A stretch of DNA of 64,000 nt from Trachythela sp. YZ-2020 (lineage: Eukaryota > Cnidaria > Anthozoa > Malacalcyonacea > Clavulariidae). Location: the NCBI GenBank assembly GCA_016169945.1, contig JADLSH010000279.1:2728001-2792000 (forward strand). Direction: 5' to 3'. The position numbers and the translations under genes were made by a program. Numbering within the stretch: the first letter of the stretch is position 1; every line of letters starts with the position of its first letter. The notes beneath the pieces were generated by a model, which searched no databases, was not told where the DNA came from, and was given only the letters and a program-made list of their open reading frames with translations. Shown piece after piece: positions 1-64,000 of the stretch.

Positions 1-1557
1 CCGGTTCTTTTCAAGGTGACAGACTTGTAGCATTCAAAAGCTATCGGTTTAACGTTATCCCAATGTTTGAAATTTTGTAGTATCCAGTCAGGATACAAGT
101 CATTCACAGTTTGGTATCTAAAACCAAAATTTTAATATCTTGTGGATATCGGGATACTGATAATTTCGATAAATTTCAGAACCGCCTATCTGGCATGTTT
201 TCGCTTTCTTACAGGCAAAAAGGTTGCATGAAGCATTTCACCAAGCATTTATTATGAGCAAGAAAAAAGTTGAACAAAGTGGAGATAAAATATCAAAGTC
301 ATGACAAAGAATATGAAACCCTGTCCCTGGAGCACAGTACGACTGCATTCCTAGCAGAACATTGGAACTAGCTAGCTATAACCTATGGTCTGCATTTCTG
401 TGTTTTGCCCCACCCCAATTCTCAGACATGACGCTTGCTATATAGCACTGAAATTGGATACTGAATAGCAACAACTTACTATTAAAATAGTTAATAATGA
501 GAAATGTAGTTATTTCTATAAAAATAATTGCCATTGTGTTAAAAACTATATAAATATCGTCCATATCTCATTGTCTCTTAATTTAAGGGCCAACAGTCTA
601 CATAAAAAATATTATTTTCCAGTGGCGTAGGAAGCGGGGGGCGGAATATCTTTCGGCCCCCCCAAAAAAGAAAATAATTTTCATGAAAATGATGGAAACA
701 GCTTAGTTCCCTGAACAAGCTAACTAAAAGAGGTAGATAAGACTCTGAAACGGCCGTTTCCGGCGATCTGGGGGCTTCAAATTTCGCGGGGGGCAAGTTT
801 CATTGTGTGACATATGTGAAAATCTTGTCGCATGGACTGATTTTTGCCCCTGTGACTTGTTCCATGGAATCAAATTGATTTCATTTAGCATCGTGTGACT
901 ACAAGTGAAAAATGTCTCTCCTTGTGACCACAAATCTCTGTGACTACTTGTTGCATAGAAATGTCTCTCTGTGTGACATTTCTCAGGCGACAAGTCCCGC
1001 AATCAGTCCCTGCAACTTGTCACCTCGTATGACTGAACCTTTAGAATTGATTCACTACCACAAATAAGTGGACATAGAGTCTGTTAGTAAATTGTTATTG
1101 AAAATTGTATACAGCATAGTGCTCACATGTTAATTCATGTTCAAATGTAATGTTAACAGATTTTTTCTGAGGTAAACGTAACACATGCTCAAATAAGAAA
1201 CTACATTAATTGTGCAGAGTCTACCTTTTATAAGGAGGGTCTGCGCACAAGGTAATCTAACCTCATAGCCAACACTGAGCTTGCCAGCATCACACATACA
1301 ACACACGACACTAAAAATTTTGTTGGCCCCATTTACGTAAGATATGGACAAAGTCTGAGTACAGATTCAAAGATTGTGGATTGCATTTTAAAAAAAGTGC
1401 ATGAAAAACTAAAGTGATTTCTGACCCGGTTTCATGTAAACATGCTATACAATTTTTATCCTGTTCATATTTTGACATTATTATTATTCATATTTGAGAC
1501 CAGGAGGTCTCACGTAAATATTAGCGCCTTACAATATCTACCTACGATTGATCTTCA
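1..1557. other. Non-coding left flank
   Basis: I see no supportable gene here. Around 620-660 a sequence starting CCAGTGGCGTAGG followed by G-runs looks like one end of a hAT-type element. Between about 800 and 1030 there are repeated GTGAC / CTTGTCGC motifs on both strands, typical of a decayed inverted-repeat transposon. The last part is probably the 3' untranslated region of the CANT1 gene, which reads leftward and stops at 1558. Confidence 0.5.
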
Positions 1558-2739
1558 TTATAAAAATTCAATTCCTTCAAATTTATAGCTACCAGGAATT
1601 TTCTGTTCTCTCATCAATATTCTCCCATGCAAATCGAACGCCATGATATATGAAGCGATCTGTCCGCCCACTTCTTGCGTTTTTAACGCTACAATTTGTT
1701 GCTCCTTAGTTCCTGGAATAAACTTGAACGAGGAGAAACCATGGGTGACGTTAAGCGGACCGACAAAAGTTCTATCACAATCACCAAAATCCTCGCTGCA
1801 CGATAGAATCATATTGGTACCACGGCGCTCATCAGCCATGTCATCATACTTTAGCTTGCTAGCCCGACGCGGTAGGAAAAACCATTTTTTATTAACACTA
1901 CTCCAAACGGCAGACTCATGGATTAAATAGCCAGGTGGCTCAATCCCTGCCACTTTCAATAACTTTCTATAATTATCAACCCAACTAACATGTGTCATCG
2001 CACCACTTGGACCAATGATTTTGACATACTGTGGATTAAAATTCAAAATGTCACCAGTCTTGGTGGTCCACTCTTTACCGAGGCCACCGAAATAAAGTCG
2101 GCCATCTTTAACAGTGGACCATTCTCCTTTAAAACCTTTAGTTTCTCTGCCGTCACCATCAGCCATGATCACCCATGGCGACACATGTCGGTCAAAAATT
2201 TGATATACCACTCCAGTACGATCGTCTACGCTTAGAATCTTACCGTCGAAGCAAACGAGCTCAGACAACTCCATACCGCGGCCACCTTGAGCTAATGAGG
2301 ATGTAAACACTACATTTTCATCATCCCAGACTATGCTGATTTTATTATCAGCTGCATTAACCCCACCATTTAAAACTAATTTGCCACGTTTGAAATAACT
2401 AACCCATGTAAATAATTTATTTGGATGTTTGGAATTCTTATCTAAATCTGAAATTATTCCAATACGATAAGAAAGTGTCCCTTCTTTTGTTTTTATAGGC
2501 TTCGTAATGGGACAAGAGCGTTCTACTGTAGTCTTAACTCCACTGCCAAGCGTGTTTATCGAGTTAATACCTCCAAAATTCACATGTAATGCATAAACAA
2601 CATAAAACAAAGTTGTTATCAAAACACCACACAAAACGCAAACCTTCGACTTTTTTTCCATGGGCATCCGTCGGATTTTGTTCTTTAATGATATTCCACT
2701 TTCAGGTGAGTAATTAGGCTTGGAAAACTTATTGTACAT
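1558..2739 (-). CDS. CANT1: Soluble calcium-activated nucleotidase 1 (apyrase)
   Basis: Single uninterrupted frame of 393 residues, close to the roughly 400 of vertebrate CANT1. The ATG at 2739 is followed by a short basic tail and one hydrophobic segment (about residues 33-53), as expected for a type II signal anchor in ER/Golgi. The rest matches the apyrase five-bladed propeller family: GRGMELSELV with a following DDRTG, WVIMADGDG, KGFKGEWSTVKDG, LYFGGLGKEWTT, HVSWVDNY, HESAVWS, FLPRRAS and DERRGTN are visible in order. The family hydrolyses UDP, GDP and other nucleoside diphosphates with Ca2+ and supports glycosylation and proteoglycan synthesis by removing UDP in the Golgi. The gene is intronless here. 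Downstream on the other strand lie two tRNA genes. The family call is very secure; enzyme activity is inferred. Confidence 0.96.
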   Translation of the reverse strand: MYNKFSKPNYSPESGISLKNKIRRMPMEKKSKVCVLCGVLITTLFYVVYALHVNFGGINSINTLGSGVKTTVERSCPITKPIKTKEGTLSYRIGIISDLDKNSKHPNKLFTWVSYFKRGKLVLNGGVNAADNKISIVWDDENVVFTSSLAQGGRGMELSELVCFDGKILSVDDRTGVVYQIFDRHVSPWVIMADGDGRETKGFKGEWSTVKDGRLYFGGLGKEWTTKTGDILNFNPQYVKIIGPSGAMTHVSWVDNYRKLLKVAGIEPPGYLIHESAVWSSVNKKWFFLPRRASKLKYDDMADERRGTNMILSCSEDFGDCDRTFVGPLNVTHGFSSFKFIPGTKEQQIVALKTQEVGGQIASYIMAFDLHGRILMREQKIPGSYKFEGIEFL

Positions 2740-2981
2740 TGCCTTTTATGAAAGGCAACAAAACATTTCTATATAAATTCATTCCAGAATTGACAAGCTT
2801 CGCCCCCGGCAACATGAATTCGTGGCAAAATGGAATGTAAAGAAAATATAATCGAATTCCCCCCCCAGTAAAACATCATTCTACGCACAAATTGCTGTCT
2901 CAACAGGGGGGGTTCCAGCAGAAGTGTTTCACCATATGCGTGTGCTTTATAACTCAATATTAACATTACTTATATGTTGAC

Positions 2982-2997
2982 GGGGGATTAGCTCAAA

Positions 2998-3029
<32 letters not shown>

Positions 3030-3054
3030 GCGGGATCGATGCCCGCATCCTCCA
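2982..3054 (+). tRNA. tRNA-Ala (anticodon TGC), copy 1
   Basis: A 73-nt cloverleaf: acceptor stem GGGGGAT pairs with ATCCTCC, discriminator A, D arm with TAGCTCAAATGG, anticodon stem CGCGC/GCGCG around loop TTTGCAT (anticodon TGC), and T arm with GGGATCGATGCCC. Box A and box B promoters are intact. A TTTT pol III terminator follows at 3059-3062. CCA is not encoded, as usual in eukaryotes. Confidence 0.96.
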
Positions 3055-3453
3055 AAACTTTTATTTATCATTTTTTCTCCCAAATTTAAACTCAATTTGG
3101 TAACTATACTGCCTCACTTTTAATATTCTAAAAATTAAGCGCATACAATTTCCCAATTTTCATATCCAAGGGCTTAGCCTGCGAATAGGCGTAATATAAT
3201 TTATTCAAATTTATAACACCTCTAGTTCCTTGTAGTTCGCATGGCGATAAAATGAATAAATACTCAAAAATATCATTTGTTTTGTGAAATACACCCTGAA
3301 TACACCACACTTAATACTGATCTCATAATAAATAAGCTTGCCAAATAAATAATAAACATGGGCTTTCCCACAAAAAAATATTATGTATTCATAATCAATA
3401 ATTTATTCAACATCAGTGATGCACACGTGTTTTAATGGCAATAAAATATGAAT

Positions 3454-3469
3454 GGGGGATTAGCTCAAA

Positions 3470-3501
<32 letters not shown>

Positions 3502-3526
3502 GCGGGATCGATGCCCGCATCCTCCA
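3454..3526 (+). tRNA. tRNA-Ala (anticodon TGC), copy 2
   Basis: Identical over all 73 nt to the copy 472 bp upstream, with the same TGC anticodon loop and acceptor stem, and its own TTTT terminator at 3531-3534. Flanking sequence differs apart from a few bases, so the duplication is old or only the tRNA has been kept identical. Confidence 0.96.
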
Positions 3527-6500
3527 AAGCTTTTGTTTTCGTTTTTCTATTTTTTTCAATTTAAATTCCCCCTATTACTATTTTTCTCCATAACCCTTAC
3601 ATTTGTACTCATATAAAACGCAACATATATATATTCGAGTAGAACGTCGTACCAAGGCATATTTTAACATATATAAAAATACTGGCCCCCCCCCCAGCTC
3701 CTCTTGATGGCCCCCCACAACACAAAATTGGCTCCTGGGCCTGCCCTTTATATATATATCTGAGCAAATAAGAATTCGTTTTCTTTAAAAAAAAAAAAAC
3801 AATATTAAAGAACGTCGTACCCAGGGACAGAAACTAAACACGGTCCTAGCCTACGATTGGGCACATATTTGTGCGGGCAGAATTTCAACAAACTTACTTT
3901 GTCCGAGCTCTGACTCGACTTGTCCGCTCCCTCACTGCACCCTGTTCTCCGTGTTTCATCTATACATTTACCCCTCCCTTTTTCAAGAGACATCCCTTTT
4001 GCGATAATTTATTAGTTTTCTGCAGTGGTACCACCATTTCAACGGGGGGCACTTGGCATACGAGATGGTAGTTTTGGCAAAAGCTGTAGGTCTCTTTCAT
4101 CAGCCCCTTTGTTGGTTCCCGAGCAGGATGGGTGATGCGGTAATCTGAGGGAGTCTAATGCTGATAACCAGCAACCAAGGCTTGAGAATGTCCTCCAGCA
4201 TGGCAGCCAGGAAATCTTTTTGACCTCACAGGAAATTTTTAGGAAAAGCAAGAAATGAGGTTTGACAAATTTATAAATTTCAACGTCGTTACCATATTCA
4301 GACTTTCATGCAGTATATTAATATCCTGCAAGCTGTTGTTTAATTGCTAAATATTTGTGTGGCATTTTTTGTTTCATATAATAGTTTATATTTTAAGTAT
4401 TTTTTGGAACCCCGTTATTGGAGAACTATCTCTGTGTGGAAATTCCAGCCATTTGTAACTACTTTATATATAAAATCATGTACACCTATTGCAATGGAAA
4501 ACTTGTAAAATAAAATAAAATAAACATTCAATGTGGCGTAATCCAAAGTGATACAAGAGGCATGTTAAAATAGTAAAATACAATAAGAAATTATAAGAAA
4601 AAACCCGCGTTTCATGTTTTGGAATGCTTTTGTGTCACCATAGGCCATAGCCTGGCATTTTCTGGGGTGGAGAACACGCCCATAAGTATATATCCATCAA
4701 ACAACACCAAGACACAATTCACATTTTAATATAAATCACAAAAACTATTTAACATTATACCAAGCCAAGTTTTACTTTGTAAACATGATTAAATATACTA
4801 ATATAGAATAGCTAAACAAATAGTTTGACTCTGACCAGTTAATGCAAACGACCCCAATTACAGATTAAAGCTGATAACACTAACCTATATAGACTACAGT
4901 TATATATCACGAGCATTCTAAGATCTTTATAGCTTTGTAGGAATGAAACCAACAAGATAACAGGACCACAAATTGAAGCAATGTCATCTCTACACTTCCT
5001 CACGGGGTCTTTCTGGTACACTAAATGGAAAACAAATATCTGGTGTTAGTCGTTTTTGAATGGCACAAAACTTACGTAACAGTTTATTCATTTATTCGTT
5101 CAAGTGTACCTTAACCTTTTTACCATATGGGCGAGGTTGTTCAAAATGTTGACAAGCCTAATTGCCTGTAAATACGATCCCCGTTGCCGAGAAGTCTAGG
5201 CTAGTAAAATTGTTTAGATGTATTGAAATACGTCATAAGTATTGTAGAAAAGTGAAACGAAGTTAAAAGAATCCACCAGATTTCGATAGAAAAAGCTTGT
5301 TGCTAACCAACATTCACAGCATTGGACAAACTAGGGATGCCTAGTCACTATTGTTCCAGCTTACAGAAGCATCGATCTATTTAGCTATGAAATCGAGCGC
5401 ATTCTTAACCAATTTTGAATCATATATTGCTTCATTCTTCCCTGTTCTTCGTTGCCTTTACCAATCTCTTGACTAGATTTGTGCCTTCCTCAATTACAGT
5501 TCATCCAGCTATAAATTCGGTGTTCGACTATGCACGTATTTCCTTGAAACAGGCTCACCAAACCCCAATTCAGGTACGATGTCGTCTTTACTCCCTTCTC
5601 CAGAAAAGCCCAATGGTTGTATTTGTTCTATTCTATTCTTCATTAGACTGGAACAATGGAAACTAGGCATGTAAGTTATCCAAAGTTTTCAATTGGGTTC
5701 CAACGTACAGTGTAATTATACCAACGTTACGGCTAATGTGGTAAACTTCGAAAGTGTGAACATTAATAATATTGATGCTATTCCTAGGCGCCGATGTATT
5801 CGGACTTGTATCTGTAATTTGTCGTAATATATAAAGAAAGCTTTGAATAGTTCTTGTAATGTTTAATGTTTAACTTAGGAATTTTTGGAAAATGATATCA
5901 GCAGTTTGGCGGTTTTCCACTAGCGAATTTTGTCGTGGGATCTGACAACTTTTTTGTCTTTAATATAGCATTCGGCTGGAAAAAATTAGATATCTGATCA
6001 ATTATTTTCAATTGTATTTTAACAAAAGGAATGTCGTTTCGCGTAAAGAAATGGCCCTTTGTATAAATGTTAAATTCAGTTAAAACAATGAGTGACTGGA
6101 TGGCATGGAGAACAGTGGGATTTTCAAAACAATGAAAAGACAATGAAACATTCCGATCACTGGTTGTGACTGGATGGCACTAATTGTCATTTCGCGTCAA
6201 GAAATTCGCTAGTGGAATTCGCTGTCAATTTTGAACAACCCAAACCCTAGAAATAAAAAAAATATTTTAATAGTTCGCCTCTATTTATATAGATATATCC
6301 CTATTTGAACAAATAAATGGGGTATCGCTAAAACCAGTAGCTAGAGTTATCTGATATGTTATATTGGAAAAGATCAATAGCTTCGCAAGTCCTGTACCAT
6401 CGATATTAATAAACTATGATACCTGAGTATTCCATTGACTTGAATAAATACTCTTGGTTTTAAATTGCTGTTTGATATGAAATTAAACATTGCAGGATTA

Positions 6501-7271
6501 CTACAAAGCCAGCTATAACCTTTAAACACGTTATCATAAAATAATATTACAGAAATTATGGTATGAATTATAATTATAGTATAAGTTTTGGGAGCTTATA
6601 ATCCAAATTGCATTTTCAGTTTTAACTACATTTTCGACATGGTATTAATATGTTTCTACTAATTTCCTAGAGGAAAAAATATAAATATATTTTGGGGAGC
6701 ATAAAAGGCGACAATGGTGACTGTAAAAATTCATTCTAAATGACAAAATGTTTGCTTATATTATCATATAGTGACGATTCAGATCTTTAAAAAATAGAAA
6801 TTTACCTATTGTAAATATGATAAAATTAAATGTGTAAAGCACAGTACTCAAGTGCTTTCTCGTTCGTTTTGTTGTCATGAATTAAAGAGCATAGAAAGTT
6901 GTAGATATAAAATAGAGCTCTTATATGTAAACATTATATTGCCTAAAACATTAAACACCAAAATAGTGTTAGAAAATTTGTACCTCTCGGAGAACAAACT
7001 GCTGAAACTGGTATTCGATGTTTCTCCATTTGAAAGCCAGCATCTTCTATCCCAGATTTGAATACATTTACCTCCGAAGATGGCAAGTTACACTGTATTG
7101 CCATAGACATGTCAGTATAGTATTACATGTCATCACTAGTTAATACTGGTAAGTCAATAAAGGACACATTTTAGACGGAACTTCCCTATAATTTAGTTTC
7201 AATTTTATTGCCAAGTCTTTCATGACTTCAATGATTTAAGAAATGTGATAAAGTAATACCTGCACCTTCTG
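3527..7271. other. Repeat-rich intergenic spacer
   Basis: No coding region can be supported. It holds C-run and AT-rich decayed repeats (3640-3830, where an ACGTCGTACC motif occurs twice) and an inverted-repeat remnant at about 5300-5703. The remnant's right end (AACTAGGCATG, TTATCCAAAG, CAATTGGGT) matches the better-preserved element at 20513-20744. The small open frames here lack codon structure or homology that I recognise. Confidence 0.5.
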
Positions 7272-7289
7272 TTTATTGAGTGATTTATT
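7272..7289 (-). other. Polyadenylation signals of LUC7L3
   Basis: Two AATAAA hexamers on the minus strand (7272-7277 and 7284-7289) lie about 70-85 bases after the LUC7L3 stop codon. This is a fitting place for 3' end formation and supports 7358 as the true end of the gene. Confidence 0.6.
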
Positions 7290-7357
7290 TGCCAAGAGCA
7301 GACCGGACCCCACCAGACTTGTTCAACTTTGTGTTGGCTACAAGGCTAAACAACAAC

Positions 7358-10300
7358 TTACCTCGTATCATCTTGACTACCTTGCGGGATTTCTTTCTCC
7401 GCTGAATCTTCCACCATTTTCGAGGTACTTTCTCCCACCATTTTTTCATCTTTCGAAGAACTTATTTCTTGGCCCTGTATTTCATTACCTTCATTCTTTT
7501 CTTCCTTGGACTCATCTCGTCGGCGACTCTCGTCACTCTCTCGGCGACTCTCGTCATCTCGTCGGCGACTCTCGCCACTGTCTCGACGGCTGTCGTCATC
7601 ACGTCGACGACTCTCGTCTTTTTCTCGGCTACGACTTCGTTCATCATCGCGGTTGCTTCGTTTCCGATCACGATCCCGACTTCGGCTCCGATCTCGTCGG
7701 CGAGCTCTACCCTGATGCCGGTCACGATCCCTATCCCGTCTATCGCGGTCACGATCTCTCCTACCACGGTTTTGGCGATCAGCTTCACGGTCTTGGCGAT
7801 CACCGTGACGACCTCGGCGATCACCGTCACGATCTCGGGGATCGCCGCCACGATCTCGGGGATCGCCGTCGCGATCTCGGTCCTTGTCTGAACGTCTATC
7901 TTTATCCTCTGGACGTCTATCTTTATCCTCTGGACGTCTATCTTTATCCTCTGGACGTCCGTCTTTAACTTCTGAACTCTTGTCCTTCTCGCCTTCAGCA
8001 GGACCTTTAGGACTGGGCTTCTTCAGCCATGGACGGTTCTTAACATAAACACATTTTTTTAGAATTCGTAGATCGGACACCATACCACAGAGTAGAGATC
8101 ATACAGAGGTGTAACGGGTGTACCCACTTATGCTTCAGACGCTTGCCGAGCATGAGCATTAAAGTGCACGATTCAGATGGCTGCTCGCTTTTAACTGCAG
8201 TTTACCTTTTAGAAGTGCGTAAAAATGCGAAAGACCTTAAGATTGTGAAACTTTAAAGAGCCGAAAATGTTGGGAACTTGGGGAATGTTGGGAACTTGGA
8301 ATGGGGGGAACTTGCCGAGCATGCGCAGTTGATCATTTTTTGCCAGGCCGCCTGAAATCAGGTGGGTACACGAAAACGTAAGTCTCCCAAGTGTTTACGA
8401 CGGCCCGTTCCACCTCTGTATGATCTCTACTCTGTGACCATACTTAATAAACTAAACTAATTTTATGTATACTATAATAATAATAATAATAATAGAATTT
8501 TATTACCACATTTGGCAAATAATTACAGTGGTATTAGTATAGGAAATAGCACGGTTCGAGAAGTATTACTCTCGGTTTCAGTTTGCTTTTCAAAACGCGA
8601 TTCTAATTACTACAATGTCTAATGTCAATTTGTAATTCGGAACGTACTTTGGAACCTAGGTTGCAAATTTGGAACATTTGTTGTGTAATTTCATTGGAAG
8701 TTGGCTAATTAGTAAACAACGTTACGTAATTTTGAACTAATATTAGAATCGCGTTTTGAAAAGCAAACTGAAACCGAGAGTAAAATTATACAGTAATTTT
8801 CCTTCCAGCACTTTCTTATTATTTACATCTTTATTTATAGTGTTCTTGTATATAGTATTGGTTTTTATGTTTGAAATCCCAGTTGTATTATCAACCCTGT
8901 GTATATTTTCATGGACGGTTCTACGAGTTCTCAACTTTTCCGTCCCTTATTGATCCAGTGTTATATACTACAGAAGGAAACTAAACTAACTCTATTTGTA
9001 CTGAATACTGTAGCTCGATCAGTTCTTCCTGTAAGGGACATCCTTAATCGTCTGGAATTTAATGAAATTTGCTTAAATAGTGGAATATCAACGCTTTCGC
9101 GGTCGTAAAATCATTGCTACAGCTTTGTTACGCAGTTAATCAGCAATCATTCAAAGTCTTTTAAAAATTATTGGGGTATGGCCTATGGGCGGTTGCCACT
9201 AACACATCGTGAAAACATCATTTGTACACACCACTTCCCTCCCTCCTCCCAGAAAACATGCTATATTTATACCCTTATAGTTGACTGTGTGCTGTGTCTG
9301 AAAATACAATAAGAACTTCGACGTTTCGAGCGAGGGTCCTTCAACTGGAAGTTAGTCTGGAAGTCAGTTTGACTAACTTCCAGACGAAGGGCCTTCGCTC
9401 GAAACGTCGAAGTTCTTATTGTATTTTTCAGGTAGTTTTACACAACAGTCAACCGCCGTATATTTGCTACACTCTACCCACACTGGCACCGCACGTTCGA
9501 GATATACTCCATACTATCTACCTTAAGTTCTTCCACAGCAGCTTTAATCTGTGCGTATCCTTTGTGCTGTTTTCCTTGCAAATGATCATCAACACGAATC
9601 TGAGCATCACCAATGATAAGAAATGCTCCACAAACCTCACAAACCTCCATCAACTTTTCTTGACCATTGAAACTTGGGTCTTTGACCTGTATTTCAAAAT
9701 GTACATCGTAAAAATAAGGTACCTGATTCCCTTATGTTGGTCCTTAACATGCAGAATGGAAGTCTGGATATGAAATAATATACCAGAAATAATACATAGA
9801 ATTCATACTCAAATCATAAATCGTTCGTGGCTTTAGATTTACTCAATTTGGAAACACCATCTATTTGCACAGGATTGCACATGACTGGACAATGTCAATC
9901 ACAGTGCCTCATAGGAGTAGCCTGCGTGGCAGACGGTCCCGCGGCGGAACACCCTTTTTGCTACATAGGACAACAAAATCAGGGTTCGTGCAAGTTCACA
10001 ACAAGAAGATTTAAGGACTTTTCAAGGACTATTCAAGCACTAAAATGAAAATTTTCAAGGACTTTTTATTGTCTTGCAAACAAAACACAATCCAAATATA
10101 AGAAAAAATATAGTGGACTCTGATAAAATGATGGCGGCTGAACGATAACCATGGTAAAAGAATGGAAGACAAGCGACTTTCTTACAGTATTTACTAGATA
10201 AAATTTATTTGCTGTTTGTAATGCGGAACACAGTGCGTGACAAAAAACAAACAATGTTTTTTTTTTACATTTGTGAAAAGCTATGCTTCAAAGTTCGAAC

Positions 10301-13300
10301 GTAGCTTTTTAAACGTAAACAAACCTGCAAAACGGTTCACGCTTCAACATGATTGTAAGCATATTCAATCCACAAATAGAGTAATTATTTACAATTTTAT
10401 ACACTCTATGAACAGTATGAAAAGAAAATAATCAAAATATACAGTCTACACACATGCACAATCAAAGCAGGTTAACTTAACCCTGGGTTAGTGGTAACTT
10501 TTATACAAGTTTCCCGACATCGGTTATATTAATATGAATACTTTTTTCTATCAACCTTGCACTGCACGATCGAAGTTTTTGTTTATAAAGTTTTGAAATA
10601 AACAAACATGCAGAAGTATACAAACCAGAACAGCAGATTGAAATTTAACCCAGGGTTAGCGTTAACCGGCTTTTGAACAACCGGCCCCTGGTGAACACCG
10701 ACAAGATCCGGTTCCTGGTGGAACTTAAAATATTGGTTCTGTTGCACCCCTAATTTTAAGCAATAATAAAAATTTCTACCTTTGATGTAAGAAGATCGCG
10801 CTCTTCCTTCAACTGATCCACTAACTTCATGACTCCTTGAGCTTCTTCCACTTCGCCTTCGCAACCAAGTTTTTCAGCCTAAAATGGTCAATGTTCAGAT
10901 CAACAATTGTTATTGGCCAAAAAATTTGACGAAACAATTGGAAGTAACCTCTGTAAATTATACATTACCTGTTCGACAAGTGAATTCACTTTTTCTGTAA
11001 GTTGAGCCTCCTTCTCTCTCTCACTGTCAGTGTTCAACTTTCCCAATTGTTTTTCCTGAAACGTTTTGAAACAACTTTTAAAAAAAGACTCAGAAAACAA
11101 GTCAACCACAGCAGACTTTTCTGGGGACTTCAGTCGAGTCAATCCAAGTTAGAAACATCACTCGACTTACAGTCAATTTCAACTAACTTTTCACTAAAAT
11201 GTTCCGAACTTCGGAAATTTGTTGCGAAGTTCAAAAGTTCATAATGAAATTCAGAACCGGTTTGCAACCTGAGCATTTGATTGGCTGCTTTTTCTCTAGT
11301 AACGAATCAGAGGCTTTGTTTACAAACTTGCTTGTGAATTGGATTATGAACTTCGCAATGAATATGTGAACTTTGCAATGAATATGCGATTCATTAAATT
11401 ATGAAAAAGTTTTGAAATACTGTTTTCTTGCATTGGTAAAATACATGGCGCTCGAAATCAATTGTCAGATGCTCATAATTCAGCGTGTTTTCGACAAAAA
11501 GGCATCATGTATGCAATAGCTAAAGCAAACGGCAGCTAAAAACTCTGGAAGTCTTCAAGAAATAATACAAAGTTTATAAATTGTCTATTAAAAAGTAGCC
11601 GTTTAAATTCAAAAGTGACCGTCCATAGGACGGTTGGGGACGACTGCCTGACTAAATGCCTGTTTGAGTCACAACAATGTGCAAATTCCACACTGTTAAT
11701 TTGAACCCTGCATTGACTTGATTCAACTTAATCAGTTAACAAAATGACTGAACTCATGACGAGCAACAACTCTCAGAACAAACGCATACTTTCATGAGTT
11801 CTTGTGTAGTTGTCAGTCGAGAATGACCACGTCTTATTCTACGATCAACGTCAGATAACAGTGACTGTAAATAACGCAGGAAGTCCTCTTCATATCCCAT
11901 TGTGCCAAACCTTCTGGAAGACTTGTATCTAAACATGATTAAAACATAAATTCAAGGCTTATGAAAATAACGTTCACTGAGAATCACATAGACAAAACTG
12001 AGTTGCATCTGGACACATGTTTCATGCACAAACATACTTCTCTTTGACGATGACCCCAACCACAACTCTAAATGTTTGTGCACAAAACATAACAATATAA
12101 CCCAAAATATGTTGCAACCATCATTATTAGGGTTTACAAATTTCCTTAAAATTGTATATGGAAATTTATATGAAGTTTAATTTTGAAAGTGGAAGTGCTG
12201 CTTGCAACAATAAAGCAGGCTTCAAATGTTGTTTTTCACCATTTGTTTTAACTGTCTTAAATTTCTTTCTTTGTTTCATAAGTAATTTCAAAGGAATGAC
12301 ACCTATTTTTTCTTATTCTGGCTTTGTGTGTGCTATAAATCGTAACTTCAGATTTTTGTGGGCATGTGTGGGTACACGATGCCATGGCCCCAGAGGAACA
12401 CTATACACACTAACAAACAGATAAATCACTTACTCCTCTCGCAACTTGTCATCATGCAGTTTTTCACAAAATCCTAAAAACATACAACAAAGTATGGTGA
12501 GATGCTACTTTGCATTGGCATACATACCCTGGGTTCAAATTAGAGAATAAAAATATCAGGAAGAAAAATCAAATTTAAAAAGGAAATTTTGATTTGGAAA
12601 AACTGCTTGTGGTTATGCTGTAGCTCTGACATGACACGCACAAAACTGTGAACCTACTTACCACTATGGTGGATGACCCTTTACATGGAATCCACCATGG
12701 GAGCGGATATTTAATAAGCTTACACCAAATTGGCAAGTTGTAGTGTGCCGGCAAAATTTTAATCCCCATGGTGGAAAGTTCGCATTTCTTTAAATACACC
12801 AAAATGTCATTACGCAGAAGGCTGCCAACCCCCCAAAGGCAACTACCATAATAACACTGTGATTACGATCCATTGTGAATATACAATTACTTGAGTACGA
12901 TAAAAAATTGGCGTAAAGCAACAAACTACGCTTTGCCAGTAAACTTCCACCAAGAATTAAGTTCAACATGCCAACTTTCCACCATAGATTAATCCCATTG
13001 ACACAGTCTTTTTGACCATGTTTATGCACTAGTCAATTGAGACCCTGGGCCCCTGATCCCCGGGAGTATGCGGGGATTTTAACATTTCTCGAGTGTTAAA
13101 ACCCTGGCCTTAAAATGTTGTCCAGTTGCTAAAATGCCCAGCTTGTTATGTCAATCGTATAGCTTTCCAAAATCTAGCTTTTCATCTAGACGCCTGATCA
13201 GTCATTTCTGATATAAAAACATGCTGTTACAGAAAGCTATCAAAGAAGAAAGTCTGGTGAATATGTGTCAGTTTATTAAATCTAAGGCTCTATGAGAGTT

Positions 13301-13829
13301 AAATCCCCGGCATTTTATCCTGGCCTTTGTGTCAGTGTTAAAACCCCCGGGTTGCATGATGGCAACGTTTGTTAAAACTCTGTATTTCCTCCGCAAAGTC
13401 CCTTTAAAACCCCACATATGCCCGGGGTTGGGGGGGCCGGGATTTCAATTGACTAGTGCATTTATAGCCACACAGCAGTCACAGCTGCCTGCTGCAAATC
13501 CTTTCGTTTACGTTATATTAACACATGTACATGTTTAAACCATGTAAAACTTACCTAAATCAGATCTTGTATTAGTAAACAAGTCATGTGGACAAAAACC
13601 AGCCACATACATTTTACAAACCTACAAATATCATCAAAGAAAATACAATAATGGGCGCCATATTGAATAAAATTGAATACTATTAATACCAATTTTTCTG
13701 TGCCAAATTTTTCACGAAATTCGCACTTACACTTGGATCTGACCAATGTAAACTGCACTTCTTTTCTTGAGGGGCTAAATTTCTGTCTCTGCCCATCAAC
13801 TCGTCGAGTAATTGGGCTTGGGAAAGCAT
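7358..13829 (-). CDS. LUC7L3: LUC7-like protein 3 (U1 snRNP-associated splicing factor)
   Basis: Eight coding exons on the minus strand: 13829-13731, 13621-13555, 12473-12434, 11928-11790, 11055-10969, 10878-10780, 9686-9522 and 8038-7358. All splice phases agree and give 458 residues (human about 432). It starts MLSQAQLLDELMGRDRN, the LUC7L3 N-terminus. The CCCH finger uses C35, C43, C58 and H62. The conserved GYEEDFLRYLQSLLSDVDRR stretch follows, then a coiled coil with EVEEAQGVMKLVDQLKEERD, a second C2H2 finger (C193, C196, H212, H218) and a long Arg/Asp/Ser-rich tail (exon 8). The family binds U1 snRNP and influences 5' splice-site choice in nuclear speckles. Intron 7 (9521-8039) carries several miniature transposons. 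The acceptor before exon 8 (GTTTATGTTAAG) is weak, so a small extra exon in intron 7 cannot be excluded. The family call is secure. Confidence 0.93.
7894..7966 (-). repeat. In-frame 21-bp minisatellite in LUC7L3 exon 8
   Basis: Between 7894 and 7966 a 21-bp unit is repeated about three and a half times, encoding tandem RPEDKDR. Next to it are looser DRDGDPRDR-type repeats. The array lengthens the charged tail and stays in frame; length variation between individuals would be expected. Confidence 0.75.
8086..8436. mobile_element. Miniature transposon with 26-bp terminal inverted repeats, LUC7L3 intron 7
   Basis: Perfect 26-bp inverted repeats begin CACAGAGTAGAGATC (8086-8111 and 8411-8436). 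The element is flanked directly by a 7-bp duplication ACCATAC (8079-8085 and 8437-8443). Inside are further partial inverted motifs (GCCGAGCATG twice). It has no coding capacity, so it is a MITE. It lies 48 bp before the last LUC7L3 exon. Confidence 0.88.
8566..8783. mobile_element. Inverted-repeat miniature element
   Basis: Arms of 42 bp (8566-8607 and 8742-8783) containing GGTTTCAGTTTGCTTTTCAA are near-perfect reverse complements around a 134-bp middle. It lies in LUC7L3 intron 7, just after a short AAT microsatellite (about 8473-8494). Confidence 0.8.
9298..9500. mobile_element. Palindromic foldback element, family A, copy 1
   Basis: Positions 9298-9431 form a long imperfect palindrome with arms reading AAAATACAATAAGAACTTCG and GACGTTTCGAGCGA. 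It is followed by a family-specific flank (GGTAGTTTTACACAACAGTC, CACTCTACCCACACTGGC) up to about 9500. The same modules recur near 16.3, 52.7, 56.7, 57.7 and 63.2 kb. This copy ends about 20 bp from the donor of LUC7L3 exon 7. Confidence 0.8.
10469..10684. mobile_element. Small inverted-repeat element, LUC7L3 intron 6
   Basis: Inverted arms built on TTAACCCTGGGTTAG (10469-10491) and its complement (10645-10668) enclose about 150 bp without coding content. The right end continues into a GGCTTTTGAACAACCGGCC sequence typical of decayed MITE termini. Confidence 0.6.
13025..13460. mobile_element. DNA-transposon-like element with 16-bp inverted ends, LUC7L3 intron 2
   Basis: TGCACTAGTCAATTGA at 13025-13040 and its exact complement at 13445-13460 bound a 436-bp segment. 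TTTA flanks both sides and may be the target duplication. Internal sequence has C/G runs (CCCCGGG) and ends that mirror each other near the termini. It has no coding content. Confidence 0.72.
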
Positions 13830-14116
13830 TTTTAAACCAAGAAAATATAGAAAACGTGCGACTCAGAATTTTCAATTTTTTATTGAGATTTGAGAAAGTT
13901 AACTTCAGCGCCTTCGATAGTGCAGAAATTAGACCAGCAGACTTCCCAACTTCGGAAAACGATGATAGTCCGAGGATAATACGGCTCGCTACGCCAGTTT
14001 CCGATGTTAGCATGCTTACGTGTGGTCGCCACTTGTTTCCATCTACCAAATTGACGTTACAACGTTCTGAATGGCTGTTGGGAAACATTTTTACTTCCTA
14101 GTCTTCTTAAGGTACG

Positions 14117-14274
14117 ATTACACGCTGCGATTTGTCGGCCCGATTTTAGGTTTTGCTGAATGTTAATGACGAATATTTTCAGTTGAGGATGTTATCAGAT
14201 GACGTTTACCACGTATTTTTCAAATATCATTAACGTGTATCTGAAATCGGCCCGACAAATCGCAGCGTGTAAAC
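14117..14274. mobile_element. Miniature inverted-repeat element upstream of LUC7L3
   Basis: Inverted ends containing CACGCTGCGATTTGTCGGCC (14119-14146 and 14244-14272) surround about 100 bp. It sits roughly 290 bp upstream of the LUC7L3 start codon, in the divergent promoter region shared with the membrane-protein gene at 15348. A related sequence (CCGACAAATCGGATCGTGTG) occurs near 23410. Confidence 0.7.
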
Positions 14275-15347
14275 GAAGCTTTAGACTTCTTAGGAAGCAA
14301 ATTTTGTTTCAGCAGAAAAGGGTGCGCAAAAAGGGAAACATTGGAAATTAGTTTTTAAAATAGTTTTAAATGTGACCTAGTTTGCGCAGACATTAATAAA
14401 ACGTGTTGAGCTAAAATCTGGGATGAATTATGAAAGCAAGTCATTTCCAGCTTAACCGGTACATAATAACACCTACGTAATAACTGAAACGCAAAGGGAA
14501 AACCCTGCTAGAGACCAATAAAGTATTGCATCAATTATAAGAAATTTACGCAATTACAATTACATGTTGAGTCAGGCCACCTCAATTGATGCAGGGGTTA
14601 AGTAACCTTTCTATCTACACATTTACAAAAGAGTTGTATATCTATGGTTAAAGTTTAAAAGTTGTAAAACCCGTATTTTCTGATAAATTTTCAATCGCAA
14701 ATTGCGATTTTGCACGCTTGTTATGCTAAAAATGCTTTAGCGCTATCGTGTCGTGCATAGTCTATTTTTCTATGAAGAAAAATATATGCTAGTGTGCTAA
14801 TATGTCCGCAAATATTTACTTCGCTATCTGTACGACAACTTCCAATTTTGGAAACATTGCTATTTTTGCTATTTTTATCCGGACATACTATTCTCGTGAC
14901 TTGCGCGCCGAAGATCAAGCTATAAACTGGTTATTCCCACGCTCTTTAGCCAATCAGATTGCATATTTTCAATTCCGGTTGGATCACATTGGCAATTACG
15001 CATGCGCAGTACAATGTTTACGTCAAACCGGTTTTCCCCTGACAATGTTGTTTTGGGAAATTATGATCTTTTGATTTCACACAAAAGATCGATTCAAAAC
15101 ACGAAAGAAAAAGCAGGAAGAAAGCCCTTAGAAAACGGTAATTGTAGCCGTAAATGCTGTTCACCGTTAGATTCCCTGAAGAGCAATTCACCAAGGATAA
15201 AACGACCGATTCCTGAAAGGTTTCATGCATAAAAAGCGTGTAAATTTGGCGTGATTTCGTCCGAAGTGCGCGCAACTTGATGACAGATACTATCTGTTGA
15301 TTTTTTGTCTACACGCCAAGAAATCATTTGCGATCTTAGATTTTCAG

Positions 15348-18300
15348 ATGGTTTTAAACAGTGCACTCGATTCCGAAGAAGAGGGAGCCGAAATCCCGAA
15401 AAGGTTTGTGATTTTCGATGTAGAATTTCTTAAAATATTGTGGAAATTTTTGCAATAGCGTGTCGCGCAAATTGTTTCAAAAAATCTGATACAAAACAGA
15501 TATTTAATAAAGCCATGCAGGCCTGTTGTCTGTAAATGGTTGTTTAAAATAACTACGGCTGAATAGCTAATAAATAGTAAAACCTAAATATATAATATAC
15601 GCAACATTTATGCAGAATTGTCAAAATATTGATTTGTTTAGTTGTTAAAATGTATGAAATAGCTTTTCTATAAATAAAATGTATATCGTACGATACTATC
15701 ACAGTATCACATAGCTATCTTCTTGATAAAAGCGTTAAATGTTTGGAAATTTGACACTGGCAAGCATCAGGAAAGTAAATGCGCAGCAAAATTTGCTGGC
15801 AGTACCCTACCACTCACCACTGACGAGTATTTTACTCTGTCTAATGCCAGATGATTTTACTTGTCAGTGGTAGGGTACTGCCAGTTAATGGGTTAACAAA
15901 ACTATCTGCCAATATCTCTTGTTAACCCATTAGCCGGCAATGCGCCCTACTTTCGTATTTACTCTGTATAACGCCAGACACTTTTACTCGTCAGTGAGTA
16001 GGGTACTGCCAGTTAATGGGTTAATTAGCAGCGATGCACCCCAATGTGTCCTTTTTTCATGTATCCTTTTTTCATGTATCCTTACTCATCAAAGGGAAAG
16101 CATTGGGGGGTAATGGGTAAACCGGCTATCTGCCCTTGTCTTTTAATTTGTTAACTCATTCAATTACTTAAGTCGCAATGTGCCTGAGTTTGCTATTTTG
16201 CTTTGCCGTAAATGCCACACAAATTGTCAAGGATAAATTCGTGGGTTATCAATCTCTCTTGTTAACCCATCACACAACGATGCACTCTAATTTTATTTTA
16301 TCCACTCAATCATGTCTTTTGTTAGTTGACTGTTGTGTAAAACTACCTGAAAAATACAATAAGAACTTCAACAAAGTTATGTATTTTATGCAAGTTTTGT
16401 ATTTTTCAGGTAGTCTTACACAACAGTCAACCGCCGAATCTTTGTTACACTCTACCCACACTGGCATCGCACGTTAGAGATGTCTTTCGTTAACCCATTT
16501 AAGTGGCAAATGCACCCAATGGGTCCAACTTTGTTATTGCAGTCTGCCTTACACCTAACGATTTTACTCCTCAAGGGAAAACGTGCCCATTAACAGTTAA
16601 AGTTCCATTGCTCTGACAAGTGTTTTTTTTTCAGGAAAGGTATGGAAAACACAAATGAAAATCCCAGTCTGACTTCAAAAATGTCAGGCACTTCTTCAGA
16701 GACAGACTTTCCACCTCAAAATATTGTCATTTGGATGATGATGTCAGTTGCTGTTGGTTTGTTAACCATTTACACCATGGTTAACTGGATTTCTAATAAA
16801 TTGACACAAGTAAGCACTAAAGACCCTGTTTATTGTATGGAGGTGACCATGCATTTAACCGGCTAGCTGAGTTAGCAATGGCAAGATCTAATTTAATTTA
16901 AATTATAAACTTTGCCGATGAAACATAATGTTACGTTACATAACAGGACAAAAACAAAACGTACATAATGAAATACAGTACATGACCACGGCTGGGTGAC
17001 CGCAGCAGCGTTTAGCCAATTACTGCGGGCCTGAATCTTTGGGCCCGAATCTGGGATCTAGGTTCCCTGGATCCGATACTTTTTCCACCTCTGTTGGTTC
17101 CTTGTAAACAGGCCAGTACTTCGTCTCACCGACGTGTCAAAGAGAAGAAACATATAAACATATAATCAGACCCGAAATACAGTTACCTGGAAAAAATTTA
17201 CTTTTCTATTGATAGGAAGTTGAAAATGGTAAGAAAACAGAAGAACAGATTAGCCAACAACAGAAAACCACAACAGACAGCTCTAACCAAGCAGACAGCA
17301 AGCAGGATACAACTAATCATGAAAATATATTGTCTCACAGAAATTTGTCGACTCCTGAAAAAAGTACATTAGCCACAGAGAAGTTGGCGGACACTTTGCA
17401 GAATGTTGATACATTATCAAGGTGTGACGAAAACCAACAACAATATAAAATACCTCAAGAGTCTGAGTTAATATGTGAAACATATAAAATCACAGGAGAG
17501 AAGAGCAACGATACAGTGGAAAGATTAGACATAGATAGACAGTCAGTTTGTGAAGGTGTAGAATGTCAAAGAAATGGTCAAGCGACATCAGTTCACGTGG
17601 AACAGGGTGAAGAAACGAAAGACACGGTCGAGCGATTTGACACAGATGGACACCAGATTGTGGAATCGATGGAATGTACAAAATGTCAAAGTAATGGTCG
17701 AGCAACATCAGTTCACATGGGACAAGGGTTTTCCGGTAACCTGAGCTTAAGTTCAGAAGATTCTGGAGGATCAAAAAAGCTTGCAGCTGATACAAAAGTA
17801 CTTGAATCCATTGCTACAAATGATGACAACTCTGACATTACAAACTGCCGAAGCACAGCAACGTTACAGAATTATAACCCAAGCCACAACATGCCTGTGA
17901 CAGTGAACTATTTACAAACCAAATGTTTCACATGCAATGCTGAAATGCCCAAAACCAATGTAGGACTAACATGTTCTGTGATGCACTTAACAGATTCTGA
18001 TAAACCACAAAGCATTACGGATTGCCCACAATTACCAAACAACACCACTTGTGCCAAACGAGAAGACGAGTTTCCTACAGAAAACAGGATTGACAGCCCA
18101 GAAAATCAACCACCCTCAACTATTAACTGTATGAAAACCGCCGTAAAAAGTTTGAGCTGTGATATACCGGTATCGAATGACCTACCAGAAACGAATTTTT
18201 CACCACAGATTCACTCGTCAGAATGGAACAAACCAAAAGAAAATTTACAGGCAACTTTTGACACAACTTTTGGCTTACACGACAGCTTAAATGAACATGG

Positions 18301-18817
18301 TATAAAGGACAACAGTGTTACCGAATCTGAAAGAATTTCACCATTAGAAGGTTTTGCTACAGAGAATATTGACTTGTTATGCACTGCACAGCCACTAAGT
18401 ACCGACAATAAAGCATTCACAAAAGCAGCATCCGATTCTTTAAACTACTTGACAAACTATCATACACCTCAGGAGACGACAGACGGGTCAATATTGTCAA
18501 AAAACACAACCGAAGATGAATTTATGTTCCCACAAGATAACGAAATGGCAAAAGAAATCCAAGCTTCGAACAGTCCCAAAGAGAAGATCAATTTGGAAAC
18601 ACCAAGATCAAGGTTTCGACGGAATATCCAAGATGACCCGGTTCTCTCGAAGTCGTTGGATTCCCAAATGGAAAGCTTGAAAAAAGGATGTAAGCTTCTT
18701 GAGACGAAACCATTAAAAAGTTCCCTAAGAAGTGCTGGATCTGAAGGATCTCTGGTAAATCTGAAAGACGTAAGTTCTTTTTTAGACATCCCTAGTATAC
18801 GAGAAAACCAGACCTAA
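15348..18817 (+). CDS. Unrecognised single-pass membrane protein with a long hydrophilic tail
   Basis: Three exons fit in phase: 15348-15403, 16635-16809 and 17216-18817, giving about 610 residues. The ATG at 15348 opens an acidic N-terminus (DSEEEGAEIPKR). Residues 48-71 form one strong membrane segment (IVIWMMMSVAVGLLTIY). The remainder is polar, Ser/Thr/Asn/Gln-rich and probably disordered, with a 37-residue tandem duplication and a basic stretch near the end (SRFRRNIQDD, KPLKSSLRS). I do not recognise the family; the layout resembles a tail-out organelle-membrane scaffold, but that is only a guess. A consensus-like donor (GTAAGT) at 18770 could splice away the last 16 codons, so the true 3' end may be different and more exons may follow. 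Start and exons 1-2 are supported by phase and clean splice sites. Confidence 0.68.
15776..16127. repeat. TTAACCCATT-type interspersed repeat (family D), several tandem pieces
   Basis: Partial copies of a repeat with modules GTTAACCCATT, AATGCGCCCTAC, GCCAGACGATTTTACT and AGTACTGCCAGTTAATGGG, some inverted. The same modules recur at about 16140-16600, 25320-25860, 30880-31165, 34330 and 41575-41646. No coding content; probably remnants of a non-autonomous element. This copy is in intron 1 of the membrane-protein gene. Confidence 0.65.
16325..16485. mobile_element. Foldback element, family A, copy 2
   Basis: Begins TTGACTGTTGTGTAAAACTA and ends with the inverted TTACACAACAGTCAACCGCC plus the family flank (CTCTACCCACACTGGC). 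The middle GACGTTTCGAGCGA module is lost and replaced by a short TTCAACAAAGTTATG segment. It lies in intron 1 of the membrane-protein gene. Confidence 0.7.
17510..17734 (+). repeat. 111-bp in-frame tandem duplication inside the membrane-protein gene
   Basis: Two copies (17510-17620 and 17621-17734) encode DTVERLDIDRQ...NGQATSVHVEQG and DTVERFDTDGH...NGRATSVHMGQG. The copies have diverged at the protein level but keep frame and the CxxNGxATSVH core. Confidence 0.82.
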
Positions 18818-19121
18818 ATTTCCAACTGTTCGGCTCCTTATTTTATTTTGATAAAATAATTATACTTAGACCGGTCGAAGAATAGGAAATATATAGGAAA
18901 GTCTGACTTACCAAATAATAGGAAATGACGAGTTTGTCCGACGTTTCACACTTTCACTACTCCACTTCACGGTCTTGTTATGTGAGGAATTAACAGCCAC
19001 CTCATCCTTTCCAATACCTATAAACGCGTTATACCCTATAATATAGACTATATAAAACTTTTGGGTGAATGTTATTTGCACAATTTAATAGGCTGTGTTG
19101 TATAAACAAGGTAAACAAACG

Positions 19122-19553
19122 GATAATGTGTTCGCAACAGGCTTGTGCCAAGCTTGTCAACAAGTTGTAACAATGTTGTCATTTTATCAAGTTGCTACAA
19201 GGTTGTCACTCACAACAAGTTGTTGAATTGCTGTACGGTAACAAGTTCTTGGAACTGCTTGTTTTTTTTTGTTTGTTTTTTTATTAACTTTACAATCATA
19301 TGACTGATGGTCAGAACAACAGAACATAAGTTCCTAATTAAGCTCCACCAAAGAATTACAATATTAGATATACCTAGCTATTACAAAAAAAACACTTGCT
19401 TGTAACAAGTCTGTTGAGTCAACAACCTTGTAGCAAGTCGTCAACAAGCCGTTGACAACTTGTCAACAAGCTGAGAACAAGCAGTGCGAACACATCCTGA
19501 TAATAAGTTGTTGAGACAGCATTGGTACAAGTCTGCTGCAGGTTTGTTACAAC
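19122..19553. mobile_element. CAACTTGTTG-rich element (family B), copy 1, interrupted
   Basis: Long run of permuted CAAGTTGTTG / CTTGTCAACAAG motifs shared with copies at 28349, 37061, 61959 and 62645. About 130 bp (19262-19390), starting with a T run and ending with an A run, interrupts it. TGCTTG flanks the insert on both sides, so this is probably a second insertion. Confidence 0.75.
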
Positions 19554-19900
19554 TTTCGCTATCAGGACGCGCTATCAGGAAAATATCAGACATGATTTGT
19601 TCCCAGAACCATTGCCAGTGTTTGCTGACATTATTATCATTATCTATTTTTGTAGAAAAAGTTTGTCCATTTTCCACAAGATATTCGACACATCCGCACA
19701 GTGTTCAAATATCACAGTTTTGACGAAACATGTTACGATTTTGATGCTGACGCTTCTGAATGCGACGAGAAACGACGAACGCAGAGCTTTAACAATTGAC
19801 GATACAACAAGAAATGAATATCAAAATTTGAGCTGAAATATGGTACTGAATTAAAACGTTCTCTGATGAGATGTTGATGAATTTTGGTTAATATATAACA

Positions 19901-20086
19901 TTAGTAAAATTACATAGGTGATTATTGAAAATTCTCAACGCTGATTGGTTGCGCTACCTCGGATTAATACGCGATAATCACCTAAAGCGTTTTTAAGCCG
20001 CTTTTATCGTAAATATTCAATTAAAATATTATTGAAATGTGCATTTTCTATTCTTTTCCAAATAATCACCTATGTAATTTTACTAA
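19901..20086. mobile_element. Miniature inverted-repeat element
   Basis: Ends TTAGTAAAATTACATAGGTG (19901 on) and the exact complement ending at 20086 enclose about 140 bp, with internal GATTATTGAAAA / TTTTCCAAATAATC symmetry. Confidence 0.8.
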
Positions 20087-20087
20087 A

Positions 20088-20192
20088 ACAATTATTCGCC
20101 TCAGGCTCGGTGAATATCGGTGAATAAAAACCTCGACTTCGTCTCGGTTTTTATTCACCGATATTCACCTCGCCTTCGGCGAATAATTGTTA
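20088..20192. repeat. Near-perfect palindrome of about 105 bp
   Basis: AACAATTATTCGCC at the left is mirrored by GGCGAATAATTGTT at the right, and CGGTGAATAAAAACC by GGTTTTTATTCACCG around a GACTTCGTC centre. It would form a long hairpin. It abuts the element ending at 20086 and may be part of the same foldback transposon. Confidence 0.75.
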
Positions 20193-20512
20193 ATTAATAG
20201 TTTTGTATGTGTAGTTTGAGAGTAATTTTCTTTATGCGGAAGAAAGTGTTGGTATAAAAATTGCTTGTGATACATTAATGTGACTTCGCTGTAAATTTGA
20301 AGGAGTAGATTCAACTCCACGATGACAGGACAGCTCTTTTGGATCAAAAACGATGACAGAACAACACTTTTGGAGCAACTCGGTAAAATTAACAGTGTTA
20401 GTACTTACCTAAATAGATGGATTGAAGTGAGGGTTACGGAGCAGCAGGTGGTATAGTCAACAGAAATGTTGAGCCTTTTAGGAGCAGCAGGCAAATAAAC
20501 AAACGCTTGTTT

Positions 20513-20744
20513 ATACCCAATTCACAACTTGGATAACTCACATGCCTAGTTACTATTGTTCTAATTTGCGAAAACATTGAATAGAACAAAGGTAACTAAG
20601 CATTAGAATTATCTACACGAGTGAATAGCTCTTATACATAATTCTAATGCTTAGTTATCTTAATTTGTTCTAGGCTATGTTTTCGCAAACTAAAACAATA
20701 GTATTAACTAGGCATTTGAGTTATCCAAAGTTGTGAATTGGGTA
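20513..20744. mobile_element. Foldback element with CCCAATTCACAACTT ends
   Basis: Left arm TACCCAATTCACAACTTGG and ATGCCTAGTTACTATTGTTC, right arm their complements, around a centre near 20630. Partial copies occur near 5300-5703 and at 37045-37060. Confidence 0.72.
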
Positions 20745-21992
20745 GCAACGATGTAAACAGCGTTAGTCAAATTTGTCCATCAAAATGAATGCATCGTTTA
20801 CTTCACTTTCTCATTCTGATAACTGCCTGTTGACCGTTCCCTGTGTACAGACTTCACTCAATATTTTGAGTTAGGTCTGTTCACAAGGTAGTTGGCCACT
20901 ATTTGATGCACTTCAATAGTGTTGCAATCTGATGGTGGAAATGAAAATTGGAAAATGTGCTTTCTGCGAAGAGATGAGTGCGAGACCGAGTATATCAGAT
21001 TATTTTTTTATGAATAATGAAGTGTAGTTTATACTTTTAAGGCTCGTCCACAATTGTCAACATTTGTGTACAAACCGTACGCTGAGGGGAGGGGTTAGTG
21101 ACCAATGTACGCTGATGTTGAACTATAGACCCCCCACGCTCTGGGGGAGGCGGAGAGGGTGTCGATAAATATGGACGACCCCTTAGAGAATTAGGTGTTC
21201 TATATATAACGTGTATTTTGTCATGGGGCAAAGCTTTGTATATTTTCAATACGAGTATATATCATATGATAGTTAAATGGTTATAGATATTCTTGATAAT
21301 TTCATTTGGATATAATATTTTGTTACTATGAGTATATATTTCTTCAGTTCATTTACAGTAACAAGGCTTGATATTGTTGTACTTCAATACCAATTATATT
21401 TTGTACGTAAATTTTTTGTATAAAATCATTTGAAATGATGAAATGTTTGTTCAATTGTTATTATATGGGTAAATATTGAAAATTTTGGGCACCTCGCTCG
21501 AGAGTTTTTGTTGATGGAATTTCGAGCGAAAATTATATACATATCATAGAAATAATAGATAACAATTATATTCTATGATGTCAATACATTTGAATTTATT
21601 ATTTATTGAAAATAATTCAAGAGTTTTGATTGGCTAAGACGGCTGTCGGTGAAATCGTCATATCCGCTCGGTAGCTGCCCAAATTTGGAGTTATGACATC
21701 ACCGTGGAATATTGAAAACAAATATACCACGTTTGACGTAATTTTGTGGTATATTGAAAAACAATGTAATTTATGCGGCTTATGCCAAAACCGGGAAAAT
21801 ACAAATGGCTTCCTCAAAGGAAAGGTTCGCCGACCTTGGGGAAGGTGAAATTAAAAAATTGCTTGAAGAAAAAGATTACAAATAAATAATAAAACAATTA
21901 TTGAATTCGGTTCTCGCCACCATTAATGGCCACCATATAAACCACCACATATGTGATTTCCATAATTATATTGTTTAAAGTCAGTGCTTCCA

Positions 21993-22797
21993 CTAGTGGT
22001 GGGCGATACCACTACTAAAGTATCGATACTTTCGATATTCACAATTCAAAAGATGGTATCGATACTTTTTTTAAATATCGATGTTTTCGATACTTGTCAT
22101 GTGACCGGATTATGTTTAATATTTAATGTTACATGAAGTTCTTCGTTTAGTTCTTTGCCAAACGAGCATGCAGTAACAGCTTTTCACAGCGGTTTTTTTT
22201 CCAGGTTTTTCTTTTTCATGCTGGAAAATGGCAGAAATGTTAAATTAAATATAAAGACTATTAATCGTTGTGGTACGAACATATTTAACTAGTGTATGAA
22301 GTACTTTGTCTACTGACCAGTATCGGTATCGAAAAAAGTATCGAAACAGTGGTATCGATAAAAAAGTACTCGGTATCGTATCGAAATCGATATTCGCAGT
22401 ATCGCCCACCCAGTGAGCTCTATATATATATATCTGGAGTGAGAACTTATGTCCAAAAAGTGAAGCCAAAGATGGCGGAAATTGACGTCCAGTGCCAATC
22501 CCTTTCTATTGTTTTCGACCGCGCGGTTTGCACAAGCCGGCAAGGAGTGTGCCGAAATTTTGTGTTTTTACTCCGATGTAAACAATAACATCATGATTTT
22601 ATGAACTAATAACTTGATTAGCGATGCGATCTGTTAGTATAAACTGGAATTAGCTAGAAAAATGGTATGAAAACTGTTTATGACCTTCATGAGTTTGGAC
22701 GTCAATTGCCGCCATCTTTGGCTTCACTTGGCCTATTGGCCGAACATTAGAAGTTCTTACTCCAGATATATATAGAGCTCACTGCGCCCACCACTAG
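21993..22797. mobile_element. Outer hAT-like element with subterminal GTATCGATACTT repeats
   Basis: Left end CTAGTGGTGGGCGATAC (21993) and right end GTATCGCCCACC...CCACTAG (to 22797) are inverted. Many GTATCGATAC / TTTCGATA motifs sit near both ends, as in subterminal transposase-binding repeats. The right terminus is interrupted by the element at 22411-22784. Confidence 0.7.
22411..22784. mobile_element. hAT-like MITE nested in another element
   Basis: The ends are CAGTGAGCTCTATATATA and its complement. Further inverted modules are CCAAAGATGGCGG and GACGTCCA. It is flanked by an exact 8-bp duplication CGCCCACC (22403-22410 and 22785-22792) within the terminus of the older element. CAGTG ends with 8-bp duplications are the hAT signature. 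A second copy sits in CEP112 at 55597. Confidence 0.85.
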
Positions 22798-22880
22798 CCT
22801 AGACAATATTTCCTTTGTCCTAAATTGATCGAAATTTCCTTCAAAAAGTCTTGAAATTTCCTTCAAAAAGTTGGTGAAAT

Positions 22881-23038
22881 CATGGATTATAAAAACACCA
22901 TTGTGCGATGCATCGCACAAATTAACATACCATGACTTACAGTGATTGTAGTGTGGTTGTCATGTGCGGTTGTGCGATGCATCGCACAAATTAATAGACC
23001 ATGACTTACAGTGATTGTAGGGTTTTTATAATCCATGG
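22881..23038. repeat. Pair of 20-bp palindromes in direct repeats
   Basis: TTGTGCGATGCATCGCACAA occurs twice (22901-22920 and 22970-22989). Each is followed by AATTAA and a shared CCATGACTTACAGTGATTG segment. The pair is enclosed by an outer inverted repeat CATGGATTATAAAAAC / GTTTTTATAATCCATG. Function unknown; probably a small foldback element. Confidence 0.75.
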
Positions 23039-23788
23039 TGAAATTCAGTTGAATTCAGAACGAAATAGCCTATTATCAGTATTATGAGCAAAATATTCAC
23101 CTGGGTGTTAACTCTAACGGTCTATAAATACCCAGGTCTAATGTTTGTCAAGAGCATTTAATTTGACAGGTATTAATAATCTAATCAGCCAATCATTGGC
23201 TGAGCGAATTGAAACCACAAACATTGACGTTTCACGGGAGAATAAACAATATTTTTATCAATCTCGTACCCAGAGCCTGTGATCCTTTTGGCTCAGGATA
23301 CGAGATTGTGTTTTTATCTGTAGCTGTTCGTCTTTAGTTCCTAACGATGGTACATTTGCGCATTTGATCATATACTATATACCGACAAATATACCGACAC
23401 TATTTGGATCCGACAAATCGGATCGTGTGAACCAGCTTTTATAGATGCAAACGACGGTACTTACTGTTTCGTGACTTAGCGGCATAGAGCCACCTTAACT
23501 CGACGAAAAAGTTGCAAAAGAGCCTGGGCACGAGTCAAAAAGTGAAAGTGGCGCGCGAAAGAAGCCTGGGGACGAGGATGTCAATTTCAAAATTCCTAAC
23601 GAACCCGCTGCGATGATTGGTCAATTCAAACAATCCTCGCGTTCTTATTGGTGACAAAAACAACAACAATTAGCATGCATTCGTCGGTTCTTCTCCAATA
23701 TTGTAAATTTCGTTTATTTCGAAGAAGCGGAATTCTTTGGTATTTTTTGTGATTTTTACATCGAAAAACCACAGAAATATACTCCATA

Positions 23789-26169
23789 ATGAGTTCAGTA
23801 AGTAATGTGTTAATATAGTTATATATTTTAAAGAAATCGCGTTAAAAATTGCTGGGTTTTTAACAATAAACCTAACGACCCCCAAATAAATTAGTGCTGT
23901 ATTTCAACTGCCTTGTCCTTATTTTACTTATCCAGAACAACCTTTACTTATGAATTAAACTGTGACAGGACAAAATTAAAAGGGATTTATTGAAGAAAGA
24001 GGTTCTGTAGAGCGCTAAGTTATTGGGATCGTATTCTTCAATTGATCCAAATTTTTGTCGGTTTTATAGCTATCCAATAATGTGGAGAATTTTTCTCCAC
24101 AAATTATCAAGCGTGTAGCAAAGGAATTGCAAGAGCTAGCTACGAGCCCGCCAGAGGGAATTAAAGTTTTCACAAGTGATGATGATATTACCAATATTCA
24201 AGCTACGATCGAAGGGCCAGGTCTGGTGTAGTGAGAAATATATTTTGTAGAATAATTTGTACTGTTTTTAAATTTTGTATGTACACTATATTCAAAATAT
24301 GTAGTGAAGTTTTATATATTTTACCATGTCTGAGTATTCACCGAACACATAACCTGCTAAAATACTGAATTACGTGCCATCAGAAGCACGCCATTGATTC
24401 AAATCAATGTCTATGAATAGAGATGAGCTGATAAATTGGTTATGATGATCAATCGGCCAGTAATCAGCTAGTTTTCAATAATCAGGCTGCATTCACACAG
24501 GTCCAGATAAATTTGGAACCAGATTCAAATTTGCATAATGGTCATTCCAGAAAACATCCACACCTGCACACAGGAAATTGCGAGTTAAACCCCTGCCCCT
24601 CTCCCCTTCGGATTTCCTATTAAGTTTTACTATTATCAGAGGTGAATCCCCCCCCCCTTCCACCTCTGGACGGCAGAAATTTCCTCTGTAGCAGGAGTCT
24701 GGATCTTTTCTGGAATGACCCAATTTTGCCTTGTGAACGTTCACACAGGATAATTTAATTTTAATCTATTAACTTCCCCAGTGTATATAAAAATTTCCGA
24801 TATTACAAAGAAACCTTCAAATGCTTATCTTTTAACTATAAATTAAACAATTTTAGCTGGAACACCATATGAAGCGGGAATCTTTAAAGTCAAGTTAGTC
24901 CTTCAAAGAGATTTCCCAGCCAGCCCACCAAAAGGTAGGTTACTACATGGCGTGTGTCTGAACTACATGAAAAAGACTAAAAAGTAAAAACGCTTTGATG
25001 TTTGGAACGAAAGCCCTTTGTCAGGAGATAAGTGGACAAAAAGCCTTTGCGTGCAACATCAATGTCGGTGTTGTTGCCTCGCAAATTTCTCAACAGGGAA
25101 ATTAGTTGGTCATTGACTATGCCTTACGTTATTTACTGGAATTTTTTCAGGATTTTTTATGACAAAGATTTTTCATCCGAATGTCGCAAGTAATGGAGAG
25201 ATTTGTGTAAATACATTGAAGAAAGACTGGAAATCTGATCTGGGAATTAAACATATTTTACTGGTATGTCTTGAACCCAATTTTGTTTTGTGCAATACAA
25301 ACACGAGATGTACACTTATTTAACCCATTAAGATATTTTCCTCTTACGTATGCAGAGTGAAGCATTAGACACAATAACAAAGTAGGTGCATTAGGGGGCA
25401 TTGAAGCTTGATGGGTTGGGATGACACAAACAGATAGTCTGGTTAACCTATGAATGGCCAACACTTTCCCTTTGGAAGCATGGCTTATTGGTTTAACCCA
25501 TTAAGCAGCAATGTCCCGTGTGTTTATTCTATCTATCATTTATCTATTTACCATCTAATTTGCCTCCATCAATTACACAACGATTCTTGCAAATGCAATG
25601 GATTATTATGTTAATCTGTCTAATACCAGAGAATTTTATTTATCTAGGGAAGAGTCTTGGGCATTGTTAATGGTTAACCATCTCCTCATGTCTTTTGTTA
25701 ACTCATTACACTGCTATTTCACCCTGTTTTTTAGTTAACCCATTGAGCCGTGTGTGCCCAAATACACCCTATTTTGCTCTGTCTAACACCAGACAATATT
25801 ACTTGTCAAGGGAAGAGTATTACCAGACAACTTGCCAGACAACTTAATTCATGGAGGAGTCACTAGTCAGAATCTTCACAATAAGCTGAACTATACTTTT
25901 CACCTTTACAGACAATAAAATGTCTGCTTATCGTTCCAAACCCAGAGTCTGCACTTAACGAGGAGGCAGGTAAATTATTACTTGAAGAATACGATGATTA
26001 CTCTCGCCGAGCGAAAATGATGACGGATATTCACGCAAAATCCTCGCAACCGGACAGCAGCACGACAGATGTTAGCGATTCCAGTTTGTGCGGCAAAAAG
26101 CGAGGGCTTAGCGATAAAACAATTGATAAAAAGAAACGGGACAAAAAACGAGCACTAAAAAGACTATAA
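23789..26169 (+). CDS. UBE2S: Ubiquitin-conjugating enzyme E2 S
   Basis: Five exons in phase: 23789-23797, 24070-24220, 24857-24934, 25151-25263 and 25912-26169, giving 202 residues (human 222). The UBC fold is complete: [28 protein letters not shown], the HPN motif (H88-N90) and active-site C98 in [10 protein letters not shown], then [16 protein letters not shown]. The C-terminus is Lys-rich ([13 protein letters not shown]) and ends in the hydrophobic/basic tail that in vertebrates docks UBE2S on APC2/APC4 of the anaphase-promoting complex. The enzyme extends Lys11-linked ubiquitin chains on APC/C substrates at mitotic exit. The middle linker is shorter than in vertebrates. The start exon carries only three codons (MSS, donor GTAAGT); it fits the MNSN-type start of the family but is the least certain exon. 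Intron 4 holds family D repeats. Confidence 0.93.
25322..25860. repeat. Family D repeats in UBE2S intron 4
   Basis: Several partial and inverted copies with TTAACCCATTAAG, AATGTCCCGTGTG, GCCAGACAATATTACT and TCAAGGGAAGAGT modules. They make up most of the intron. Confidence 0.6.
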
Positions 26170-26689
26170 TGTAAATACTAGGCTAATATGAAATTAATAT
26201 CTTGTATTATAATATATAGAATATAATTATGTAGGTTTTTGTACTTTGTTATACTAGTTAAATTAAGTGCCTACATACAAATTCAGTTTGTGACCGCAAT
26301 TTCGAAGTCAACAAATATCATTCGCCACAAACTTATTTTTTGTTACAGTTAAGTATGAACATATTAATGTAAACTAATTTATAATTAGGCTAATGTATAT
26401 TAAGTCTCCAAGATTATATTAAAAATTGCTACTTAGTCTTAGGTTAACAATTTGTAGCTAAATGATGTAGGAATTTTGTATATTTGTAGAAGTGTAAAGT
26501 GTGCCCAAAGTTACTTAATTACCTACATTAATATAGCACATTGTAGTAATTGTAGTACTATAAAGTTTATATTAACTCTTATTCTCATTTTCATTATATT
26601 TTTAAAAAAATCATTAATAATGCACATACATTGTATGAGTAGCTTTATACCCAATACAATAGAGCCATTGCCCCTTTACTAAGGGCCAT

Positions 26690-27138
26690 GCTCAACACGA
26701 GGCAATTTTTTCTGCGACTTGCAATGCAATTTCAGACACAACGATGGTAGGTAAAAGTGTTTTGGCAGAGAAATTGTGAGCATATATTTCGTTTTACTTT
26801 GCCGATATTTTTCTTGCTAAACATGCCCAGGAAACAAAGACATGACTTAAAGGCATGTTAGTTACACAGGACAATTTTTGCTCCAACTTGCAATGCAATT
26901 TCGGCACAGAGCCATGTTATGTACTAGAAATGTACGCACAGAAAAACAGTGAACATGGCCGGCGTTTCACTTCACCTATTTATCATTCTCATTCATTTCT
27001 TTGTTGCATTCTGGGCATGTTTAGTAAGAAAAATAACGACAAAGTAAAATGAGATTCATGTTCACAATTTCAATGTGAATATGCTTTTTACCTAACACGA
27101 GCTCTGTGTCCGAAATTGTGTTGCAAGTTGGACTCTTT
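26690..27138. mobile_element. Foldback repeat with ACTTGCAATGCAATTTC modules (family T)
   Basis: Two ACTTGCAATGCAATTTC copies (near 26718 and 26888) and an inverted GAAATTGTGTTGCAAGTTGG end near 27120 define the element. Internal AAACATGCCCAG and GGGCATGTTTAGTAAG are mirrored. A second copy is at 35575-35855. It occupies the gap between the convergent UBE2S and GGT-like genes. Confidence 0.62.
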
Positions 27139-27158
27139 CGATTTGAACCTAAAACATT

Positions 27159-30100
27159 TTAAAATCCTATCGCCATTCCATCTGCCCGGGGGTCAGACCC
27201 CGTCCAATATACCCGCACCTTACCCCCATCTTTACTTCTACTCATTTTCTCTTGAATAATTTGTCCTCGACCAAAGTTTAAAAAAGTACTATCATGTTCA
27301 ACATTGTACCCCATTGTCCTCAGACCCTCGGCAACATCCTGTGTTATCCCCTGCTCGAGTTGTATAGTGTTGCCCACGGAATGGTCAGTGTTTGACACAA
27401 CAACCTTAAAACGAGGTTTGTCTAATGCCTCTTGTGGATCCATGCCAAAATGTATCATGTTTAGAAGTACCTAAACATGCACAAAAATGCATTGTAATTT
27501 CATTAAGAAAACACAAAGAAAATCATGACCGTGAAAGAGCTTGTATACCTGACAAATATCATTCATGTCTTCAAGATTATTGATGAATACGAACGCTTTC
27601 ATCAAGACAAACCACAAGCTAATTATACATCATTTGCCTCAATCTCCTTCCCAAGGCATTTCCCTTTTTGACATTTCAAGTGAGGTGGGAAATGGCCCTG
27701 GCAGCAGCTGGTCACGTGACCATTCAAACACACGGACATAGTGGGTGTAATATATGGTTTAATTTTTTACATCGCTTTTTCCACAGCCCTTTACATTTAT
27801 AACAAATTATCAACCTCAGAAACGGTCAAACGGAACGAACAAATCAACATACAATCAAAATAATTCTACTATAAGCTGCCATGGTTTGTGTCTGAGCTAC
27901 GGTACTTGTAAAGGATTAATACTATTCATATTATTTCAGATAGTTCAGACACCAACTACGGCAGTTTATAATCAAGAGATACAATTTACAGTCAAACAAT
28001 CACACCACACCTACCTGGACATGTCCCTGCGGTTGCATGAATCCACCCATGACACCAAAGCTTGCAAACAATTCACCAGTTTGGTCAAATGTTGCCAGAC
28101 CAGGAATGATGGTATGATATGGTCGTTTTCTTGGACCCACACAGTTTGCATGATCTCGTTCCAGTGAGAAGATTAAACCTCGATTCTACAAGAAAAATAA
28201 TCAACGTCAGGTATTAGCCTCGTACCCAGGCCTTTTTATAGAAGATGCGCTGAGCATGTGCACAGCATGTTGGTGAGGACTCCCTAAGCACCCCCGCGCA
28301 CCCCCCTGGGCGCGTTCAGCTCGACTTCAGAATTAAGCACCTGGAATCATGTAAAAACGCACAAGTTGTAACAAACCTGCAGCAGACTTGTACCAATGCT
28401 GTTTCAACAACTTGTTATCAGGATATGTTCGCACTGATTGTTCCCACTTGTTGACATGATGTCTTAGGCTTGTTGACAACTTGCTGCAAGGTTATTGACT
28501 CCACAGACTTAACAAGTTGTTGCAACAGCTTGTTATCGTCCTGCAATTCAACAACTTGTTGACAAGTTGTGAGTGACAACCTTGTAGCAACTTGATAAAA
28601 TGACAACATTGTTACAACTTGTTGACAAGCTTGCTACAAACCTGTTGCGAACACATCTTGTTGACAAGATGTGAGATTTTATGTGTGTACCAAAATGATG
28701 AAATTATAATCAGATGTTCAGCCCAATCTCCCAAATGAATTAACAGAATTGAAAACGTATCGCATATCCACAGTTAACGTACAAAACTTACATGTAAAGT
28801 GAATCCACAACCATAAGGAACAAGTGCTGTTCCAAAGCCAAAGAAATTGCTATTTATAAAAGAACATGCGTTGCCTTCTTGATCAGCGACAGTGAAATAC
28901 ACTGTGTCTGTACCAACACAGGGAGACCCAGCTGAATGAATTTTGGAACATCTAGAGTACAAAAAAAAACAATATTGAGATTCTAGTTGCTGGGGTAGCG
29001 ACTTACAACTAGCCTTAACAACATGATGATAGAACTTAATATTGGCAGCTTTGAAATTTTAATTGGACCGAATTGGCTGCATATTTGGTCATTTGCATGT
29101 TTAAAACAAAATGTAGGATGCACTTTTGGGGACATTTCTGTAATCTGAAAACTGTTTGTTCTTCGATCAACCTGTTGCATATATTTAGAAAGTTTAATTT
29201 ACTTGATTGTGTTTACCACCGTGAGGTGGACGGAAAGCCTTTATTAACAGGTTTTACAACCCAATTATTAAAGATCTCCAAGTGTTGGTTATGTTTAATG
29301 CCTTACAAGCAATCGTTTTTATTGAGGGAGGAAAACTGGAGTAACCGGAGAAAAACACTCGAAGCCCAGGAGAGAATCAACCAATCTCTACTTACATGAG
29401 TTTATCAAGCACAGGAAAGTTACCCAACCTACGTAAATCCCTGCCCTCGACCTGCTGTATAGCCTGCTTATTAACTCAGAGGTATTTAGGGCTTAGGGGT
29501 ACTCAGATACAAGTTTTTAAAGTTATTTCCTTAATATTTATATTATTTTTTACCACAACTTTAGAACTTTTTTTGCTTAACAGAAGCCCAGACTCACTTT
29601 TCTTTATTGATAAGTTTTGCTCGTTCCGTGGCATACTCCTCGCTCAGTAATTCTTCAACAGGAATATCACAATGCACTGGATCTGCACAATATTTACATG
29701 AATCAGCAAATGCCAATCGTAACGCTTCCAGGACAATCTGAATGTACTCTGTCGAGTTGTGTTTGAGATCTAGAAAATATAAACAAATCATAGGTTATCA
29801 TAGGACTGGTCCGATTTGGTGTGTCTGCACAGGAGGGTATTATCTACACGTTTAATGAAGACATAGCTTGGCAATGGGGTAAAACAGCATCAGATATAGC
29901 GCCTACCGTTGATAGGGAACTTTTTCAGAATATTTAGAGCAAGTAACACTGTTATTCCTTGTCCATTTGGCGGAATTTCCCAGACACATATTCCTTCATA
30001 TGTTATAGAAATTGGATCACATAATGTACTTGAATGGTTCTCCAAGTCATCTAATGTTAATTTTCCACCATTGTCATTAACAATGTCCACAATTGCCTGA

Positions 30101-33100
30101 GCAATCCTGCTTTTATAGAAACCATCTTTGCCGTGTTCTGCAAGTATCTAGACAAAATTGACATTTGTTTACTTGACAGTCTTGCTTTAGCCAGGTTGAA
30201 GAGAACAGAATGCATAGTTAGTGCATGTATAATTTAATTATGCATGAATACTTATGTGAGAGGAAGCATCTGCGGTTTTGGTAATAGGAATGGAGGAAGG
30301 TAGAATAAAATTAAGACAGATGTTTATGTACCTTAAATGTTTCAGCTAAATGGGGCATTTTCATCACTTCACCTGCACTTGGAGCTCGGCCATTGATCAA
30401 GAAAGCATTGCTGTCAGGATTCTTCTTGTGTTCAAAGAATGACGTAATTCCTTGTGACCAGAAATGGGCAGTGATAGGAGAGACAGGATATCCCTGTTCT
30501 GCTAGCGTGATTGCTGGTTGGAGAATTTCTTTCAAAGATAACTAGATTGAAGAAAAGGTGAAAAAAGTTATGACAAAATTTTGGACGTTTTGTTGTTGCA
30601 AATCACAGTTCTTTATAAACTCTTTTGCATTAAATTTTTTTTTTTGCCGGCACCCTCCCCTTCCAGAGCATAAGTCACTAAAAATATTGAACCTTGGTTA
30701 ATTTAAATTAAGATGGATCCATCAACATTTTAAAAAGCATACATTGGTCATGAACCCCTTCCACCCACCATCATATGGTTTGTACAGTATATGCTTGTGA
30801 AAGTGTTGACAATTTTGGATAACCCAGCCCTAAGTGATCAAGTGAGTGAATGAGGTTGTAAAATAAACAACATCAATTTTAACCTGTTGAGCTGCAATGC
30901 ACCCAAATGCGCCCTACTTTGTTATTTTATTCTGTCTAACGCCAGACGATTTTACTTGTCAAGGGAAGGGTCTTGCACATTAATGGATTAACAAACCGGC
31001 CCTAAGTGATCAAGTGAGTGAATGAGGTTGTAAAATAAACAACATCAATTTTAACCCATTGAGCTGCAATGCACCCAAATGCGCCCTACTTGTTATTTTA
31101 CTCTGTCAAAATGCCAGACGATTTTACTTGTCAAGGGAAGGGTCTCGCACATTAATGGGTTAATCAACCTTATTCATAGCCTGCATCGCAGACGCTTACC
31201 TTCACATATTTCCGGTAGGAAATGTTAGCGTCTGCTAATTGGAGGAATAATTCTTGTTCTGGCACGTGATTTTTCCCAAGAACTTGGGAAAAAATCAAGG
31301 TCGTTTATTTCAGTAAGGGGCGAGATTTCACCTTTTCCTTTCACTAGATTTTGATCGTTTCCTTTTGACAAAACAGTGCAACAAAGAATACACTCTTCAG
31401 ACGCCATGTATAATTCATAATTAATTATTTAAAAGCGGGAAATAATTATTTTCTGATGACGTAAGCCAGAACAATAATTATTCCTCCAATTAGCAGACGC
31501 TAACATTTCCTACCAGAAATATGTGAAGATAAGCGTCTGCAATGCAGGCTACCTTATTCATCCATGTGAGACATTAATTGAAAGCAGTTTCTGTTTAATT
31601 TACCTTTCCATTACCAAATGTTTCAACTGTATCCACCCAGCCAGCTGCCGCACCCGGGACTGTGACTGTATGTGCTGATAATATAGGCATACCAGTTTCT
31701 ATTGTTATACCATCATTCGCCAACATGTCCAGTGTAAATGCAGCTCCAGATCTACCACTAAAAATAGAAAATGTATGACTTATTGCAGACTGAAATGCCA
31801 GTCATAATGGGTCAAGGGTTAGTTTTGGTGAGTACCCAGAGAAAACGCCTCGAGGCACATTAGGGTACATTGCAACTTAATGAGTTAATGGTTAGAAAGT
31901 AATTCCAAATTCCAGTGGGGGATTATATCGAAAATAATTTGGAAATATATCTCGGTCGTGTGATACAAACTTTCCACATTGGTTATATAAAGTAATATGG
32001 TATGGTACAAATAAAAATTCATTAAAAATTCTCTCAGAAAGGTAATATGAAATATGCTCTACTCACTCTCTTACATGGAAGCTGGGCTGGCCCAGGTAGC
32101 AAGACAGCCTGGTAAGTGGGATCAATTTGTCTGATGTTTTATATGAGAAAATTTTAAAGTTTGACAGTTAGTGAGTGTATATATTGGGGTAACCGAGACC
32201 TTGCCTTTTTCAAGTGAAATATCAGCAACCAGGCTGGCCCGGTTGTCCATTTATAAAATGCACGATAATTTCTACTATAATGGCAAAATCTCAATTATCA
32301 GGCAGTCTTGCTAACTGGGCAAGCCCGGCTTCCATATAAACAGTCCCTAAGGATGAACAGTTGCAGGTAAAATCCTCACTCTGATTGGCTGGGCTAATTC
32401 TTGGTGTGCATGTTACGTCATCGTTAGATGAATTTTACAAAGGATTTTGCTTGTTTGCAATTCAAATTTCATACATGGCGAAAATCTCTTTTTCCTTTGC
32501 ACAAGTTGGTTGCACACCACCTATTAAAACCTTCAAATCTAATCAAATGGGCTATTACATTTAATATCCGCACCCCCCCTGTCGAGGACCTCCGTATTTC
32601 ACTATTTTTACCCCTCTGGAAACTGGAAAAAATGGTTTTCCCCCCTTGGAAATTTCGTCTCAAAACCCCCTAGGAAAGATGTTTTGCCCCCTCTGGAATA
32701 GTGTTTAGCCCCCTATGGAAATAAATTTTCTTGACTTTACCCCCTCCCTTGGAAAAAAAATGTCCTCGACCCTGTCCGATCAAGGACAGTGCAGACCATT
32801 GGTGCAGACATCCCCTTTGGAAACAAGAAATAACCCCTTTGGAAATATTATCCAACAACCACCCTGGAAATGCCTTACAACCCCTCTGGAAATACCTCAC
32901 ACCCCCTCTGGAAATGCACTTTTTAACACTGTGAAAAACGTTTACCCCTCTGAAAATACCCTTCATTACTCTTTTACCTGCCTGGAAATAATTTTTCACC
33001 CACTGGAATTTTTTTCTAACTTTATAGCCCCTCTGGAAAGGTAATGGTGAGGACCCTTCTGGAAAAACACAGATGTAAAACCCCTCTGGAAACGGAGGTC

Positions 33101-33453
33101 CTCGACAGGGGGGGTGCGGTATTAAATGTAATAGGCCAATGCTCATGAGAATGTGCTTACCAGGACCTGTTCATCGTTAGATGCAAGCGACAGTAGAACA
33201 AACCTGCCATTTAAGCCTCTGACTTTCTTGCTTCGCGCTTCATAAAACAAGCAAAACAATCTCCACCAATACCGGTGCTACATGGTTCTGTGACATTTAA
33301 AGCGGCAGCCATAGCCACGCTGGCATCGGCTGCATTTCCTCCCAAATGTAAAATTCTTGCTCCAATTTCTGAAACCAGGGCGTTTGAGCTTGCAGCGACA
33401 CCGTGCAAGGATATTACTGGAGAACGGCGCGATTTGAACAAGAACTTGTCCAT
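27159..33453 (-). CDS. Gamma-glutamyltransferase-like hydrolase (YwrD type), one-base frameshift in exon 1
   Basis: Eight exons on the minus strand: 33453-33204, 31757-31604, 30541-30332, 30147-29907, 29769-29598, 28951-28792, 28185-28015 and 27470-27159. Visible family motifs: [57 protein letters not shown] (the Thr after Asp is the expected autoprocessing nucleophile), [10 protein letters not shown] and [11 protein letters not shown]. The protein would be about 556 residues, a usual length. No signal anchor is obvious, so it resembles the bacterial/invertebrate YwrD group rather than vertebrate GGT1. The family hydrolyses or transfers gamma-glutamyl groups of glutathione conjugates. Exon phases agree everywhere except exon 1, where one base is missing near 33250-33258. 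Reading in the other frame restores the expected GLNG before the donor. This may be a sequence error or a broken allele. Confidence 0.85.
28349..28690. mobile_element. CAACTTGTTG-rich element (family B), copy 2, GGT-like intron 6
   Basis: Starts ATGTAAAAACGCACAAGTTG and ends GATGTGAGATTTTATGTGTG. The body is made of CAACTTGTTGACAAG-like units, collinear with copies at 61959 and 62645. No durable coding frame. Confidence 0.8.
30827..31164. repeat. Two tandem copies of a 172-bp unit, GGT-like intron 2
   Basis: CCCTAAGTGATCAAGTGAG starts each copy (30827 and 30999). Both contain the family D modules GAGCTGCAATGCACCC and GCCAGACGATTTTACTTG. The copies differ at only a few positions, so the duplication is recent. 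Confidence 0.85.
31177..31551. mobile_element. Mutator-like MITE with 9-bp target duplication, GGT-like intron 2
   Basis: Inverted ends of roughly 75 bp (TAGCCTGCATCGCAGACGCT and complement, then GTTAGCGTCTGCTAATTGG) bound 375 bp. The 9-bp direct repeat CCTTATTCA flanks it exactly (31168-31176 and 31552-31560). Long inverted ends plus a 9-bp duplication suggest a Mutator-type element without transposase. Confidence 0.87.
32553..33133. mobile_element. Element with about 17 CCCCTCTGGAAAT repeats between inverted ends, GGT-like intron 1
   Basis: Inverted ends of about 40 bp (TATTACATTTAATA, then CCGCACCCCCCCTGTCGAGG and GACCTCCG). The whole interior (32600-33095) is an array of 13-25-bp spaced CCCC(T)CTGGAAAT motifs, all in the same orientation. 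No coding content. The motif array looks like an extended set of subterminal binding sites. Confidence 0.82.
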
Positions 33454-34986
33454 TTTTTAGCGTTCAAGAAATGAAAAATTTCAAATCTTGATGTTTTTGA
33501 TCTCTGGTTTTTGATGTTCTCACACGTGGGAACGAATCCACGGCGATGCTTTCCGACAATTACCGATTTTGGGAAAAACAGTCGCACAAAATGAGGCATT
33601 TTTTCGCTGTTTTATATTAACTTTTGCTATTTTATCAAGACATACGTTTAAGTTGAAGATTGAAGAACTAGTCTGACATCTAAAAAGTGCCATAAAGCAA
33701 TGAAATATTAAAATAAAACCAAATTAATTTCTCAATTTAGGCCAGTTTATAGTCAGTTTATTACAAATTTCCGGAGGACACGACCATTTCCGATTGAAGA
33801 TAAATATTTAACTTGTGGTTAATTTTAATAATATTTGACAGGAAGGAGGCAATATTATACGTTTTTGAAAAAAATATTGAATTTATTTCATTTTAGTTAT
33901 CATTTTAAAACAAGGTAAGCATGTGGACGTTTGTTTAAAGCTATAGAAAGGGTTAGAATAGTTTTCAAATTCGAAATAAAATGTTTGAGGTCAATCTATT
34001 GATATGTAATGTGATACGATATTTATATGGCGTTATTAAAGTGTTGATATGAAATTTAATACATCTGCTTTGAAAATTTCGTATTTTATTGAATATGAGG
34101 AAGTGCACTCTCAAAAATACAGGATAAACCGATAATTAAAGCATTAGCTACGGTGTTTGAAACAAGAAATACACGGAATAAAATTTAATTTCCTTTGATC
34201 TTTTTAGATCTTGATAATGTTTTCGTAATATTATTATATTGAACATAGTCTACGATGTTATAATGAGATAAATTCTAAGAATGTAGATATATTCATAAGC
34301 AACTGTTGACAGTTGATATTATACTTAAACATGCCAGACGATTTTACTTGTAAAGGGAAGGATATTCCCCCGCCACTTTTTTCAAAAGGGAAAAAGTGTC
34401 CCTGTCCAATCAATATATCGGGGCAAAATCCATGTTCTTATAACTTTTAGATTAGGTAAAATATGATTCAGAATGAAGGAAATGGACCCCCCCCCTACAA
34501 TGCTTGTTCTTTACATTGTACCATCAAGATATTGACCCTCAAAAATGATGATGCTGGGTGTACCACTGAATGATAGGTGCCCCTTTTTTATGCTTCCATG
34601 GCCTTTGACCATCATCACCACCATCATCATCATCACCACCATCATCATCATCATCACCACCATCACCACCATTGTCATCACCACCATCATCATCACCACC
34701 ATCATCATCACCACCATCATCATCACCACCATCATCATCACCACCATCGTCATCACCACCATCATCATCACCACCATCATCATCACCACCATCATCACCA
34801 CCATCGATCATCACCATCATCACCACCATCATCATCATCACTATCATTATCACCAATCATAACAAGAGATTGAAGGTCTACCACATTACCTAGAATACAC
34901 TAAATCATAAATTATTCTATCTTGTAGTACCTTCATAAAATCGTGACCAAACAACAACCCACAGACCATCATCCCCAATACTTGCA
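33454..34986. other. Divergent spacer between the GGT-like and LDAF1-like genes
   Basis: AT-rich, with no coding region. It holds a short family D fragment near 34330 (GCCAGACGATTTTACTTG) and the ATC/ACC microsatellite at 34608-34860. The promoters of both flanking genes must lie here, but no clear core element stands out. Confidence 0.5.
34608..34860. repeat. CAT/CAC trinucleotide microsatellite
   Basis: About 250 bp of CATCATCACCAC-type repeats with few interruptions. It sits 130 bp upstream of the LDAF1-like start codon. Translated frames (poly-His, poly-Ser/Pro, Val-Met) are artefacts. Confidence 0.95.
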
Positions 34987-35409
34987 ATGGACCAAGTGGA
35001 TGCCAGAGGGGTGGAAGAATTATTAACCAGATGTCATTCTGTGTTACCACCATCGCTGAAAGAACTACCAACCATACTCAAACGTTACCCACCCCTAACA
35101 ATCTTCACTCTTACATTGGCTATAATTTCTGCTCTGCCATTGCTCCTCTTCGTTTGTTTTGCTCTGAGTTCATTCATATTTCTGTTAATCGGTTTTCTAC
35201 TGGTCGAAGGAACTTTGCTGGCATTTGGAACTTGTATATTGGTTTCAGCTTTATTCTTCGCCACAGTCGCTGCACTTGGGATTTCTGCTGCGTTTTGGGT
35301 AGTGGGATTTGTTGCTTCAAATTGGCGACAGTTGGCTAATGAGTTTGGTCAATACATTGACACGCAGCTTAAGAAACATCTTAGTGTAGATTTGTCTGAG
35401 AAAAGATAG
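34987..35409 (+). CDS. LDAF1: Promethin / lipid droplet assembly factor 1-like protein
   Basis: Open frame of 140 residues from ATG 34987. A polar N-terminus (LLTRCHSVLPPSLKELPTIL) precedes a block of four tightly spaced hydrophobic segments (about residues 36-115: FTLTLAIISALPLLLFVCF, FIFLLIGFLLVEGTLLAFG, ILVSALFFATVAALG, AAFWVVGFVASNW) and a short charged tail. Size, the PxLTIFTL entry and the VEGTLLAFG turn fit the promethin (TMEM159) family. In vertebrates this protein forms ER rings with seipin and marks sites of lipid droplet birth. No intron is evident within the coding part, but 5' non-coding exons may exist. The hydrophobic signature is clear; the family call rests on remembered features. 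Confidence 0.78.
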   Translation: MDQVDARGVEELLTRCHSVLPPSLKELPTILKRYPPLTIFTLTLAIISALPLLLFVCFALSSFIFLLIGFLLVEGTLLAFGTCILVSALFFATVAALGISAAFWVVGFVASNWRQLANEFGQYIDTQLKKHLSVDLSEKR

Positions 35410-35574
35410 CTTTTAAATAACCCTATGTTGAGTACGTTATCTTTCTGTATTGGGTGTAAAATGACTAATATGTCTGTTTAAGTCATGGTAAGGGGTAAAG
35501 TCAGGCGAACTTAACTTTAGGCTTAGCTGGTGACTTTGGGTGGAGTGGCAAAACTTAGGGCCCTCCCTAAATGT

Positions 35575-35855
35575 CACACGAGGCAATTTTTGCTGCAACT
35601 TGCAACGCAATTTCGATGTCAGGTAAAAAGTATATTCGCAGAGAAATTGTGAGCATGAATCTCGTTTTACTTTGCTGATATTTTTCTTACTAAACATGCC
35701 CAGAAGGCAACAAAGAAATGAACGAGAATCATAATATTGGTGAAGTAAAATGCGGGCTATGTTTACTGTTTTTCTTTGCGTACATTTCGTACATAAACAT
35801 GGCTCTGTGAAAAATTTGCGTTGCAAGTTGTGGCAAAAATTCCCCGTGGAACCTG
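35575..35855. mobile_element. Family T foldback repeat, second copy
   Basis: CACGAGGCAATTTTTGCTGC and ACTTGCAACGCAATTTC at the left match the 26690 copy. The middle shares CAGAGAAATTGTGAGCATG and ACTAAACATGCCCAGA, and the right end is TTGCGTTGCAAGTTGTGGC. It lies just downstream of LDAF1. Confidence 0.65.
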
Positions 35856-36555
35856 GCGATTTTGCCGGGGTCTCTGATTTTGGGTGTAGTTGGACAGAAC
35901 ATAGAAATTTACTGTGTAATTGACAATTGTATATATTGATTGTGGCGACGCTGTGAGCCTGTGTTAAGCTATATGAAATATAGCTTAATCGACGTAGTCG
36001 CGTTAACTGAACAATGTGACGAACTCACGAAAGCATAAAAAGATATCGGCTTTGAAGGAAGGTAAGGTAAAGCTGCGGTAGTTGCCTTAGTGTGAGAATT
36101 CAGAAAGGCCACTTTCTGCCGAATTCAATCAGGCATTATCGCTGCTGTCGAGAACTCGCGATGATTTTTGTCACCCAAAATGGCGGATTATTTAGCGTGA
36201 CGTAATATTCTCATGTGACTGCAAGATCTGAATGGCTAACGTTATTTACTCCAATATTATAAGTCAACTTTTATTCAGCAGATTACATTGCTAACAACGT
36301 GTTTGCTTCACTACACCGACACTGTTTAATATTTTCACCTTGTCTTTTTACAACATTTGATTCCACCATACTTTACTAATTATAACACTGTAAAAGCAAG
36401 CAGAGGGCTTAGATAACCAAGCGACTAAAATTACGCATGGGAAAGCCATGCGTATATAGTAAAGAGGCGTGTGTGTACATAGTGGACTTAACCCTTGGTC
36501 GGTAAATCATGTTAATTTGGGGGTGGGGATTTAACCATGAAAAAACATGGTATTT

Positions 36556-36894
36556 TTAAAGTGCTAATAACCCCAAATGTGATTTTTGGTATGTGTAATA
36601 TTTGGATAATTCTGAGACGAAATGTAATATATCTTTGTAGTAAAAATCCTCATCTTGACGAACTTTTTCACTGTCAAAGTTGCCGTATATGATGTCATTA
36701 GATGAATTAACATTAGTTTTCCTTTGGTTTTTTTTTATGCTAAAATTCACCTAAGGACATCATATCCGGCAACTTGACAGTGAAAAGTTGATCAAGATGA
36801 GGATTTTTACTAAAAAGATATATTACATTACTTCTTAGAATGACCCAAATATTGCACATACCAAAAATCACATTTGGGGTTAGCGACACTTTAA
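36556..36894. mobile_element. Long-arm foldback element
   Basis: Arms of about 140 bp mirror each other: ACCCCAAATGTGATTTTTGG, AAAATCCTCATCTTGA and ACTGTCAAAGTTGCCG on the left, complements on the right. The centre is a short T-rich loop near 36730. It has no coding content and lies 3' of the distal G-alpha exon. Confidence 0.85.
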
Positions 36895-37060
36895 ATATCA
36901 CACGACTTTAATCATGTATAAATTTTTTTTGATACGAGCAAATATGATCAATTTCGAACGATTCATTTCCAGTTTTATGAAAGGAAAAACTGAATGGAAC
37001 AGTAACGTATAATTACGCCTGTTGCCTAAATTTCGCTAATGCTTGTCTATACCCAATTCA

Positions 37061-37239
37061 CAAGCCTGTCGAGTCAACAACCTTGTAGCATGCAAGTTGT
37101 CAACAAGCCGTTGACAACTTGTCAACAAGCTAGGAACAAGCAGTGCGAACACATCCTGATAACAAGTTGTTGAAACAGCATTGGTATCGTACAAGTCTGC
37201 TGCAAGTTTGTTACAAGTGGTGCGTTTTTACGCGTATAA
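37061..37239. mobile_element. CAACTTGTTG-rich element (family B), half copy
   Basis: Only the right half of the family is present, ending GGTGCGTTTTTACGCGTATA. Its left side breaks off inside a TATACCCAATTCACAA fragment of the element family seen at 20513, so it probably inserted into that element. Confidence 0.7.
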
Positions 37240-37523
37240 CTCAGGATAACCCACAATGCATTTAGTCGCCATTGATAAAAAAGTCAAATATTATATCATA
37301 GGTTAACAACGGAAATATGAAATGACAACTCTTGTGTTTACTTTCTACACACACTAGGATAAGAATGGTACACGACTAGTCATACTGTATGAATCTAGAC
37401 AGTAACTACGCCCCCCTGTTAAACTTTCAGGACAAACCCCTCAACAACCGCCCCCCCCCGGTACTTATATGTGTAACATACAATTACCACCTTGTCCTAT
37501 ACATACATATATATCCAATATTT

Positions 37524-38093
37524 CTATTGAAGCATAAGCGCTTGTAAATTTTGCCCCAAAATAATGTCTTTGACAGCGTGAAAGACAAAGCGAATGTTCT
37601 CCGTGTCGGTAGCGGTTGTGAAATGATGAAACAACGCTTTGCTGCGATCCCTTCGACGGCTATCGAACATTTGTAGTATAAAATCTTGAACGGTGCCTAA
37701 ATTATGTGGGTCGCCTTGGTAATTTGGAAAGTACATTTTGATCGACGTATGCTTGACTTTGTTTTCTAGTAAATCAGTTTTGTTTAAGAAGAGAATAACG
37801 GACACATTAACAAAGAATCTATTGTTCACGATTGTTTCAAAAATATCGCAAGATTCTACTAAGCGGTTGGTCATCCTGTCCTCCATCAGGACTTGGTCGA
37901 AAGCGCTGGATGAGACGAGGAATAAAATTGCGGTGACTTTATCGAAACATTGAAACCACTTGGCACGTTGAGAGCGTTGTCCACCAACGTCCACCATACG
38001 AAAGGGAACTCCTTTGATGTCAAAGTCGTGTTCCACAATGCCTTTCGTTGCTTTACGCGCATGGAGCGCGTCTTGCTTTGAAGGCAGGAAGTC
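37524..38093 (-). CDS. Second, distal terminal exon of the G-alpha-12/13 gene (exon 3b)
   Basis: A 570-nt exon with a clean acceptor (TTATTTCAG before 38093) and its own stop, identical in length and phase to the proximal exon 40597-41166. It encodes 189 residues: switch I region RKATKGI, switch [18 protein letters not shown], guanine motif NKTD, and the C-terminus ending ALMLQ. I count about 31 differences from the proximal exon (about 84% identity, no gaps). No G-alpha first exon (GAGESGKS) exists between 38094 and 40596, so it must be spliced to the upstream exons at 43573-44025 and 42948-42998 to make a full protein. It could alternatively be an incomplete gene duplicate, but the intact frame and mostly conservative changes argue for use. 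Confidence 0.82.
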
Positions 38094-39249
38094 CTGAAAT
38101 AACAGAGGACAGTAAGACATGATTAGACCTATTTATACTAAAGAACGGATTATGCTTCTGACGGATCGTCCATCTTAGTGTAAACATAAGCCAACGGATG
38201 ATCGGTCTCAGGGCCTTTTTAACATATAAACTGGGGGAGGGCAAGGCCCCAGCCCCCACATTACTCAGTGAACTCTTTTGGAACCCCAGTGAAGGCCCCT
38301 TTGTCTAGAATATAAGCAAAACAGAGAAGAACGATTTTCGAATATGTTAATTAATGTAGGAAAATCGAGCCAATTGACACTTTCTACTTGTTGTGCGAAA
38401 TTATATTAAACGGTCAAAACAATTCACGGATGAAATTGATTAGCATCGCTCATAGATATAGCATCGCTCGGTCATGGGCGTGTCTCTCCCCATATACACG
38501 AAAATTGACATTATAAATATAATGGACAGTTATAGAAATTTTTTCAAACATGTACAGATATTAGAATATGATTTTCTACATTCAAAGCGTTATATTATTA
38601 ATCATACAAAATAATCTATTTTAATATCATACAACTCACGCTATCTATGGTTTAAAGTAAGTAAATAATTAGACCTTTATAGTATAAATTAATGTTAACA
38701 GCTATACTAAACAGCAAGTTTATGCTTTCGAAGTTATAGCACGAATATTAAGGCGCGCCAAAACATTCTAGTACAAAAATGTGACATTTTTTCCGTGAAA
38801 AGTTGGATAAAAAGTTGACCCAATTCAAGTAGCACCGGTTTCAAATTTTCGCGGCGAAATTTGTCACTATAAACCAATCGGGTTGCTTTTCGATTTGCTT
38901 CGCCCTAAAACTGTTTCGCTTTGTTCTTCCACTATCGAATTTTCTCGCACGAAACAGCAAATAGAGCATGCTTGATGCTTCGCTCTAAAGTGATAAAACT
39001 ATACAAACCTAGCCCTAGGTCTGTGGTCTCGGCTGGGTTGAACGATATTTTCGCAACGGTTTTTTTGTAAAACTCTATCGAGGTGCTTGTAATTACGACG
39101 TTACGTTGGTGTATTTTATTCATTTCGTTATATTCATTGTTGACAAATGTCAACAGTGGACAGTGGCGTGACGTAAGGTCAAATGACGATCTCGTACTCG
39201 TAGTCACTGCTATTAAAAAGCCCCTTATAACATCAACTGTAGAGGTTTG

Positions 39250-39922
39250 CACCATCACGTGACTAAATTCTAAAATCTTTAACGTGCAACCTATCAAGCT
39301 GGCTGTTAAACATGTTTTGTATGTCATTATAACAAGTATTCATAACAAATTTCAAGTCGATACAATTATTCCCTCGCGAGTTTAAAAGGTTTGAATAATT
39401 CGTATTTTCTAATACTGTTAAAAAGTACGTTTTTTCCAAACCTAACGCGAAAAACTTAGATTAGCTTTTAAAAAGCAATATATAGTATCATAGTATACAG
39501 AATATAGACATTTGTTATAAAACACATCTTTTCTTGAGCATTTGTATTTTGGCCGCCATGTTGGATGGCAGGTGGATGCCATGATGCCATCCAACTTGGC
39601 CGCCAAAAACAAATGCTTAAGGAAAGACGTGTTTTATTAGACATATTTATATTCTGTTTACTATGATACCATATGTTGCTTTTAAAAGCTAAATTGAGTT
39701 TTTCGCGTTAGGTTTAGAAAAAAACGTAGCTTTTATAAATGGCATTTGAAAATAATGCTTACGTCAGCAATACGAATTATTCAAACCTTTTAAACTCGCG
39801 AGGGAATAATTGTATCGACTTGAAATTTGTTATGAATACTTGTTATGACATACAAAACATGTTTAACAGTCAGCTTGATAGGTTGTACGTTAAAGATTTT
39901 AGAATTTAGTCACGTGATGGTG
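39250..39922. repeat. 673-bp long inverted repeat between the two G-alpha terminal exons
   Basis: Left arm from CACCATCACGTGACTAAATT (39250) is mirrored to 39922. Matching inner blocks include ACATGTTTTGTATGTCAT, AATTATTCCCTCGCGAG, AAACCTAACGCGAAAAAC and TTGGCCGCC, with a centre near 39575. Arms are about 310-330 bp with some small gaps. The RNA would fold into one long hairpin. Confidence 0.88.
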
Positions 39923-40596
39923 AACAGTAACAGATAAAAATATTGTCTATTGTCACGTGAAATTGGCTGAACTAATTGAAACTTCAAATAATCGTTAGTT
40001 AGTCATAAGCGACGGTAACAATGCAATGTATAATAAAACAATTACTGAATAAGTTTCTGCAATATCCTAATTTATCAAGGTCTTGGTTTATAGTGTTATG
40101 TGCTTCGTTGATAACATTTATCTTGACCTTGATAATTTCAGATATCACAAAACCTGAAATTTTTGGAAACATCCTAAAAAGCCGTAAATTGTTCGTGTGC
40201 AGATGCAAAATCTTCTGTGAACTGTGAAGCCTAGAATGGAAACTTGTGTGTACCACAGAATCGGAAAGTCCTATTGGTCACAGAAAATTACATTGTTTGA
40301 ATTAGAATTTCAATGAATGTGTCAAGGTTCACTTGAAAGTTCTTAAAAAAGTTACGGCATCACCCCCAGACCATTACAAGAATCCTTGGCTAGTTTTGAA
40401 TGGACTGTACATTAACGTACATTAACTACAAGTCATTGCACTGCCCCATTGCAAGACTCTAACTCTCTCTACGGTTGGTTTTGAATGAGCTGCATATCGA
40501 GTTCAATCCACTGTTAGATCTGTATAGCATAAAATTGTCACAGTCGAGCATGATGTATTCATAAATACACAACGAATAAAAGTAGCTTCCACAGGG

Positions 40597-43500
40597 TCAC
40601 TGAAGCATCAATGCTTTTAGGTTATACTGAAGAATGGTGTCTTTCACTGCATGGAAGACAAACTTTATATTCTCTGTATCAATGGCTGTCGTAAAATGAT
40701 GGAACAGCGCTTTAGACCTCTCCCGTCGTTTGCTATCAAACATCTGTAGTATAAACTGCTGTACATCGCTAAGCTTGTGAGGGCTGCCTTGATAGTTCGG
40801 GAAAAAGTTCTTGATGTTTGTCGCCAGGACTTTCTTCTCAAGTAAATCAGTCTTATTCAAAAATAATATAATAGAGACATTACTAAAGAACTTATTGTTC
40901 ACAATTGTTTCAAAAATATCACACGACTCCACGAGTCGGTTAGTTGTCCTGTCCTCCATTAGGACTTGATCGAAAGCACTCGAGGAAACGAGGAATAGTA
41001 TTGAGGTGACTTCCTCAAAACATTGAAACCATTTGGCTCGTTGAGATCGCTGCCCTCCAACGTCAACCATTTTGAACGGTATTCCTTTGATGTCAAACTC
41101 ATGCTCCACTATGCCTTTGGTTGCCTTTCTCGCATGTAGGGCGTCTTGCTTTGTCGGCAGGTAATCCTGCAACGAAAACATAGAACTGTGGTCAAACTCC
41201 AAGAGATAGTAATCAAAGTTGCTCGTGAAGCAAAGATTAGGGTAGTTTCTTTAAGAAAAATTTTCAAAACAATGAAAATTTACTTGAAAATGTACATTTT
41301 TTCATCGAACAAGTTCAAATTTTGCAGCTAAAATGCATGTTGCCAATTTGGGTACAGTATTTTAAAATGGTTTCAATGGTGGAATACCGCGTAAAGACAC
41401 TACGACAAAGCCGAAGACTGCGAAAGGCAACCAATCGACATAGTGGCTAATAATGAAAAGAAATACAAATACAGTAGTTAATACAATAATTATATTAACA
41501 ATATTGATTACCATTCTCAGGAGACATTTGACCATGGACCACATAAACATACATCAGGTTTTCTACAATTCTACCTTGTCTGGCATTAGACAGAGTAAAA
41601 CACTAAAGTAAGGCGCATTTGGGCACATTGCCAGCTAATGGGTTAATGAACCTGTGGCTATCTGAATTCGGTTTCCTCTAGATCAAGGCGATTCGGTTGC
41701 CAAAGGCGCGCTGAACACTCTTAGCACAGTAAAGCATGCTTGAAATGATGGGGCACTGACAAGAAGTCAAAATATCTGATGTACGAGAAACAATATATTT
41801 GAACAAATTTAACGCTTGTACTGTTATTTTGTTGGTTTTCTCAGAATGCTATTAGTGAGGTCAGCCCTCAGCTCAGCCCCCAACACGCTGTATGAACCAG
41901 GCCTATTTAATATTGTCAAATTAGACCAGGAATTGGTACTGATTCTTTCTTTTCAAAACAATGAAGTTAATAGAACTTATCAAAGGTTGTTCATGAAATT
42001 TCGCATGAACTTAAAAACATAATTTCATCATTGAATATTAAAATTCCTGTCATAAAGGCAGCACCATTTTTGTCAAAACAAATTCACAATTAAGATTTTA
42101 AAGTTCAAAAAAAGAATTCTTTTTGTCTGTGGTACAAAACTTAAGCACTCTTTTATGGTTAATAACAGCCGAAGTTAATCTTTTAAACGACTTCAAATTA
42201 GGTAAAACAGTCCAAATTTTAGTGGCTATTACTCGAAACAGACAGCTGACTTAGAGGGTGTGAAAAAATATTGTTAGACAACAATCTGGGGCGTTATTAA
42301 TGAATAATAAAAGAAAAATATGTCGGAATATTCATAGGCAAAGTTAATTGTGACGCCATGCAATCAAATTCTCACGAAAATTGCCCCGTCTAGAGCGGAA
42401 TAACCGCTTTAAAGCTTCCTTTGACAATATTTAGAACTAGAAAACATCACAACAAATTCATAAATACGGTATACTGCAAGGCAAAAAGCCCACAAAAATT
42501 AAAATTGTGCTCATATTTCGCTAGAGATTTGCTGAATATTATCATAAAGAAGCTAGCGTGTGTTTGATAATATCAAAACAATATCAAATCCGAGACGAAA
42601 TATTGCTCTTTTAACAAAATTTGTCATTTCAAGACAGCTTTGCGACCATGTGTTAGCGTTTAAGCCCACCTTAGTTAAGAGCTCCTGAGCAATTCATTAA
42701 ATGTGCGATAATATAGAGCAAAAATTAACGCCATCTTGAGTTGAATGTGGCTAGTCGCATTAAAACTTCATTTAAACCAATGCCCTCCTTCTATTTTTTA
42801 ATTAAATAAAAACAAAATCAAGCACGAAATCGCACGAATATTCGAATTCCAGCGTACAAGGCCTATATTTGCACTCTTTTATGGCTTAATATTTCCAAAA
42901 TATTAATGCTAATCTACTTAAAGAATTTATAAAACTCTCTAACTCACCGGCTGCCCGACTCTATGCAGCTGATCCAAGAAATATTTCGTTGAATCGCCCT
43001 AAAAAAACGAGAAAACATAACCGTAAATTTGCAATATTTCGAAAACCGCGAGCTCGCAAGAATACATCGGAATATTCTAATTTGCAAATTGCCACAATAT
43101 ACAGCCAAATTAATATTTTCGTATCACAAAACAGCAAATTAAAAGACTAAACTTTAGCAGATGGTCGAGATACTTTAAATGTTTATTAAAGTATTATTAG
43201 AGAGGGACAGACAGCAACGCTCGAAGGACAAACTTCAGGAAAGCAGACTTCAATTTAGCACGTTCGTGACGTGACAGTGTCCAAGCCGAAATATGTAGTT
43301 TCGTTGCAGTGTGGCGGAACTCGGAAGGCGATCAAAGATCGAACAACGATCAATGTTCGAGTTCAATTTTAAGCTGTTTAGATCCCACAATAGACCAAAC
43401 ACCATATTAAAAGGCTTTCATTAAGCAATAGCGTACATTATATTAACCCAAACCCGATGTTTACAAAACGATTTTATTGGAATACCCGATTATGTAGTTA

Positions 43501-44025
43501 ATATAGTTCTATTTGTCTAAACAACGCCATATTTTCATACAATTAATACTGCAATTTGAAACAAAAACCTACCAATTGAAACTCTCTTCGTCTGTCATAA
43601 GAGGTCTGAATACCCTCATCCTGCCATAGCTTGTTCACGGCGTCCACGTATTGAAGAAATAAACTCGTTTCGATCTTCTGTGGTGCTTGGAAGTCCAGTA
43701 TAGTCCGAGCATATCTTTGATTATTCGGGTCACCCCATTCGATGCCAAGCTTTCGCCTAGCATCAGCAAGCACCTTCATTCCTTTTAAAATATTACTATA
43801 GACTATGGGTCTGAATTCAGCCAATGCACCAACATCATAATCTTCGCCGTGAATAATTCTCATTTGCTTGAGAAAGGTGCTTTTGCCAGATTCACCGGCG
43901 CCCAAGAGCAAGATCTTTACTTGCCTTCGAAATCGCTCCTTTTCCCGACTTATCTTTTTATCAATCTCCTTCGACCTCTGCTTTTGCCGCTTTGTCTCCT
44001 CATCGTCACAACAGGTGAAAACCAT
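40597..44025 (-). CDS. GNA13: Heterotrimeric G-protein alpha subunit, G12/13 class
   Basis: Exons 44025-43573, 42998-42948 and 41166-40597 join in phase 0 into 357 residues. The N-terminus has Cys5-Cys6 (likely palmitoylated) and no Gly2, so no myristoylation is expected. The P-loop GAGESGKST is at 42-50, with RRREFQL before the exon 1 junction and the short exon [17 protein letters not shown]. Switch I has R181 and T184, switch II is DVGGQR (203-208), the guanine-specificity motif is NKTD, then TTAIDT, and the LMLQ end is diagnostic of G12/13. These proteins couple GPCRs to RhoGEFs and actomyosin control. Vertebrates split the class into GNA12 and GNA13; this is pre-duplication or simply G12/13. 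A second terminal exon lies at 37524-38093. Introns 1 and 2 hold family D fragments and AT-rich spacer. Confidence 0.95.
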
Positions 44026-46050
44026 GTTTTAAAAGCACATAAATTCGGTTCAAAACACAGCTATAGACATTTTTCCACACCCTCAGAATCTCAGATATGC
44101 AACACACCGAAGGGATGTTGGGGTTAGGAGAATTTCTCAACCGATCTGCAACTTCCTGCAGTTGCCTGATTGGCTAAGCACTGCTAGGCTCACGCCAGCG
44201 CGACAATACTGAATTTGCAATATTCAAACACGCTTTGCAAACAAACAGACAAAAAATACCAATTAAAATCTTTGCAAACTTTGCAGCCCAGTCGCGGGGG
44301 TTTAAAAACTCATAACTACCCTATAATACAGTATAATAACAAATTATATATATAAAAATATTTCACATATATACACTTCATACTTCAACCCGCACAAAGC
44401 GTGTTGACGGGCCGCCCGTAATGACGATCGCCCGTGGGCGTATAACGTCACGGCGGCAAGAATCGACGCTAATCACGCAAACTAACTAGTGAATTTTTCA
44501 TCAGATGTTCTTTACGATATTTTCATTAGATAAACAAAACGTTCCCCAAATGTAATGTGTGGGTTCAGTGATTATTAAAATGTGTCAGCTGTGGGAATTG
44601 TTCGCCTATTATATTCATGTTGTTGTACGAAAACTATCTTATCGTTTCGAGCATCAGGACTTGTCAACATCGGAAAAATCTCGGTTCAAAACGGAACCGA
44701 ATCGGCTTAGATTTAATTGCTCCAAGTCTCTTTCATTTTTTTTCTGTATCGACCCACTCAGTGGATCGATACACAAAGACAAATGTCAATGAAAGAGAGA
44801 CTTGGAGCAAGACTAGCCGCTTCGGTTCTGGTTTTGAACCGAGTCTTTTCTCGACAGTCTTTTCTCGCTGTCATGTTATTTAAACTATAGTCAGGTCGAT
44901 ACAGAAAGACAATGAAAAAGAGACTTGGATCAAGTCTAGCTATAAACCTCCAGACGAAAACATTGAACATTTCTTTATCTCTTTCGGGTAGTTAAGGATG
45001 TTATAAGACTCGTTATAAGAAAGCCTGAACAGCTGATAATCTCCACCTGAAAGACTAGGAACATTTCGACGTTTCCAGCGATGGCCTCTTGTCAGGAGAT
45101 ATTTTTCCAATGGGCGATCCGGAAATGGTTTATATTTCGTGTGCTTTTGCTTGTTTTTATTCCTTTTTTCGGCTGGGAGGTCCACAAGCAGACACAATGG
45201 CATAATGCGCCGGCCCCCGACGAGAGCATTCGCTCAAAAACGTCGAGGTCTTTAATTTTGGCTTAATTTTTGGTATTCTATATTTTAGTGTTATATTTCG
45301 CCGCCCCACCGACTGAGATTTCGCCCCCAAAGAACGAGTATTTTTGCAACAACGCGCAAGTCGTTCGCCTTTCAGATTGGTAGTATCCCTCGCGATCTAA
45401 AATCAGGTTCGCCACTTTTCCCACACTTCTGATAGGATGTGACGATGTGTTTCGTGCGTGGGCTCGTAGCATTTCTCGCGATAATTTGCTTAATTGCAAA
45501 CAAGTAATATTTTGATCATTTTACATTATAAATTATACCGGCCAAGAAATTATGGCATTTGAACGAAAGGTTTACAGTAATATGCGGCCGTATCGTGCAA
45601 TATTCACGAACTGACAGGACGCGTGTTTGTGCAGTGCACCGTTAACCATTACCATCAACTATTACCATTGCATCACCATTACCAGGCAGACCTTTACCAT
45701 AGTTGCTAATACCATTGTACCACCAATACCACCACCATCATAATGACCAATGACTTAACTATGACCTCATGACCATTACAACCACAAATACTAGTACTAT
45801 CGTTATTACCATTTCATCACAATCACCATTAAAATCACCATTACCATTACATAATCATTATCTTAACTCTTAATCATAAATACCAATTCAAACCACCATT
45901 CTCTATCACTATATTAAACATACGATTACCATACATGACTACATTCGCCGTAATCATCACAGAATACTATACCATAACATTACCATGAACATGAGGTTAC
46001 CATAGCTAATACCATTATCATTACCATATGTCAGAGTTACAAAATATCTG

Positions 46051-46279
46051 AGGGGTACCACCCGTGAGGAAGGTTTTGACTGGCATTGATGAAGGTTGAA
46101 AGTGAAACACTGAATAAAACATTGCAAAGCAGTAAGTACTAGACTAGTCAGGCTAGTATTAGTAGCGACAGTCAGCACTCAGTCAGACTAGCAGTACTGC
46201 AATGGCCAACTGGCAAACCTACCAGGCAAAAGCCTGCATGTCGGAAAATTTCCAGCTAATTTGAGGAAGGTTAGGAAAC
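46051..46279. repeat. Interspersed repeat, inverted copy at 61411-61690
   Basis: GCAAAGCAGTAAGTACTAGA, GCCAACTGGCAAACCTACC and CAAAAGCCTGCATGTCGGAA occur here and, as reverse complement in the same order, in CEP112 intron sequence at 61411-61690. No coding content. Confidence 0.82.
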
Positions 46280-48721
46280 CCAAAATCCTATCTCCGCTTC
46301 ATATTAATTATTAGCATGACCATTTCATCGTCGTTGGCCGATATCGTCCTGTGAACATTAGGACCTATATATCCGTAACTGGATAGCATTACCTCTACTA
46401 TTATTACATATATGTCCTTCGATCAGAAAGCAAAAGGTACAAAAATGAAAACAAGAAAGACTAAAATGGGGATGCTTGCTATCTTCCCGTCTTCGAGTGC
46501 AAACAATAAAATAACCCTTATGGGTAGTCTTAATTGTTACACTCGAAGAAATAATGGGGCGTGTTTTTATCTGTTCAAGGAGATTGCATTCTTAGAATGA
46601 TTGTATATATTTTCCGCGTTCCAGCATATAGCAAGAAAGATTGTTTATGCAACTCAAATTTAGCCAAATATTGCATATATGTTATAAAACATAAATATTC
46701 TGAAAGATATTCACTAAACAGTTAATAGTATTAAGTTAGCTAGAGATATTTCAAGTTTTCAACTCTTTCCGTCCGTATCGATTGTATATACTGAGAAGTA
46801 TATTTTAATGGGAAGTCCTTTGTAACAGGAAGGGTTAATTATAGCTATTTATAGGCAAGTGCGTAAGGCATTCACCTGACATTGCCACATCGATAATTTC
46901 GAAACAAATGACGAAGAATTGCATCTTGTAAATCCAGGATATGGACTAAAATATTGTAGTTTTTAGTCTGTATCTTTGATACAAGATGCAATACTTCGCC
47001 TTCCGGATCGAATTTGTTCTATTTTGGCTAGTTTAGATTTCCCACACTGCCAAAGTTAAAGGGGTCTATATGGTAAGTATAAAATTTTGGGGTCTTTTTT
47101 TGTATATTTTTAGCTTTTTGTGGGCCATTACATGTCTGGAATGCATTATTTCTATATTTAACTTGTGTAAGACATGTATTACAATTGGTATTGTGTGGCA
47201 AAAGCCGCAAAACCACACACAGTGAAAAAGATAAAGAACTTATTATCTGTTCGTAATTATAATTTTCCCTCGTCTATCACATTGTTCCTTTGATTGCGCA
47301 GCGAGAGAGCAGTCGTATACAGGGACTTAGCGAAGCATCTGAAGTTGAGGGTGTCAAAGGATTTTATCTGAAATTTGAACTTCGTACCAGTAAATTTTTC
47401 GTAAAACATTTAGAACCAAAAATGTGCTACAATAGTAATATATTTGTCGAACGACGTTTCGATATCATCTTGAGTGACACAATCTACATTTGAACTTCAA
47501 TGTTAAAAATTTACCTCAAATTTTCCTCATAAATGTCCGTACCTCAAAGCGCACTAGATTTAGACCTATTCTAAGAAATTTTCAATAGTGCACACTACAG
47601 AGAATGGGTATGCCCCTTGAGGAATCTTAGAAGTGCTTATTTTCAGTGATAGTGGAAGAAACAGTGACCACATTTGACGGAGATGCAGTAACCCTCCCCT
47701 GGGAACTTTTGAAATCTGGAGTCTCTGAAATGCCATTCCCTGTATTTTGAAGAGAGATTTCATAAAAATTCAAAAGGTAACAAATCTCAACAAAGCGAAA
47801 AACCACAGAGCCATCGGCAGCAATTGGCTCATCCAGGATTGTACTTTCGTTCATACTTTAGCTATTTTTTGCAGAGCCAACTACAATCAACTCATCTCTA
47901 ATAGGTTGTCGTTACTTTTACATTGTGTACATATCAAAACGAACAAAACCAATTCAGTGACGCTTGTAATTGTATACGGAGCAAATATTATTTCAAAACT
48001 TGGGGATGAGGTTGTAAAAAGTTAAACAGTGCGTTAAAAATCTTGAATTCTGTGCTTTGTTGCTATAGCACTTGTAATACGAAGTTGAAACTGAAAATTT
48101 CGAATATTTAATACTGCACACTTTCACATTCAATACTGCACAAAATGTGCAACACTGCACACATAAAACCTCCTACTTAGATTTCTTTATACGTTTTAGA
48201 CGGCTCTTAGGTTAGGTTATAGTAGTGTTTACGACTTCTATAATTTTATCATTGCATTACTCTTGACACCTTGTCAAAAATACTTTTAAAAAATCATGGG
48301 ACTACTGTTCTGATCTAGTCCAAGGAATGGTTAAGGTTTTGGTCGACGTAAGTAGTCCTACATACCTTTTGATCAAGTGTTAGGACTGGATAAAGCTTTG
48401 GTCATGTTCTGGGACTAGGAATGAATAAAGTAATTGTGATTACATGGTAGCCTCCCTCGGTTTGCGGGTCATTTAATCACTCGGTTTGCGGGTCATTTAA
48501 TCACTAATTTCCCTCAAAGCGTGCGTTTACTTATAATAATTGTAATATATGAAAGATCCACAGTTAGCTAGTGCTAATTTACACGTGGTCTTCTACCATA
48601 AAAGTCTACATAATTTGAATAATATACATTCGATCGTTAAAGTGTTAATATTATAACTACTTACAATAACTTGTTTACAATATTTAAATTATCCATGCTA
48701 AGTTTTTTAAAAGAGTTGATT

Positions 48722-48892
48722 TAAAGTTTTGATCAAGTTCTATTACTGGATAAAGTTTTGATCAAGTTCTATTTACTAGATAAAGTTTTGATCAAGTTCT
48801 ATTTACTGAATAAAGTTTTGATCAAGTTCTATTACTGAATAAAGTTTTGATCAAGTTCTATTTACTGAATAAAGTTTTGATCAAGTCCCAAG
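48722..48892. repeat. 29/30-bp minisatellite, about 5.7 copies
   Basis: Units TAAAGTTTTGATCAAGTTCT plus ATT(T)ACTGAA repeat head to tail, alternating 29 and 30 bp. Degenerate related pieces occur at 48330-48420 (TTTTGATCAAGTG, GGATAAAGCTTTGGTC). It lies about 120 bp beyond the stop codon of the ankyrin-kinase-RNase gene. Confidence 0.9.
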
Positions 48893-49010
48893 TTCCTAAC
48901 TCTAACCAAGGAAACTGTCAGTACCAAATGTATTTTACAGTAAGATAACGTTCGTCCTTAGCGATAAAGACAAGTTTTAATGAAATACCTCATCTAAAGT
49001 TGTGTCACTG

Positions 49011-52000
49011 TCATGGGTTCAAGCTTAAAGCTTGACGAATATTGCTACGGTGTTCTTCGAACCCCAACTGTTGTACCACACCAAAAACATCAAGCACAAG
49101 TGAAGGATACACCCGAAGGAAAATGTTTTGATCAAGATATTGTTGCGTCTGGAACGATCTTTCTTGCTTGTGAGCGTATGCATTGCGAATGAATCTTATC
49201 AAGTCGATCACTTTATCAGTGCGGTACTTCTTCTGTTTCCAAGCTTTCGTCATTTCTTCATGCAACTCTTCGATAGCCCGATTCCAAGATACAATACTGA
49301 CACTTTGACCAGTGTGTGTCGTCTGCAACCGTTGCTCCAACGCCGAATTGACATGACTCCCCGGATTAACAGCTTCTGGTTGATCGCCAACTGCTTTCAG
49401 AAATTCAATCTTTTTGCTTTCTCTCCAGAGGAAAGGATGCTGGTTGAGGTATGTTGCTGGTGGTCGCTTGGAAGGATCTTTTGTCAAAATAATCTGAAGA
49501 AAGCTAGTGGCTTCTGGACGCAACGCCCGGTCGAGGCTAATGCGCATATCTGCGATCTTCCGCTCAATAACGTGAGGTGGTTCTTCACTTCCTGTCGCAA
49601 AAGGATGTTTGCCCAAAGTGAGAAGATAATGAAGTACCAAACCCAGGGAAAAGATATCTGACTGTTCGGTATGCGGTCTTGATTTCATACTGACCAGCTC
49701 TGGCGCCATCCAACATCGCGTACCTGGTGCCATGGCAACACCACTCCCTCTTGTTGACGTCATTGTGGATAAAGTGGACATATTCTTTGTCAATCCAAAG
49801 TCGGTGATCTTGAAATGCAAAGTTGGATCTGTTGTGTACAAGATGTTTCCAGGTTTGAGATCGCGATGAATGAACTTCTTCTCGTGAAGGAACGCTAAAC
49901 CGTTGATGATCTCTTTGGCAACTTGCCCACATATCGCTGGATTCGATTTCAGAACTTTATTGACATCGTCGTTAACGACGAACTCACGAAGATCACCGTC
50001 CATCAGATCGAGACAGAGGTATTGAAAGAAAGAATCATCGACAGCTTCGTGGCATTTGATGATATTGTCACACTGGCCAGATATAGAAAGCAAGGTTGTG
50101 ATTTCTCGTTTGATCTCTTCGGGATTTATCTTTGCCTTATCAAGTCGTTTTAACGCGTACGCTCGACATTCGATTGTCCCAGATCTGCTGTTAAGGTTCT
50201 CGTCTTTAATTGCGACAAAGACTGAACTGAACGCTCCAGTGCCAATCGGAACTTGACTGGAGTAACGGTAATTCTTCACGACAGTGACTTGAGTATTAGG
50301 GTCAGTTAAACGTTGTGCGTTGTTCAAGTGACGCTTCGGACACGATCGCAGCTTTCGCGTTTCGTTGTGAATACGTAAATTGGACATTCTTCGAAGTAGG
50401 CTGGACTGGGGTGAAGATTGATTTGGGAATGTAGTGGAAGAGGGATTGTTTCCTGTGTCACGTTGCCCAGTTGCTCCGTGTTTGATAAGTAATTCGGCGC
50501 ATTTCTTGTATAGGGAAGGCCCTTTGTCGAGATGCTTGTGGGTGATACCTAAAGGGGTATGTTCCTGAAAATCCACTGCGTTTACGTCCGCGTCGTGACT
50601 CAGAAGAATTTCGACGCTGAGACATATGTATGCTTCTTCAATGATCTTGTGTTTGTTGTGATCACCCATGTCGAGTAGCACATGGAGAAAACTTTGACCT
50701 TTCTTGTTCTGTCGTTTCATATCACTTGGAGATGCAGTGCGTAGCATTTCACATAATAATTTCACCAAAGATGATTGCAGTGAAATATTAAATCCCCAAA
50801 TCAGGCCCCAATTATACGATCCAATTCTAATAGCAATCAGTACTATCTCGATGGCGACGTTGCCCTCTATGTCAGGAATCCAAACGGTTTTCCTGGCTTC
50901 TTCGTTTTCTGAAACTATGCTCTTTAGGTTTTCCAGTAGTTCTACAGCTTTCTGAACAGATCTGCTACTGCCGGTTTCCACAAAACCCTGATCCACGAGT
51001 TCTGCAATTGCAGAGGTTTGAGCAAAGGCGAGGTCGATCGATTTTTTCAAGATAAACAAAACAGGTGTTTCATCGCGATCATTTCTTGCCCGACAAACAG
51101 CGCCATTCCGAAGAAAAATCTTAAACACTGAAGAATTATGAGCGTAATGAAGAGGCATCTCGCCAGAGTTATTTGGAATTCTTAAGCTTGCACCAAACTT
51201 TAGCAATTTTTGGTAAATTTTGTCTTCAGTCATGAATTCTTGTGCCGTTGTAGACAATGCGCATTCATGCAGCACTGTGCAGCCATTCTTGTCTTGCGCC
51301 TTCGCTAACAGAGCAACATGTGTCTGTGGTAATTCTTCGGAAAGCAGATCTAATAGCTCGACTCTATCCTCCACGAACCAATTTGTTTTAGCAACGCGTT
51401 CATTCATAAAACACAGTGCACCATTATCGTCGTTTTCTGCTTTAAATCTACCAAAAATTATGTGCAGAAAAGTTTGTCCATCGTTGTTTACCGCTAGCGG
51501 ATCAACACCAGCTTCCAATAAATATTTCACTAAAGTACGGCAGTCGTAGTTGACACCAGGTAAGGCTGCAACAAAGTGAAGCGGCGTATTACCGTTCGCG
51601 TCCTTGCTGTTACTCAAGTCAGCGAGATTTTCTTTCATTATTTCACAACATTTAATCAAAAGCGTCTCTCGATAATTTGCGACGGAAACTGAAACAACAA
51701 TCTCGCCAATCCCAAGTAAATGGACAATATTTTCGTACAAACACGTGGTGTTAAATATTTTGTAAGCATCTTCGTCTTCGCTATCTTCATCGCTGCTATC
51801 TTCATCCCAATCACGTGTAATAGATATTTTCTTCTTGCCTTCCACACCTGGGATTCCTTGTATGAAATCAAACCATCCGCGACCGGTTATATTACCGAAA
51901 CCAAAGAAATCCATGGGTCGGTGACCAGTTTTCTCCTCGAATTTCTCGCTTAAGTCGCGATAGTCGATCTCCGAGTCGATTTCATCCGCATGGTAAACGA

Positions 52001-52055
52001 TATTATACAGTAACTCTTCCGTAACCTTTATGAGAAATAGGTTTACAGACTCCAT
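49011..52055 (-). CDS. Ankyrin-repeat kinase/endoribonuclease (RNase L-like, KEN domain)
   Basis: Single uninterrupted frame; from the ATG at 52055 it gives 1014 residues. Order: residues 8-80 resemble a LOTUS/OST-HTH fold (weak); 85-100 is an acidic linker (DEDSSDEDSEDED); 153-533 holds divergent ankyrin repeats (NGNTPLH, NGCTVLH, SGEMPLH, KKGQSFLH, DVNAVD); then a basic Ser-rich linker; 596-877 is a protein kinase with GTGAFSSV, K636, E651, HRDLKPGN (730-737), DFG (752-754) and APE (784-786); 878-1010 is a KEN domain following HPFLW. KEN residues line up with human IRE1: Y944, R957-N958 and H962 match Y892, R905-N906 and H910 in identity and spacing. RNase L, which is ankyrin-pseudokinase-KEN, degrades RNA when 2-5A binds its ankyrins; IRE1 has the active kinase. 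This protein has RNase L order with IRE1-like catalytic residues. No membrane segment or signal peptide is visible, so it is probably cytosolic. Ligand and targets are unknown. Confidence 0.93.
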   Translation of the reverse strand: MESVNLFLIKVTEELLYNIVYHADEIDSEIDYRDLSEKFEEKTGHRPMDFFGFGNITGRGWFDFIQGIPGVEGKKKISITRDWDEDSSDEDSEDEDAYKIFNTTCLYENIVHLLGIGEIVVSVSVANYRETLLIKCCEIMKENLADLSNSKDANGNTPLHFVAALPGVNYDCRTLVKYLLEAGVDPLAVNNDGQTFLHIIFGRFKAENDDNGALCFMNERVAKTNWFVEDRVELLDLLSEELPQTHVALLAKAQDKNGCTVLHECALSTTAQEFMTEDKIYQKLLKFGASLRIPNNSGEMPLHYAHNSSVFKIFLRNGAVCRARNDRDETPVLFILKKSIDLAFAQTSAIAELVDQGFVETGSSRSVQKAVELLENLKSIVSENEEARKTVWIPDIEGNVAIEIVLIAIRIGSYNWGLIWGFNISLQSSLVKLLCEMLRTASPSDMKRQNKKGQSFLHVLLDMGDHNKHKIIEEAYICLSVEILLSHDADVNAVDFQEHTPLGITHKHLDKGPSLYKKCAELLIKHGATGQRDTGNNPSSTTFPNQSSPQSSLLRRMSNLRIHNETRKLRSCPKRHLNNAQRLTDPNTQVTVVKNYRYSSQVPIGTGAFSSVFVAIKDENLNSRSGTIECRAYALKRLDKAKINPEEIKREITTLLSISGQCDNIIKCHEAVDDSFFQYLCLDLMDGDLREFVVNDDVNKVLKSNPAICGQVAKEIINGLAFLHEKKFIHRDLKPGNILYTTDPTLHFKITDFGLTKNMSTLSTMTSTRGSGVAMAPGTRCWMAPELVSMKSRPHTEQSDIFSLGLVLHYLLTLGKHPFATGSEEPPHVIERKIADMRISLDRALRPEATSFLQIILTKDPSKRPPATYLNQHPFLWRESKKIEFLKAVGDQPEAVNPGSHVNSALEQRLQTTHTGQSVSIVSWNRAIEELHEEMTKAWKQKKYRTDKVIDLIRFIRNAYAHKQERSFQTQQYLDQNIFLRVYPSLVLDVFGVVQQLGFEEHRSNIRQALSLNP

Positions 52056-52076
52056 TGTATAGTCACAAACAGCCAC

Positions 52077-54046
52077 AAATGGCCGCTGCGTTATTCGATG
52101 ACGATGTTCTCAGTGGTTCTCACCGACTCCAGCATTCATATTATATTCAAATATACTGTTAAATAGTTATATAGCTATATCTGTGCTGTATGAACAGAGC
52201 GATATATACATTTCTAGAATATTTTTAAGACATATTCTTCGAATATATATCTTACAATACTAAACACGATTCTGCTTGTTATTCTACATCGCTCTTCCTG
52301 TTTTCGTTGAAAACGAAATCGTTTTCCTGGAATCCTTCAGGGTTTTCACTTCTAAGAATGTTTCCTTGAAAAGAGGAATTTTTAAGAAGCCAAGAGCGAC
52401 CTTAATAGTTTGATTACAGGGACCAACCTAGTTACCCTACCAAAATACAAAGTGGATCTGATTGCCTTAGATTAACATTAGAATGCAATTATATAGCACA
52501 ATTTTTAAGCTATATCATCTATTTATCTAGTTGTTTTCAGAGCTATAAATATGTGACGTGCATCATCGAGCAGAAATCACAGAACGGCATTAATGAGCGC
52601 TTCTCTTACATTTATAACTCCTATCTGTTTATGCCTGATTCGTTATAAAAGCACATGTTTTCCCCGGGCCTACCAACTTCCAGACAAAGGGCCTTCGCTC
52701 GAAACGTCGAAGTTCTTATTGTAGTATAATCACAGAAAAGGAACTTTTGGGAAAACTAAGGAATTTCAGAGCTCTTTTCAAGGAATTCACAATGTTGTGA
52801 GAGCCTGCTGCCCACGCGTTCTCTTCACGCAGGCACAGAATATAGCCACAATAAGGAATTGTATTGGGAAATTAACAGTATTGCTATTAAGGGATTAAAT
52901 CGCACGTTTTACGCCGTGGTGGAAATACAAAGTATAAATTATGACGTTATTTTCGTTATGAAAATGTTCTTTATTAAGCCAACATTTTGCAAAGATTATA
53001 TATTAAATCAGAGTGCCAATGTAATTTGCTTTTACATAGTATAATGATTATCGAATATTTAGTTGAAAACAGAGAATTAAAACGGTTGAAATGTATTACT
53101 GCATGGACAATATAATATTATTGAAAATGTGGGATTTTTTGTCATTACTTTTGTTATAGTAAAAACGTATGCTTGTATGTTGAGTGCAAATCTATTTGCT
53201 TTGCTTGTTTGTTGCTTTAGTCTTTTGTCTCTCTCCTACCTAAGTACAATACGCTAGATGGTAATAAATAAAATGCGCTAAACGGTAATATAATGAAGAA
53301 ACCGCTAAAATTCGGAGCGCGGGCGGGGAGAAACGGAAAGAGACTCTGGGAAAGAGAGGTCTTTTGTCGTGATACTGTTTTTATCCTTGGTCCTTAAAAA
53401 ATTGTTTTTCATTCTGATAATTGTTTTTGTCAGTTTTTTATTTCTTATCTAATAAATTTGTCCTTTTCGCTTACGTATACAACGGTACATAGCTACCAGT
53501 ATATACAAGATAAAGTAAACTCAGATTAGAGCAAAGGTTTTCAGGAATAGGTGAAACGGGCGACAGTCGCTGAGATCAAAAGCCTCGGGTTGGATTCCAG
53601 GAATGTTTTTGAATGTAAACGGACCGGACAATGTAGCATATTGTAAAATGAAATAATGAATTTAAGAACACGTTTTGAACGGAAGTGGAAAATGTATATA
53701 TCGCTCTCTAGTGTTCTTATAATGTAGCTAAGCCTAAGGATATAAATATTTACTTCAGAACATTAGGCCATACATCGTCAGCATCGCCTGCATCGGTGAC
53801 CTATAAAAAACTAACCCTACGGCAATGGGTTATGATAATTCTGAAATTATACGTTAAGGGAATAATTTATTTCAAGAAATAATTTACATATAAAATATAT
53901 CTATATGGCGATATTCAAAACTATATTCGCGCTAAAATATGGGCAAAGTATAGATCATGGGCTTCCATTTGACATATAGTGTGAAAGATATATTTTAGGC
54001 TCGCATATTTAAAATGGGTCGGAATACGTCCAGTGATGATCAAATA
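52077..54046. other. Spacer between the RNase L-like gene and CEP112
   Basis: AT-rich, with no coding region. 52668-52722 is a half copy of family A (CTTCCAGACAAAGGGCC, then GCTCGAAACGTCGAAGTTC). The first 300 bp probably carries the promoter of the RNase L-like gene; the last part lies beyond the CEP112 stop codon. Confidence 0.5.
52309..52318. promoter_or_regulatory. ISRE/IRF-like site upstream of the RNase L-like gene
   Basis: GAAAACGAAA matches the GAAANNGAAA consensus bound by interferon regulatory factors. It lies in a near-symmetric cluster (GTTTTCGTT, GAAAACGAAA, CGTTTTC) about 254 bp upstream of the start codon. Sequence match only. Confidence 0.35.

Positions 54047-64000
<9,954 letters not shown>

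Follow-up and report, generated by a model that had tools for sequence, protein, structure and literature searches.

A single open frame on the minus strand of the window, by which we mean the whole 64,000-nucleotide stretch of Trachythela DNA analysed here, encodes a protein of 1014 residues (positions 49014-52055). The ATG is at 52055-52053, the last codon at 49016-49014 and the stop codon at 49013-49011, and the single-exon coding sequence with its stop occupies 49011-52055; the stop-to-stop frame is 1032 codons long, so that at most 18 codons lie 5' of the ATG. Pfam searches, in which every match named here exceeded its gathering score, identified Ank_2 in three stretches (E = 7.8e-15), Pkinase at residues 599-876 (E = 2.3e-46), and Ribonuc_2-5A (KEN; PF06479) at residues 883-998 (E = 5.6e-13). 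The ankyrin-repeat array (residues 125-530; 50466-51683), assigned from the Pfam Ank families and the helices of a predicted model, comprises about eight repeats when counted by eye, some of them with long inserts. It is followed by a protein kinase domain (residues 589-878; 49422-50291) and, at the C terminus, by a KEN ribonuclease domain of the HEPN superfamily (residues 879-1014; 49014-49421). An earlier note, made from the sequence alone, had read this order of ankyrin repeats, kinase, and KEN domain from a 1014-residue frame without giving a strand, and had made the reading depend on profile recognition of the KEN and ankyrin parts; the order is borne out on the minus strand, and both parts are recognised by the matches given above. 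The highest mean Kyte-Doolittle hydropathy over 19 residues is 1.58, so that by hydropathy the protein has no clear membrane segment, as the note had also held.

The ankyrin array is preceded by an acidic linker (residues 82-124; 51684-51812), whose sequence varies more across the family than that of any other part (mean column entropy 2.03), and by an N-terminal domain missing from the note's otherwise correct list of ankyrin, kinase, and KEN domains. Residues 1-81 (51813-52055) are predicted to form a winged helix resembling LOTUS (OST-HTH) domains: the best matches to the predicted fold are the LOTUS domains of TDRD5, Oskar, Tejas, and TDRD7, with modest structural scores. The likeness to LOTUS/OST-HTH proteins (Oskar, TDRD5, TDRD7, MARF1) is one of predicted fold, whereas at the level of sequence no match was detected: none of six N-terminal sequences from the family matched a Pfam entry at E values up to 10, and no PDB sequence match to a 14-row N-terminal profile was found. 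A LOTUS domain fused to ankyrin repeats, kinase, and KEN was not found in the literature searched.

In the portion of a published account used here, LOTUS domains are described as partners of Vasa or of RNA G-quadruplexes, and the MARF1 protein of the mouse as cleaving RNA in a LOTUS-dependent manner and guarding against retrotransposons (PMC8331183). Together with the fold match, this could point to a germline or transposon-control RNase, with a LOTUS-like domain that docks on Vasa or G-rich RNA, as in Oskar, TDRD5/7, and MARF1, and a KEN domain that eliminates RNA of transposon or maternal origin. We regard such a role as highly improbable, the LOTUS assignment being one of fold only and the Pfam matches of the window protein including neither Tudor nor NYN nor any other domain typical of germ granules.

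Catalytic residues of the kinase and KEN domains

Conservation was assessed in an alignment of 99 sequences of 900-1160 residues, the window protein included; 16 of the 115 identifiers P0001-P0115 were dropped for length. The active-type kinase motifs, Lys636, Glu651, HRD 730-732, DFG 752-754, and APE 784-786, occupy the positions at which the note had placed them and align with yeast IRE1. The same is true of Tyr944, Arg957, Asn958, and His962 of the KEN domain, which delimit an RNase active-site stretch at residues 944-962 (49170-49226). The kinase set K636, E651, D732, N737, D752, F753, G754, and E786 is complete in 97 of the 99 sequences, as are the four KEN positions (97/99), and both sets are intact together in 95. 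Ser and Thr are abundant in the activation segment, where Ser763 and Ser767 are each present in 93 of the 99 sequences. Mean column entropy is 0.90 in the kinase and 1.22 in the KEN domain, as against 1.52 in the ankyrin part and 1.60 in residues 1-80.

Compared with solved structures, the kinase-KEN part matched yeast IRE1 (E = 1.3e-38) and human IRE1 (E of about 1e-32), and the KEN part alone also matched RNase L from human (E = 1.4e-4) and pig (E = 1.2e-3). The protein has the combination that characterizes IRE1, an active-type kinase joined to a KEN domain with Y, R, N, and H in place. The PF06479 match and the R-N-x3-H motif identify the nuclease part as a KEN/HEPN ribonuclease, this active site being common to the KEN family as described in the available part of a HEPN superfamily survey (PMC3710099). 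Both domains are predicted from these motifs to be catalytically active, intact motifs being no proof of catalysis.

The family in octocorals and in the Trachythela genome

A whole-protein search scored 7999 candidates and returned 325 matches, the best 120 of which were considered. Among these, 116 (P0002-P0117) scored between 528 and 1566 bits; the match that followed, at 143 bits, was an ankyrin protein without the kinase-KEN part. The organism names attached to family members, among the best 120 of 325, were Paramuricea clavata, Dendronephthya gigantea, and Xenia sp. only. The first is an octocoral according to a taxonomy look-up, and we take the other two to be octocorals as well. A search with the KEN domain only (117 matches from 296 candidates) gave the same three named genera. 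The family is likely confined to octocorals; because the homologue search depends on shared 5-residue words, distant relatives in other cnidarians may escape detection. The note, written without knowledge of the source, had supposed a non-vertebrate protein with possible relatives in other cnidarians; the source is indeed a cnidarian, and the relatives found are those in octocorals. Some family members carry the database labels 'IRE1-like' or 'uncharacterized', and six come with one and the same contig size, 327,056, which suggests clusters of family genes.

The source assembly (578 Mb) gave 23 KEN matches, consisting of ten copies of the family, one IRE1, nine other kinase-KEN genes, two LRR-kinase-KEN genes, and one short match (C390:3505193). 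Besides the window gene, the family copies form a tandem run of four on contig C329, spaced at about 4.7 kb, with one further copy each on C2, C106, C347, C312, and C88; identity to the window protein is 50-79% over the matched pieces. Five copies are open throughout (the window gene, L018, L020, L021, and L023), and the matches to the remaining five are spread over two or more frames, which may reflect pseudogenes, introns, or assembly errors. The note had foreseen neither a multicopy family nor the other kinase-KEN architectures of this genome.

Whole-protein dN/dS for the five intact paralogues was 0.31-0.40 in all ten pairs, pointing to purifying selection, with ratios that are rough because dS is high in several parts. 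The ankyrin part had a higher dN than the kinase in each of the ten pairs (0.12-0.45 versus 0.08-0.14). Since the 99 sequences of 900-1160 residues align over their full length and the dN/dS values hold in ten of ten pairs, the architecture is more than a chance arrangement. The possibility that the window copy is a retrogene or pseudogene was also considered, and is ruled out by its open frame and the same dN/dS range.

A separate multi-exon gene on C327 is the IRE1 of this genome, its joined exons matching mammalian IRE1 with an E value of 5.5e-138; the window family is therefore not the IRE1 gene itself. It might still be an IRE1 relative that has shed the lumenal and membrane parts and serves stress signalling, for example XBP1-type splicing or mRNA decay, rather than defence, given that its kinase-KEN part is closest to IRE1 by sequence and that its kinase, like that of IRE1, is of the active type. 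We judge this very unlikely. The same genome already carries an IRE1 gene clearly close to the mammalian one, and an expansion both in tandem and dispersed would be unusual for a housekeeping stress sensor. The window protein also differs from IRE1 in lacking the lumenal domain and a clear membrane segment, in place of which it has the LOTUS-like and ankyrin front end.

Relationship to RNase L and IRE1

The window protein has the order that characterizes RNase L, ankyrin repeats, kinase fold, and KEN domain, as identified by both Pfam and Foldseek. When the whole-protein model (pLDDT 77.4, pTM 0.52) was used as a Foldseek query, RNase L took ranks 1-19 and IRE1 ranks 20-50; the match to RNase L holds domain by domain and not as a rigid body, as indicated by TM-scores of 0.27-0.30 (query length) and an rmsd of about 21 Å. 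The shared order and the best whole-model match speak for a true early-animal orthologue of RNase L, in which the order would be ancestral, octocorals would have kept the active kinase that vertebrates lost, and the protein would answer 2-5A made by octocoral OAS. The genome has six OAS1_C matches on two contigs (C148 and C198), which fits this reading; three of them (L029, L030, and L031) carry the GGS...DxD nucleotidyltransferase motif, the motif is degraded in L032, and two of the six contain in-frame stops. In the part of a comparative survey available to us, on the other hand, OAS was present and RNase L absent in 12 lower animals, with no octocoral among those sampled, and OAS genes are reported from sponges, corals, and anemones without RNase L (PMC6307210).

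Profile alignment with RNase L gave E values of 5e-25 for the kinase-KEN part and 4e-10 for the ankyrin part. The ankyrin likeness was rejected as evidence of orthology, since 14 of 16 control windows, taken from four other ankyrin proteins, gave lower E values than RNase L, in a comparison biased toward those proteins because they were the query's own matches. The array is thus no closer to RNase L than to such controls, and the residues through which RNase L contacts 2-5A are for the most part replaced. In 121 RNase L sequences (human RNase L and 120 search matches), W60 is present in 121, K89 in 121, F126 in 119, E131 in 120, and R155 in 116. The alignment is clear in the first two repeats, and there W60 corresponds to Asn156 of the window protein (Asn in 97 of 99 family sequences) and K89 to Asn190 (Asn in 98 of 99). 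Later in the array RNase L aligns weakly with the family, and it is less certain which residues correspond; as aligned, F126 is replaced by T in 72 of the 99 sequences (F in 6) and R155 by A in 62, with R absent among the six commonest residues, and E131 is kept in 62. Mutations of W60 and K89 have been used as 2-5A-binding mutants of RNase L, and E131A and R155A in mouse RNase L had only a partial effect, according to the portion of the report drawn on here (PMC5927464).

The two proteins agree in the nuclease and differ in the kinase. The KEN catalytic residues of RNase L are R667 (121 of 121), N668 (119 of 121), and H672 (120 of 121), the sole Asn at 672 belonging to a PDB chain of human RNase L. 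Its kinase is of the HQD type (Q at 484 in 110 of 121) with DFD (D at 505 in 116 of 121), in contrast to HRD and DFG in the window family, where the kinase set is complete in all but two sequences and the pseudokinase signature is lacking. Judged by these motifs, the note's proposal of a kinase unlike the RNase L pseudokinase would be right. The extra LOTUS-like domain at the N terminus is a further difference, and belongs to the window protein.

Trees were used to compare the kinase-KEN part of the window family with the nine other kinase-KEN genes and the two LRR-kinase-KEN genes of the genome, IRE1, and RNase L. RNase L joined the nine other kinase-KEN genes in all four trees that give two support values for this grouping: 82/48 and 99/92 in trees of 27 rows, built with part of the RNase L kinase and with the whole of it, respectively, 97/93 in a tree of 39 rows, nine of them RNase L, and 92/78 in a tree of 37 rows from the KEN domain alone, which omitted the IRE1 rows of mammals and octocorals. 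The window family itself changed sides. In the first tree, with part of the RNase L kinase, the split with the best support (100/98) put it on the same side as RNase L, with IRE1 and the LRR genes opposite; in both full-kinase trees (27 and 39 rows) the inner split with the best support put it on the same side as IRE1, a placement that would suit descent from IRE1. The KEN-alone tree set the window family, RNase L, and the nine kinase-KEN genes against yeast IRE1 and the LRR genes (96/90), and a quickly built tree that excluded L026 and the LRR rows set RNase L and the kinase-KEN group against IRE1 and the window family (SH-aLRT 92).

In AU tests, a clade of the window family with RNase L was unrejected with part of the RNase L kinase (27 rows, p = 0.33), but fell to p = 0.044 with the full kinase (27 rows) and to p = 0.022 with more RNase L sequences. 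A clade with IRE1 alone was disfavoured, at p = 0.055, 0.018, and 0.025 in the same three alignments, and a clade with the nine kinase-KEN genes gave p = 0.042 with the full kinase (27 rows), as against p = 0.28 in the alignment that contained part of it. Each group sits on a long branch, of about 1.0-1.9 changes per column, and separate assembly is therefore favoured but not proven. We conclude that the window gene and RNase L are probably not orthologues, orthology with a response to octocoral 2-5A being in our estimate unlikely. As far as the sequences indicate, the layout was most likely reached apart from RNase L, through fusion of an ankyrin array with a kinase-KEN module. The note had left the choice between an independent and an ancestral origin open; the balance leans toward the first, given the grouping of RNase L with other kinase-KEN genes and the AU values against the second (0.022 and 0.044, with 0.33 in the remaining alignment).

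A proposed mechanism and its meaning

Our preferred reading, which we hold to be somewhat better than evenly probable, is that the window gene encodes a cytosolic, kinase-switched RNA-decay sensor-effector of octocorals that has the layout of RNase L and was assembled independently, with a ligand and an antiviral role suggested by analogy. The LOTUS-like and ankyrin parts would sense a foreign or misplaced ligand, which may be RNA, a nucleotide messenger, or a protein, and which would not be 2-5A bound in the manner of RNase L. Ligand binding would pair two molecules for trans-phosphorylation, each kinase modifying the Ser/Thr-rich activation segment of its partner, as happens in IRE1. Phosphorylation would lock a back-to-back dimer whose two KEN domains together make up one composite active site; this site would cleave single-stranded RNA, leading to a stop in translation or to cell death. 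The switch would be IRE1-like and the layout RNase L-like. We infer the dimerisation, RNA cleavage, ligand, and defence role from what is known of IRE1 and RNase L.

A kinase-KEN module with ankyrin repeats is already a known combination: the table of a HEPN survey, in the part available, includes kinase-KEN fusions that carry ankyrin repeats or CCCH, and the survey mentions KEN expansions in Oikopleura and monocots (Anantharaman et al. 2013, PMC3710099). Within that part of the survey, a LOTUS-ankyrin-kinase-KEN family and its octocoral expansion are not described. No description of the window-protein family was found in searches of the open-licence PMC literature.

RNase L is regarded as a vertebrate effector, and other animals and plants have NLR or receptor-kinase repertoires. 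As a more tentative proposal, to which we give rather less than even weight, the octocoral kinase-KEN module may be a general immune effector placed behind several front ends (LOTUS-ankyrin, LRR with a signal peptide, and probably TPR and macro/KH), much like those repertoires. On this view the module would be old in animals, with RNase L as one late survivor, and the ankyrin-kinase-KEN layout would have arisen at least twice. The Trachythela genome contains OAS-type genes together with a multicopy, motif-intact, RNase L-like kinase-KEN family, and their presence in one genome makes both the targets of invertebrate OAS products and the repeated origin of the layout testable. The layout may have evolved twice, and the active-type kinase of the octocoral family serves as a natural experiment for learning what was given up in RNase L.

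Neighborhood of the ankyrin-kinase-KEN gene

Directly 3' of the gene under study (49011..52055, minus strand) lies a 30-base tandem repeat of 5.6 copies, at window positions 48722-48886. A second array, of 63 copies of an ACA/CAA-type triplet (54261-54450), translates in one reading frame as a long polyglutamine run. Exons of a G-protein alpha subunit, identified by eye, occupy 37524-44025 on the minus strand; because two C-terminal pieces (37524-38120 and 40597-41202, also by eye) are near-identical, the sequence suggests a tandem duplicate.

Companion frames and OAS-type genes

TPR frames were found upstream of the kinase-KEN exons, on the same (minus) strand, at L022:9317-9826 and L024:7015-8903, and the upstream frame at L012 gave no Pfam match. 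At L028, Macro-domain and PARP14-type KH frames (4786-8088 and 9598-9846, minus strand) precede the kinase-KEN frame on the same strand; these may belong to a single spliced gene. The genome that carries the kinase-KEN gene of the window (G000) also holds OAS-type genes (L029-L034; C148:2748125-2758179 and C198:141716-160044), some of whose matches contain in-frame stops.

LRR-kinase-KEN proteins

Two kinase-KEN loci, L010 (2311-4644, plus strand) and L011 (4248-6425, minus strand), each encode a single frame with Pfam matches to LRR_8 (E values of 5.3e-26 and 5.6e-23, respectively) and KEN (5.8e-18 and 5.9e-18). In both, DFD replaces the DFG motif of the kinase, and the KEN tyrosine is not conserved. 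Each frame begins with a hydrophobic stretch, followed by the LRR region, a weak second hydrophobic segment, the kinase, and KEN, a predicted layout that is receptor-like.
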